Assembly (NCBI GenBank): GCA_947458475.1 | Contig: CANGZP010000007.1 | Span: 1-51,008 of the forward strand | DNA: 51,008 nt | From: Cyclobacteriaceae bacterium | GTDB lineage: Bacteria; Bacteroidota; Bacteroidia; Cytophagales; Cyclobacteriaceae | Reading direction: 5' to 3' | In this document: positions 1-51,008 of the stretch, in pieces | How positions within the stretch are numbered: position 1 is the stretch's first letter | How the letters are laid out: the number at the start of each line of letters is the position of its first letter | Notes under the pieces: model-generated | Databases searched by the model: none | The model's input: the letters and a program-made list of their open reading frames with translations, nothing else | What the model was told of the DNA's origin: nothing | Program-made: the position numbers and the translations under genes

Positions 1-993
1 GGAGTCAAACATGGTCAATCGACGGTAAGGTCCAGCAAAATCTATTTGCTTGCCTCCCACAGTCACTTGAGTGACTCCATGTATGGTCTGGGTTACTTTT
101 TCTAGCAACTGCTCCACCATCTCCATCATCCAGATGTAGTCTTTATAGGCTACATAGATCTCCATGGAGGTAAATTCTGGGTTGTGCGTTCGGTCCATAC
201 CCTCGTTGCGGAACATCTTGCCAAACTCATACACCCCATCAAATCCACCCACAATCAATCGCTTCAGGTAGAGTTCGTTGGCAATCCTCAAGAATAGAGG
301 CATGTCCAGCGTGTTGTGATGGGTCTGGAAAGGACGAGCTGCAGCTCCACCATGAACGGCCTGAAGAATGGGCGTTTCCACTTCCAACCAGCCATGGTCG
401 TCAAAGTAGCGACGCATGTTGGAGATAATCTTGGAGCGAGTCACAAATGTGTTCTTCACCTCAGGGTTTACCGTAAGGTCCACATAGCGCTGTCTATAGC
501 GCTGTTCTGGATCGGTAAATCCGTCGAAAACGGTTCCATCCTCGTCTCTTTTTACGATTGGAAGCGGCTTTACCGCTTTTGATAGGACCGTAAGTTTGGT
601 CACATGCAAGGAGATTTCCCCTGTTTGGGTAGTGAAGATGTATCCTGTGACACCGATAAAATCACCAATTCCTAAGAGCTTTTTGAAAACGGTATTGTAA
701 AACTCTGGATTTGCATCGGTAGAAATATCATCTCTACGAACATAGATCTGTAGCCTGCCTGTGGAATCTTGAATCTCAGCGAAGGATGCCGATCCCATAA
801 TTCTTCGGCTCATCAAGCGCCCTGCTATGGAGATATCCTTGTAATCCGTTTTACTATTTTCATAGTTCTTGTGGATATCCTCCGCAGTGGCATTGATTAC
901 AAAAGACTCCGCAGGATACGGATTGATGCCTAAGGAATAGAGCTCCTCTCGGTCTTTTCTTCGTTCCAGTTCCTGTTCGCTTAAAAGTTGCAT
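1..993 (-). CDS. lysS: Lysyl-tRNA synthetase, class II (3' end beyond window)
   Basis: This gene charges tRNA-Lys with lysine in the cytoplasm. Only the first 331 codons are present; the reading frame runs open off the left edge, so the C-terminal catalytic part is missing. My translation starts at the ATG at 993 (MQLLSEQELERRKDREEL). An N-terminal OB-fold anticodon-binding domain follows (about residues 50–150, including SIAGRLMSRRIMGSASFAEI). The start of the class II catalytic core is then visible, with motif-2-like FRNEGMDRTHNPEFTSMEIY. It lies 38 bp downstream of the proline dehydrogenase gene on the same strand and could be co-transcribed with it. The identification is firm. Confidence 0.93.
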   Translation of the reverse strand, partial: MQLLSEQELERRKDREELYSLGINPYPAESFVINATAEDIHKNYENSKTDYKDISIAGRLMSRRIMGSASFAEIQDSTGRLQIYVRRDDISTDANPEFYNTVFKKLLGIGDFIGVTGYIFTTQTGEISLHVTKLTVLSKAVKPLPIVKRDEDGTVFDGFTDPEQRYRQRYVDLTVNPEVKNTFVTRSKIISNMRRYFDDHGWLEVETPILQAVHGGAAARPFQTHHNTLDMPLFLRIANELYLKRLIVGGFDGVYEFGKMFRNEGMDRTHNPEFTSMEIYVAYKDYIWMMEMVEQLLEKVTQTIHGVTQVTVGGKQIDFAGPYRRLTMFDS

Positions 994-1031
994 GAGATTA
1001 TCAGTTCTAATTTTTCGTAATTATTCTACAG

Positions 1032-2207
1032 TTATTTCAGTCTTCTACGGGTCATTTCTTTGCGAACCAGTTCAAACTCCCGGCTGCTTTGACCTGCGAT
1101 AGAAGAGTTTTCGGATGCACGTCTACTCAGGTAGGGCATCACTTTCTCTACGGGTCCATAAGGCACGTATTTCACTACCCGATACCCCGATTTGGCTAAA
1201 TTATAGGAAATGGAATCACTCATTCCGTAAAGTTGCGAGAAAAACACCAACTCAGAGTCAGCAGCAATGCCGTGAAGCTCCATCAGTTCGGTGAGTGCCA
1301 CACTACTCTTTTCATTGTGCGTCGCACAGACGAGGTGAATGTGATTTTCAACCGAATAGCGAATTGCTGCATCGTAGTCTTGATCCGTAGCCGCCTTGTT
1401 GGGCTGAATGGGATCTACATATCCTTCGGCTTGTGCTCTAGCTCTTTCTTTTTCCATGTAGGCACCGCGTACCGGCTTTGCTCCAAACAAGTAGCCTTGC
1501 TCTTGCGCAACTTGATACGCTTGTTTGAGACGCGCCAAGGAATCGTGACGATACATTTGGTAGGTATTGTAGACCACACAGCGACTGCTGTTGTATTTGG
1601 CCATGGCGGCGTAGGCAAGGTCGTCGATTACATTTTGAAACCAGCTCTCTTCCGCATCTACCAATATTTTTAGTCCCAGGTCATGTGCAGTCTTGCACAA
1701 GCGATCTACTCGGCCTTCTAGACGAGCAAAAGCCTCTTGCTCAGCAGGAGTTAGGGCTTGATTTGCTTGGATTTTTTCTAAAATCCGATAATCTCCAAGG
1801 CCGGTCACCTTAAACACTCCAAATGGCATGTATTCCGTCTTGGCAGATTCTACCAAGGTTTGATAGATTTCTTCTGTAGTGGCTTCAAAGCTTGCCTCAT
1901 CTCCTTTTCCCTCTACTGAAAGGTCCAAAATAGAATGGACACCATATTTTGCGAGTTGGCGACAAGCCAAAACACTTTCAGCAATCGTTTCTCCTCCACA
2001 AAAATGCCCAAACATGGTTTTTTTCATGATGCCTTTTACTGGCAGGTGCAATTGAAACGCCAAATTTGCCAGCTTGATCCCAATGCTAGAAACCAAGTTA
2101 TTATTGAGAGTGGCAAAAATCAGATACATCTTTCGGAGTTCTGCATTACTCTTGGAAGCAAAGGCTACTTCCAGATTCTCAAAAGAAATAGTGGGTTTGA
2201 CGGGCAT
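1032..2207 (-). CDS. Proline dehydrogenase (monofunctional PutA/PRODH domain)
   Basis: This enzyme oxidises L-proline to pyrroline-5-carboxylate using FAD, the first step of proline catabolism. The protein is about 391 residues with a single PRODH TIM-barrel domain and no P5C dehydrogenase domain, so it is the short PutB-like type. Visible family features are ILVDAEESW (barrel strand), the Y/K-rich GAKPVRGAYMEKERARA segment, and the C-terminal substrate-binding RRASENSS motif (RRxxEN). An in-frame ATG lies three codons upstream at 2216. I prefer 2207 because a good -7 box at 2226–2233 would put transcription initiation almost on top of 2216. The P5C dehydrogenase partner is not in this window. 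Confidence 0.9.
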   Translation of the reverse strand: MPVKPTISFENLEVAFASKSNAELRKMYLIFATLNNNLVSSIGIKLANLAFQLHLPVKGIMKKTMFGHFCGGETIAESVLACRQLAKYGVHSILDLSVEGKGDEASFEATTEEIYQTLVESAKTEYMPFGVFKVTGLGDYRILEKIQANQALTPAEQEAFARLEGRVDRLCKTAHDLGLKILVDAEESWFQNVIDDLAYAAMAKYNSSRCVVYNTYQMYRHDSLARLKQAYQVAQEQGYLFGAKPVRGAYMEKERARAQAEGYVDPIQPNKAATDQDYDAAIRYSVENHIHLVCATHNEKSSVALTELMELHGIAADSELVFFSQLYGMSDSISYNLAKSGYRVVKYVPYGPVEKVMPYLSRRASENSSIAGQSSREFELVRKEMTRRRLK

Positions 2208-2225
2208 AGCGCGCATTTATGGGGG

Positions 2226-2233
2226 CAAAGATA
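2226..2233 (-). promoter_or_regulatory. Bacteroidota -7 box for proline dehydrogenase
   Basis: On the minus strand the sequence reads TATCTTTG, an exact match to the Bacteroidota -7 consensus TAnnTTTG. Transcription would start near 2219–2221, giving a very short leader for the gene starting at 2207. No convincing -33 TTG element is present. Confidence 0.55.
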
Positions 2234-2341
2234 GTAGAAAAACAGAGTCACTTGGGTTTTGTTTGGGATTTAGCTGAGGGAAAAAGATTGGATTTTTCTT
2301 AGTTGAGGAAACTTTGAATGCTTCTTGGTGGTTTTTTGAGC

Positions 2342-3436
2342 ATGAACCCAGGTATACAGCAACTTTTTCCATTCTTAGAAAACTCCCCATCGACTGCTCC
2401 TTTCATCATTGCAGGGCCCTGCAGTGTGGAAACTCCCGAGCAGCTCGAGTCTACCGTAAGCCAGTTGGCCGGTAATGGCATATCGCTCATCCGAGCGGGA
2501 GTATGGAAACCACGAACACGCCCCAATGGATTTGAAGGTCTAGGAAGCCTTGCTTTGCCTTGGCTTCAGGAGACCAAGAAAAAAAATAAGGTGAAAATAG
2601 CGGTGGAAGTGGCTACAGCATACCATGTAGAAGAAGCCCTTCGAGCAGAAATAGATGTGCTTTGGATTGGAGCTCGCTCTACGGTAAATCCATTTACTGT
2701 AACTGAAATCGCAGAAAGTCTCCGAGGAGTTGACATCCCAGTTTTAGTCAAAAACCCCATTAATCCAGATTTAGGACTTTGGCTAGGTGCCTTTGAGCGG
2801 CTGGAACAAGTGGGTTTGAATCGACTGGGTGCAGTTCACCGTGGATTCTCAAACTTCAGAGATACCCTCCACCGAAATAGCCCCATGTGGGAATTGCCCA
2901 TTGAATTTAGAACCCTCCGACCTGAACTCGTCCTCATCAATGATCCTAGCCATATTTCTGGGAAGCGAGCCTTGGTAAAGGGCATTGCGCAGCATGCATT
3001 GGACTTGAACTTTGATGGCTTGATGATCGAATCACATGTGAATCCCGATCAAGCATGGACCGATGCGGCGCAGCAACTGACCCCTGGAGACTTGAAGAAA
3101 CTGATGGACGAACTGATCATAAGAAATGAACGATTCGAAGGTAGAGTGTCTTCTAATATTTTGGAAGACATTCGACAGCAAATCGACGAAGTAGACCGAG
3201 GCTTGCTTGAAGTATTGAGTAGACGCATGCATTTGGTTGAAAAAATAGGGTCCTACAAAAAGCAAAACAATGTAGCCGCATTCCAATTGGAGAGGTGGCA
3301 GGAAATTCTTTCTAGCCGCCCAAATTGGGCGAAAGCCTTCCAATTGAATCCCGAGGTGGTAACAGAATTATTTCGAATCATTCATCAAGAATCCATTCGA
3401 AAGCAAACTGAACTTTTAGACGAATCAAAAGACTAG
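2342..3436 (+). CDS. Bifunctional DAHP synthase / chorismate mutase, paralogue 1
   Basis: This predicted fusion enzyme catalyses the first step of the shikimate pathway (PEP + erythrose-4-phosphate to DAHP) and also chorismate to prephenate. The N-terminal domain (about residues 1–265) is a type I-beta DAHP synthase, shown by IIAGPCSVETPEQ, RAGVWKPRTRP, LWIGARSTVNPF, LVKNPINPD and INDPSHISGKR. The C-terminal domain (about 275–355) is an AroQ-type chorismate mutase (DIRQQIDEVDRGLLEVLSRR, VEKIGSYKK, HQESIRKQ). An upstream in-frame ATG at 2318 would add MLLGGFLS; the start at 2342 fits the family better. A divergent paralogue follows at 3830. Unlike that copy, no leader peptide or terminator precedes this one, so the two are likely regulated differently. 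Confidence 0.92.
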   Translation: MNPGIQQLFPFLENSPSTAPFIIAGPCSVETPEQLESTVSQLAGNGISLIRAGVWKPRTRPNGFEGLGSLALPWLQETKKKNKVKIAVEVATAYHVEEALRAEIDVLWIGARSTVNPFTVTEIAESLRGVDIPVLVKNPINPDLGLWLGAFERLEQVGLNRLGAVHRGFSNFRDTLHRNSPMWELPIEFRTLRPELVLINDPSHISGKRALVKGIAQHALDLNFDGLMIESHVNPDQAWTDAAQQLTPGDLKKLMDELIIRNERFEGRVSSNILEDIRQQIDEVDRGLLEVLSRRMHLVEKIGSYKKQNNVAAFQLERWQEILSSRPNWAKAFQLNPEVVTELFRIIHQESIRKQTELLDESKD

Positions 3437-3669
3437 GAATGTAAATGGGGTAATCTCGGACAACGACTTATTCATTTTCCCTTAAAAAAAATATATATAA
3501 ACTATTATTTCAAATTATAGCTTTTTGAAAAAATATTATTCTGTTTTAGACAAATACTGGTTTCAGAATTGAAATATTGTAAAAGTTATAGCCAGTTTAT
3601 TAGGGAAATGACAATTTATTGCAGAAAAAATAATTTTGCTTTTAAAAAATAGCCGATTACATTTACGAC
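3437..3669 (+). other. AT-rich non-coding spacer with promoter region
   Basis: No credible gene is visible between the first DAHP synthase copy and the leader ORF. The stretch is strongly AT-rich and holds a candidate -7 box at 3631–3638. I see no clear terminator directly behind the upstream gene. Confidence 0.6.
3631..3638 (+). promoter_or_regulatory. -7 box for the Phe/Tyr leader transcript
   Basis: TAATTTTG matches TAnnTTTG exactly and lies 31 bp upstream of the leader ORF start. Initiation would fall near 3644 and leave about 25 nt of AT-rich leader before the ATG. No clean -33 TTG is present at the expected distance, so this is a candidate only. Confidence 0.5.
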
Positions 3670-3765
3670 ATGTTCATCACAGCCGCAATCTATTTTAGCT
3701 TCTTTTACTTTTACTTTCGACAGAAGAATCGAATCGGAGCTGTGTATTGTCTAGCCAAAAACTAA
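3670..3765 (+). CDS. Phe/Tyr-rich leader peptide of an aromatic biosynthesis attenuator
   Basis: This is a 31-codon ORF, ATG to TAA. Residues 8–16 read Y-F-S-F-F-Y-F-Y-F, so eight of nine consecutive codons call for Phe or Tyr. Another Phe is at residue 2 and another Tyr at residue 26; there is no Trp. The ORF is followed by an intrinsic terminator (3782–3813), and its 3' half contains a segment complementary to the terminator's 5' arm. The downstream genes make Phe and Tyr. By the established logic of leader-peptide attenuation, scarcity of charged tRNA-Phe/Tyr would stall ribosomes on this run and favour antitermination. The peptide itself probably has no other job. As is usual in Bacteroidota, no Shine-Dalgarno is seen. 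Sequence evidence is strong; function is inferred. Confidence 0.85.
   Translation: MFITAAIYFSFFYFYFRQKNRIGAVYCLAKN
3716..3741 (+). promoter_or_regulatory. Attenuator segments 1 and 2 (pause hairpin and antiterminator arm)
   Basis: Segment 1 (TTCGA, 3716–3720) begins within the last Phe codon of the run and can pair with TCGAA at 3729–3733, giving a 5-bp hairpin with an 8-nt loop. Segment 2 (3729–3741, TCGAATCGGAGCT) can instead pair with 3784–3795 (AGCCCGATTCGA), forming 12 pairs with a single bulged A at 3738. That pairing uses the 5' arm of the terminator. A ribosome stalled on the Phe/Tyr codons would cover segment 1 and free segment 2. The pairings are read directly from sequence; the mechanism is inferred. 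Confidence 0.75.
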
Positions 3766-3781
3766 AAACACATAACAACAG

Positions 3782-3813
3782 AAAGCCCGATTCGAAAGAG
3801 TCGGGCTTTTTTT
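3782..3813 (+). terminator. Intrinsic terminator of the Phe/Tyr attenuator
   Basis: The arm 3782–3793 pairs with 3798–3809 in a 12-bp stem (one G·U) closed by a GAAA tetraloop. It is followed by a run of seven T at 3807–3813, the first three of which also pair in the stem. The terminator sits 17 bp before the ATG of the second DAHP synthase gene and 17 bp after the leader stop codon. It is therefore a conditional, pre-gene terminator and not the end of the upstream operon. Confidence 0.85.
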
Positions 3814-3829
3814 ATTTAACCGTAGTACT

Positions 3830-4912
3830 ATGAAGCCGCACAAGCAAATTAAAGACTGGGGACTTGGTCTCAGCAACCCAATGATCATCGGAGGCCCCTG
3901 CTCAGCAGAAACCCCAGAACAGATTGCACAAATCTGTTCCGAGATGAAGGAAAATCAAATCATTCCTCAGGTATTTAGAGCAGGCATTTGGAAGCCCCGC
4001 ACACGACCAGGATCTTTTGAAGGGGTTGGCGAGGAAGGACTGAAGTGGTTGGAGATTGTTCGAGAGGAGCTCCATATTCCAGTTACCGTAGAAGTAGGTA
4101 ATGCCGCCCATGTGGAAATGGCGCTCAAAAACAACATCGAAATTTTATGGATTGGGGCGCGTACAACGGTTAACCCATTTGCAGTGCAGGAAATTGCAGA
4201 GGCCCTGCGTGGCGTAGACATTCCGGTGATGATCAAAAACCCAATGAATCCAGACTTGGAGCTTTGGATGGGTGCGCTTGAACGCATGTATGCCGTGGGC
4301 ATCACCAAGCTAGCAGCCATCCACCGGGGCTTCTCGGATGCTTACGACAAGCGTTACCGCAACAAGCCCAACTGGTCTATGCCCATTCACTTGAAGCGCG
4401 AGTGGACGGGGATGGAAGTAATCAACGATCCTTCGCACATTGTAGGTCGAAGAGACGGCTTGCTGGAGGTAGCCCAAAGCGCGATGAACTTTGGTTTGGA
4501 TGGCTTAATGATCGAAACACACCACGATCCCGATAAGGCCTGGTCAGATGCCAAGCAGCAAGTGACCCCGAGCAGACTGAAAGAAATGATCGATTCAATC
4601 GACTTCAAACAGCCTTTGGATCTTGCACAAGGTGACGAAAAATTACTTGATCTTCGACGTGCAATAGACCACTTAGACGATCAGCTTTTGGATATTTTAC
4701 AAGAACGATTTTTGATTGTGGACCAGGTTGGGGCTTACAAGCGAGCCCGCCACCTGACTGTATTTCAATCGGACAGATGGCAAGAGGTGATGGACTCCAG
4801 AACTCAAAAAGGAGTCAAAAAACAGTTGAGCGAAAAATTCATGAAAGAACTGCTCTACTGCATCCATGAAGAATCTGTAAAGCGTCAAGAAAAACAACTT
4901 CGCGAAGCTTAA
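3830..4912 (+). CDS. Bifunctional DAHP synthase / chorismate mutase, paralogue 2
   Basis: This has the same two-domain architecture as the gene at 2342. The DAHP synthase domain covers about residues 1–260 (IIGGPCSAETPEQ, RAGIWKPRTRP, LWIGARTTVNPF, VINDPSHIVGRR). The AroQ chorismate mutase domain covers about 268–355 (DLRRAIDHLDDQLLDILQER, VDQVGAYKRAR, IHEESVKRQ). The two paralogues are clearly homologous throughout but diverged at many positions, which points to an old duplication. This copy is the first gene after the Phe/Tyr leader and terminator and heads a run of aromatic genes. It is therefore the natural candidate for the isoenzyme controlled by Phe/Tyr supply. Which allosteric effector inhibits each copy cannot be read from sequence. 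Confidence 0.93.
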   Translation: MKPHKQIKDWGLGLSNPMIIGGPCSAETPEQIAQICSEMKENQIIPQVFRAGIWKPRTRPGSFEGVGEEGLKWLEIVREELHIPVTVEVGNAAHVEMALKNNIEILWIGARTTVNPFAVQEIAEALRGVDIPVMIKNPMNPDLELWMGALERMYAVGITKLAAIHRGFSDAYDKRYRNKPNWSMPIHLKREWTGMEVINDPSHIVGRRDGLLEVAQSAMNFGLDGLMIETHHDPDKAWSDAKQQVTPSRLKEMIDSIDFKQPLDLAQGDEKLLDLRRAIDHLDDQLLDILQERFLIVDQVGAYKRARHLTVFQSDRWQEVMDSRTQKGVKKQLSEKFMKELLYCIHEESVKRQEKQLREA

Positions 4913-5000
4913 GAATTAACCATTCATCAGCAAGACCCCATCCACTAGTCTAGGGTTAGTAGGAAGGTTTGCTAACTTTACCTCCTAGACCTAATGATCT

Positions 5001-6044
5001 GTGGAAACCGTACTCTTCACAACTGACATCCAACATACCCTCGCAGAGGAACTTCAAGCACGAAGCTATTCCAAAGTAGTGGTGCTCACGGATGTAAACA
5101 CCCGCGAGCATTGCTTACCCTTGATTCAGGATGCTTTACCTTCAGACGCTGTACTAATTACAGTCCCTGCAGGGGAGCAGCACAAAACCTTGGAAACTTG
5201 CTCCAGCATTTGGACAGCGATGACCGAAGCGGTACTCGATCGGCATGCGCTAGTCATCAATTTAGGTGGTGGGGTGATTGGAGATATGGGTGGATTTTGC
5301 GCGAGTGTCTACAAAAGAGGAATTCCATTTTTGACCATACCCACAACCCTGCTTTCTCAAGTAGATGCGAGTGTCGGCGGGAAACTAGGGATAGACTTCA
5401 TGGGTTTTAAAAACCACCTGGGAGTATTTCAACTTCCTGAAAAAGTCCTAATTGATCCAATCTTCCTTGCTACCCTCCCACAACGTGAGTTACGCTCTGG
5501 CTATGCCGAGGTAATCAAACATGGACTAATTCGAGATATTACTTTCTTTAGAACCCTACCTTCAAAAGACTGGGAGCAACAAGACTGGACTCGGGTGATT
5601 CGGCATTCCGTAGGAGTTAAAAAAGCAGTAGTGGAGGTAGATCCCAAAGAAGCTGGCCTTCGAAAAATCCTCAATTTTGGACATACCATCGGACATGCGG
5701 TAGAGTCCTTTTACCTCAATAGCCCCAATCCCTTGCTCCATGGTGAGGCCATCGCAGTTGGGATGATCGCGGAAGGATTTTTATCTTTTGAGAAAATAGG
5801 ATTCAGCTTTGAGGAGCTAAAGGAGCTCAGCAGCAAGCTACTCCAGGTATTTGGCAAAGTGACTTTGAATACCAGCGACCTAGATGCAATTTTGGACCTA
5901 TGCGCCCAAGACAAAAAAAACGAAGGAAATACGCAGCTTTTCTCCCTTCTTCCCAGCCTTGGAGATTGCAGCTTTAATGTTCCTGTGACCCGAGAAGAGA
6001 TCAAACATGCGATCCTCTACTACCAACAATTGCCCTTGGCCTAA
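5001..6044 (+). CDS. aroB: 3-dehydroquinate synthase
   Basis: AroB converts DAHP to 3-dehydroquinate, the second step of the shikimate pathway, using NAD and a divalent metal. The 347-residue length is normal. The NAD-binding and family motifs are present (LGGGVIGDMGGFCASVYKRG, IPTTLLSQVDASVGGK). The expected metal ligands are also there: Glu in SGYAEVIKHG, His in LNFGHTIGHAVE and His in LLHGEAIAVGM. The start is GTG; the nearby ATG at 4994 is out of frame. It follows the DAHP synthase gene by 88 bp with no visible terminator and overlaps aroA by one base (TAATG), so it is probably part of the attenuated operon. Confidence 0.96.
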   Translation: METVLFTTDIQHTLAEELQARSYSKVVVLTDVNTREHCLPLIQDALPSDAVLITVPAGEQHKTLETCSSIWTAMTEAVLDRHALVINLGGGVIGDMGGFCASVYKRGIPFLTIPTTLLSQVDASVGGKLGIDFMGFKNHLGVFQLPEKVLIDPIFLATLPQRELRSGYAEVIKHGLIRDITFFRTLPSKDWEQQDWTRVIRHSVGVKKAVVEVDPKEAGLRKILNFGHTIGHAVESFYLNSPNPLLHGEAIAVGMIAEGFLSFEKIGFSFEELKELSSKLLQVFGKVTLNTSDLDAILDLCAQDKKNEGNTQLFSLLPSLGDCSFNVPVTREEIKHAILYYQQLPLA

Positions 6045-7297
6045 TGGATTATCAAAAAATACAGCTCTTACAGCTTACCCAAAAAAACGAGTTCTCCCGG
6101 GTACACATCCCACTCCCCTCCTCCAAGAGCGAATCCAACCGTGCCTTGGTGATTGATGCCTTGACGGAAGGAAAAAACACGCTAAATAACCTGGCGGAGG
6201 CGCGTGACACCCAAACGATGATCCGCCTGTTGCAAACCAATCCGGCTGTTTTTGATGTATTGGATGCAGGCACTACGATGCGTTTTTTAACTGCTTATGC
6301 GGCAGTTACCAATCAACAAAAAGTAATGACAGGTACTCCTCGCATGTGCGAACGCCCCATCGGAATATTGGTGGACGCTTTGCGAAGCCTAGGTGCGGAG
6401 ATCCATTACCTCGGTGTGGAAGGCTATCCCCCGCTTGCAGTCCAAGGATTGCGGGAGCAACTCACCCATCAAATCCGAATTCGTGGCGACGTATCCAGTC
6501 AATACATTTCGGCTCTCCTGATGATCGCTCCTGTATTGCCAAAAGGCTTGGAATTGGAACTTGAAGGCAAGGTTGGAAGCCGTACCTACATTGAAATGAC
6601 CCTGCAGCTGATGGCCCAATTTGGAATCATCTCCAGCTGGGCAGGCGCTACGATAAAAATTGAACCGCAAGTTTACCAAAGCACCCAATTCACTGTGGAG
6701 AGCGATTGGTCAGGAGCGAGCTACTGGTTTAGCTTGTTGGCCTGTGCGGATGAAGGATCCTTTTTTCTAGAAGGCCTAAAAGCTCAAAGTCTCCAAGGAG
6801 ATGCAGCCATTGTAGCGATCATGGGGCATTTGGGGATACGAAGCACCTTTCAAGAAGGGGGTTTACTACTCGAAAAGCAAGCCATAACTGGCCTCAAAGA
6901 ATGGGATTTTACCCACTGCCCGGATTTGGCGCAGACCGTAGCGGTTACCTGTGCAATTTTGGGCCAAAACACTGTATTTACGGGGCTTGAAAGCCTGCGA
7001 ATCAAGGAAACCGATCGAATCCATGCCTTACAGCAGGAATTGGCAAAGTTTAACGCTGAGTTACGGGAAATTGCAGCTGATACTTTTCAGGTAATCCCCT
7101 CGGTGACCATGCCAAGATTGGTACAAATTCATACCTACGATGACCACCGCATGGCCATGGCCTTTATGCCCTTGGTCACGAAAACCAAGGTACGGATTGA
7201 AGACCCAGAAGTAGTCAATAAATCCTATCCTAGTTTTTGGAAGCAGGTGGCCTTGACGGGCATTGCTCAAGAAACTTATACTCCAGGCATTTTATGA
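6044..7297 (+). CDS. aroA: EPSP synthase (3-phosphoshikimate 1-carboxyvinyltransferase)
   Basis: AroA transfers the enolpyruvyl group of PEP to shikimate-3-phosphate, the penultimate step to chorismate. The 417-residue length is slightly short but usual for Bacteroidota. Visible motifs are LPSSKSESNRALVIDAL (SKSxSNR loop), DAGTTMRFL, RIKETDRIHAL and TYDDHRMAM. The ATG overlaps the aroB stop as TAATG, and the gene ends in an ATGA overlap with pheA, so translation is probably coupled across all three. The intermediate genes aroD/E/K and the last gene aroC are not in this window. Confidence 0.95.
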   Translation: MDYQKIQLLQLTQKNEFSRVHIPLPSSKSESNRALVIDALTEGKNTLNNLAEARDTQTMIRLLQTNPAVFDVLDAGTTMRFLTAYAAVTNQQKVMTGTPRMCERPIGILVDALRSLGAEIHYLGVEGYPPLAVQGLREQLTHQIRIRGDVSSQYISALLMIAPVLPKGLELELEGKVGSRTYIEMTLQLMAQFGIISSWAGATIKIEPQVYQSTQFTVESDWSGASYWFSLLACADEGSFFLEGLKAQSLQGDAAIVAIMGHLGIRSTFQEGGLLLEKQAITGLKEWDFTHCPDLAQTVAVTCAILGQNTVFTGLESLRIKETDRIHALQQELAKFNAELREIAADTFQVIPSVTMPRLVQIHTYDDHRMAMAFMPLVTKTKVRIEDPEVVNKSYPSFWKQVALTGIAQETYTPGIL

Positions 7298-8112
7298 AAG
7301 TAGCAATTCAAGGAATTCCTGGTTCCTTCCACCACCAGGTTGCGCTGTTGAATTTTGGGAAAGAGGTCCAAGTTCTTCCTTTCTTGAGCTTCGAAGAGGT
7401 AGCCAAGTCAGTAGCCTCAGGCGCTGCGGAACTGGGCATCATGGCCATCGAAAACTCCATTGCAGGTGCGATTCTTCCAAATTACGATCTGATTGATCGC
7501 TACGATCTAGTGATTCATGAGGAATACTACTTGCCCATTTCCCATCAGTTGATGGCCTTGCCAGGGCAAACTATTGCCGACCTGACTGAGGTACGCTCCC
7601 ATCCTATGGCGCTACTGCAGTGCAAGGCTTTCCTCTCGAAGCATCCACAAATCCAACTGATCGATGACCTAGACACTGCTTCGGTTGCCAAACGTATTCA
7701 GGAAGATAAACTCCGAGGAGTCGCTGCCATTGCCAGTGAGATCGCTGCTGAAACCTATGGATTAGAGATTCTAGCGCCACAGATTCAAACCGTAAAAGAT
7801 AATTTCACCCGGTTTATCTTTCTAACAAAGGAGAAATCAAACCGAAGTGAAGCTGCCAACAAGGTTTCCTTCAAGATCACCATCCGGAATGAGGCGGGAG
7901 GATTGGCCAAGCTCCTGACGATGCTTGCAGACAAAAATCTGAATTTGAGTAAAATTCAATCCATCCCGGTGATGGATACTCCCTGGGATTATGCCTTTTT
8001 CATCGATGCAGAATTTGTAGCCGAGCAGTCCTACCAAGAAGCTGTAGACCAAATGAAACAGCACTTTGGAGAGTTGAAAATTTTCGGAGAATATACGAGC
8101 AGAAAAGGATGA
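7294..8112 (+). CDS. pheA: Prephenate dehydratase
   Basis: PheA decarboxylates and dehydrates prephenate to phenylpyruvate, the committed step to phenylalanine. The protein has 272 residues with a periplasmic-binding-like catalytic domain (about 1–180, including IMAIENSIAGAI and the catalytic TRF triad in NFTRFIFL). A C-terminal ACT domain follows (about 195–270, GGLAKLLTMLADKNLNLSKI). The canonical Phe-binding ESRP motif of the ACT domain reads QSIP here, which may alter or weaken allosteric control; I recall similar changes in other Bacteroidota. The start at 7294 (MKVAIQGIPG) is chosen over the upstream in-frame codon at 7237 because of the ATGA overlap with aroA. It also overlaps the next gene by ATGA. 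No chorismate mutase domain is fused, since that activity sits on the DAHP synthases. Confidence 0.94.
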   Translation: MKVAIQGIPGSFHHQVALLNFGKEVQVLPFLSFEEVAKSVASGAAELGIMAIENSIAGAILPNYDLIDRYDLVIHEEYYLPISHQLMALPGQTIADLTEVRSHPMALLQCKAFLSKHPQIQLIDDLDTASVAKRIQEDKLRGVAAIASEIAAETYGLEILAPQIQTVKDNFTRFIFLTKEKSNRSEAANKVSFKITIRNEAGGLAKLLTMLADKNLNLSKIQSIPVMDTPWDYAFFIDAEFVAEQSYQEAVDQMKQHFGELKIFGEYTSRKG

Positions 8113-9263
8113 AGGGATTTGCAAACAGGATTCAAGGGGTAGAGGAATACTATTTTTCCGCCAAACTGCGGGAAGTCAATCGCCTACTTGCTGAAGGAAA
8201 GCCAGTATTGAATTTAGGAATCGGCTCCCCCGATCTCGCACCCGATCGTAGCGTAATCGAAGCCTTAAAAAGCACCGCTGAAAACGAGCAGGCGCATGGC
8301 TATCAGGGCTATCAAGGTATTGCAGCCTTGCGCGCAGCCATGGCCAACTATTACCAACAAGCATTTGGGGTGCAGCTAGACCCCAATAGGGAGATTCTCC
8401 CTTTGATGGGTTCGAAGGAAGGAGTTTTTCAAGTTAGCATGGCCTTTTTGAATCCGGGAGATCAGGTTCTGATTCCTAATCCGGGCTATCCTACTTATTC
8501 GGCAGTCACCCAACTCCTTGGCGCAAGTCCTATTTATTACAGCTTGGATTTGAGCGAGCAGGGTCGACCTAACTTGGAGGAACTTGAACTACTGGACTTG
8601 AGTCGCGTCAAATTGATGTGGATCAATTACCCACACATGCCTACTGGAGCCCCTGGTTCAGAGATAGTTTTGGCAGAGCTAATTGCCTTTGCGCAGCGGA
8701 ATGCCATTTTACTCGTGCATGACAATCCCTACAGCCATATTTTAAACTCCGCTCCTAAAAGCTTGCTAGCAGTACCAGGTGGCAAGGAGGTGGGCTTGGA
8801 ACTCAACTCACTCAGTAAAACCTTCAATATCCCGGGCTGGCGCGTGGGCATGCTTTGCGGAAAATCGGAATGGGTGGAGGCTGCGCTAAAAGTCAAATCC
8901 AACATGGACTCAGGCATGTTTTTGGGACTTCAAAAAGGTGCAATTGCAGCCCTTTCACTCGAAAAAGGCTGGTTTGACCGACAAAATGAAATTTACGCTA
9001 CCCGTCGAAAGCTAGTTTGGACGCTTGCTGATCAGTTGGGATTGACCTATGACCGCGAAGCTGCGGGACTTTTTGTCTGGTGCAAAATGCCAGAAGGAGC
9101 CTCTGCTGAGGAGTTGGTGGACCGGTTACTTTATGAAAAAAACATCTTTATTACACCAGGGAAAATTTTTGGATCTGAGGGAAATTCCTACGTCCGAATT
9201 TCTCTTTGCCTCCAAGAATTTAAAATTTTAGAAGCCATCAATCGCATCAAACCTACTTCCTAA
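8109..9263 (+). CDS. Class I/II PLP-dependent aminotransferase (probable aromatic aminotransferase)
   Basis: This is a fold-type I aminotransferase of 384 residues. The PLP-binding Lys237 is in NSLSKTFNIPGWRVG; other family marks are GYQGYQGIAALR, PNPGYPTYS, HDNPYSH and the C-terminal YVRISL. The gene sits between pheA and tyrA with an ATGA overlap upstream and only 1 bp downstream. Its likely role is therefore the last step, transferring an amino group to phenylpyruvate and 4-hydroxyphenylpyruvate to yield Phe and Tyr. The substrate is inferred from context; sequence alone also allows an aspartate or LL-diaminopimelate type aminotransferase. Confidence 0.9.
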   Translation: MKGFANRIQGVEEYYFSAKLREVNRLLAEGKPVLNLGIGSPDLAPDRSVIEALKSTAENEQAHGYQGYQGIAALRAAMANYYQQAFGVQLDPNREILPLMGSKEGVFQVSMAFLNPGDQVLIPNPGYPTYSAVTQLLGASPIYYSLDLSEQGRPNLEELELLDLSRVKLMWINYPHMPTGAPGSEIVLAELIAFAQRNAILLVHDNPYSHILNSAPKSLLAVPGGKEVGLELNSLSKTFNIPGWRVGMLCGKSEWVEAALKVKSNMDSGMFLGLQKGAIAALSLEKGWFDRQNEIYATRRKLVWTLADQLGLTYDREAAGLFVWCKMPEGASAEELVDRLLYEKNIFITPGKIFGSEGNSYVRISLCLQEFKILEAINRIKPTS

Positions 9264-9264
9264 C

Positions 9265-10113
9265 ATGAAAAAAATACACTTGATTGGATTGGGCCTCTTG
9301 GGAGGATCCTTTGCACTAGCTGCCAAACAAAAATTTTCCGAACTAGTACTTACGGGACAGGACACCAATCCGCAACACCTCCAAGATGCACTTGCATTGG
9401 GCATCATTTCGGAAGAGGTTTCCGGACCCGATGCCGATACAGATTTGGTGATTTTAGCTACTCCGGCCAATAGTCTAGGGGATTTACTTCTGAAAACTCT
9501 GGATCAAATCGGTCCCAACACCTTAGTCTTTGATTTGGGATCCACCAAAGCCAAACTTTGCGCTATGGTGGCCTCACACCCCAAAAGATCCCAATACCTC
9601 GCGACCCACCCCATCGCAGGCACGGAGTATTCAGGCCCAAAAGCTGCTTCTGCAACTTTGCTAGATCGGAAAGTAATGATCTTATGTGAGCTGGAAAAGA
9701 CAGACCTGCACCTGAAGGAAAAAGCCTATCGCCTCTTTGATGCGCTAAACTTGAAACTTCGGTTTATGAATCCCGAAGAACACGATCGGCATTTGGCTTA
9801 TGTCTCCCATTTATCGCACTTGACTTCTTTTATGTTGGGAAAAACCGTCCTCCAAAAAATGGAAGACGAGAAGAATATTTTTGACATGGCAGGTTCTGGG
9901 TTCTCCTCAACCGTTCGCCTTGCCAAGTCAAGTCCAGACATGTGGGCCCCTATTTTTATTGAAAACAAGGAGAATATTTTAGCCTCTTTGGATGGATACA
10001 TTGCGAATCTCAGCGCATTTCGTGAAAAAATCGCAGCTGGTGATGGTGAGGGGTTGAAAAAAGAAATGGAAGAAATCAACACCATTCGTGGGATTTTAGA
10101 TTTCGGAAAGTAG
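9265..10113 (+). CDS. tyrA: Prephenate dehydrogenase
   Basis: TyrA oxidatively decarboxylates prephenate to 4-hydroxyphenylpyruvate, the committed step to tyrosine. The protein has 282 residues. An N-terminal Rossmann domain has the dinucleotide motif IGLGLLGGSFALAAK, followed by LVILATPAN and VFDLGSTKA. The catalytic region shows THPIAGTEYSGP and the His-containing HDRHLAYVSHLSHLTSF. No ACT or chorismate mutase domain is fused. It begins one base after the aminotransferase stop and closes the run of aromatic genes. No clear terminator is visible in the 98 bp that follow. Confidence 0.94.
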   Translation: MKKIHLIGLGLLGGSFALAAKQKFSELVLTGQDTNPQHLQDALALGIISEEVSGPDADTDLVILATPANSLGDLLLKTLDQIGPNTLVFDLGSTKAKLCAMVASHPKRSQYLATHPIAGTEYSGPKAASATLLDRKVMILCELEKTDLHLKEKAYRLFDALNLKLRFMNPEEHDRHLAYVSHLSHLTSFMLGKTVLQKMEDEKNIFDMAGSGFSSTVRLAKSSPDMWAPIFIENKENILASLDGYIANLSAFREKIAAGDGEGLKKEMEEINTIRGILDFGK

Positions 10114-10211
10114 GAATCCTTCTTGATACAGGTTCAAATTAGGTTTACTTAGGCGGTTAGGTTTGGAATAAAATCTTTTCCTAACTTGATCTACCTATCC
10201 TATTTAAAGCC

Positions 10212-11180
10212 ATGCTACGTTATCTTTTAGTATTCCTAGTGCTAGCCTCCTTTCAAGCGGAAGCGCAAGAGTTATGGACCGCTGTAACTCCCAGTACTGC
10301 CGCCACTGCACGTCACGAAAGTTCATTTGTTGCCTCTGGCGGCAAATTGTATGCAGTTGGAGGTCGGGGAGTTCGTCCGGTCGAGGAATATGATCCCCAA
10401 ACGAATACATGGGTGAAACTTGCAGATGCCCCGATGGAAATCCACCATTTTCAGGCAGTCTCTTTTCAAGATGAACTCTGGATTGTAGGAGCAATGACAG
10501 GCAAGTATCCGCATGAAACGCCCATTCCAAACATTTTAATTTTCAATCCCAAAACGAAAGCCTGGAGAGAGGGCCCAGCTTTGCCTAAAAACCGGGAAAG
10601 AGGTTCTGCAGGAGTAGTCGTTCATCAAAATAAAATCTACCTAGTGTGCGGGATTCAGGATGGACATTTTGATGGATTTGTACGCTGGTTTGATGAGCTA
10701 GACCCGAAGACAGGAACTTGGAAATCCCTACCAAGTGCACCCAGAGCCCGCGATCACGTCAGTGCAGCTCTGGTAGATGGCAAACTGTACCTAGCGGGTG
10801 GACGTACCTCCTATGCCAAGATTGGCAAGGTGCTCGAGCTAACCAACAAAGAAGTGGATGTTTATGATTTTAAGAAAGAAACCTGGTCCACTTTGGAAAC
10901 CGAGCTCCCTACGCAGCGTGCCGGAAACTCCAATTTGGGCATTGGTCCCTATTTGGTGGTCATGAATGGAGAAAGCTCCGCTCAAGGAACTGCACATGCC
11001 GAAGTGGAAGTCCTCGATACGCGAACTACTACTTGGAGTAAACTTCCCAATCTACTACAGGGACGACACGGCACGGGTACGACCTTCTTGAATGGGAAAA
11101 TATGGGTTCATGCCGGTTCCGCCAATCGTGGGGGTGGCCCGGAACTTTCCACGATGGAAGTGCTCGAATGGAAAAAATAA
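10212..11180 (+). CDS. Secreted kelch-repeat protein
   Basis: The 322-residue protein has an N-terminal signal peptide (about 1–18, cleavage likely after AEA in FQAEAQ). The rest is five to six kelch repeats of about 45–50 residues. These are recognisable by GGKLYAVGGRG, YDPQTNTWVKL, NKIYLVCGIQ, DPKTGTWKSL, GKLYLAGGRT and TTTWSKLP, and should form a beta-propeller. Location is predicted periplasmic or extracellular. Kelch propellers can be sialic-acid mutarotases, oxidases or binding scaffolds; no catalytic residue pattern lets me choose. It follows tyrA on the same strand with a 98-bp gap. A weak promoter candidate there pairs TTTG at 10162 with TAACTTGA at 10182. Confidence 0.85.
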   Translation: MLRYLLVFLVLASFQAEAQELWTAVTPSTAATARHESSFVASGGKLYAVGGRGVRPVEEYDPQTNTWVKLADAPMEIHHFQAVSFQDELWIVGAMTGKYPHETPIPNILIFNPKTKAWREGPALPKNRERGSAGVVVHQNKIYLVCGIQDGHFDGFVRWFDELDPKTGTWKSLPSAPRARDHVSAALVDGKLYLAGGRTSYAKIGKVLELTNKEVDVYDFKKETWSTLETELPTQRAGNSNLGIGPYLVVMNGESSAQGTAHAEVEVLDTRTTTWSKLPNLLQGRHGTGTTFLNGKIWVHAGSANRGGGPELSTMEVLEWKK

Positions 11181-11252
11181 GCAGGCCTGAGGAGCAGCAT
11201 AGGCTTTTAGGTTCAATTTTTCTTTAATTTCCAACCGTAAAAACCAGTTTAA

Positions 11253-12557
11253 GTGACCCCAACCCCAACTGCATCGTCTAGCACTGAAGAAAAGCTCCCT
11301 CGAAATCTTGGACTTTGGGGGATTTGGATGCTGGTAGTCAATGGCTTGATTGGAGCTGGAATTTTTGGCTTACCTAGTGGTGCTGCAGCCTTGGCTGGAG
11401 AGTACAGCGTACTCGTTTATGCGTTTTGCGCGCTCTTAATCCTACCCATTATTTTGTGTTTTGCCGAACTGGGAAGTTATTTTCGAGGTACGGGTGGGCC
11501 CATTCGGTACGGCACCTTGGCATTTGGCCCCTTTGTAGGATTTCAAGGAGGCTGGCTGTATTACTTGGCACGTTTGATTTCCTTCTCAGCCAACACGGTG
11601 TTGCTCACCGATTCCATCGCTTATTTTATTGCAGGGGCAGGTACAGGCACGGGGAGGATTATTTCTTTAGCAGTCATTTGCATAGGCTTGAGTGTGATTA
11701 ATGTTCTTGGGTCGGTGGAATCGATCCGCTCCATGACCTTATTTACGGTGATTAAGTTTGCAGTATTGATTCTCCTTCCGCTTGGAGGATTTATTCTTTT
11801 GGGTTCGGAGGTCATCCCGAGTTTTGATAGCCCCATTCCTCCTTTAGCTGACTTGGGAGCTGCGGCCTTGCTATTAATCTATGCATTTGTTGGTTTTGAG
11901 GGAGCAGTAGTTCCTGCTGGCGAAGCCAAGCGCCCAGAGCGGGATATGCCCTTGGGATTATTGCTGGGATTGGCCGTAGTGGCTGTCTTGTACATGCTTA
12001 TCCAATTGGTGTCGCAGGCTGCTGTCCCTGACCTTGCCAACTCCAAAACTCCCCTATTGGATGTTTCAGCAAGCCTTTTTGGTTCCACTGGAGCAATCCT
12101 CTTGATGGTAGGTGTTGCCGCTTCAGTCCTAGCCAACTTGGTTAGTTCAATGTTTTCCGCTACCCGAGTGACCTATGCCCTTTCCTTGGAAAAATCGTTG
12201 CCGCGCTGGTTTGGAGAGGTACATTCCCGGTATTTGACTCCGGCCAACTCAGTCATTTTTTTTGGAGTTGCTGCCTTTTTATTGGCTGCTTTTGGTTCGT
12301 TTACGGTATTGGCAGCGATGACCGTGTTGTCTCGCTTGTTTTTGTATGGCATGAGCTGTGCGGCCATACCCAAGCTCAGACCACAGTTTCGAGGAGAAGG
12401 ACGATTTATCTTGAAAGGAGGCTATGCCATTCCTATTTTGGGAATTGCCGCTTGTGTGTGGCTTATGCTGCAGGTGAGTGAGCGGTCGATTTGGATGACC
12501 GCGATTTTTGTAGGTATCGGATCCTTGCTGTTCTGGATCGGAAAAAAGCAGGCCTAG
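11253..12557 (+). CDS. APC-family amino acid permease
   Basis: This is an inner-membrane transporter of 434 residues with about 12 predicted hydrophobic segments. The first begins near residue 20 and carries the family's unwound substrate-binding motif (NGLIGAGIFGLPSGAAAL). Other APC marks are FCFAELGS-like CFAELGSYFRGTGGPIRYG and the TM6 segment AFVGFEGAVVPAGEAKRPERD. It is probably an amino acid uptake or exchange protein; the substrate cannot be told from sequence. The start codon is GTG at 11253; the next in-frame ATG would cut into the first membrane segment. Its position downstream of the aromatic operon is suggestive but not evidence for aromatic transport. Confidence 0.87.
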   Translation: MTPTPTASSSTEEKLPRNLGLWGIWMLVVNGLIGAGIFGLPSGAAALAGEYSVLVYAFCALLILPIILCFAELGSYFRGTGGPIRYGTLAFGPFVGFQGGWLYYLARLISFSANTVLLTDSIAYFIAGAGTGTGRIISLAVICIGLSVINVLGSVESIRSMTLFTVIKFAVLILLPLGGFILLGSEVIPSFDSPIPPLADLGAAALLLIYAFVGFEGAVVPAGEAKRPERDMPLGLLLGLAVVAVLYMLIQLVSQAAVPDLANSKTPLLDVSASLFGSTGAILLMVGVAASVLANLVSSMFSATRVTYALSLEKSLPRWFGEVHSRYLTPANSVIFFGVAAFLLAAFGSFTVLAAMTVLSRLFLYGMSCAAIPKLRPQFRGEGRFILKGGYAIPILGIAACVWLMLQVSERSIWMTAIFVGIGSLLFWIGKKQA

Positions 12558-12596
12558 TCCTTACACCTTGCATTTATCCAGTCTCTCGATTATAGT

Positions 12597-12608
12597 CGTT
12601 TATAAACG
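12597..12608. repeat. 12-bp perfect palindrome CGTTTATAAACG
   Basis: The palindrome lies in the 165-bp gap between the permease and ssb genes, about 115 bp upstream of ssb. It could be an operator half-centre or chance; no second copy was seen nearby. Confidence 0.3.
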
Positions 12609-12722
12609 GTTTTAAGTGCTTATCACCCGATTTTTGTTTTTACTTTTTTTCAAGTTTGGGACAGTAATTTTTCAATCTTTTTACAGCGGGTCAAGGCCTG
12701 CTTCACCTTAATTTTTATTTGT

Positions 12723-13070
12723 ATGAACGCATTAAAAAACAAAGTTCAGCTCATTGGACACCTCGGCAGCAAGCTTGACTTAAAAAGCTTGGATTCTGGA
12801 AAATCAGTAGGCAATGTCAGCCTTGCTACCTCAGAAGTTTACAAAAATCAAAAAGGCGAACGCGTCGAAGAAACCATTTGGCACAACTTGGTAGTTTGGG
12901 ACAAGACTGCCGAAAACCTTGCCAAATTTACCGACAAGGGTTCAGAAATAGCAGTAGAAGGCAAATTAACCAACCGAAGCTATACCGACAAAAACGGGGA
13001 CAAGAAAATGGTGACCGAAATCGTAGTCAATGAATTTCTCCTTCTAGATAAAAAAGTAAAAGAAGGATAG
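12723..13070 (+). CDS. ssb: Short single-stranded DNA-binding protein
   Basis: This is an OB-fold SSB of 115 residues that coats single-stranded DNA. The fold is recognisable from NKVQLIGHLGSKLDLK, NVSLATSEVYKNQKGE, TIWHNLVVWDKTAENLAKF and the KGSEIAVEGKLTNRSYTD strand. The protein stops at LLDKKVKEG. It lacks both the flexible linker and the acidic C-terminal tip (DDIPF-like) through which canonical SSB recruits repair and replication proteins. It is therefore probably an accessory SSB and not the main replicative one. An inverted repeat without a T-run lies 28 bp downstream. Confidence 0.92.
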   Translation: MNALKNKVQLIGHLGSKLDLKSLDSGKSVGNVSLATSEVYKNQKGERVEETIWHNLVVWDKTAENLAKFTDKGSEIAVEGKLTNRSYTDKNGDKKMVTEIVVNEFLLLDKKVKEG

Positions 13071-13098
13071 GATGGATCCATAGGGATTAGGGCAGTGA

Positions 13099-13126
13099 AC
13101 TTGAAGGGATTAAAACCCCTTCAAGT
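13099..13126. repeat. 10-bp perfect inverted repeat between convergent genes
   Basis: ACTTGAAGGG (13099–13108) and CCCTTCAAGT (13117–13126) form a perfect 10-bp stem with an 8-nt loop. It lies between the ends of ssb and the convergent gene at 13214. No T-run follows on either strand, so it is not a standard intrinsic terminator, though it may act as a weak bidirectional stop or protect mRNA ends. Confidence 0.5.
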
Positions 13127-13213
13127 CAACTAGCATAGTGGATCACAGCTTAAGAGCCATGCAACAGTTGAGCCCTCTTTAACTGGAAATGAAAGCTTTT
13201 TATGCAACCCTAG

Positions 13214-14317
13214 TTAATTGCCTTTTTCCCCAAGGACCCAAGGTAGCGCTTGCGCGGCCTTGGCTTCTGGGTACTCCAGTCCCAACAAGCGGAAAATAGT
13301 GCGCGGAAGCATGGCAGAATGCCATTGCCCTTCCTGCTTAATTTCTCCTAAGGCTGGCGTATCTGGACCGATGGCCATCAGCCAAACCTGCCCTGCTCCT
13401 GGGACATCAGCACCGTGGCTCTTCCAACTTTCTTTGCTCGTACCACGGCCATGGTCAACCGTGATGAGCATCGTAGTTTTACCTTGGTAAAAAGGATCCG
13501 CCTGCAAGGTTTCCCAGATTTCCTTCAAATAAGCATCCGTCTGCTTTGCAGATCTCAGGTATTCGTCATATTCCCCATCATGGGCCCAATCGTCCGTTTC
13601 GCCATAGGCAAGGTAAAGGATCCGTGGCTTCCGATTTTTGAGCGCTTCCAATGCATAGTGGTGGGTAAATGGGTCCAAGCGAACGGATCCCCAGGGTCCG
13701 CGAATTTCCTCTTGCAAGCGGTTGAGGAGTTTTTCTGATTCTGATAGTGAATTCCCTTTTGCTGGTACAAAGCCAGAATTCACAGGAATACCACTTCGGG
13801 TTTCGTTGATGATAAAAGGGAACACATCCCAACCGCCTACAGCTAGGACCTGGTTTCGGTAAGCAGGCAGCTCATTCAAGTGTTCTAGAAAAGTCTTGTT
13901 GGGGTTGTTTACCTTGTCATTGGATCGGATGTGAGCATCGTCAGCACTTCCGGTGAGCAACTCATTGTACCCTGGATACGAAAACCAGAGTTTATTCTGG
14001 GTGTCCACTTTGGCACCAAAGGATCGGTTTCCATACACTTGCCCTTGTTGGGCAAGCGTGCCCCAAACGAATGGAAAAAGTTTTGTTCTACGAACCAGGG
14101 GATCGGCATGCCAAAAATCATCCAGCAAGGAGCCCGATTTTTCTACCATTCCTGTGTCATCCACCAGCAAGGAGTCAGCACCACGAAACAATTCTTGCCA
14201 GCGTAGCCCATCTAGGGTTACGAGCACCACATGCTCTGTTTTGGTGGTTTTGGATTGGGCAAAAAGCTCCAAAGAAAAAAGCATTAGCCCTAACAAAATG
14301 AATTTGAATGGATTCAT
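13214..14317 (-). CDS. Secreted alkaline phosphatase / sulfatase superfamily protein
   Basis: The 367-residue protein has an N-terminal signal peptide (hydrophobic run FILLGLMLFSLELF ending in AQS). Its fold belongs to the alkaline-phosphatase-like superfamily. Expected metal-binding regions are VVLVTLDGLRWQELFRGAD near the N-terminus, YGETDDWAHDGEY in the middle, and TMLITVDHGRGT with KSHGADVPG near the C-terminus. It is predicted to hydrolyse a phosphate, phosphonate or sulfate ester in the periplasm; the substrate is unknown. The ATG at 14317 is chosen over an upstream in-frame TTG at 14326. Confidence 0.85.
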   Translation of the reverse strand: MNPFKFILLGLMLFSLELFAQSKTTKTEHVVLVTLDGLRWQELFRGADSLLVDDTGMVEKSGSLLDDFWHADPLVRRTKLFPFVWGTLAQQGQVYGNRSFGAKVDTQNKLWFSYPGYNELLTGSADDAHIRSNDKVNNPNKTFLEHLNELPAYRNQVLAVGGWDVFPFIINETRSGIPVNSGFVPAKGNSLSESEKLLNRLQEEIRGPWGSVRLDPFTHHYALEALKNRKPRILYLAYGETDDWAHDGEYDEYLRSAKQTDAYLKEIWETLQADPFYQGKTTMLITVDHGRGTSKESWKSHGADVPGAGQVWLMAIGPDTPALGEIKQEGQWHSAMLPRTIFRLLGLEYPEAKAAQALPWVLGEKGN

Positions 14318-14494
14318 AAATAGCAATGAATTAGTTGGTAACCTAAAAATGAATTTGGAAATGAAATATAGGAATTTTCAGCGCAGCCTAAGTCCTGCTT
14401 CTCATGAGGAATGCTGGATTATTCTCCTTTGATCCTTATTCTTCAAAAAAAGACTTTTCCAAAACGCCATGGGGAATCGCCTCCCACAAGCTCC

Positions 14495-15172
14495 TTACTT
14501 CTCTAAGGAATAGACGCGCAAATTTGCTCGCTCCACAAATCCCAACCGTTGGTACAATCGGTAAGCGGGTAGGTTGTCGGGATAGAGTTGGAGGTAAGGA
14601 ATTTGACCTTGTTGTTGAATATAGTTGAGTACATAAGGCAATACTCGTAGGGCCAATCCCTGCCCCACAAAATCGGGATGGGTACATACTGCACTCACCT
14701 CAGTATAAGGACCTGCCGCCAGTCGGGTTCCTGCCATGGAAACCAGCCTTCCATCCACAAAAAAGCCGAAATACCCTCCAAAATCAATCGTATTTTCTAA
14801 AAATGGCCCAGGCTTGGCCAACTGGGTTAATGCCAGCATATCAGGGACATCTGCTGCAGCAAGTGCCCGAATGGATGCATCCAGAGATAAATTGATGGAA
14901 GGTTTTTCGAAAACCATTTGCAACAGGGCATTGTCATTGCGCACTTTCCATTTGGCATCCAGATCCAAATATCCCGGGGGAAATACAATCACCCGCATGC
15001 CCGAATCCATCGCTTCATACAACTGATTCAAGTGTTCGGTGTCGTAAAGGGGAATTCCTGCAAAAAAACCAATCCTTCGATCTATAAATCGCACGACTCC
15101 ATCGCCATAGGCAAAGGAAGCGGAGCCTGAATTTAAAGCAGTCCAAATGGGATTATCTAAAGGATGTTGCAT
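14495..15172 (-). CDS. GNAT-family N-acetyltransferase
   Basis: The protein has 225 residues. The C-terminal half (about 125–225) is a GNAT fold: VSAVCTHPDFVGQGLALRVL is the acetyl-CoA-binding motif A (normally R/Q-x-x-G-x-G/A), followed by YLQLYPDNLPAYRLYQRLGFVE. The N-terminal half resembles the paired domain of FR47-like acetyltransferases. The acceptor substrate is unknown. It stands alone, about 100 bp from the efflux adaptor gene and about 180 bp from the phosphatase-like gene, all on the minus strand. No convincing promoter was identified. Confidence 0.87.
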   Translation of the reverse strand: MQHPLDNPIWTALNSGSASFAYGDGVVRFIDRRIGFFAGIPLYDTEHLNQLYEAMDSGMRVIVFPPGYLDLDAKWKVRNDNALLQMVFEKPSINLSLDASIRALAAADVPDMLALTQLAKPGPFLENTIDFGGYFGFFVDGRLVSMAGTRLAAGPYTEVSAVCTHPDFVGQGLALRVLPYVLNYIQQQGQIPYLQLYPDNLPAYRLYQRLGFVERANLRVYSLEK

Positions 15173-15272
15173 GCTTGAAATGGAGAATCAAATTCGATTA
15201 AAAAGCCAACTTACTAAAGAAACCCGAGCTGATTAGCTTCTATTGAAATTTTTAAGGAGCTCAAGACCTCTT

Positions 15273-16421
15273 TTACAGCAAATTAAATCCTCCTTTTATT
15301 AGCACTACAACGGTAGAATCTAAAGCCGACTCGGTCGAAATTGCTCGGTAATGCTTGCCTTTTGCTCCTGGAGTTACCTTGATCTTTTGTAAGGTAAAGG
15401 CGCCAGCACTTTTTGATTTCTGAACCAATATGTAATGGTCCTTCCCTACTTCAATAATCGATTCTTCAGGGACAGCCAAAGACCGCTGGGGATCCAACTG
15501 AATGCGTGCTTGCAAAAACATGCCTGGAGTCAATTTCGCTTCCTCCTTTTCATCCAGCAGGTCTGCATGCACGTTGATCTGTCGCTGGGCATTGATGGAC
15601 TTGCCCACAACTTTTATCTTTGCCTTGAGCACCTCATTCGGACTATCTGGGCTTGTAAATTCGACTACTTGACCAATATGAACCTTGCTCGCGTCCTTTT
15701 CAAAAAGAACCAACTCCACATGTATGTGTTCCTTGCTCATCAAGGTAAGCGCCTTTGCCGCAGGTGGCAAAAATTGACCTGGAACCGCCAGCACCTCTTC
15801 CACAAATCCTGAGATCGGCGAGGGAACTGAAATTTTACTCCGCATGGTAGCTGGTGTCAACCCATCTGCATTGATCCCAAGCATCGCCAATTGCTTTTTT
15901 AAACTCTGTGCTTTTGCTGAGGCCGCATCGTAGTCAGCAGCAGCTTTTAGAAAATTTTTCTGTGCTGAGATCTGCTCTTGCGCCAAGGTCTTCTGCCTTT
16001 CCCATTCCGCTTTGAGGTAAGCCAACTGGCTATTTATCTCTAAAAAATCTTGTTGCAAACGAAGAAAATCAGGATTCTCCAGCGTAAACAAGACTTCTCC
16101 CTTTCGAACTTCTTGTCCTTCGATCAACTTCAAATCTTGAACATATCCCCCAAAGTAGGTGGTGATCTCTCGCATCCCTTCTACTGGAATTTGCACAGTT
16201 CCCTGAACTTGAATTTCCTCAGAAAAATCGCCCGTATGTACTGGGCCCCACTCCATCTTCATGGTTTTGAATTGCTCTTCGGTTAGCTCTATTTCTGTGG
16301 TTTGTTCGGGCGCTTCGCTGACCTCAATCCCTCCGTCTGAAGAATCGTTTTTTGAACAGGAAGCAAGCAAAAACAACCCAAAAATTAGCCCTGCTGAAAA
16401 GAATATATTTCTAGATTTCAT
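15273..16421 (-). CDS. RND efflux periplasmic adaptor lipoprotein (CzcB/CusB type)
   Basis: This 382-residue membrane-fusion protein links the inner-membrane RND pump to the outer-membrane channel. It has a lipoprotein signal with lipobox LASC (LFLLASCSKN). A barrel-sandwich hybrid/lipoyl half is seen at VQDLKLIEGQEVRKGEVLFTLE, followed by an alpha-hairpin coiled coil (about 110–180) and the second lipoyl half (ISVPSPISGFVEEVLAVPGQFL). A beta-barrel and membrane-proximal domain complete it. The start codon overlaps the end of the fused pump gene upstream by 4 bp, so the two are translationally coupled. No His- or Met-rich metal-binding tail is seen. Confidence 0.92.
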   Translation of the reverse strand: MKSRNIFFSAGLIFGLFLLASCSKNDSSDGGIEVSEAPEQTTEIELTEEQFKTMKMEWGPVHTGDFSEEIQVQGTVQIPVEGMREITTYFGGYVQDLKLIEGQEVRKGEVLFTLENPDFLRLQQDFLEINSQLAYLKAEWERQKTLAQEQISAQKNFLKAAADYDAASAKAQSLKKQLAMLGINADGLTPATMRSKISVPSPISGFVEEVLAVPGQFLPPAAKALTLMSKEHIHVELVLFEKDASKVHIGQVVEFTSPDSPNEVLKAKIKVVGKSINAQRQINVHADLLDEKEEAKLTPGMFLQARIQLDPQRSLAVPEESIIEVGKDHYILVQKSKSAGAFTLQKIKVTPGAKGKHYRAISTESALDSTVVVLIKGGFNLL

Positions 16422-19400
16422 GAGATAGTGAAGTAAATAAGTTCGAGTTGATTGAGTAAATAATCCCGCTTGGCCTGTAGGTACTGCAGGTCTAGGGATT
16501 GAGAATTTTCGATAAGTTGTACGTACTGGATAAAATCAATTTCTCCTTCAGCAAAGGAGCGAATTGCCTGCTCACGCAACTGTTCACTCAATTGCTTTCC
16601 TTCCGTCTCGTAGTACTGAATGACGGACAGCTGCTGGGCTAAAGTAGATTGAAGTGCGCGAGATTGACTTTCTAAGCGAGATTGAAAATTGACTGCCTCC
16701 AACTCCAGTTGCTGCTGCACGCTTTTGCTAGATTTCACCTTGGCAGATTGGGCACCGAAAAATAGCGGGATACCGAGCCCCACTTCGAAACCAGGATAAA
16801 TTTTTGAGCCAGCAGCAAGGTTTGTCCCTCGGAATAAATTGACCTTTACATCAGGTAGAAATGCCTGTTGCTCTACTCTAGTTTGGAACAATGCCTGTTG
16901 CTTGCCAGCCTCATACCAGGAAATACCGGGATGTCCCTCCTGAGAATTCACATCGGCTAAAATCACAGGTTTGGAGGAAATAGTGAGCTCACCCTCACCC
17001 TCACCCTCCCACTGGATCAGGCTGGCCAATTGAATCAAGGCCTTCTTCTTTTCACTTTGAGCCTCCGATTTACGAAGACCTATTTCTTTTTGTTTACTCT
17101 CGGCCGTCAGCTTTTCAAGCAGCGTAGCATCGCCTGTTTCTAATCGCCTTGAAGCCGCTCGAGCAAAAGAAACAAACAGACTATCTAGATAGTCAAACCT
17201 TTTCTCCAATTCCATCCAATACTGGGCCTGAACATATAAGCTGCTTACTTCCTTCTTTAGCGCACGCACATCCAGCTCTAGCCGGGCTTCTTCCTGCCGC
17301 TGGCCTGCTTTTAAATAATTCTTTTGGGTAGCATAGACACTGGGGAATTCAAGACCTTGACGGATGCCCCAAACTCGGTTGAACACCCCGTTTTCGGCAA
17401 TGTCGTTTTGATCCTGCGCATGGTACACTTCCGTTCGCCCCAGATTCCAGGCTGTACCAGTCATGGCCTGAACCGACTCTAGTCGCTTTTGGGAGGCCTG
17501 TAAGCGTGGGTTTTGCTTTTCAGCACGGGTAAGTGCTTCCTCTAAGGTCAATTCCTTGGTGTCCTGTGCCCAGGAAAAAGCAAGTGGAGCAAGTACAAAC
17601 AAAAGAACCAAGGCTTCCTTTTTAGGAAGCGGAACGGTAGTGTTCGTTTTTCTAGAATTGAACAAGACATAAAGCACAGGAAGGACCACCAAGGTCAGTA
17701 GGGTGGCAGAAATAAGGCCGCCCACAACCACGGTAGCCAATGGACGCTGCACTTCTGCCCCTGCGGAACCAGATAGCGCCATCGGCAAGAAGCCTAAAGC
17801 TGCTGCCGAAGCAGTCAGGAGGACGGGACGCAAGCGCTCGGCAGCGCCTACAGTCACAAGTTCGCGTAGGGAAGTAAATCTAGAAGCCATGGATTTAAAG
17901 TGTTCAATCATCACAATGCCATTGAGAACCGCAATACCAAATAGGGCAATGAACCCAACTCCAGCAGAAATACTGAAAGGCATGTCCCGAAGCCAAAGCA
18001 AGACCACGCCTCCAATGGCGGAAAACGGAATCGCGGTGTAAATCATAAAGGCATCTCGAACGGAAGAAAAAGCGAAATACAACAGCACAAAAATCAAGAT
18101 CAGTGCGATGGGCACAGCTATTAAGAGGCGATTTCTAGCCTGTTGCAAATTTTCAAATTGACCCCCATAATCCACTCGGTATCCCTCAGGAATGGTGATT
18201 TTGGTTTTCACAATCGCTTGAATGTCGTCTACTACGGACTGGAGGTCGCGATTTCGGACATTGACCCCTACCACCACTCTTCGTTGGGTATTGTCGCGCG
18301 AAATTTTTGCGGGTCCCTTGGTGTAACTGATTGTTGCCAATTCTGACAAGGGAATGCTTCCTCCCATGGGGAGTTGAATGGCAGCATTCTCGAGATGCTC
18401 AATATCTTTTCGATAGGGTTCATCAAAACGAACTACCAATTCAAATTGCTTTTCGCCCTCAAAGACCGTTCCTGCACTCAGCCCCGCGAATCCCATGGTC
18501 ACGACCTGATTGATCGCCTCCACATTTAAACCATATTTGGCGATTTTGGCGCGGTCGTATTCGATTTTCATCTGGGGAAGCCCATCCACTTTCTCAAGAA
18601 TAATATCTGCCGCTCCTTCTACTCCCTGGATGGCCGCTTCAATTTCTTCAGCAGTTTGCAGCAACACATCCAAGTCCTCTCCCACCACCTTGATGGCCAG
18701 ATCGGCACGAACACCCGTAATCAACTCGTTGAAGCGCATCTCGATCGGCTGGGTAAATTCATAGTCCAGACCAGGAATAGCTTCCAATGCCTTTTTAAAT
18801 TCCTCTGCCAACTCGTCTTTGGTCTCGACAGTGGTCCATTCGCTCGGAGGATGTAGCGTCACAATCACATCACTCTCCTCCATGGACATGGGATCCGTAG
18901 GGATCTCGGCCGCTCCGATACGCGTCACTACCTGCTTGACCTCAGGGAATTTCATCAGAATTCGCTCCATCTCAGTGATTGTCTCTACCGTATTGGTCAG
19001 GGTAGTACCTGTCTTTAGTACAGGCTGAATTACAAAATCTCCTTCATCTAAGGTGGGTACAAACTCCGATCCCATGCTTGAAAAAATCAAAATAACACCC
19101 ACTAGAAGACTTCCTGCTCCGATCAAAACCGCTTTGCTGTGGTCCAAAGCCCAATGCAAAACCGGCTTATAGACTTGATTTAAAAAATGAAGTAATCGGA
19201 CCGAAATGTTTTTGGGTCCTGGTACGCTGGACTTAAGAAAAATTGCAGAAACTACGGGTACATAGGTAAGCCCTAGGATCATCGCCCCGATCAAGGCAAA
19301 GCTAAACACCTCTGCCATGGGACGGAACATTTTGCCCTCCACCCCAGAAAGGGAGAGAATAGGAATGAAGACAATTATAATGATGATCTGCCCAAAAATC

Positions 19401-20758
19401 GCCGAATGCATCATCTTAGAAGATCCAGTGAATGAAATCTTATCTTTTTCTATCTGTTTATCTTGTTTAGAAAGCCCAACAAAAGCCGCCGAGGATTTGC
19501 TAAACTGAAAGGCAATGAACTCTACTATGATGACTGCGCCATCGATGATGATTCCAAAATCTATGGCACCCAAACTCATCAAGTTGGCATCAACACCAAA
19601 CAAATACATCATGGACAAGGCAAACAACAAGCTCAAAGGAATGACAGAGGCCACCACTAGTCCCGAGCGGAAATTGCCGAGCAACAAGACCACCACAAAT
19701 ACCACGATGAGGCAGCCCAAAACAAGATTCTCCACGATGGTAAACGTCGTGCGGCCAATCAACTCAGACCGATCCAAAAATCCATTGATCACAATTCCTT
19801 CCGGAAGTGTGGTTTCCATTTCTGTAATTCTCGCCTTAACACGGTCAATGGTGCCTTTACTATCTGCTCCTTTGAGCATCATCACCTGTCCCAAGACTTT
19901 CTCTCCTTGGCCATTGGCGGTGATGGCCCCAAATCGATTGGCATGGCCAAACTTCACCTCGGCCAGGTCCCGAATGTAAATGGGGCTTCCATTGCGGAGC
20001 TCCACTACGATGTTTTCGATGTCCTCCAAACTCTTGACTTGACCTTCACCACGGATAAAAAAGCTCTCGTTGGTTTTTTCAATGTAGCTACCCCCAGCGA
20101 TGGAATTGTTTTGCTGCAGCACGGCATAAACAGCCGCCAAGTCCACCTCCATCGCTTTGAGTCGCTCAGGATTGATGGCTACTTCGTATTCTTTCAGATA
20201 GCCACCCCAGGTATTGACTTCGATGACTCCTTCAATGCCAGAAAGGTTTCTTCTGACCACCCAGTCTTGGATAGTTCGCAGGTCGGTAATGCTGTACTGA
20301 TCCTCGTAACCTGGCTTGACGTCGATGATGTATTGGTAGATTTCACCCAAACCTGTCGAGATGGGTCCCATGATGGGTTTACCAAAGCCCAAAGGGATGC
20401 GTTCCTCAGCAATTTTAAGCCGCTCTGCAATCAGTTGCCTCGGTAGGTAGGTGCCCATGTCCTCCTCAAAAACCAAGGTCACTACAGATAGACCAAACTT
20501 GGAAATGGATCGAATCTCCTTGATCCCCGGAAGATTGGCCATTTCTAGCTCGATGGGATAGGTGAGAAACTTTTCGACATCCTCGGTCGCTAAATTTCGA
20601 GAGGTCGTGATGACCTGCACCTGGTTGTTGGTCACGTCAGGAACTGCACCTATGGGCAGATTGGCTAAGGAATAAATTCCAAAACCAACCCATGCTGCAA
20701 TAAACAGGGCAACTAAAAATTTATTGGAAATACTCCACTGTATGATCCGGTCAAGCAT
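16418..20758 (-). CDS. Heavy-metal RND pump (CzcA/CusA family) fused to TolC-like outer-membrane factor
   Basis: The protein has 1446 residues in two parts. Residues 1 to about 1040 are a complete heavy-metal RND transporter with 12 membrane segments in the usual 1+5 and 1+5 layout (start LDRIIQWSISNKFLVALFIA). The proton-relay region in TM4 reads DFGIIIDGAVIIVE (D400, D406, E413), the pattern I recall for divalent-cation (Zn/Co/Cd/Ni) pumps; Cu/Ag pumps carry AIG-x3-DAA. Residues about 1047–1064 form an internal signal-peptide-like segment (ALVLLFVLAPLAFSWAQ, possible cleavage before Q1065). The remainder (1065–1446) is an outer-membrane efflux protein with TolC-type heptads. Processing between the halves is likely if the channel is to reach the outer membrane. 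Such fusions are known in Bacteroidota. The adaptor follows with a 4-bp overlap. Confidence 0.93.
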   Translation of the reverse strand: MLDRIIQWSISNKFLVALFIAAWVGFGIYSLANLPIGAVPDVTNNQVQVITTSRNLATEDVEKFLTYPIELEMANLPGIKEIRSISKFGLSVVTLVFEEDMGTYLPRQLIAERLKIAEERIPLGFGKPIMGPISTGLGEIYQYIIDVKPGYEDQYSITDLRTIQDWVVRRNLSGIEGVIEVNTWGGYLKEYEVAINPERLKAMEVDLAAVYAVLQQNNSIAGGSYIEKTNESFFIRGEGQVKSLEDIENIVVELRNGSPIYIRDLAEVKFGHANRFGAITANGQGEKVLGQVMMLKGADSKGTIDRVKARITEMETTLPEGIVINGFLDRSELIGRTTFTIVENLVLGCLIVVFVVVLLLGNFRSGLVVASVIPLSLLFALSMMYLFGVDANLMSLGAIDFGIIIDGAVIIVEFIAFQFSKSSAAFVGLSKQDKQIEKDKISFTGSSKMMHSAIFGQIIIIIVFIPILSLSGVEGKMFRPMAEVFSFALIGAMILGLTYVPVVSAIFLKSSVPGPKNISVRLLHFLNQVYKPVLHWALDHSKAVLIGAGSLLVGVILIFSSMGSEFVPTLDEGDFVIQPVLKTGTTLTNTVETITEMERILMKFPEVKQVVTRIGAAEIPTDPMSMEESDVIVTLHPPSEWTTVETKDELAEEFKKALEAIPGLDYEFTQPIEMRFNELITGVRADLAIKVVGEDLDVLLQTAEEIEAAIQGVEGAADIILEKVDGLPQMKIEYDRAKIAKYGLNVEAINQVVTMGFAGLSAGTVFEGEKQFELVVRFDEPYRKDIEHLENAAIQLPMGGSIPLSELATISYTKGPAKISRDNTQRRVVVGVNVRNRDLQSVVDDIQAIVKTKITIPEGYRVDYGGQFENLQQARNRLLIAVPIALILIFVLLYFAFSSVRDAFMIYTAIPFSAIGGVVLLWLRDMPFSISAGVGFIALFGIAVLNGIVMIEHFKSMASRFTSLRELVTVGAAERLRPVLLTASAAALGFLPMALSGSAGAEVQRPLATVVVGGLISATLLTLVVLPVLYVLFNSRKTNTTVPLPKKEALVLLFVLAPLAFSWAQDTKELTLEEALTRAEKQNPRLQASQKRLESVQAMTGTAWNLGRTEVYHAQDQNDIAENGVFNRVWGIRQGLEFPSVYATQKNYLKAGQRQEEARLELDVRALKKEVSSLYVQAQYWMELEKRFDYLDSLFVSFARAASRRLETGDATLLEKLTAESKQKEIGLRKSEAQSEKKKALIQLASLIQWEGEGEGELTISSKPVILADVNSQEGHPGISWYEAGKQQALFQTRVEQQAFLPDVKVNLFRGTNLAAGSKIYPGFEVGLGIPLFFGAQSAKVKSSKSVQQQLELEAVNFQSRLESQSRALQSTLAQQLSVIQYYETEGKQLSEQLREQAIRSFAEGEIDFIQYVQLIENSQSLDLQYLQAKRDYLLNQLELIYFTIS

Positions 20759-20799
20759 AAGTCCTAGGCTAGGGTAGTGTACAAAATTCCAATACCCCC

Positions 20800-20837
20800 C
20801 TTAGGACTAACTTAGTCCATTCTTAATTTTTCCTTAA
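20800..20837 (-). promoter_or_regulatory. Four CTTA(G/A) direct repeats at 11-bp spacing: probable response-regulator binding array
   Basis: On the plus strand CTTAG occurs at 20800 and 20811, and CTTAA at 20822 and 20833. The spacing is exactly 11 bp throughout, so all copies lie on one DNA face. The array ends 41 bp upstream of the efflux pump start and overlaps the histidine kinase stop codon. OmpR/PhoB-family regulators are known to bind head-to-tail repeats of 10–11 bp, and such a regulator is encoded next door (22210–22878). The middle repeats also create the palindrome GGACTAAcTTAGTCC (20804–20818). The binding partner is inferred. Confidence 0.65.
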
Positions 20838-22213
20838 GAAGTCTCGATGAAGTCCAAACGGAAGGTGCTCCCCTTCCCTTTTTCACTGCTTACCGACAAG
20901 CGGATGGAAGATTCTTGAGCCAATTTTTTGACGATCGCCAAACCCAAACCGGTACCCGGAATTCCATGGTCTAATGCTTCTTGAACCCTAAAAAAAGGAT
21001 CGAAAATCTGCTCCAAGTACTCCGAAGCAATGCCCGTACCTGAATCCACTACTTCTATAAATGCCTCTCTTTCCTTGCCAACCCGAAGGATTACCTCCCC
21101 TCCAGGTTGGGAATACTTTACGGCATTCTCCAGGAGATTTTGCAAAATCATCTCCAAGGACTTCTCATTGGCGCACACGTAAATGGGAAGGCTCACCAAG
21201 GACTCAAATTTGATCTGCTGTGACTGCTCTGCAGAAATCGTGTCCGCCAATTCTTCCAGAAAAGTGATGAGTTCCACTTCCTCTTTCACCAAATTCTTGC
21301 CATTTTCCACCCGAGCCAAGGCCAGCAACTGGTCCAGCATGGCACTCATCCGGTCAATGCTCACCAAGGCAGTTTTTACTTTCGTCTCGTACTCTTCAGC
21401 CGATCTTGGCTTACGAATCAATACTTCTAAAGTTCCTCGCAAAACAGCTAGTGGGGTACGCAATTCGTGGGAAGCATCCGAAGTAAACTGCTTCTCTCGT
21501 TGCATGGCCTGTTCTAGACGTCCTAATAAACTATTGATAGCCCGAGTCAACTGCCCTATTTCGTCGTTGGTACCTGTTTCTGGAACACGCTCGTTTAGAT
21601 TTTGCTGGGTGATCTGATTGGTCTTCCAACTAATTTTCTCCAAGGGCTCAATGCTCTTGCCAGCCAAGTAGCGCATGCTCAAGTAGAGCGAAACGAGGAT
21701 CAAAGGATAGATCAACAGCAGTACATTTCGCAGATTGTCCAGAAGTTCACGGGAATCCTCAAATGACTTCGCCAATAACAAGTAGCCTTCTTGCTTTCCT
21801 TCGTTTAACAGTGGAATCTGACGCTGTCGCACCTCACGAGAACCGATTTTCTGGGTCCAGGCCTCTTCAGCTTTTGCTTTTTCGGGAGAAAAGGTGAGGT
21901 GATTTTCTCCCAAATTGGGAGATCGATCCATGGAATTCCCTTCCAAATCGACTATTTCGATGAAAATCGGGTTCAGTTGGAGTTGCGTATGCTCCATCTG
22001 CTTCCATTCATTCAGGTACAGAAAACGGATTTTGCCATCAACTAAAAAAATCTCCCCCTTGTGTTTATCCAGCTCTAGTTGGAGTTCCTGGTCAATGTTT
22101 CGAACTACGGTAAAGTTGGCCACCAAATAAATCAGGAGGAATACCAACGAGAAGATCAGGGCTGTGACCCAGGTCAATCTTCTTGCGATCCGCTCTTTGT
22201 AGGAGGTATTCAT
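20834..22213 (-). CDS. Sensor histidine kinase of the metal efflux locus (CzcS/CusS type)
   Basis: This is an inner-membrane sensor kinase of 459 residues. TM1 (about 15–37) and TM2 (about 162–182) flank a periplasmic sensor of about 125 residues. A HAMP linker follows (IEPLEKISWKTNQITQQNLNERVP). The phosphoacceptor His249 is in SDASHELRTPLAVLRG. The ATP-binding domain has the N box LLENAVKYS, the G1 box VVDSGTGIA and the G2 box GTGLGLAIVKKL. It overlaps the response regulator stop by 4 bp and lies directly upstream of the pump, so it very probably senses periplasmic metal. No obvious metal-ligand cluster stands out in the sensor domain. Confidence 0.92.
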   Translation of the reverse strand: MNTSYKERIARRLTWVTALIFSLVFLLIYLVANFTVVRNIDQELQLELDKHKGEIFLVDGKIRFLYLNEWKQMEHTQLQLNPIFIEIVDLEGNSMDRSPNLGENHLTFSPEKAKAEEAWTQKIGSREVRQRQIPLLNEGKQEGYLLLAKSFEDSRELLDNLRNVLLLIYPLILVSLYLSMRYLAGKSIEPLEKISWKTNQITQQNLNERVPETGTNDEIGQLTRAINSLLGRLEQAMQREKQFTSDASHELRTPLAVLRGTLEVLIRKPRSAEEYETKVKTALVSIDRMSAMLDQLLALARVENGKNLVKEEVELITFLEELADTISAEQSQQIKFESLVSLPIYVCANEKSLEMILQNLLENAVKYSQPGGEVILRVGKEREAFIEVVDSGTGIASEYLEQIFDPFFRVQEALDHGIPGTGLGLAIVKKLAQESSIRLSVSSEKGKGSTFRLDFIETS

Positions 22214-22878
22214 AAGTCTTTGGCCATGTAGCCTACCCCACGGATTGTTTGAATGTAGTCTTCCCCTTTCTTTAACTGGAGCTTTTTTCTCAAGGAATTG
22301 ATAAATACATCAATGATGCCCGTGTTGTAGTCAAAATGAATGTCCCAGACACTTTCAATAATTCGGGTTCGTCTGCATACCTTATTTTTGTTGCGCACGA
22401 GGTACTCAAGGAGAGCAAATTCCTTTTGTGTCAACGGCACTTCCTTACCTTCCAAAAGAACCAAGTGTTTTTCTGGTTCCAAGACAATGGGGCCAAGGGT
22501 CAATTTTTCTTCAGTTTGTACCTGGTTACGCATCTGAACACGAATGCGTACCAGAAGCTCTTCAAAATGAAAGGGCTTTTTGATGTAATCATTCGCCCCA
22601 TTTTGCAATCCAAAGACCGTTTCATCCACGGTATCCTTGGCCGTTAAAAAAATGATGGGGGTTGCCGGATACTCCTTGCGAAACAACCGCGTAAGTTCGA
22701 TCCCACTCATGCCCGGCACCATCCAGTCTAGCAAGAGTAAATCGTAATTGCCAGAAAGGGCCAGTTCCAAGCCCACCTTCCCATTGTCTGCCACATCCAC
22801 GGCAAAAGCTTCTTCTTCCAATCCCTGCTTTAAGAAATTGGAAATCCCTTGCTCATCTTCAACTACTAGGATTCTCAT
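22210..22878 (-). CDS. OmpR/PhoB-family response regulator (CzcR/CusR type)
   Basis: The protein has 222 residues. The receiver domain (1–118) has acidic pocket residues in ILVVEDEQG, phosphoacceptor Asp51 in LLLLDWMVPG, Thr in FLTAKD and Lys in YIKKPF. A winged-helix DNA-binding domain follows (about 125–222, with LTQKEFALLEYLVRNKNKVCRR and the wing TIRGVGYMA). It is the first gene of the regulator–kinase–pump–adaptor series. The 11-bp-spaced repeats before the pump gene are its most plausible target. An 8-bp inverted repeat lies just upstream of its own start. Confidence 0.94.
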   Translation of the reverse strand: MRILVVEDEQGISNFLKQGLEEEAFAVDVADNGKVGLELALSGNYDLLLLDWMVPGMSGIELTRLFRKEYPATPIIFLTAKDTVDETVFGLQNGANDYIKKPFHFEELLVRIRVQMRNQVQTEEKLTLGPIVLEPEKHLVLLEGKEVPLTQKEFALLEYLVRNKNKVCRRTRIIESVWDIHFDYNTGIIDVFINSLRKKLQLKKGEDYIQTIRGVGYMAKDL

Positions 22879-22884
22879 GCTGTA

Positions 22885-22909
22885 AATTTTCCCTATTTTT
22901 TGGAAAATT
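22885..22909. repeat. 8-bp inverted repeat upstream of the response regulator
   Basis: AATTTTCC (22885–22892) and GGAAAATT (22902–22909) are perfect complements separated by 9 bp, directly upstream of the regulator start at 22878. This could be an autoregulatory site or a leader hairpin; AT-richness makes chance possible. Confidence 0.35.
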
Positions 22910-23178
22910 CACGATACCTACTCAAAAAAATCGAATCAATAAAAGTCCAATTGAAAAACTGTGGGAGCTTAGGTGCGGTTGGCTTTTAGCCTACTTCTGA
23001 TTTTTTTTCTCCTTTAGGATCAAGCGTTTCCTAAAAGCTAGTTCTAGGTTTTTTGCTTAGCAAGGCTACAAAATACGCCCATTTCCATTTGCTCAAACTG
23101 TTTTCTTTTAGCAAATGTCCTGATTAAGATACCAGCCCTTCAACTGATTATTACTTTTTTTAATTCAATTATTATTTT

Positions 23179-23203
23179 TTCGTAGAATTACGAATTTTTC
23201 GTA
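23179..23203 (+). promoter_or_regulatory. BlaI/MecI-type operator with three alternating half-sites
   Basis: TTCGTA (23179), TACGAA (23189) and TTCGTA (23198) alternate in orientation, so two overlapping palindromes share the middle half-site. The array ends 33 bp before the ATG of the BlaI-like repressor. A -7-like TAATTTTA lies at 23219–23226, so the operator covers the -33 region. BlaI/MecI proteins bind as dimers to dyads containing TAC…GTA-type half-sites, so autorepression is likely. Confidence 0.65.
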
Positions 23204-23236
23204 GGATTATTAAAAACATAATTTTAGCTTAGCGTC

Positions 23237-23608
23237 ATGGAAGAATTAACACAACATGAAGAGCGTATTATGCGGATTTTTTGGAAGGAAGAACGTGCAT
23301 TGGTCAGAGTTGTATTGGAACAATTACCCGAACCCAAACCTCCCTACACGACGCTTGCTTCGTCCATCAAATTGCTGGAACGAAAAGGCTTTTTGGGACA
23401 CAAAGCATACGGTACTACTAACGAGTATTTTCCTCTCATCACGCAGGGAGAATACAGTAAGAAAAGCATCAATAGAATGGTGAATCACTTCTTTGAGGGT
23501 TCAGTAGGTAATTTCCTCTCCTTTATGGTCAAAGAAAAAGACCTTTCTGAAAAGGAAATCAAAGAAATTCAAAAGTTGATTGATGATTATGAAAACTCAA
23601 AAACATGA
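23237..23608 (+). CDS. BlaI/MecI/CopY-family transcriptional repressor
   Basis: This 123-residue winged-helix repressor starts ELTQHEERIMRIFWKEERALVRVVLEQLP, a standard BlaI N-terminus. The recognition region PPYTTLASSIKLLERKGFL corresponds to the family's YTTVxTxLxRLxxKG motif. The C-terminal part (about 75–123) is a helical dimerisation region; in this family it carries the cleavage site for the partner protease. It overlaps the downstream M56 gene by 4 bp (ATGA). No beta-lactamase gene is nearby, so the signal is unlikely to be read simply as beta-lactam resistance. Confidence 0.92.
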   Translation: MEELTQHEERIMRIFWKEERALVRVVLEQLPEPKPPYTTLASSIKLLERKGFLGHKAYGTTNEYFPLITQGEYSKKSINRMVNHFFEGSVGNFLSFMVKEKDLSEKEIKEIQKLIDDYENSKT

Positions 23609-24894
23609 TGAATGATGTTTTAATTTATCTAGGGGAAGGAAGTATTTGCCTCGCTTTAACTGTTGGATTTTACAAAGCATTCTTTGAGAAACTGACTTTC
23701 TTTGAATGGAACAGGTCCATGCTACTCATATTATTAGCTGCTTCGGTTTTGATTCCCCTTTTCACAGTGAATGTTGCGCCAACTGCGGCAGTCCTCCCAG
23801 AAGTTCTATTGCCTGTATTTTGGGTAGGTGGCCAGATTGAGCAAGAATCAATAGTAAGTTCCAGGAACTTTTCATGGCAAGAGATTTTGTTTTTCGCTTA
23901 CCTAATAGGAGTGATCATTGCTTCTTCAAAATTTGTCTGGGGAACGTTGAAATTATGGATTCAACTCAAATCAGCCACTCTTCAGGTGTATAATGGAAAC
24001 AAATTGGTGGTTCATCCTCGCTTTGAACCCGCCTCTTTTTTTGGTTACATCATGCTCCCAAGCTTTGATCCAACTGACGCTGATCATCAGTTAATCCTAA
24101 AACATGAGTCCGTTCATTGCACCCAAAGGCATACATTGGATTTGATCTTGATTCAGTTGCTGAAAGTTTTTTTCTGGTTCAATCCTTTCATTTTTATGTA
24201 TGAGCGATTAATCAGGGAAGTTCATGAGTTTCAGGCAGATCATTTCGTAACCAGATTTCATTCAGAAATAGCATATTCCAAGCTTTTGCTGCGCTTAGCG
24301 ACCAAAAGTAATTCCAACCATTTAGTACATAGTTTTAATCAATTTCAAACCAAAAAACGAATCATGATGATGACCCAAACCAACACAAAACCCGTCCAGA
24401 AAGCTAGATTTATTTTGGCTCTTCCTCTTTTGGCATTATTTATTGCAGTCTTTTCCTTCGAAAGCTCAGCTAATTCCAAAGGAGAATTTCCTGAGTCCGC
24501 AGATATTCTTAATACCAATTTGCAACCGGCAACCGATACGGTATCCGTCATTTTGGGAAAGGATGGGAATCAGGTTTTTGATGTTGTCGAAATTCAACCC
24601 AATCCAGCAGGGGGAAAAATGGAAGGATGGATGAAGTACCTAGCTGAATCTATCAAATACCCGGAGGAGGCTAAGAAACAAGGAATCGAAGGAACTGTTA
24701 TTATAGTTTTTGTTATCAATTCGGACGGTACGATCTCTGATGTAGAAACCCTCAGAGGCATAGGTGGAGGATGTGATGAGGAAGCCATGAGAGTCATTCA
24801 AAACGCTCCCAAATGGACCCCGGGACTACAAGGAGGAAAGCCCGTCAATTGTAGAATGAGATTGCCGATTAGATTCAAATTGCCTGAATCCTAA
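23605..24894 (+). CDS. M56 (BlaR1-type) membrane metallopeptidase with TonB C-terminal domain
   Basis: The 429-residue protein has four predicted membrane segments: about 10–30, 38–55, 92–112 and one after the peptidase core near 270–290. The zinc motif is HESVH (His167–His171) in LILKHESVHCTQRH, with the third-ligand region REVHEFQADHFV. Its likely role is to cleave the BlaI-like repressor on an envelope signal. The penicillin-binding sensor of true BlaR1 is absent. The periplasmic C-terminus (about 340–429) is instead a TonB_C domain (YPEEAKKQGIEGTVIIVFVI, GGGCDEEAMRVI). M56–TonB proteins are common in Bacteroidota, and their ligand is not known to me. Two consecutive ATG codons mark the start. 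Confidence 0.9.
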   Translation: MMNDVLIYLGEGSICLALTVGFYKAFFEKLTFFEWNRSMLLILLAASVLIPLFTVNVAPTAAVLPEVLLPVFWVGGQIEQESIVSSRNFSWQEILFFAYLIGVIIASSKFVWGTLKLWIQLKSATLQVYNGNKLVVHPRFEPASFFGYIMLPSFDPTDADHQLILKHESVHCTQRHTLDLILIQLLKVFFWFNPFIFMYERLIREVHEFQADHFVTRFHSEIAYSKLLLRLATKSNSNHLVHSFNQFQTKKRIMMMTQTNTKPVQKARFILALPLLALFIAVFSFESSANSKGEFPESADILNTNLQPATDTVSVILGKDGNQVFDVVEIQPNPAGGKMEGWMKYLAESIKYPEEAKKQGIEGTVIIVFVINSDGTISDVETLRGIGGGCDEEAMRVIQNAPKWTPGLQGGKPVNCRMRLPIRFKLPES

Positions 24895-24906
24895 ACCAAC
24901 TACTAT

Positions 24907-24946
24907 AAAAAGCCGCTCAAGGAATATCTTCAAGCGGCTTTTTTTT
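24907..24946 (+). terminator. Intrinsic terminator after the BlaI/M56 operon
   Basis: AAAAAGCCGCT pairs with AGCGGCTTTTT around an 18-nt interior that could partly extend the stem. A run of eight T follows. It starts 13 bp after the M56 stop codon. Confidence 0.85.
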
Positions 24947-25137
24947 ACCCGATATTTAGTAAAAGAGACTGAGGTCAAATGGTGAAATGACGATTTGCTG
25001 AAAAATGATTTTCACTTCCTCAAATTTATTAGGAAGCTAGGGGGAACCTAGTTGGATTGAAGATTTTAACCTTGCAGCAAACATTGCAGTTGGGAATCAA
25101 AATCAACGGGTTTTATTGCAATTCTAAATTACAAATA

Positions 25138-25150
25138 ATTGATTATCAAT
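25138..25150. repeat. 13-bp palindrome ATTGATtATCAAT
   Basis: This is a perfect 6-bp dyad around one base, just beyond the 3' end of the PepSY gene in an AT-rich spacer. Apart from it, the 24947–25158 spacer shows only a short CTAGG/CCTAG repeat near 25038 and no gene. Confidence 0.3.
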
Positions 25151-25158
25151 ACTAAAAA

Positions 25159-26361
25159 TCAATCACTAATAACTCTCTTCTTCTTCCGCTTATTCCACCA
25201 AATCAAGGTTCCGGTGATTGGAAGAGAAGTTGCAATCGCACAGGCTACCGCCCATAAAAACTTGGTAAACTTTCCGAAAATCTCTCCCGTGTGCAGGGCC
25301 TTTACCGACTTACCAATCTGCTGACGAACCGGAAGTTCTCCAAATAGCACCTTCTCCTTCAATTCCAAGGTTTGTGCATTCAACTTCAGTTGATCTGCTC
25401 CAGCTCTCGCAAAAAAGCCTGTTCGAGACTTGCTCACCGCAAGATCCCCTTGCGGTTCTTCGGGCAAGGTAAGTTTGACCACCCCAGCATAAGACAAGTG
25501 CTGATTTGCTGCTGCAAGAGCTTCATCAAGAGAGATGATTTGGGGTTCAGGGATAGCGGTAGAATCTTCTACAACCGACTCGGTGGTGCTCGATTCTTTG
25601 GATTTATCCTCCTTCTTCTCCTCTTTGGGAGCTTGGTAGGTGTCCCAGGTCTTTTGCCAACCCGTCTTGTACCATCCAAAGGACCAGTAGGGACCTGTCA
25701 CGGCCATGATAAAAAGTGCGAGGATCGAGTAAAAGGCCAAGGTATTGTGCAGGTCATGGTTGATCCGCTTCCAGTTGCCAGACCATTTCACCGACAATCC
25801 TTGCTTCCAATTTTTGGCTTTTTTGGGAAGCCAAAGGAAAATTCCCGTAAGTACGCCCAACAGAAACAAGGAAGTGGCTATTCCATTGATCAAGCGACCC
25901 AATTCTTGGTTGGTCATGCTTCCAAGTATAGATGTCTCCACCTTGTCCAAAAGCAACCAGCGGTGCAAGGAAAAGACATAGCCCATAAACTCCTCAGAAC
26001 TGGTTTTCTTGCTATTGTCCGCTAAAACTTCCCCCGTGTAGGGATCTACAAAATAGGTTGTGGCTTTCTCTTCGCCCGTTGCTTTCACTTGAAACTGTAC
26101 CGTCCTTTCGGCTACCGAGTAGGCAGTGATACCCACCAACTTACCTTGTTGAAGCGGCTGAAGTCCAGATTTTAGCTCCTCTAGTGTTTTGGGAGACCCT
26201 TGGGCGGAGACAAAATAGCGCTCAGAATCAAAAAATTCGCGGATCTCCGTATTGTAGACATACAGCGTCCCAGTAAAACATACCGCAATGACGATGACTG
26301 CGCTAAGCAAACCAGCATACAAGTGAATGTCATTTAGGAATTGGCGGATGGGCTTCCACAT
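25159..26361 (-). CDS. PepSY-domain membrane protein (PepSY-associated TM family)
   Basis: The inner-membrane protein has 400 residues and about four membrane segments (near 15–37, 155–180, 205–230 and 368–390). Large periplasmic parts contain PepSY domains. Conserved histidines of the family are visible: NDIHLYAGLLS, FSLHRWLLL, RINHDLHNTLAFYS and VKALHTGEIFGKF. Members are linked to siderophore-iron reduction and uptake, with heme probably bound by the TM histidines. A Lys/Glu/Ser-rich low-complexity stretch (about 245–270) sits between two domains. No TonB-dependent receptor adjoins it here, so the iron link rests on family knowledge only. Confidence 0.88.
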   Translation of the reverse strand: MWKPIRQFLNDIHLYAGLLSAVIVIAVCFTGTLYVYNTEIREFFDSERYFVSAQGSPKTLEELKSGLQPLQQGKLVGITAYSVAERTVQFQVKATGEEKATTYFVDPYTGEVLADNSKKTSSEEFMGYVFSLHRWLLLDKVETSILGSMTNQELGRLINGIATSLFLLGVLTGIFLWLPKKAKNWKQGLSVKWSGNWKRINHDLHNTLAFYSILALFIMAVTGPYWSFGWYKTGWQKTWDTYQAPKEEKKEDKSKESSTTESVVEDSTAIPEPQIISLDEALAAANQHLSYAGVVKLTLPEEPQGDLAVSKSRTGFFARAGADQLKLNAQTLELKEKVLFGELPVRQQIGKSVKALHTGEIFGKFTKFLWAVACAIATSLPITGTLIWWNKRKKKRVISD

Positions 26362-26375
26362 AGCTGCTTATTTTT

Positions 26376-26391
26376 ATTTGGAACAAATCTA
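26376..26391 (-). promoter_or_regulatory. -7 box with overlapping inverted repeat, PepSY gene promoter
   Basis: On the minus strand 26384–26391 reads TAGATTTG, an exact TAnnTTTG box 22 bp from the start codon. A perfect 5-bp dyad ATTTG-gaa-CAAAT (26376–26388) overlaps it and could be an operator, for example for an iron-responsive repressor. The regulator is a guess. Confidence 0.5.
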
Positions 26392-26521
26392 AATAGTATT
26401 TTTATTTCTTCGAATACCTCTCCTACTTTTTTTTAATAAATTGCTGTCATACGTTGACAATCGCATCCCGAAATCGATGAACATCTCGCTGTTTTGGTAT
26501 ATTTAGAAAATTTTACCGCTT

Positions 26522-27295
26522 ATGAATCTGTCTAAACTTATTTTTCCAGCAGTACTTCTGTTCGCTCTATATTCCTGTCAGGAAAAAAATCAAGGTCCTG
26601 ATCCTCGACTGCAGCAGCCGGATCACTTCAAAAAGGTATTGGAAGCACATGGAGATTGGAAGCAATGGGTGGATGCCAAGTCCCTATCCTTTGCGATGGT
26701 CCATGAAACCACCTTGGAGTGGGAAAATCATTACCTCGACCTCCAAGATGGCAGGGTACGCATCGATGCAGACCTTTTTCAAGCAGGAAATGATGGGGAA
26801 AAAGTTTGGATTAGCCCCAATCGTCAAGCCTTTCCTGGAAATTCGGTCCGCTTCTACCACAACTTGTATTCGACATTTCTCAGTATCCCCTACACACTTA
26901 CCGATACCTTGGTAACGATCACTCCACTAGATAACAGAGTATTCAATGGCATCAGCTACCCTACACTGGAAGCAAAAGTGAAAGACGGGAAACTTTTGGG
27001 TCCCTCCAACCGCTATGAACTTTTGATCGACCCGACTACAGGGCAGTTGGCATGGGTACTATTTGCGGTTACTTTTTACGACAAAGGCAATCAGGTACAA
27101 GAAGCCCTTAAATACGAAGACTACCGCGATGCAGGGGGTCTGATCTTCCCACGCGTCATCACGGGTTACCAAATTGAAAATGATTCAAGCAAACGAATCC
27201 GCTACCAAACCAGCTTCTCGGATGTGTTTTTAGTAAAAGACGAACTGGATTCTGATCTATTTGAGATGCCCAAAGGAGCTGTAAAATCCAATTAA
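26522..27295 (+). CDS. Hypothetical lipoprotein (DUF6503-like)
   Basis: The 257-residue protein has a lipoprotein signal peptide (lipobox LYSC; Cys at about residue 19). The mature part looks beta-rich and resembles Bacteroidota lipoproteins of the DUF6503 type, as judged from memory of their layout. These open with a short helix, then W-x-W-like segments (HGDWKQWVDAKSL), a DGEKVWI turn, YFLSIPYTLTD-like strands and a closing KYEDYRDAGG…FPRVITGYQ. The fold may relate to LolA-like lipid-binding proteins. No catalytic motif is visible. It is divergent from the PepSY gene and shares a bidirectional terminator with metG. Confidence 0.7.
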   Translation: MNLSKLIFPAVLLFALYSCQEKNQGPDPRLQQPDHFKKVLEAHGDWKQWVDAKSLSFAMVHETTLEWENHYLDLQDGRVRIDADLFQAGNDGEKVWISPNRQAFPGNSVRFYHNLYSTFLSIPYTLTDTLVTITPLDNRVFNGISYPTLEAKVKDGKLLGPSNRYELLIDPTTGQLAWVLFAVTFYDKGNQVQEALKYEDYRDAGGLIFPRVITGYQIENDSSKRIRYQTSFSDVFLVKDELDSDLFEMPKGAVKSN

Positions 27296-27330
27296 GATCC
27301 AGAAAGTATTGTAATCTGAACTTGATGCAC

Positions 27331-27364
27331 AAAAAAAGGAGACAAGCTTTTGTCTCCTTTTTTT
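27331..27364. terminator. Bidirectional intrinsic terminator between the lipoprotein gene and metG
   Basis: The arms 27331–27345 and 27350–27364 form a perfect 15-bp stem (AAAAAAAGGAGACAA) with a GCTT loop. T-runs lie on both strands, so it can end both convergent transcripts. Confidence 0.9.
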
Positions 27365-27378
27365 TGCTTTGCTACTCC

Positions 27379-29439
27379 TTAGGAAATCACTGACCCTGGA
27401 GAGGTTACCTCGTGTGGCTGGAGCAACTTGAGTTTGCCATCTTTATCGGCTGCCATCAAGATCATGCCCTCACTATCGATTCCCATCATAGTTCGTGGAG
27501 CCAAGTTGATCAGCATCGTCACTTGCTTTCCCACCAAAAATTGAGGATCAAAATGTTCGGCAACACCGCTCAAAACGGTACGGTGACCCAAGCCAGTATC
27601 TACCTTTAGCTTGAGTAACTTCTTGGACTTAGGCATCGCCTCCACCTCAAGTACCGTCACCACACGCATGTCTAGCTTCGCAAAATCATCGTACGTTATC
27701 AGTTCCTTCATTGCAGGAACTGGTAGTTCAGCAGCTTCATTCATTTTTTTAGCATTTACAAGTTTCTGAATTTGTTTCTCAACTACTTCATCTTCAATTT
27801 TTTCAAAAAGGAGTCCTATTTCTCCTAAAGCTCGATTGGATTGAATCAAATTTCCATTTCCCGCATCCGCCCAGGTAGTGGCTTGCATCCCAAAGGTGCG
27901 GTACAACTTTTGGGCGGTAAATGGCAAGAATGGCTCAGATAGAATGGCTAAGTTGGCAGCTACATTCAATGCAATATTGAGTATGGTCTGGGTGCGGGCC
28001 ACATCTGTCTTAACCTCTTTCCAAGGTTCGGTATCCGCTAAGTACTTATTTCCCATTCGGGCCAAATCCATCATCAAGCCCTGGGCTTCTCGGAAACGGA
28101 ACCGCTCAATTGAAGCAGCGATTTTCTCTGGAAAACCTTCAAGCTCCTGGAGAACTTCCTGATCAATGCCTCGCAATTCTCCTCTTGCAGGTACAATTCC
28201 ATCAAAAAACTTTTGGGTGAGTACCACAGCCCGATTCACAAAATTGCCATAGATGGCCACCAACTCTGAGTTGGTTCTGGTTTGAAAATCCTTCCATGTA
28301 AAATCATTGTCCTTCGTCTCTGGAGCATTGGCAGTTAGCACATACCGAAGTAAATCCTGCTGCCCTGGAAATTCTTCCAAGTACTCGTGAAGCCAAACGG
28401 CCCAATTTCGGGAAGTAGAAATCTTGTCTCCCTCCAAATTTAAAAACTCATTCGCAGGCACATTGTCCGGAAGAATATAGCCTCCATGGGTTTTTAAGAT
28501 GGCAGGGAAAATGATGCAGTGAAATACAATGTTATCCTTTCCAATAAAGTGTACCAACTTGGTATCCTTGTCTTTCCAGTAAGGCTCCCAATCAATTCCT
28601 TTCTCTTTTGCCCACTCCTTGGTAGCGGAGATGTAGCCGATTGGGGCATCAAACCAAACATACAATACTTTTCCTTTGGCAGTGGGAAGTGGAACAGGGA
28701 TACCCCAATCCAAATCTCTTGTCATGGATCGTGCTTGGAGTCCATCTCCGGATTCAAGCCAGGAGCGGCATTGACCTAGCACATTGTTTTTCCAATCATT
28801 TCCATGCTCTTCTAAAACCCATTTTTTCAAAAAATCTTGGTAGCGAGCCAAGTCCAAAAACCAATGGGTCGTATCCTTCAGAATGGGAGTTCGACCACTC
28901 AACTTCGACTTGGGATTGATCAAATCGGTGGGACTAAGTGAAGTTCCACATTTCTCACACTGATCTCCGTACGCGTGCTCGTTGCTGCATTTAGGGCAAG
29001 TGCCTTCGATGTAGCGGTCAGCTAGGAATTGATCCGCCTCCTCATCGTAGTATTGTGCGGTAGTTTGCTCTAGAAACTCCCCTTTCTGGTACAGATTCGT
29101 AAAAAACTCCTGAGCCGTCTCGTGATGAATAGGTGCAGAAGTTCGGGAATAATGGTTGAAACTAATTCCAAACTGCTCAAAGCTCCCCTTCATCATCTCG
29201 TGGTAATGATCCACGACCTGTTGAGGCGTCTTCCCCTCCTTGGCTGCCTTGATCGTAATCGCTACGCCATGCTCATCGGAGCCACAGATGTAGGCGACAT
29301 CTCTGCCTTGGGACCGCAAGTAGCGCACATAAATGTCAGATGGAATGTAGCAGCCTGCCAGGTGACCAATGTGAAGTGGTCCATTCGCATAAGGCAAAGC
29401 TGAGGTAACAGTATAGCGTTTAAATTTGGTATCGCTCAT
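27379..29439 (-). CDS. metG: Methionyl-tRNA synthetase
   Basis: MetG charges initiator and elongator tRNA-Met. The protein has 686 residues. The class I signature HIGH is in [11 protein letters not shown], and a zinc-binding insert has [18 protein letters not shown]. The KMSKS loop appears as KISTS in [11 protein letters not shown]. An anticodon-binding helical domain follows (about 385–540). The C-terminal tRNA-binding OB-fold domain (about 580–686, [32 protein letters not shown]) is fused, as in dimeric MetG. The gene is monocistronic. It has a clear -7 box and a strong hairpin in its leader. Confidence 0.97.
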
Positions 29440-29459
29440 GTGGGTGTCGTATGGCTCCT

Positions 29460-29481
29460 AGAAAAAGCAACTGCTTTTTCT
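29460..29481 (-). repeat. Hairpin in the metG leader
   Basis: AGAAAAAGCA (29460–29469) and TGCTTTTTCT (29472–29481) are perfect complements separated by 2 bp, giving a 9-bp stem with a 4-nt loop in RNA. On the minus strand the hairpin lies between the predicted transcription start (about 29487) and the ATG. The U-rich 3' arm is somewhat terminator-like, but no separate U-run follows. Confidence 0.5.
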
Positions 29482-29493
29482 GAAACTAGACCA

Positions 29494-29501
29494 CAAAGAT
29501 A
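29494..29501 (-). promoter_or_regulatory. -7 box for metG
   Basis: The minus strand reads TATCTTTG, an exact TAnnTTTG. A possible -33 TTGG lies 24 bp upstream, slightly long. Initiation near 29487 leaves a leader of about 48 nt. Confidence 0.55.
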
Positions 29502-29659
29502 GAAAATTCAAGGGAAGCCTGTAAGCCAAGCATGCTATAAAATCCATACAACCGCATTTCTTGGAGAATTCGGAATCCACTCAAAAAAATGAAGTCATAA
29601 TTCACTTCAAAGCACAAATTCTTGAGCGTTAACCCTTATTTTTAGGGTAGAAATTTTAG

Positions 29660-32119
<2,460 letters not shown>

Positions 32120-32136
32120 TTCCGAAAGAAAAGCTT

Positions 32137-32190
32137 GACATCAAAAAAGATGTCGTTGGAATCCTGATGAATTGTCGGGACAGGCAATTC
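32137..32190. repeat. Two short hairpins between convergent ligA and the CNNM/CBS gene
   Basis: GACATC-aaaaaa-GATGTC (32137–32154) and GAATTG-n10-CAATTC (32169–32190) are perfect 6-bp inverted repeats in the 74-bp convergent spacer. Neither has a T-run; they may weakly terminate transcription. Confidence 0.4.
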
Positions 32191-32193
32191 CTC

Positions 32194-33465
32194 TTAAATC
32201 CTACTTACTAGCACCTTATCAATCCGTTGTCCGTCCTTGTCAATTACCTCAAGTCGTAGTTTTTCTACGATAACGGTATCTCCCACATTCGGAATGGATC
32301 CACTTTGATGCAAGATTAAGCCTGCCAAAGTCGTGAAATTTTTGTTTTGGTAAGAAATTTCAAAATCAAAATACTTCTCAAAATCGATCAAGGAATACTG
32401 ACCATCGATCAACCAAGAACCATCTTCCCGCTCCACGAGTTCGTAATCCGTTTGATCCATTTCAGTAGACTCCCCTACCAACGCGTCTACCACATCATCC
32501 ATGGTTACCATACCCACCGTGACCCCGTACTCATCGATGACCAAACCGTAATGCAGACGATGCGCCTTAAACGATTCCAGGGCTTGGTAAGCAAACATGC
32601 TTTCGTTCAAAAAAAGTGGGGCTTTGGCAATTTTTTTCAAGTCAAATCCTTCCAGAAGGCTGGAATCAAAGAGGTCTTTCACCAGCACCATTCCAACGAT
32701 TTGATCCAAATCCCCCTCCTTGCAAAGCGGATAGGCAGAATGCTTTTCTTCACTGATTTTCAATCGAACCACTTCTTCGCTATCGGTAGTATTGAAAAAC
32801 ACCAACTCATTTCGATGGGTGAGCAAGGTATTGATCCGTCGATCACCCAACTCAAAAACGCGTTCCACGATGTCCTGTTCAATATCCATGATTTCGCCTC
32901 CCTCTGCACTTTCTTTGATAAGTGCCTTCAACTCCTCTTCAGAAATCTTGCTGTCAGAAGTTCGCTTGATTTGAAAAATCCAGAGTAAAAAATCATTGGA
33001 GACGGTCAATAGCCAAACAAAGGGGCTGGTCAATTTGGACAGCCAGACCATGGGTTTGGACACGCGCAAGGCAATCTGCTCTGGAAAAGTCATGCCCAAC
33101 CTTTTGGGAAACAATTCTCCCAGAACAATGGACAGGTAGGTAATCAGCACCACGACTAGACCGACGGCCAGGGTATTTGCATAAGGCTGCAAAAAAGGAA
33201 CCTGAAGGAGCAAGGATTCCAGGTCATCCGTAATGTTTTTTCCCCCATAAACCCCCAACAAAACACCGATGAGCGTAATTCCTATTTGTACTGTGGACAT
33301 GAATTTGGTTGGATTTTCCGAAAGGGCTAAGGCCTCTTTTGCACCCAACTTTCGCTGCTTTTTCAGACTCTCCAACTTGAACTTACGAGAAGAAACAAGG
33401 GACAGTTCTGCCATGGCAAAGACGCCATTTAACAATACTAGCAAAAGGATGATAACAAGTTCCAC
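32194..33465 (-). CDS. CNNM/HlyC-CorC family membrane protein (DUF21–CBS–CBS–CorC)
   Basis: The 423-residue protein has the hemolysin C/CorC family layout. An N-terminal DUF21 membrane domain comes first (about 1–180, membrane runs at VIILLLVLLNGVFAMAEL, VQIGITLIGVLLGVYGG and LAVGLVVVLITYLSIVLGE). Two CBS domains follow (about 205–330, ending YGVTVGMVTMDDVVDALVGE), then a C-terminal CorC/transporter-associated domain (about 345–420, WLIDGQYSLIDFEKYFD). Relatives are implicated in Mg/Co export or tolerance. It is monocistronic between convergent ligA and divergent dapA. The ligand of the CBS pair cannot be read from sequence. Confidence 0.9.
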   Translation of the reverse strand: MELVIILLLVLLNGVFAMAELSLVSSRKFKLESLKKQRKLGAKEALALSENPTKFMSTVQIGITLIGVLLGVYGGKNITDDLESLLLQVPFLQPYANTLAVGLVVVLITYLSIVLGELFPKRLGMTFPEQIALRVSKPMVWLSKLTSPFVWLLTVSNDFLLWIFQIKRTSDSKISEEELKALIKESAEGGEIMDIEQDIVERVFELGDRRINTLLTHRNELVFFNTTDSEEVVRLKISEEKHSAYPLCKEGDLDQIVGMVLVKDLFDSSLLEGFDLKKIAKAPLFLNESMFAYQALESFKAHRLHYGLVIDEYGVTVGMVTMDDVVDALVGESTEMDQTDYELVEREDGSWLIDGQYSLIDFEKYFDFEISYQNKNFTTLAGLILHQSGSIPNVGDTVIVEKLRLEVIDKDGQRIDKVLVSRI

Positions 33466-33715
33466 TTGGAGAAAAATGAGGATACGGGTATAAATTTAAC
33501 CTAAAATACTTCTTTTTTAATGCAGTAGTTCAAATTCAACTAAACCAGCGCTTTGAGTTTGGTCCCTAGAATGCGAGTTTACCCTCAATTCCTGCTCTTA
33601 TTTTAAGAATTAAAACCAAACAAGAAGCGACGATTTAAAGTTTCATGGTTTGCATTTGAGTTGTACTTGCAGCCATATTTACGGGGCCTATTCGCTAAAA
33701 ACCCAGCCAAGAACC

Positions 33716-33723
33716 TATATTTG
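33716..33723 (+). promoter_or_regulatory. -7 box for dapA
   Basis: TATATTTG is an exact TAnnTTTG. A weak -33-like TTCG lies 21 bp upstream. Initiation near 33729 gives a leader of about 17 nt and supports the ATG at 33746 over the in-frame upstream codon at 33650. Confidence 0.55.
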
Positions 33724-33745
33724 TTTTTGGTTTAAAAACTTCCAC

Positions 33746-34606
33746 ATGAACGCATTCAAAGGTATTGGAGTTGCCCTAGTCACCCCATTTCAGGAAGATC
33801 AACGTATCGATTTTGATAGTTTAAAGTGCTTAATCGACCATGTAATCGCGGGTGGTGTAGACTACCTGGTCGTACTGGGTACTACAGGTGAGTCTGCAAC
33901 ACTCACTGCATCGGAAAAGGCACAGGTGCTCAAAGCGGCAGTGGAGTACAACAAGGGACGCGTTCCCCTGATGCTTGGCCTTGGAGGCAATGCCACACAG
34001 AAACTACTTGACGAAATCGAACAAACCGACTTTTATGGAGTCGCTGGAATTTTATCCGTAAGTCCCTATTACAACAAACCAACCCAGGAAGGCATCATCG
34101 CGCATTACCGAGCCTTGGCAGATGCATCTCCAGCACCACTGGTACTGTACAACATTCCAGGACGGACCATGTCCAACATGAGCGCGAGCACCACGCTCAC
34201 CCTTTCCCACCATCCGAATATCGTTGGCATCAAAGAGGCGAGTGGAAATCTGGAGCAATGCATGCAGATCGCTGCCGCTATGCCGAAAGACTTTTTACTC
34301 TTGTCCGGTGACGATCTCTTGACCAAACCCGTGCAAAGCATCGGGGGAAGTGGAGTGATCTCGGTTTTGGCCAATGCAATTCCCGCTACCTTTAAAACCC
34401 TACTAGAAGGAGATGAAACTACCTCCCTTCACGCAGCTTTTTCAATCTTAAAGCTAAATGGATTGATGTATGAAGAAGGAAATCCGGTGGGAATAAAAAA
34501 TCTACTGCTGCATCAAGGAATCATTCAAACGGACCAAGTACGACTACCCCTATTGCGTGCGAGCCAAGGCTTGAGTGAGAAAATTCGCTTGGAAAAGCCG
34601 CATTAG
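33746..34606 (+). CDS. dapA: 4-hydroxy-tetrahydrodipicolinate synthase
   Basis: DapA condenses pyruvate with aspartate semialdehyde, the committed step to diaminopimelate and lysine. The protein is 286 residues, a TIM barrel of the DHDPS/NAL family. Motifs present are GIGVALVTPF, VVLGTTGESATL, Tyr in VLYNIPGRT and the Schiff-base Lys163 in VGIKEASGN. An in-frame codon at 33650 would add 32 non-homologous residues upstream of the -7 box and is rejected. It is followed 3 bp later by xseA, so dapA–xseA–xseB form an operon; the functional link between lysine synthesis and exonuclease VII is probably only positional. Confidence 0.94.
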   Translation: MNAFKGIGVALVTPFQEDQRIDFDSLKCLIDHVIAGGVDYLVVLGTTGESATLTASEKAQVLKAAVEYNKGRVPLMLGLGGNATQKLLDEIEQTDFYGVAGILSVSPYYNKPTQEGIIAHYRALADASPAPLVLYNIPGRTMSNMSASTTLTLSHHPNIVGIKEASGNLEQCMQIAAAMPKDFLLLSGDDLLTKPVQSIGGSGVISVLANAIPATFKTLLEGDETTSLHAAFSILKLNGLMYEEGNPVGIKNLLLHQGIIQTDQVRLPLLRASQGLSEKIRLEKPH

Positions 34607-34609
34607 ACC

Positions 34610-35917
34610 ATGCAAGCCCTTTCCGTTTTACAACTCACCACGCACATCCAGCAAGTTCTTGAAAAGGAACTTGAACCCTTGGTGTGGGTGGTAGGCGAGC
34701 TATCAGATTTTAGACAAGCACCGCAAGGACATGTGTACTTTGAGCTGGTGGAGAAACAGGGAAACCAAGTTCAAGCAAAGATTCGCGCCAACCTCTGGCA
34801 GTTTACCTACCGAAGCGTAGCTGCCAAATTTGAAGCTGTCACCGGCAACTCACTCAAGAATGGAATGAAGGTTCTTGCTCAGGTAAGTGTGACCTACCAT
34901 CCTGTCTATGGACTCAGCCTCAACGTAAAAGACATAGACCCCTCATTTTCTTTAGGAGAACGAGCACGTATTCGTCAAGAAACTATTGCTAAACTCACCC
35001 AAGAAGGTTCGATCGGGAAGAATGCTACATTAATCCTGCCCCGCGTAATTCAACGCATTGCAATCATCTCCAGCGCCGCTGCCGCAGGATACGGCGATTT
35101 TATCAACCAAGTGGATGGAAATCCGCAAGGCTACAAGGTAGTCCACCAGCTTTTCCCTTCCCTCATGCAAGGCAATGAGGCAGTAGATAGCCTCCTTGCG
35201 GCCCTTGACCAGGTAGCCATCGAAGCTGACAAACTTCAATTGGATGCGATAGTGATTATTCGAGGAGGTGGCGCTCAGCTAGATCTCGATTGTTTTGATG
35301 ATTACCGTTTGGCTGTCAAAATAGCCAATTTTACACTTCCCGTCTTTACAGGAATAGGGCATGAACGCGATGAAACAATCGCTGATCTAGTGGCACATAC
35401 CCCGCTAAAAACACCCACTGCTGTTGCTGAATTTATTCTCTCCAGCTTTCGGGAATTTGAGGAGGGCTTGGGCGTCATGGCACAAAGACTGGATTGGATC
35501 ACCCGATCCACGTTCAAAGGAGAGGGACAAAAACTTCAAGGGTATAGCTTACGAATCCTAGGAGAGAGTAAGTCACAACTGGCAAGGGAAGCCGAAAAGT
35601 TAAGAAACTGGGGAATGAGGATGCAGCAAGCAGGAAAAAATGGAGCAAAGCAGGAGAAAAGTAAGCTTGAGCAGCGACAGGAGCAGCTGAAGAAAGGACT
35701 GCAGCATTTTTTAAAAACCCAGCAAGACAGACTTACACAACTTGAGAGCAGCAGCAGGCAGTTGGACCCAAGCAGCTTACTCCAAAAGGGATATACCCGA
35801 ACCGAATCCAAGGGGATGCCAATCCACCTGACCACCTTGGCCCCTGGAGATCCCATCGTGACCCATACCTTCAATCAAAAAATTAGTAGTACGATCAATC
35901 ACATTGAGAAAAAATGA
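34610..35917 (+). CDS. xseA: Exodeoxyribonuclease VII large subunit
   Basis: XseA is the catalytic subunit that degrades single-stranded DNA to oligonucleotides in both directions. The 435-residue protein has an N-terminal OB fold (about 1–100, VWVVGELSDFRQAPQGHVYF). The central catalytic domain (about 120–310) carries IAIISSAAAAGYGDF, VIIRGGGAQLDLDCFDDYRL and GIGHERDETIADLVAHTP. A long charged coiled-coil arm follows (about 290–400) that binds the small subunits. The C-terminal segment DPSSLLQKGYTRTE matches the family ending. It overlaps xseB by 4 bp (ATGA). Confidence 0.95.
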   Translation: MQALSVLQLTTHIQQVLEKELEPLVWVVGELSDFRQAPQGHVYFELVEKQGNQVQAKIRANLWQFTYRSVAAKFEAVTGNSLKNGMKVLAQVSVTYHPVYGLSLNVKDIDPSFSLGERARIRQETIAKLTQEGSIGKNATLILPRVIQRIAIISSAAAAGYGDFINQVDGNPQGYKVVHQLFPSLMQGNEAVDSLLAALDQVAIEADKLQLDAIVIIRGGGAQLDLDCFDDYRLAVKIANFTLPVFTGIGHERDETIADLVAHTPLKTPTAVAEFILSSFREFEEGLGVMAQRLDWITRSTFKGEGQKLQGYSLRILGESKSQLAREAEKLRNWGMRMQQAGKNGAKQEKSKLEQRQEQLKKGLQHFLKTQQDRLTQLESSSRQLDPSSLLQKGYTRTESKGMPIHLTTLAPGDPIVTHTFNQKISSTINHIEKK

Positions 35918-36102
35918 AAGACTATACATACACCCAAGCGATGCAACGATTGGAGACAATTCTTGCTCAATTAGAGGAGGGAACAGCTACTGTGGATACC
36001 CTCTCAGAACTGGTCAAAGAAGCTGCTGATCTAGTGAAATTTTGCAGGGAGAAACTCCGAAACACCGAGGATGAGGTGCAAAAAGCCTTTGAAGGTTTGT
36101 AG
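35914..36102 (+). CDS. xseB: Exodeoxyribonuclease VII small subunit
   Basis: The 62-residue helical hairpin protein binds the coiled-coil arm of XseA in several copies and is required for activity. The family motif YTQAMQRLETILAQLEEGTATVD (here split across the first helix and turn) is typical, followed by the second helix LSELVKEAADLVKFCREKL. The ATGA overlap with xseA indicates translational coupling. No clear terminator follows in the 53-bp convergent spacer before the UpxY-like gene. Confidence 0.93.
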   Translation: MKDYTYTQAMQRLETILAQLEEGTATVDTLSELVKEAADLVKFCREKLRNTEDEVQKAFEGL

Positions 36103-36155
36103 ACGAATCCCCAACCTGCGTAGAAAAGAATCAAAAATTAATGGCTGGGCAGTGA

Positions 36156-36671
36156 CTAAACAGTTTCTGGGGTAACAATCACCTGCAAAAACTTACGCGG
36201 GATGCTTACCAACAAGTTTTGATAAATCCCTGGAATTCGAATTAGGAAGTAATCCTTATTTCCCTTTTCGACACACTCCCCTACCATGTCTTCCAGTGAT
36301 CCACCAATCACCTTTACTTTTTCTCCTGGAGCAATTTCAGAACCATCCGTTTCTATGGATACTCCAGTAGCCACCACACGCTGAATCGTTTCCACATCCT
36401 CATCGCGAATGATCGCATGCTCTCCAGAGAAGTGGACAAACTTTACTGCCCCAGGAATTTTTAGACAGTTCCACAGGTTATTTCGATGGGTTTTTACAAA
36501 AACATAGCCGTTGAATAAGGCCTTCTGCACCTTTTTTTTGCGGTCAGACCATTGCCTTAACTCTTCCACCATGGGTAAGTACACTTCCACACCTTCCTCC
36601 ACCAGCATGTCGGCCACTTTTTTTTCCGCCCGAGAACGGGTGTACATCACATACCATTTTAATTCCTGCAT
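36156..36671 (-). CDS. UpxY/RfaH-type NusG paralogue (transcription antiterminator)
   Basis: The 171-residue protein has a NusG N-terminal domain (1–105, opening ELKWYVMYTRSRAEKKVADM, then LFNGYVFVKTHRNN). A KOW domain follows (about 115–165, IAPGEKVKVIGGSLEDMVGECVEKG). It is shorter than housekeeping NusG of this phylum and matches the UpxY group, whose members bind RNA polymerase and promote read-through of specific, often polysaccharide, operons. Such genes normally head the operon they control. This one is isolated: its 3' end faces xseB and an efflux operon ends upstream. Its target is therefore unknown. Confidence 0.88.
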   Translation of the reverse strand: MQELKWYVMYTRSRAEKKVADMLVEEGVEVYLPMVEELRQWSDRKKKVQKALFNGYVFVKTHRNNLWNCLKIPGAVKFVHFSGEHAIIRDEDVETIQRVVATGVSIETDGSEIAPGEKVKVIGGSLEDMVGECVEKGNKDYFLIRIPGIYQNLLVSIPRKFLQVIVTPETV

Positions 36672-36693
36672 CTCTGTTGAGTCTATGGGGTTG

Positions 36694-36701
36694 CAAATTT
36701 A
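36694..36701 (-). promoter_or_regulatory. -7 box for the UpxY-like gene
   Basis: The minus strand reads TAAATTTG, an exact TAnnTTTG, 23 bp upstream of the start codon at 36671. Together with the terminator at 36733–36764 it indicates an independent transcript. Confidence 0.55.
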
Positions 36702-36732
36702 AAAAAATAGCTGTGTTTTTAGTAATTAAACG

Positions 36733-36764
36733 AAAAAACCCCTGGAACAATATTCCAAGGGTTT
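36733..36764 (-). terminator. Intrinsic terminator of the TetR–RND efflux operon
   Basis: AAACCCCTGGAA (36737–36748) and TTCCAAGGGTTT (36753–36764) pair in a 12-position stem with one mismatch and a short loop. A T-run follows on the minus strand (plus-strand A-run 36733–36738). It lies 35 bp past the pump stop codon. Confidence 0.82.
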
Positions 36765-36798
36765 GATCAAAAAAACCACCAACCTAAACAGGGATGAA

Positions 36799-39700
36799 TT
36801 ACCTACGAAGCTTGATAGCAAGCTTATCAGTAAGCAAATACATCACTGGAACTAGTACTAACGTAATGACCGTCGCAAAGGTTAACCCAAATATTACGGT
36901 CCATGCCATCGGTCCCCAGAAGGCTGCATTATCGCCTCCCACATAGAACTGAGGGTCAAATTCACTGAGTAGGGTTGCAAAATTAATGTTCATCCCGATA
37001 GCCAAAGGAATCAATCCTAGAACCGTCGTGATGGCGGTCAAGAGTACAGGACGAAGTCTTGTTTTTCCTGCCTCTACGATACTCGCCAACAAATCAGGAA
37101 GAGTCAGGTAACTTCCTTTTTGGATACCCAATTCCTCGCGCTTTCTTGCACGCACCAAATCGGTGTAATCAATCAGTACAATCGCATTGTTTACCACCAC
37201 CCCGGCCAAGGAAATAATTCCGATACCGGTCATGATGACTACAAAATCCATGTTGAAAATCACCAAGCCCAAGAATACACCAATGGTACTGAAAAGTACA
37301 GAGGTCATGATGATGAAGGGGCTGATCACAGAGTTGAACTGTGCGACAATGATCAAGAAAATAAGAGATACCGCTATCCCTAATGCACGCAATAAGAAAG
37401 CTTGAGATTTAGCTTGCTCTTCTTGTTCACCCGTATACTTTACCGTAACTCCTTCAGGAACTGGATAGGAAGCCATCAATTCCTTAATTTTTGCATTAAT
37501 TTCGGTCGGGTTGTATCCATCTAAAACATTGGAGAACATACTCACTGCCTTTTCTAGATCTTTTCTTTTTACCGAACCGTAGGTAGAGCCATATTGAATG
37601 TCTGCTACCGCAGATATTGGAACTTCGCGCTTGTCACCAAATTTATCTCGGAATCCAATTTTTTTATTGACCAAGGTATTGATGTCGTAGCGCGAGTTTT
37701 GATCCAAACGTAGGGTAATCGGATAATCTTCTTCGCCTTCCTTGTATTTGGAAACTTCTGATCCAAACAAAGAAGTTCGCAGTTCCATGGCAATGGTTGA
37801 GGTAGACAAGCCAAATCTTCTGGCTTTTTCTCGATCTATTCGAACCACCACTTCTGGACTTCCTAAGGAAAGATCTGTCTTCAATTCTTCTAGCCCTGGA
37901 ATGGAATTGGATTCCAAATAGGCCTTGGTCTCCTCCACAAAAGCAATCAATTGCTCGTAATCTTCTCCAACAAATTCAATATTAACTGGATTACCCACGG
38001 GAGGGCCATTTTGCTGCTTATCCACTGTAATCAACACCCCTGGGTACACTTTTGCAAGTTCCCGAATCACCTCCATGGCTTCATTGGTATCAATTCCTTG
38101 GCGATAGATGTAGTCCACAAAGCCAATGGTGATTTTTGCTTTGTGAGGTGTCGATTGAAGGCTTGGGCCCTGGGTGGGATCCCCTGTACCCTCACCTACC
38201 TGGGTGATGACTGACTCCAAAATACCTCCATAAGGCTCTAATTTAGTCATCATCTCATCTTCCATCTTATCGACGAAAGCATTGGTGGCTTCTATACTTG
38301 TCCCAATTGGAAATTCGATGAATACGTTCACCAATTGGGGTTGATTGTCTGGGAAGAAAAGAACTTTAGGTGCTCGAATAGCCAGCAAGGCGATGGAGAA
38401 AATGAAGAGCAAAAAGGTTCCTACTAATATTTTGATCGGGTTTTTTCCTTTCAAGGAAAAGGTAAGTAGCGATTCATAGCTAGTTTCCAATTTTACCAAA
38501 AAGACCGACTGGAACCAGCCCACTGCCTTTCTGAGAAAAAAAACATAGACTAGAATCAAAACAGAAGACACCAAAGAAAGGGACCCTATTGAATTCCACC
38601 CAGCTAGGTAACAAACAAGTGCCAATAGACCCAAAAATCCAGCCGTTCGAATCGATCCTTTTTTAGGCTTTTCATTTGTCATATCTTCAATCTTCATGAA
38701 CATGGCCGTCATCACGGGATTGATCACCAAGGCCACAAATAATGAGGCTGAAAGTACAATGATCAGCGTTATTGGCAGGTATTTCATAAACTCTCCTACC
38801 AGATCATCCCAAAATGCAAGTGGAAGAAATGCAGCCAGTGTAGTGAGCGTAGAGGTGATAATTGGCCAAGCCACTTCACCAACTCCTTCTTTTGCTGATT
38901 GACCGGCGGATTTGCCTTCCTGCATCATGCGGTAAATATTTTCCACCACCACAATACCATTATCTACAAGCATTCCCAGGGCAAGAATGAGTGAGAAAAG
39001 CACCATCAAATTGAGCGTAATTCCAAAGGAATCAAGCACCAAAAAGGAGATAAACATGGATAGTGGAATGGCTGAACCCACAAAAAGTGCATTCCGGAAG
39101 CCCATGAAAAACATCAGAACCAAGACCACCAGGATGATTCCAAAAATAATGGAGTTCTCCAAATCGCTTACCTGAATTCGAGTTTGCTTACTTTGATCGT
39201 TGGTAATTGAAATCTCTACATTTTCAGGGAATCGATTGGCTTTCGTCGTCTCAATGATTTCCTTGATTTTGTCTGCAGCATCGAGCAGGTTTTCTCCACT
39301 TCGCTTGGTCACGTTGATCGTGATTACAGGAAGGTTTTTACTGCGTGCATAGGAAGTCCTATCCTTAAAGGTATCCTTAATCTCGGCTACATCTTTCAAG
39401 TACACGATCTTTTGCTGATCCGTTTTGACAATAATGTCAAGCAAATCCTGTGGGGAAGCAAACTCTCCATCCACACGAAGCGTTCGCTCAAAATCCCCAT
39501 TTTTTATACTTCCCCCCGAAACTGTCAAGTTTTCGGTTTGAATTGCTCCAGAAATATCTCCAAAATTGACCCCCATGGATTCCATTTTGTAGGGATCCAC
39601 GTTGATTTGAATCTCACGTTCTACAGTACCCGCAAGGTCTGCCTTGGAAATTTCCGGAAGCTTCTCAATCGCATCTTCCAGATACTCTCCAAATCGCTTC

Positions 39701-40194
39701 AATTCCTGCTCTGAATAAGGGCCGGAGATGTTGACGTTCATGATTGGGAAATCTGAGGTGTTCACCTCCAAGACATTGGGATCTTGATCCAAATCACTAG
39801 GTAGCTGACTCTTAGACTTATCTACTGCATCTTTTACATCTTGAATGGCTTTGGCAAGCTCTACTCCAGGGGTAAACTCCACCACAATGGATGAAAAATC
39901 CTGTACAGAAGTAGACTTGATGTCCTTCACATTATTCAAGGACTTCAACTCTTTTTCGATTGGCCGGGTAATCAAGTTCTCCATGTCCACAGGTGAGTTG
40001 CCTGGGTATGGCGTACCTACATAAACAGTCGGGATGACGATTTCAGGAAAACTTTCCTTGGGCATGGTGCGGTAAGCACCTAATCCAAGTACCGTAATGA
40101 TCAGGGTTAAAATAATGATCGAAGTAGAGTTGTCCACGCTGAAGCTGGACAATCCAAACTCTCGGATCGTATTCGATTTTTGAGGAGTATCCAT
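36799..40194 (-). CDS. RND-family efflux transporter (HAE-type, multidrug)
   Basis: The inner-membrane proton-driven pump has 1131 residues with 12 membrane segments. It starts FGLSSFSVDNSTSIIILTLI and has the AcrB-like TPYPGNSPVDMENLITRPIE motif. In TM4 the sequence LILALGMLVDNGIVVVENIYR carries the single conserved Asp of hydrophobic/amphiphilic efflux pumps (VDNGIVVVEN), in contrast to the DFG-x3-DGA metal pattern of the pump at 16418. A short inserted hydrophobic stretch after TM6 (about 510–560) is a mild oddity. It starts 2 bp after the adaptor stop. Substrates may be drugs, bile-like detergents or endogenous lipids. Confidence 0.93.
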   Translation of the reverse strand: MDTPQKSNTIREFGLSSFSVDNSTSIIILTLIITVLGLGAYRTMPKESFPEIVIPTVYVGTPYPGNSPVDMENLITRPIEKELKSLNNVKDIKSTSVQDFSSIVVEFTPGVELAKAIQDVKDAVDKSKSQLPSDLDQDPNVLEVNTSDFPIMNVNISGPYSEQELKRFGEYLEDAIEKLPEISKADLAGTVEREIQINVDPYKMESMGVNFGDISGAIQTENLTVSGGSIKNGDFERTLRVDGEFASPQDLLDIIVKTDQQKIVYLKDVAEIKDTFKDRTSYARSKNLPVITINVTKRSGENLLDAADKIKEIIETTKANRFPENVEISITNDQSKQTRIQVSDLENSIIFGIILVVLVLMFFMGFRNALFVGSAIPLSMFISFLVLDSFGITLNLMVLFSLILALGMLVDNGIVVVENIYRMMQEGKSAGQSAKEGVGEVAWPIITSTLTTLAAFLPLAFWDDLVGEFMKYLPITLIIVLSASLFVALVINPVMTAMFMKIEDMTNEKPKKGSIRTAGFLGLLALVCYLAGWNSIGSLSLVSSVLILVYVFFLRKAVGWFQSVFLVKLETSYESLLTFSLKGKNPIKILVGTFLLFIFSIALLAIRAPKVLFFPDNQPQLVNVFIEFPIGTSIEATNAFVDKMEDEMMTKLEPYGGILESVITQVGEGTGDPTQGPSLQSTPHKAKITIGFVDYIYRQGIDTNEAMEVIRELAKVYPGVLITVDKQQNGPPVGNPVNIEFVGEDYEQLIAFVEETKAYLESNSIPGLEELKTDLSLGSPEVVVRIDREKARRFGLSTSTIAMELRTSLFGSEVSKYKEGEEDYPITLRLDQNSRYDINTLVNKKIGFRDKFGDKREVPISAVADIQYGSTYGSVKRKDLEKAVSMFSNVLDGYNPTEINAKIKELMASYPVPEGVTVKYTGEQEEQAKSQAFLLRALGIAVSLIFLIIVAQFNSVISPFIIMTSVLFSTIGVFLGLVIFNMDFVVIMTGIGIISLAGVVVNNAIVLIDYTDLVRARKREELGIQKGSYLTLPDLLASIVEAGKTRLRPVLLTAITTVLGLIPLAIGMNINFATLLSEFDPQFYVGGDNAAFWGPMAWTVIFGLTFATVITLVLVPVMYLLTDKLAIKLRR

Positions 40195-40196
40195 AA

Positions 40197-41327
40197 TTAC
40201 TGCTTCGCTACGTTCACACTAAAATTATCCCCCACTTCTCTGAAGCCCTTATCTACCAAAATCTCGTTTCCTACAAGACCTTCTGCAATCTCAGTTTCGT
40301 CACCTGAAGTGTAACCTCGTTTGACATATTTTTTCTTAGCCACACCATTCTCTACCACGAAAAGGTAGTCGCCCTTGGTGTCTGCGAGAATCAAGTGTGC
40401 AGGAACGACCACGGTCTCCTTATTGCTGTAATCCTGAATCTTCAACACCGAAATCATATTCGGCCTCACCTCTGGAAGGTTTGGTAAGAATACTTCTACT
40501 TTGAATGTCCTATTATTTGGATTGATGATCGATCCTGTAGCAGATACCTTCGTAGCAAGCGTCTTGTTGATAGACGGGAAGTTGATTTCAACTGAATCTC
40601 CCTTTGCCAATACCCCGATGTAACTTTCAGAAATGTCCGCTTCAATAAAAAGGTCGCTTTCTCCAACAAACTGGAACATGGGAGTTCCTGGTTGCACCAA
40701 CTCCCCTACACGCACGCGAACAGATTCTACCGTTCCATTGAAAGGCGCTTTAATGGTAGATTTACCCAATTGCGTCTTCAAAGAAGCTAGGCTTTTCTCC
40801 AATCCTTCTTTTCTGCTTTTTGCCTCCAAATACTGAATTTCAGTACCGATTTTTTGGTTCCAAAGACGCTCCTGCTTTTCAAATACAGTTCGTGCCAAAG
40901 ACAAGCTATTCTCCAATTCCTCGATACTGCGTTGGATGGCTTCGGAATCTACCTTTGCCAAGACTTGGCCTTTGGTTACACGCATGCCTTCTATAGCTGG
41001 TATGTCCAAAATTCTCCCAAGTGTCTCGGAACTGATGTTCACATTCTTTTTGGAAAGCACTGATCCAGTCACCTCTACAAAGTGGGTAAATTCCCCTTTT
41101 CTAGCAGGAACCGTGGTGATCAATAAGGGCTTTTTGGCCGCAGCAGCGAATGCAGGATCCGAAGCGATCAACTCAGCCTCCAAAGTTTTGATTTGTGTAG
41201 TCAACTCAGAAAGTTGGCTCTTCAGTGCTTCCAATTCAGCTTTTTTTGCTTCAAGGCCATCTCCCGCACAGGAGGCTACCCCTAGCGAAAGGGCAAGCAA
41301 GGTGACGAAGTTTAGGAATGATTTCAT
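40197..41327 (-). CDS. RND efflux periplasmic adaptor lipoprotein
   Basis: This is a membrane-fusion protein of 376 residues. It has a lipoprotein signal peptide (lipobox VASC in SLGVASCAGD) followed directly by a predicted coiled coil (EAKKAELEALKSQLSELTTQ), an extra helix not usual in AcrA. Lipoyl halves are seen at ILDIPAIEGMRVTKGQVLAKV and IKAPFNGTVESVRVRVGELV, then a beta-barrel (EADISESYIGVLAKGDSVEI) and a membrane-proximal domain. It sits between the outer-membrane factor and pump genes, all minus strand, completing a tripartite system. Confidence 0.92.
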   Translation of the reverse strand: MKSFLNFVTLLALSLGVASCAGDGLEAKKAELEALKSQLSELTTQIKTLEAELIASDPAFAAAAKKPLLITTVPARKGEFTHFVEVTGSVLSKKNVNISSETLGRILDIPAIEGMRVTKGQVLAKVDSEAIQRSIEELENSLSLARTVFEKQERLWNQKIGTEIQYLEAKSRKEGLEKSLASLKTQLGKSTIKAPFNGTVESVRVRVGELVQPGTPMFQFVGESDLFIEADISESYIGVLAKGDSVEINFPSINKTLATKVSATGSIINPNNRTFKVEVFLPNLPEVRPNMISVLKIQDYSNKETVVVPAHLILADTKGDYLFVVENGVAKKKYVKRGYTSGDETEIAEGLVGNEILVDKGFREVGDNFSVNVAKQ

Positions 41328-41355
41328 AGGAATAAAATAGAATGTGGTCGTTGGT

Positions 41356-42714
41356 TTAGTTTGTCAAATTAGGCTTTAACAAGCCCAGGGCTTTTTCAAG
41401 ATTTATTTTGGAAATTAAGCCATCGTAGATGGCACCGAGGTAATTGATTTCTGCTTGAATCAAGGCTGCATCAGCCTCCACAACTTCCAGGTTAGAACCC
41501 ACCCCTTCTTTGTATTTGATTCGGGCAATCTGGTAGACCTCTGTGGCCAACTGCAAGTTTTCTTCCTGTACCTTCAAGAGGCTGAGGTCATTTCTAAGAT
41601 TAGCCTTGGCGGAATACAATTCAGTTTTGAAGGAGTCTTTCAAGAATGTGCGTTGGTTCTCCAACTGGTTGATTTGGACACGATTCTTTTGGATTCGTGC
41701 TGCCTTGGAAAAGCCATCAAAAATGGGAATAGACATGCTAACTCCTACCAAGGAACTTCCAAACCAGTTGGATTTGTTGAACACCCGATCTAATTCATTT
41801 CCTGCGCCACTTCTTCGGGTATTTCCAATAAAGTCAATTCTAGGCATGTATTGGCTGAGGTTGTTTTGTAAATCCAAGCCCGCAAGTGTGAGTTGTGTGG
41901 ACACTTGTCCCAATTCCACACGCTCTTTACCTTCTTCACCAAGAAGCGTAAGGGTCTCTTCTTTTGGAGACAACTCCTCCAGAGTCTCTGCCAAGAATAC
42001 TTCATATTCCATTGGCATCCCCATTTGAAGCTTTAATAGTTGCTTGCTGATATCCAATCCCGTTTGGCTACGTTGCACCTGCGTATAGGTATTGTTTCGC
42101 TGCACTTGCACACGAGACACATCCACTTTTTCCACAAAGCCTGCTTCCTGCAATGCAATTGTTTCTTTGAGTAGCGTGTCGATTCGAGACAAGTTGGCTT
42201 CGGCAAGACGAATGCGTTGCTGATTCACCAAAACCCCGAAATAGGCCTTCTTCACATTTTCAACCACATCGATTTCAGCTTTTTGCAAATCTTTGTTGGT
42301 CAGCTCTAGGAGCGTTTTGGCGGCACGTAGTCCAACAAAAAATGATCCGTCAAAAATCATTTGACTAACTGTCACGCCCAATCCAGAAGAATAACTCACT
42401 CCAAATCGTGCCGGGATGACATCGCTTGGATTGGAAGGATCCCCAAATGGCGGCTGGTTGGGAAGAAATACCACTGGGATTCTTGGATTGTAATCCAAGT
42501 TGTAGGCTCCATTAATTTGAGGAAGCCCTCTTGCGGTAGTTTCCTTGATGGTAGCCTTGGAAATCAGCAGCTGCAAGCGTGCATTTTTAGCGCTTGGATT
42601 ATTTTCCAAGGCATAGGTAAGGGCATCTTCAAGCTTCAATTCCACCTGCTGTTGGGCAGCGACTTGGGAAGCACTTAGCCCAACCAAAGCAAGTAGGAGT
42701 AGGTATTTTTTCAT
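41356..42714 (-). CDS. TolC-family outer-membrane efflux protein
   Basis: The 452-residue protein has a Sec signal peptide (about 1–20, cleaved near VAAQ). Two repeated OEP domains follow, typical of TolC. The first begins LKLEDALTYALENNPSAKNARL, and YFGVLVNQQRIRLAEANLSRID marks its helix barrel. The second contains SMSIPIFDGFSKAARI and the closing YKEGVGSNLEVVEADAALIQAEINYL. It provides the outer-membrane exit duct for the adjacent adaptor and pump. It is the first structural gene after tetR, 12 bp downstream of the repressor stop. Confidence 0.93.
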   Translation of the reverse strand: MKKYLLLLALVGLSASQVAAQQQVELKLEDALTYALENNPSAKNARLQLLISKATIKETTARGLPQINGAYNLDYNPRIPVVFLPNQPPFGDPSNPSDVIPARFGVSYSSGLGVTVSQMIFDGSFFVGLRAAKTLLELTNKDLQKAEIDVVENVKKAYFGVLVNQQRIRLAEANLSRIDTLLKETIALQEAGFVEKVDVSRVQVQRNNTYTQVQRSQTGLDISKQLLKLQMGMPMEYEVFLAETLEELSPKEETLTLLGEEGKERVELGQVSTQLTLAGLDLQNNLSQYMPRIDFIGNTRRSGAGNELDRVFNKSNWFGSSLVGVSMSIPIFDGFSKAARIQKNRVQINQLENQRTFLKDSFKTELYSAKANLRNDLSLLKVQEENLQLATEVYQIARIKYKEGVGSNLEVVEADAALIQAEINYLGAIYDGLISKINLEKALGLLKPNLTN

Positions 42715-42726
42715 ATACTAGTTGGT

Positions 42727-43338
42727 TTAATTCAATAGGTCTTTTTGTACTAAAAATGCTTGTCTTCCTTTCTCTGTAAAAATACCGTGAAGGAAATGGT
42801 CCAGAATCACCAGCTGCTCTTCAAGCAAATTGTATTCTGGATCTGCAAAATTTTTCGGATCAAAAGCAGTAGTAATTTGAGTTAAGCGCACTTTAGCAAG
42901 TATTCGGGAATCAATTTCAGGCCGGAAATACCCGAGTTGTTTACCAAGTTCCAATACGTTAACCAAGTCTTTTTGGATGGTTTGATCCTTAAAAGATTCA
43001 AATAGCTTCCAGGCCTCTGGATAAAATTTCTGTACCTCTAGGATCACCAACGGATTGATAGAGGTAAGCCGATCACGCATCATTTGGGAGGTCTTCACTA
43101 AGTGCTCGATGACTCCATCCCCCTGTTCTAGGATAAAGGAAAGCTTCTGTTGGTCTTCTTCCAAAATGGCTGCAAATACTGCTTTTACTAAATCCTTTTT
43201 ATCCTCAAACTCTTGGTAAATGGTCTTTTTGGAAATACCTGCCTGCCTCGCCAAGTCCTCCATGGTAAACGTTCGCACACCAAAACGGGCAAATTGCGCA
43301 GTTGCTATCTCTAAAATTCGTTGCCTAGTCTCCACCAC
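42727..43338 (-). CDS. TetR-family transcriptional repressor of the efflux operon
   Basis: The protein has 203 residues. The N-terminal HTH (about 5–50) reads ILEIATAQFARFGVRTFTMEDLARQAGISKKTIYQEFEDKK, split here by helix boundaries, a canonical TetR DNA-binding domain. The C-terminal ligand-binding domain is helical and family-specific. It is the first gene of the tetR–tolC–adaptor–RND operon, so it probably represses itself and the pump until a pump substrate binds. A 28-bp inverted repeat lies at its promoter. Confidence 0.92.
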   Translation of the reverse strand: MVETRQRILEIATAQFARFGVRTFTMEDLARQAGISKKTIYQEFEDKKDLVKAVFAAILEEDQQKLSFILEQGDGVIEHLVKTSQMMRDRLTSINPLVILEVQKFYPEAWKLFESFKDQTIQKDLVNVLELGKQLGYFRPEIDSRILAKVRLTQITTAFDPKNFADPEYNLLEEQLVILDHFLHGIFTEKGRQAFLVQKDLLN

Positions 43339-43355
43339 TCCTTTAAATTTGAGTG

Positions 43356-43392
43356 CAAAACTAAGGAAACTATTTGTTTGTTTAAAGTTTCC
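43356..43392 (-). promoter_or_regulatory. tetR promoter with 28-bp inverted-repeat operator
   Basis: The minus strand carries an exact -7 box TAGTTTTG at 43356–43363, 18 bp from the start codon. Immediately upstream, GGAAACT (43365–43371) and AGTTTCC (43386–43392) form a 7-bp perfect inverted repeat with a 14-bp spacer. The dyad covers the region between -7 and -33, where a bound TetR dimer would block polymerase. Operator function is inferred. Confidence 0.62.
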
Positions 43393-43558
43393 ATAGTTTT
43401 AATTTAAAATATTATTTCAAAACGGACTATATTGCTAACCATTTGTAAAATATTAGATTGATTAATTAACTATTTAAAAATATAATTTTTTATAGGAGTG
43501 ATTCAGATTACTAATTATTTCTCGAAAAATCATTTTTACAAAAGTTAATTTTACCCTC

Positions 43559-44389
43559 ATGGAATTTGTCAAGCACCCAGCTGGAAAACTAGCCTACCGC
43601 AGCTTCGGTAGTGGTTCGGAGGTTTGGATATTCTTCCATGGCTATGGACAGAGCCACCAAGACCTGCTCGACTTTGAGAAACTCCGCACATCCACGCAAC
43701 GCTTTATTTTTGTAGACCTCATCTACCACGGCCTAAGCAGTTGGAACAGTTCTGAAAAAGCCCTCAAAAAAGAGGAATGGAAAGCCATTTTGCTAGCCCT
43801 TCTCCAGCAAGAGGCTATCGACACCTTTCATTTGGTGGGCTACAGCATGGGCGGCAAATTCGCCTTGCTCAGTTATGAGTTGCTCCCCGAGCAGATCCGC
43901 AGCCTTAGCCTCCTAGCCCCCGACGGCATCAAAACGGGCCTTTGGTACAGCATAAGCAACTACCCCAATAGTATCCAACCCTTATTCAAACAGGTCGTAT
44001 TTCGACCGCAGCGATTTTTCACCCTGGTGGATGGGCTAAAAACCACTGGCTTCCTGCAGAAGAGTCTCGTGAAGTTTGTCAAAACCCAACTCGAAACCCG
44101 TTCCAAAAGAGCGCAAGCCTACCTCGTTTGGAAGGTGCTAGGCGGTATCAACTTGCAATTAGGAACCATCATCCGGCAACTGCGGCAGCATCCCATTCCA
44201 GTAACTGTATTTTTAGGAGAATTTGACCGCATGGTATCCCCCAAAAACCTAGAACGGTTTACCTCCAAAGTTCCGCAGCTAAGCCTCATTCAACTTCCTG
44301 TAGGACACGGACAACTCATCGAGGCCACGGTTTCACACCTGCAACAGTCCAAAAAAAAGAGGCCAATCCCTAGTTCCAAGCGACCATAG
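43559..44389 (+). CDS. Alpha/beta-hydrolase-fold protein
   Basis: The 276-residue protein has the alpha/beta hydrolase fold. It shows the oxyanion-hole segment FFHGYGQSHQDL, nucleophile Ser96 in HLVGYSMGGKFALLSYE, a probable acid Asp in FLGEFDRMVS, and catalytic His in LPVGHGQLIEA. No signal peptide is seen, so it is cytoplasmic. The closest general types are small esterases or MhpC/MenH-like hydrolases; the substrate is unknown. The upstream gap to tetR (43393–43558) is very AT-rich and contains the 10-bp direct repeat TAAAATATTA at 43405 and 43446. A weak -7-like TAATTTTA lies at 43546. Confidence 0.87.
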   Translation: MEFVKHPAGKLAYRSFGSGSEVWIFFHGYGQSHQDLLDFEKLRTSTQRFIFVDLIYHGLSSWNSSEKALKKEEWKAILLALLQQEAIDTFHLVGYSMGGKFALLSYELLPEQIRSLSLLAPDGIKTGLWYSISNYPNSIQPLFKQVVFRPQRFFTLVDGLKTTGFLQKSLVKFVKTQLETRSKRAQAYLVWKVLGGINLQLGTIIRQLRQHPIPVTVFLGEFDRMVSPKNLERFTSKVPQLSLIQLPVGHGQLIEATVSHLQQSKKKRPIPSSKRP

Positions 44390-44450
44390 ATAATCCGACC
44401 TAAAAAGCAAAAACTTACCCCTACTTTTTACGATCTAAAAGCCAAATTCT

Positions 44451-44458
44451 TACCTTTG
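44451..44458 (+). promoter_or_regulatory. -7 box for purL
   Basis: TACCTTTG is an exact TAnnTTTG, 20 bp before the purL ATG. Initiation near 44465 would leave a leader of about 14 nt, too short for a purine riboswitch. No TTG is evident at -33. Confidence 0.6.
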
Positions 44459-44478
44459 TTTCTTACCCGCCCAAGGAC

Positions 44479-47400
44479 ATGATTTTCTTCTTTGAATCCC
44501 CTCAGAAACTCATTTATGGAGTTCAAGTACCTCAACCCCTGCACGCAGAAGACTTACAAAAGTTAAGCTGGCTTTTTGGTGAGGCAAAAGCCATCCAAAC
44601 GGATAAAATTAGCGGTACCTACTCAGGACCACGCAAAGAAATGATCACCCCCTGGTCTACCAATGCGGTAGAAATCACAGGAAATATGGGAATCCTAGGG
44701 ATTCAGCGAATCGAAGAATTCATCCCACTTCAACCCGGTGAGCAGATTGATCCCATGCTCCAAAAAGCATACGAGGGCTTGGATCAGGAGATTTTTGACA
44801 TTCAACTCCAACCTGAGCCGGTCAAAGCGATTACAGACATTGCCTCCTACAACAAAAGTGAAGGCCTTGCCTTGAGCCAAGAAGAAGTCGACTACCTCAA
44901 TCAGGTGGCCGCACAACTTGGACGACCGCTCACCGACTCGGAAGTATTTGGCTTTTCCCAGGTCAACTCCGAGCATTGCCGCCACAAGATCTTCAACGGT
45001 ACCTTCATCATCGATGGCGAAGAAAAGCCGATGACACTTTTTCAATTGATTAAGGAAACCTCCAAGCGTCATCCCAACCGGATTGCTTCGGCATACAAAG
45101 ACAATGTGGCTTTTGTACAGGGACCACGCATCCAGCAATTCGCTCCTAAAACGCAGCATCAAGCAGATTTTTTTGAAGCCCGAGAAATCGATACGGTCCT
45201 TTCCCTCAAAGCAGAAACGCACAACTTCCCCACCACCGTCGAGCCCTTCAATGGTGCCGCTACCGGTGCAGGCGGAGAAATCCGTGACCGCCTTGCAGGA
45301 GGTACGGCTTCCATCCCACTTGCTGGCACAGCCGTGTACATGACTTCCTACGCTCGGTCAGAAGCAGGACGTAGCTGGGAAAAAAATCTAGCCAATCGCC
45401 CCTGGCTCTACCAAAGCCCAATGGACATTCTCATCAAGGCTTCCAATGGAGCCTCTGACTTTGGAAATAAATTTGGCCAGCCCCTCATCGCTGGCTCGGT
45501 ACTCACCTTCGAGCACGAGGAAAACGAGAAACAGCACGGTTTTGACAAAGTCATCATGCTTGCGGGTGGGGTAGGATTTACCAACGCCAAGTACACCAAG
45601 AAAGCGGAGCCTAAAGCAGGCGACCAAATCGTGATCATGGGCGGGGACAATTACCGCATCGGTATGGGTGGATCTGCAGTATCCTCCTTGAATACGGGTG
45701 AGTTATCCAATGCCATTGAACTCAATGCCATCCAACGCTCCAATCCGGAAATGCAAAAGCGCGTTTCCAACGTGATTCGTGCCATGGCAGAGAGCGAAAA
45801 TAACCCAATCGTCTCGATCCACGATCACGGAGCAGGAGGACACCTCAACTGCCTCTCTGAATTGGTAGAAAGCACCGGAGGTACGATTCACATTGACCAG
45901 CTTCCTGTAGGAGACCCTACCCTATCTGCCAAAGAAATCATTGGCAACGAGTCCCAAGAACGCATGGGTCTAGTGGTGGGCAAAAAAGACATTCCGCTAT
46001 TGCAACAACTCTCCGAACGCGAGCGTGCCCCCTTCTACGTGGTGGGCGAAACGACTGGAGACATGCATTTTAAATTTGAAAACCAGAAAACTGGCGAAAA
46101 GCCGGTGGACTGGAATCTCGGCTACCTCTTTGGCTCTTCGCCAAAAACAATCCTTGAAGATGTAAGTGAGAAGGGGTCGGCATTTGCAGACAGTTCCCAC
46201 CAAGAAAGCCTACTCCTTACCTACCTCAAAGAAGTACTTCAACTCGAGGCAGTGGCCTGCAAGGATTGGTTGACCAATAAAGTGGATCGCTCCGTCACTG
46301 GCCGCGTAGCTACCCAGCAAACCGTCGGCGAAATCCAATTGCCCCTCAACAATGTGGGCGTCATGGCACTCGACTTCACCGGTCAAAAAGGAATCGCTAC
46401 CTCCATCGGACATGCTCCTGTAGCCGCTCTGGCCAACCCAGAGGCCGGAAGCCGCTTGGCCATTGCAGAAGCACTGACCAATTTAATCTTTGCCCCCATC
46501 ACGGATGGATTGAAGGGGATTTCGCTTTCGGCCAACTGGATGTGGCCTGCAAAAAATAAGGGCGAAAACGACCGCCTCTACCGTGCAGTACAGGAAGTTT
46601 CTGAGTTTGCCATCGCCTTGGGCGTCAATATTCCTACCGGCAAGGACTCCCTGTCCATGACCCAGAAATATCCTGATGGAAAGGTAGTCTACTCTCCAGG
46701 AACAGTGATTATCTCGGCCATTGGCGAATGCACAGACATTCAAAAGACGGTGAAAACCGCGCTCATTCCTCAAGAAGGCACTCGGGTATTGTACCTTGAC
46801 TTCTCGAAGGATACCGCCAAACTTGCCGGTTCTTCTCTCTACCAAGTCCTCAATAAGGTAGGCCAAACACCACCTACCGTAGTCGATGCTACCTATTTTG
46901 CAAAGGCATTCGAAGCGGTACAGCAGCTGATCGCTCAGGATTTAATTCTAGCTGGCCACGATATTTCTTCGGGAGGAATCCTCACCGCCTTGTTGGAAAT
47001 GTGCTTTCCAAATTCATCCACGGGCATACAGATAGACGCAACCCAACTTCCAGAAAAAGACCTGATCAAAGCCTTCTTCTCTGAAAATCCAGGAATTCTC
47101 ATTCAAGTAGCCAACACAGGAAAGGTGGAGGAATTGCTGGCGAACACTGGGGTTGACTTCATCTCATTGGGCGAAGTGACCTTGAACGGAAAACTGCAAC
47201 TTGCCAACCACAGCCTCGACATTGCCGAGTGGCGAGATACCTGGTACCGCTCTTCGTACCTGCTGGATCGAAAGCAAAGCGGCGAAAAGCTAGCGCTAGA
47301 ACGATTTACAAACTACAAAAACCAGCCATTGCAATACAGCTTCTCTCCGGGTTGGGAAGGAAAGTTGGCCAAGCTAGGCCTCGACCCTTTCCGTACCAAA

Positions 47401-48159
47401 AAAGGAAAAGCTACTGCAGCAATCATCCGTGAAAAAGGGGTGAATGGAGACCGAGAAATGGCCTACTCCCTTTGGCTAGCAGGCTTTGAAGTGAAGGATG
47501 TACACATGACCGACCTGATTTCCGGAAGGGAAGACTTGAGCGGCGTACAGATGATTGTATTCGTAGGTGGTTTCTCCAACTCCGATGTATTGGGCTCTGC
47601 CAAAGGTTGGGCGGGTGCCTTCTTGTACAACCCTAAAGCGAAGCAGGCCTTGGATGCATTTTACACCCGTCCAGACACCCTTTCCTTGGGGGTTTGCAAT
47701 GGCTGCCAGTTGATGATCGAATTGGGTCTAATTGCCCCTGATCATGCGGAGAAGCCTAAAATGCTGCACAATGCGAGCCATAAATTTGAGTCTGGCTTCG
47801 TCAATGTAACCGTTCCTGAAAACAAATCGGTGATGCTCGGTAGCCTCAGCGGACAGCGACTAGGTGTATGGGTAGCCCACGGAGAAGGTAAATTTGCGCT
47901 TCCAAAAGGCGAAAATGCCTACCATTTTGCGATGAAGTACAGCTATGCTGCTTATCCGGGAAATCCGAACGGTTCAGACTTTGCGACAGCAGGCATTACT
48001 TCTGCCGACGGTCGACACTTGGCCATCATGCCACATATTGAGCGCAGCATCAAGCCATGGAACTGGGCACAGTACCCAAGCGATCGTCACGATGAAGTGA
48101 CTCCTTGGATAGAAGCCTTTGTGAATGCAAGACTGTGGGTGGAAAAGCACCTCAACTAA
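44479..48159 (+). CDS. purL: Phosphoribosylformylglycinamidine synthase, single-chain
   Basis: This enzyme converts FGAR, glutamine and ATP to FGAM in de novo purine synthesis. The 1226-residue length fits the large single-chain form that fuses the PurS-like N-terminal, synthetase and glutaminase domains. Visible motifs are FSQVNSEHCRHKIFNG, ETHNFPTTVEPFNGAATGAGG and SIHDHGAGGHLNCLSE. A second synthetase half (GHDISSGGILTALLEMCF) follows. The class I glutaminase at the C-terminus (about 960–1220) carries nucleophile Cys1073 in LGVCNGCQLM and His/Glu in PHIERS. The rest of the pur pathway is not in the window. Confidence 0.97.
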   Translation: MIFFFESPQKLIYGVQVPQPLHAEDLQKLSWLFGEAKAIQTDKISGTYSGPRKEMITPWSTNAVEITGNMGILGIQRIEEFIPLQPGEQIDPMLQKAYEGLDQEIFDIQLQPEPVKAITDIASYNKSEGLALSQEEVDYLNQVAAQLGRPLTDSEVFGFSQVNSEHCRHKIFNGTFIIDGEEKPMTLFQLIKETSKRHPNRIASAYKDNVAFVQGPRIQQFAPKTQHQADFFEAREIDTVLSLKAETHNFPTTVEPFNGAATGAGGEIRDRLAGGTASIPLAGTAVYMTSYARSEAGRSWEKNLANRPWLYQSPMDILIKASNGASDFGNKFGQPLIAGSVLTFEHEENEKQHGFDKVIMLAGGVGFTNAKYTKKAEPKAGDQIVIMGGDNYRIGMGGSAVSSLNTGELSNAIELNAIQRSNPEMQKRVSNVIRAMAESENNPIVSIHDHGAGGHLNCLSELVESTGGTIHIDQLPVGDPTLSAKEIIGNESQERMGLVVGKKDIPLLQQLSERERAPFYVVGETTGDMHFKFENQKTGEKPVDWNLGYLFGSSPKTILEDVSEKGSAFADSSHQESLLLTYLKEVLQLEAVACKDWLTNKVDRSVTGRVATQQTVGEIQLPLNNVGVMALDFTGQKGIATSIGHAPVAALANPEAGSRLAIAEALTNLIFAPITDGLKGISLSANWMWPAKNKGENDRLYRAVQEVSEFAIALGVNIPTGKDSLSMTQKYPDGKVVYSPGTVIISAIGECTDIQKTVKTALIPQEGTRVLYLDFSKDTAKLAGSSLYQVLNKVGQTPPTVVDATYFAKAFEAVQQLIAQDLILAGHDISSGGILTALLEMCFPNSSTGIQIDATQLPEKDLIKAFFSENPGILIQVANTGKVEELLANTGVDFISLGEVTLNGKLQLANHSLDIAEWRDTWYRSSYLLDRKQSGEKLALERFTNYKNQPLQYSFSPGWEGKLAKLGLDPFRTKKGKATAAIIREKGVNGDREMAYSLWLAGFEVKDVHMTDLISGREDLSGVQMIVFVGGFSNSDVLGSAKGWAGAFLYNPKAKQALDAFYTRPDTLSLGVCNGCQLMIELGLIAPDHAEKPKMLHNASHKFESGFVNVTVPENKSVMLGSLSGQRLGVWVAHGEGKFALPKGENAYHFAMKYSYAAYPGNPNGSDFATAGITSADGRHLAIMPHIERSIKPWNWAQYPSDRHDEVTPWIEAFVNARLWVEKHLN

Positions 48160-48238
48160 GGAAAAGTGGAACCGAGGCATTGGGAGATTGTCTCCAAGAT
48201 GATAATCACAAAGCGGCTTTTGGATTTAACGAACAAGT

Positions 48239-48730
48239 ATGACTCCTACCCCGTATCAGATCCCTGCGCAAACCCGCATTGGTCACGTTCATTTGAAAGT
48301 TAGTGACCTTAAACGAGCCTTAGATTTCTATACCGGACTGCTTGGCTTTGAATTAGTAACCACCTACGGCACCGAAGCCGCTTTTATTTCTGCCGGAGGT
48401 TATCACCACCATATTGGTCTAAATACCTGGCAAAGCAAAAATGGAAAGCCCCCAGAAAAGAATGCCACCGGACTTTTTCATACTGCCATCCTTTACCCAA
48501 CTAGAGCAGATCTAGCTAGGATCCTTCAACGGTTACTGAATGCAGGCTACCCGATTACTGGCGCTGCAGATCATGGGGTTTCAGAAGCGATTTATTTGGA
48601 TGACCCAGATCAAAATGGAGTAGAACTCTACTGGGACAAGCCAAAAGAAATGTGGCCCATGGACCCCCAAGGAAATCTGGTGATGTATACTCGTTCACTG
48701 GATCTAGAAGGGCTTTTAAAAGAAATTTAA
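48239..48730 (+). CDS. VOC-family (glyoxalase / catechol 2,3-dioxygenase-like) protein
   Basis: The 163-residue protein has two beta-alpha-beta-beta-beta modules of the VOC fold. The first begins IGHVHLKVSDLKRALDFYTG and the second is LFHTAILYPTRADLARILQR. Candidate metal ligands are His in GHVHLKV, His in LFHTAI and Glu in NGVELYWD. It resembles the N-terminal half of CatE-type extradiol dioxygenases, but a single-unit protein like this may instead be a glyoxalase-like isomerase. The reaction is unknown. It follows purL by 79 bp, with a small GGAGA-ttg-TCTCC hairpin in between. Confidence 0.87.
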   Translation: MTPTPYQIPAQTRIGHVHLKVSDLKRALDFYTGLLGFELVTTYGTEAAFISAGGYHHHIGLNTWQSKNGKPPEKNATGLFHTAILYPTRADLARILQRLLNAGYPITGAADHGVSEAIYLDDPDQNGVELYWDKPKEMWPMDPQGNLVMYTRSLDLEGLLKEI

Positions 48731-48761
48731 AGCTCAACTTGCAGGTAAAACTACTTTTCAA

Positions 48762-49568
48762 TCATAGGGGATGGCTATTGAGGAGCATTCCTTCTTTTAC
48801 CGTTTTAAGGTAGGTGACTGACTTGCCATCCTCTCCTACTTCACACACCCTGTAGCTGGGAAAAGGATTGCCCCAAGAACCTCCAAAGTGTCCCGCCCAT
48901 AAAAAAGGCTTGTCCCGATAAACCATCAGTCCATCTAAATCGTGGTCATGCCCATGGAAAGTGGCCCGTACATTTTTATAGGAAGCGATCAAATCCATAA
49001 AGGCTTGACAAGCAACTCCATTTCTGGCCCAATCACGCTGAGAGATATGGATAAATACAAATACATGGGAGAGCTGCTCGTAGGAATCCAATATCCCTTT
49101 CAGGTAATTCAAATCCGCGCAAAGGTAGTCGCCCGCTAGATTAGAAGAGTCCAATAGCACAACTCCATAATCATCCTTCACCACAAAGGAATGATTGGTG
49201 GCATGCCCCATCACACGCGCAAAGGTCTCCACATCCACCCGATCGTGATTGCCTCGGGTAGCGAAGGTTGGAAATTGAACTTGATCATACACCGCCTTCA
49301 CCTCAGGTAGAAAAGAAGGGGTGTCGTGAATCAAATCCCCATTGAAGACCACAAAATCAACCCCTTTTTCTCGATGGATGGCATCGATCAAATTTTGATG
49401 TGACAAGGCAAAATCTGTATTGGGCTGCCCCCAGTGCCCATCCGAAGCAGTGATAAACTTGAGTCGGGTTGCTTTTGGAAGTTGGGAAGTGCTGTAGCTC
49501 AGAAAAGGAAGGGAAATCAATCCCGCACTGAGTGCACCTACTTTTTGGAGGAATGGACGTCGTTGCAT
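48762..49568 (-). CDS. Tat-exported calcineurin-like metallophosphoesterase
   Basis: The 268-residue protein has a twin-arginine signal peptide (MQRRPFLQKVGALSAGLISL). The metallophosphoesterase motifs occur in order: ASDGHWG (D-x-H variant), FNGDLIHD (GDxxHD), TRGNHDR (GNHD), His in FIHISQRD and FHGHDHDLDG (GHxHD). A dimetal centre is therefore complete, and the protein should act in the periplasm. The substrate (phosphodiester or monoester) is unknown. The ATG at 49568 is chosen because it places the RR pair at the N-terminus; an upstream ATG at 49595 would add nine residues. Confidence 0.9.
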   Translation of the reverse strand: MQRRPFLQKVGALSAGLISLPFLSYSTSQLPKATRLKFITASDGHWGQPNTDFALSHQNLIDAIHREKGVDFVVFNGDLIHDTPSFLPEVKAVYDQVQFPTFATRGNHDRVDVETFARVMGHATNHSFVVKDDYGVVLLDSSNLAGDYLCADLNYLKGILDSYEQLSHVFVFIHISQRDWARNGVACQAFMDLIASYKNVRATFHGHDHDLDGLMVYRDKPFLWAGHFGGSWGNPFPSYRVCEVGEDGKSVTYLKTVKEGMLLNSHPL

Positions 49569-49724
49569 GGCTTGAAAATACAACTTTGCGTGCAATTTCC
49601 GAATGGCTAGGATGCCTTGAATAAAATCTACTTAAAACTCCACCTACTCAAACGGATTGTCCTTTTGCTTAAACGAATTGCTGAAGCCATCCCTTTTTCT
49701 TACTTTTCGAAAAACCCTCTCCGC

Positions 49725-51008
49725 ATGCGAAGCTCCTTCTTCATCACCCTATTTCTTTTGGTTGGCATCAGCCTATCCGCTCAAACCCTCGACAAAGGGC
49801 AACTGGATGCACTCACCGAAAAGCACTGGCAGTCCGGCCTCCGTTTGTTGAACGAGCTGGTTTCCATGCCCAACGACGCGGTGTTTCCAGAGCAAATCGC
49901 AGTGAACATCGCTTGGTGCGAAAAGGCATTCACTGCAAGAAATTGGTCGGTAGCCCAATTGGAAACAGGTGGAATCCCCTTACTCCTCGTAGACAAAAAG
50001 CAACCGAATGCCAAAAAAACAGCCCTATTTTACTTTCACGTTGACGGACAGGCAGTAGATATCAGCAAGTGGGATCAGAAAGACGCCTACCGACCTGTTC
50101 TCAAAGCCCAATCGGCAAACGGTACCTGGGAACAACTCCCTATGGAAAAGCTTCAAAGTGAATACAATGCAGATTGGCGCATTTTTGGCCGCTCAACCTC
50201 GGATGACAAAGGTCCTTTGGCCATGTTCCTCACCGCTTGGGATGCCCTCAGCGAAGCTGGAATTTCTCCCGACTACTCCATAAAAATCATTCTCGACTTT
50301 GAAGAAGAACAAGGTTCACCTAGACTTCCTGCAGCCGTTATCAAGCACAAGGAAAAACTCGCTGCAGACCTCATGCTCATCATGGATGGACCACGTCATA
50401 CGTCAAACCTGCCAACACTTAGCTATGGTGCCAGAGGCATCTCCGAACTTTTCTTGACCACCTACGGACCCAAGCTTCCTCAGCACAGTGGTCACTACGG
50501 CAACTATGCTCCCAACCCTGCCCTGCTGATGTCTCAGTTGCTGTCTTCCATGAAAGATGAAAATGGCAAAGTGATCATTCCTGGTTTTTACGACGGCATC
50601 ACCTTTTCCGAGGCGGAGCGCAAAATCTTTGCTGCCGTACCTGACAACGAGCCTGCTGTCAAAAAGCGTTTGGGCCTAGGCCGCACAGATCAGGTAGGCC
50701 AAACCTACCAAGAGAGTATCAACTACCCTTCGCTCAACATCAAAGGCCTTTCTGCGGGTTACACTGGAGCCCAAGCCACCACGATTATTCCTGCGGTTGC
50801 CCTAGCCGAACTCGACATGCGACTGGTTCCTGAGTCGGACCCAGTACGCTTGTTTGAATTGATCAAAACCCACATTCGCAAGCAGGGATTCTACATTACC
50901 GAAAAAGATCCCAGCGATGAAGAGCGAATGACTCATCCAAAAATCGTCAAAGTAGGCACTTCGATTTCCTACCAAGCATTCCGTACGCCCATGGACTCTC
51001 CAACTGGA
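49725..51008 (+). CDS. Secreted M20-family metallopeptidase (3' end beyond window)
   Basis: The first 428 codons are present and the frame is open to the right edge. A signal peptide is evident (SSFFITLFLLVGISLSAQ). M20 zinc-ligand motifs are ALFYFHVDGQAVD (HxD), GRSTSDDKGPLAMF (bridging Asp, DDKG), DFEEEQGSP (catalytic EE) and LIMDGPRH (Asp). A dimerisation (lid) domain covers roughly residues 225–390. The last ligand, a C-terminal His, lies outside the window. It is probably a periplasmic dipeptidase or aminoacylase-type exopeptidase of the M20 dipeptidase group. A weak -7-like TACTTTTC is at 49701–49708. Confidence 0.9.
   Translation, partial: MRSSFFITLFLLVGISLSAQTLDKGQLDALTEKHWQSGLRLLNELVSMPNDAVFPEQIAVNIAWCEKAFTARNWSVAQLETGGIPLLLVDKKQPNAKKTALFYFHVDGQAVDISKWDQKDAYRPVLKAQSANGTWEQLPMEKLQSEYNADWRIFGRSTSDDKGPLAMFLTAWDALSEAGISPDYSIKIILDFEEEQGSPRLPAAVIKHKEKLAADLMLIMDGPRHTSNLPTLSYGARGISELFLTTYGPKLPQHSGHYGNYAPNPALLMSQLLSSMKDENGKVIIPGFYDGITFSEAERKIFAAVPDNEPAVKKRLGLGRTDQVGQTYQESINYPSLNIKGLSAGYTGAQATTIIPAVALAELDMRLVPESDPVRLFELIKTHIRKQGFYITEKDPSDEERMTHPKIVKVGTSISYQAFRTPMDSPTG

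Follow-up and report, generated by a model that had tools for sequence, protein, structure and literature searches.

A putative Phe/Tyr-sensing leader peptide attenuator ahead of the aromatic amino-acid operon in Cyclobacteriaceae

At the head of an aromatic amino-acid operon, we found a short Phe/Tyr-rich ORF that very probably belongs to a ribosome-mediated transcription attenuator, predicted to sense the charging of tRNA-Phe and tRNA-Tyr. It lies in the window, the 51,008-nucleotide stretch of Cyclobacteriaceae DNA that was analysed, which comes from a draft genome of 2.77 Mb with an estimated completeness of 78.7%. The ORF, its aromatic run, a terminator and an antiterminator, as well as their spacing and conservation, are read directly from the sequence. 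Leader-peptide attenuation had already been put forward in the initial annotation of this DNA, and it is strengthened here by the antiterminator that the idea requires, which turned up in each of the 84 leaders tested and in which bases of both strands differ between clades. The terminator, the antiterminator and a promoter box abutting the start codon were absent from that account. To our knowledge, little has been described of how Bacteroidota control amino-acid synthesis. The leader would be a sensor for the entire Phe/Tyr operon that lends itself to testing, and the same principle may act across much of the class.

The leader ORF has 31 codons (MFITAAIYFSFFYFYFRQKNRIGAVYCLAKN; 3670..3765, forward strand) and is present as first described: eight of the nine residues 8-16 are aromatic, and the peptide has ten Phe/Tyr and no Trp in total. 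It is supported by the list of ORFs and by conservation, and its translation is probably leaderless. The regulatory run, codons 8-16 or YFSFFYFYF (3691..3717, forward strand), is the presumed stall site if Phe- or Tyr-tRNA is uncharged. The ORF stands just ahead of the second DAHP synthase–chorismate mutase gene, with 64 nt from its stop codon to the ATG at 3830. This second paralogue (3830..4912, forward strand; PF00793 and PF01817) is the first gene past the attenuator. The genes named behind it in the initial annotation were confirmed with NCBIfam and Pfam, all on the forward strand: aroB with a GTG start (5001-6044), aroA (6044-7297), pheA encoding prephenate dehydratase (7288-8112), a class I/II aminotransferase (8109-9263), and tyrA encoding prephenate dehydrogenase (9265-10113). 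aroB is set off by a gap of about 90 nt, and the later genes are packed or overlapping on the same strand; 5001..10113 is presumed to be the remainder of one operon with the DAHP synthase–chorismate mutase gene. Directly upstream of the leader lies a diverged DAHP synthase–chorismate mutase paralogue (2318-3436), and the tandem pair is kept in several relatives.

Between the leader ORF and the DAHP synthase–chorismate mutase gene, the window holds a single strong intrinsic terminator (3780..3818, forward strand), with a stem at 3780-3811 followed by a T tract (-21.8 kcal/mol, z -8.9). The 5' arm of this terminator can base-pair with the 3' half of the ORF (3728-3742). The 5' strand of the predicted antiterminator, region 2, covers codons 20-25 (3728..3742, forward strand) and forms a duplex of -19.1 kcal/mol (p 0.005) with region 3, the 3' strand, which sits inside the 5' arm of the terminator (3783..3796, forward strand) and is supported by predicted folding and by paired changes across leaders. 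When the window RNA was cut before the 3' arm of the terminator, it folded into the antiterminator at -17.7 kcal/mol, and 0 of 200 shuffles folded as well.

We infer that the ORF is translated from a leaderless start, that the ribosome stalls on the run, that the RNA switches between the two structures, and that region 2 is hidden in a fed cell. Transcription would start at, or a few bases from, the leader ATG, and a ribosome would load on the 5'-terminal AUG. With Phe- or Tyr-tRNA short, it would stall within codons 8-16, and its leading edge would not quite reach region 2. Region 2 would then pair with region 3 immediately upon transcription of the latter. The terminator would be blocked, and RNA polymerase would continue into the DAHP synthase–chorismate mutase, aroB, aroA, pheA, aminotransferase and tyrA genes. 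With Phe and Tyr both plentiful, the ribosome would traverse region 2, leaving it covered or re-paired with region 1; regions 3 and 4 would pair, and transcription would end ahead of the genes.

The geometry of the leaders is consistent with this mechanism. From the end of the run to region 2, the spacing had a median of 10 nt across 84 leaders (10th-90th percentile 10-11.7, range 5-17). By toe-print geometry, when the last run codon occupies the A site, the ribosome shields about 12 nt past the first base of that codon. Given this coverage and a spacing of about 10 nt, the edge of a ribosome stalled at the last run codon would fall just at region 2. The window RNA ahead of such a ribosome folded into the antiterminator (-17.7 kcal/mol) while region 4 was unmade. 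Once the full RNA was made, the terminator reached -24.2 kcal/mol against -19.4 kcal/mol for the enforced antiterminator. Since the finished terminator is the more stable of the two, the antiterminator must win kinetically, by forming first.

To follow the leader in relatives, 78 DAHP synthase loci were taken from a scan of genome contigs. Sixty-one of them had at least 60% identity, and 59 of these carried the leader; one of the other two (L057) had no upstream DNA and the other (L036) had no leader in 195 nt. In one leader (L013), two run codons were lost through a 6-base deletion. A wider search covered 291 genomes from the order and 118 from the family, and upstream regions were extracted from them. 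In the genera that this added, the aromatic run was retained within peptides that otherwise differ markedly, such as MRKTQGRFYFYFYFSPFRRVGPCYAM and MIQEQTIFYFFYYRPQGVGSGLF. Leaders were also found in two other families: MKFFNATYYFYWFYFRTRSVKECWSYCTC at one locus (L110), and three more (L121, L205 and L206, with YFSFYYFWY). Ninety distinct ORFs passed the run filter and 84 had a strong terminator (median -19.3 kcal/mol); the six without one, at loci without further leader signs, were dropped. Because of this, the presence of a terminator in every one of the 84 leaders is partly a product of selection. The 84 represent 99 loci including duplicates, and 80 were placed in the window's family, either by the label of their genome or because they are close to genomes so labelled; since one genus supplied many of the loci, the counts are not independent. 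One further leader outside the 84 was read by eye (L175): MRSTKNFYFFFYFSIRRITGQRFYC with a terminator, and GATATTTG 7 nt before the ATG.

Two observations were made in Algoriphagus. The locus without a leader in the 195 nt upstream of the gene is that of Algoriphagus faecimaris (L036, identical to L087), and two similar copies of a motif around TTCCAGGTGACC/TTCCATGTGACC lie in this stretch, which gives the impression that the leader was replaced by a mobile element. In one Algoriphagus species, about 90 extra bases lie between the terminator and the gene (L042 and L090). Among the duplicates are two entries of one A. boseongensis locus (L083 and L027), and through such matches to named strains the window falls within Algoriphagus or next to it.

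Further out, no aromatic leader was found within 400-450 nt of DAHP synthase at L109, at 55 of the 56 loci L111-L166 (all but L121), at 28 of 28 loci L177-L204, or at the loci L065-L081, which come from Flavobacteriaceae, Saprospiraceae, Fluviicola, Alistipes and Acidobacteria (L081 is almost without upstream DNA). At some DAHP synthase loci lacking an aromatic leader, tyrA precedes the DAHP synthase gene. Four loci (L068, L070, L073 and L079) have an aromatic-run leader with a terminator further upstream than 400-450 nt.

Across the 84 leaders, the predicted antiterminator pairing was better than in shuffled sequences in every case (p<=0.05), reached the floor of 0.005 in 69, and had a median of -18.5 kcal/mol. 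With each leader set at its own best register, positions 5, 6, 7, 9 and 10 of region 3 each had between three and five kinds of standard pair; both bases differ between clades, and 0 to 9 of the 84 leaders were unpaired at these positions.

Codon changes were counted on the tree of the downstream gene in 60 core leaders out of the 84, a set that omits the diverged clades and two leaders with indels (L013 and L031). The eight aromatic codons of the run (8, 9 and 11-16) had 20 silent changes and five in which one of Phe, Tyr and Trp took the place of another, with no replacement of any other kind; codon 10, a Ser/Thr codon within the run, had seven silent and six replacing changes. In the flanks, there were 25 silent and 48 replacing changes at codons 2-7, and nine and 41 at codons 17-20, that is, 89 replacing against 34 silent. 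Codons 21-23, on the antiterminator strand, had one silent and no replacing change and are nearly frozen even at silent sites. By this pattern, it is the amino acids that are conserved in the run, and the bases in the antiterminator. A genuine leader had been expected to keep its Phe/Tyr codons while the rest drifts, and this is what the counts show. They also refute an origin by chance, in which an aromatic-rich ORF in AT-rich intergenic DNA would simply lie beside the ordinary terminator of the upstream DAHP synthase gene. The region is indeed AT-rich, but the conservation data argue against this reading, as do the scan controls given below, and we give it practically no chance. The first aromatic doublet stands at codon 8 in 78 of the 84 leaders, including some from families with the promoter box further upstream, a rule that is open to experiment.

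The C-terminal RIGAVYCLAKN is well conserved in the core clade, as would suit a nascent-peptide or reinitiation effect. The terminator would then act, and a conserved peptide would arrest the ribosome or aid the next gene, with no role for tRNA charging. However, codons 21-23 are accounted for by the antiterminator strand, where silent sites are nearly frozen too, and the C-terminal part is lost in other clades (MKTLFAAYFYFFYFFTKVR, MLAARTSFYYFFYFRTHSGSGLRYH) while the aromatic run stays. The ORF and the gene are also separated by 64 nt and a terminator. We regard this explanation as very unlikely.

A switch between terminator and antiterminator also resembles those of riboswitches, and a metabolite- or tRNA-binding RNA (a riboswitch or T-box) could drive the terminator with the U-rich ORF incidental. 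Yet no Rfam family exceeded its gathering score at positions 3400-3900 of the window, where all 16 matches fell below it, and there were no matches in eight related loci, which included two hisG loci and two with WWW leaders. Moreover, conservation of the run tracks amino acids and not bases. This possibility appears to us even more improbable than an effect of the nascent peptide. The E. coli pheA leader has the same working principle as the attenuator proposed here, with Phe codons, an antiterminator and a terminator. It belongs to a different RNA family (Phe_leader, RF01859), for which the window scored 16.3 bits against a gathering score of 55.

Of the whole attenuation model, we are least sure of the fed state. 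Region 1 (codons 3-7; 3678..3689, forward strand) would pair with region 2 and its 3' flank (3733-3744), a pairing with moderate support. In the alignment, 85.2% of cells were paired, against 18-45% when the strands were slid, and there was one A-U to G-C double change, common to 12 related sequences. Pairs with double changes numbered two, no more than in shuffles, and the single-sequence shuffle test gave p<=0.05 in 18 of the 84 leaders. For these last two results, we dropped the hairpin of regions 1 and 2 as a clear-cut part of the model. In the window's clade, the ORF continues for about 20 nt beyond region 2. A ribosome that has reached the stop codon would therefore not cover region 2 but leave it open, and the hairpin would then be needed in the fed state. 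It may also suffice that the ribosome passes over region 2. A link between a stop codon at region 2 and the lack of this hairpin was also considered; recomputed with a cleaner definition of region 1, it was a weak trend (Spearman p 0.11; Mann-Whitney p 0.02, on related sequences).

Upstream of the leader, the predicted promoter (3635..3665, forward strand) has a -33 box TTTG at 3635-3638, a 19-nt spacer and a -7 box TACATTTA at 3658-3665, with a predicted start at about 3670. In Flavobacterium, the -7 box TAnnTTTG occupies -12 to -5 (PMC9723704), and the same promoter consensus is given in PMC7366714. In the window, the -7 box ends 4 nt before the leader ATG. The leader is, for this reason, probably leaderless in the window's family. 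If the Flavobacterium box geometry applies, transcription probably begins on the A of the leader ATG, a prediction carried over from another genus than the window's.

The position of the box is nearly invariant in the family. In 76 of 80 distinct leaders, TANNTTTR was followed after exactly 4 nt by the start codon; mononucleotide shuffles gave 0.0037 per sequence, and at the main gene start the box had this position in 1 of 80. Of the remaining four, two had the box at 6 and 8 nt, and two (L172 and L173), with a C in first place, had it at 5 nt. TTTG was found 19 nt above the -7 box in 63 of the 80, and 10 of the 80 had no TTTG or TTG at 17-21 nt. In one leader (L105), GTG replaces ATG at the same box distance. 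Genome-wide, the full promoter pattern had two matches in the window's own genome, one of them the leader, against one for the backward control; in three other genomes (G035, G218 and G385), there were 2, 7 and 10 matches against 3, 3 and 6, and the leader was one of them in each. Outside the family, no -7 box was found for L110.

The ORF could also be translated from a longer mRNA begun upstream, leaving the abutting box unused. Boxes further off do occur outside the family, at 29-36 nt before the start codon in family f4 and at 17-32 nt in nine of the 11 leaders ahead of pheA that have a box. Furthermore, leaderless mRNAs are a small minority in two Bacteroidota, with 5.5% in one (PMC9723704) and 3.7% with 5' leaders under 10 nt in the other (PMC7366714). 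Nevertheless, the exact 4-nt distance, the TTTG at 19 nt and the scarcity of the full pattern genome-wide argue against a longer mRNA, which we judge unlikely, albeit the most serious of the alternatives. Bacteroidota do not rely on Shine-Dalgarno sequences. If the leaderless start is true, RNA polymerase and ribosome would set off from the same point, a natural test of ribosome loading in step with RNA polymerase without Shine-Dalgarno pairing.

Aromatic-run leaders are not restricted to DAHP synthase genes. We sampled 20 pheA regions, about one per genus and two of them from the window's own family, picked from class- and family-level matches; the class is presumably Bacteroidia. An aromatic-run ORF with a terminator was found upstream of pheA in 17 of the 20 genomes, and the same scan gave 0 of 20 in reverse complements, 1 of 100 in dinucleotide shuffles and 0 of 26 in hisG/ilvD regions. 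These controls bear out the earlier claim that a Phe/Tyr leader before aromatic genes is unlikely to arise by chance. Among the 30 best-scoring pheA loci of a phylum-wide search, 29 of them outside the class, none had a pheA leader; with the lone class member (L281), the class total becomes 17 of 21. Both genomes of the window's family (L310 and L311) have a pheA leader, and one of them has none upstream of DAHP synthase (L204). Of 21 pheA-type leaders, 17 passed the antiterminator test and four failed. A -7 box was not found in 10 of the 21, and it lay at 8 nt in L296 and at 41 nt in L301, besides the nine mentioned above. The initial annotation had taken the leader to be specific for Phe and Tyr; this fits the run of the window, which has no Trp, but does not extend to the whole class, since a number of pheA-type runs in other genomes include a Trp codon.

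Compared with the literature, the mechanism is known, the leader is apparently undescribed, and the leaderless start would be a new trait. Related predictions may lie inside the comparative work of Vitreschak 2004 and Lopatovskaya 2010. The former is said to mention Bacteroidetes. In Corynebacterium glutamicum, the ilvB leader peptide is reportedly formed without a ribosome-binding site, to go by the title of a paper cited in the study of the aroF leader. Like ours, this aroF leader is an ORF with Phe/Tyr codons before a DAHP synthase gene, but it belongs to Actinobacteria, has three aromatic codons (Phe-Tyr-Phe) and differs in sequence (PMC4046766); ilvB, leuA and trpE have leaders likewise in that species (PMC4046766), and the Phe-Tyr-Phe leader is also named in PMC3890552. 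The uORFC-13-1 motif at aroF in Acholeplasma similarly combines a candidate Phe uORF and a terminator before DAHP synthase; unlike the present leader, it has a ribosome-binding site, 24 sequences, and at least one Phe codon in place of a run of Phe/Tyr codons (PMC8632094). The trpL attenuator transcript of Sinorhizobium meliloti starts at the leader ATG and is leaderless, although it concerns Trp and Alphaproteobacteria (PMC7298713).

Closer to the window, the amino-acid operons of F. psychrophilum were reported to give 'strong clues' for leader-peptide attenuation, with structured 5' elements at pheA and hisG that are conserved in other Flavobacteriaceae and lack Rfam hits (PMC9723704). The pheA element shares the phylum and the pathway and is possibly a leader of the pheA type, but the accessible part of that source gives no peptide, specificity or leaderless start for it, and the first gene is another. 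In Bacteroides, short ORFs were called 'reminiscent of leader peptides' (PMC7366714). The initial annotation, which knew of no described Phe/Tyr leader in Bacteroidota, is to be corrected to this extent. The titles and abstract openings covered name no Bacteroidota Phe/Tyr leader at DAHP synthase, no leaderless attenuator in this phylum and, PMC9723704 and PMC7366714 aside, no attenuator there of any sort, and the accessible parts of PMC4833913 and PMC1262725 hold nothing bearing on a Phe/Tyr leader in Bacteroidota; clues to attenuation as such do exist in the phylum (PMC9723704).

Candidate attenuators for other amino acids were found in the same genomes. A short ORF with a His cluster was present upstream of hisG in 12 of 12 genomes searched, and in the window's own genome it is the His-rich MKSNAAILTFSLPAQVHHLLHHFHHSS, with a -7 box 7 nt before the ATG. 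With the stricter pattern HH..HH, 11 of the 12 hisG loci were retained, all with a -7 box 6-9 nt before an ORF ATG. At these 11 loci, our script found only weak hairpins, in three of them, and it found no strong terminator at the hisG locus of the own genome. Upstream of chorismate-binding genes, a WWW leader with a terminator was found at 12 of 21 loci examined (out of 30 extracted), one in each of 12 genomes, with a -7 box 5-17 nt before the ATG; the own genome has MKTIANNYWWWHSKSFLGKAQKAVA, with a terminator. The His and Trp leaders of the window's family therefore look near-leaderless, by the positions of their predicted boxes.

Taking the leaders together, we see about even chances for a broader reading. 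Attenuators of the window's family would start translation at transcript base 1 (Phe/Tyr) or within about a dozen bases (His and Trp). A fixed layout, with the ATG at +1, the run from codon 8 and the antiterminator about 10 nt further on, would be selected and would solve the timing of attenuation without a ribosome-binding site. Aromatic attenuation would be widespread in the class, placed before whichever gene of the Phe/Tyr operon comes first. Finally, weak Ile/Leu-rich short ORFs (for example, MYPLVILLSFIILIGFTK) precede ilvD-family genes at six of 14 loci, five of them in genomes of the window's genus and the sixth in another genome, and are possible candidates for branched-chain leaders.
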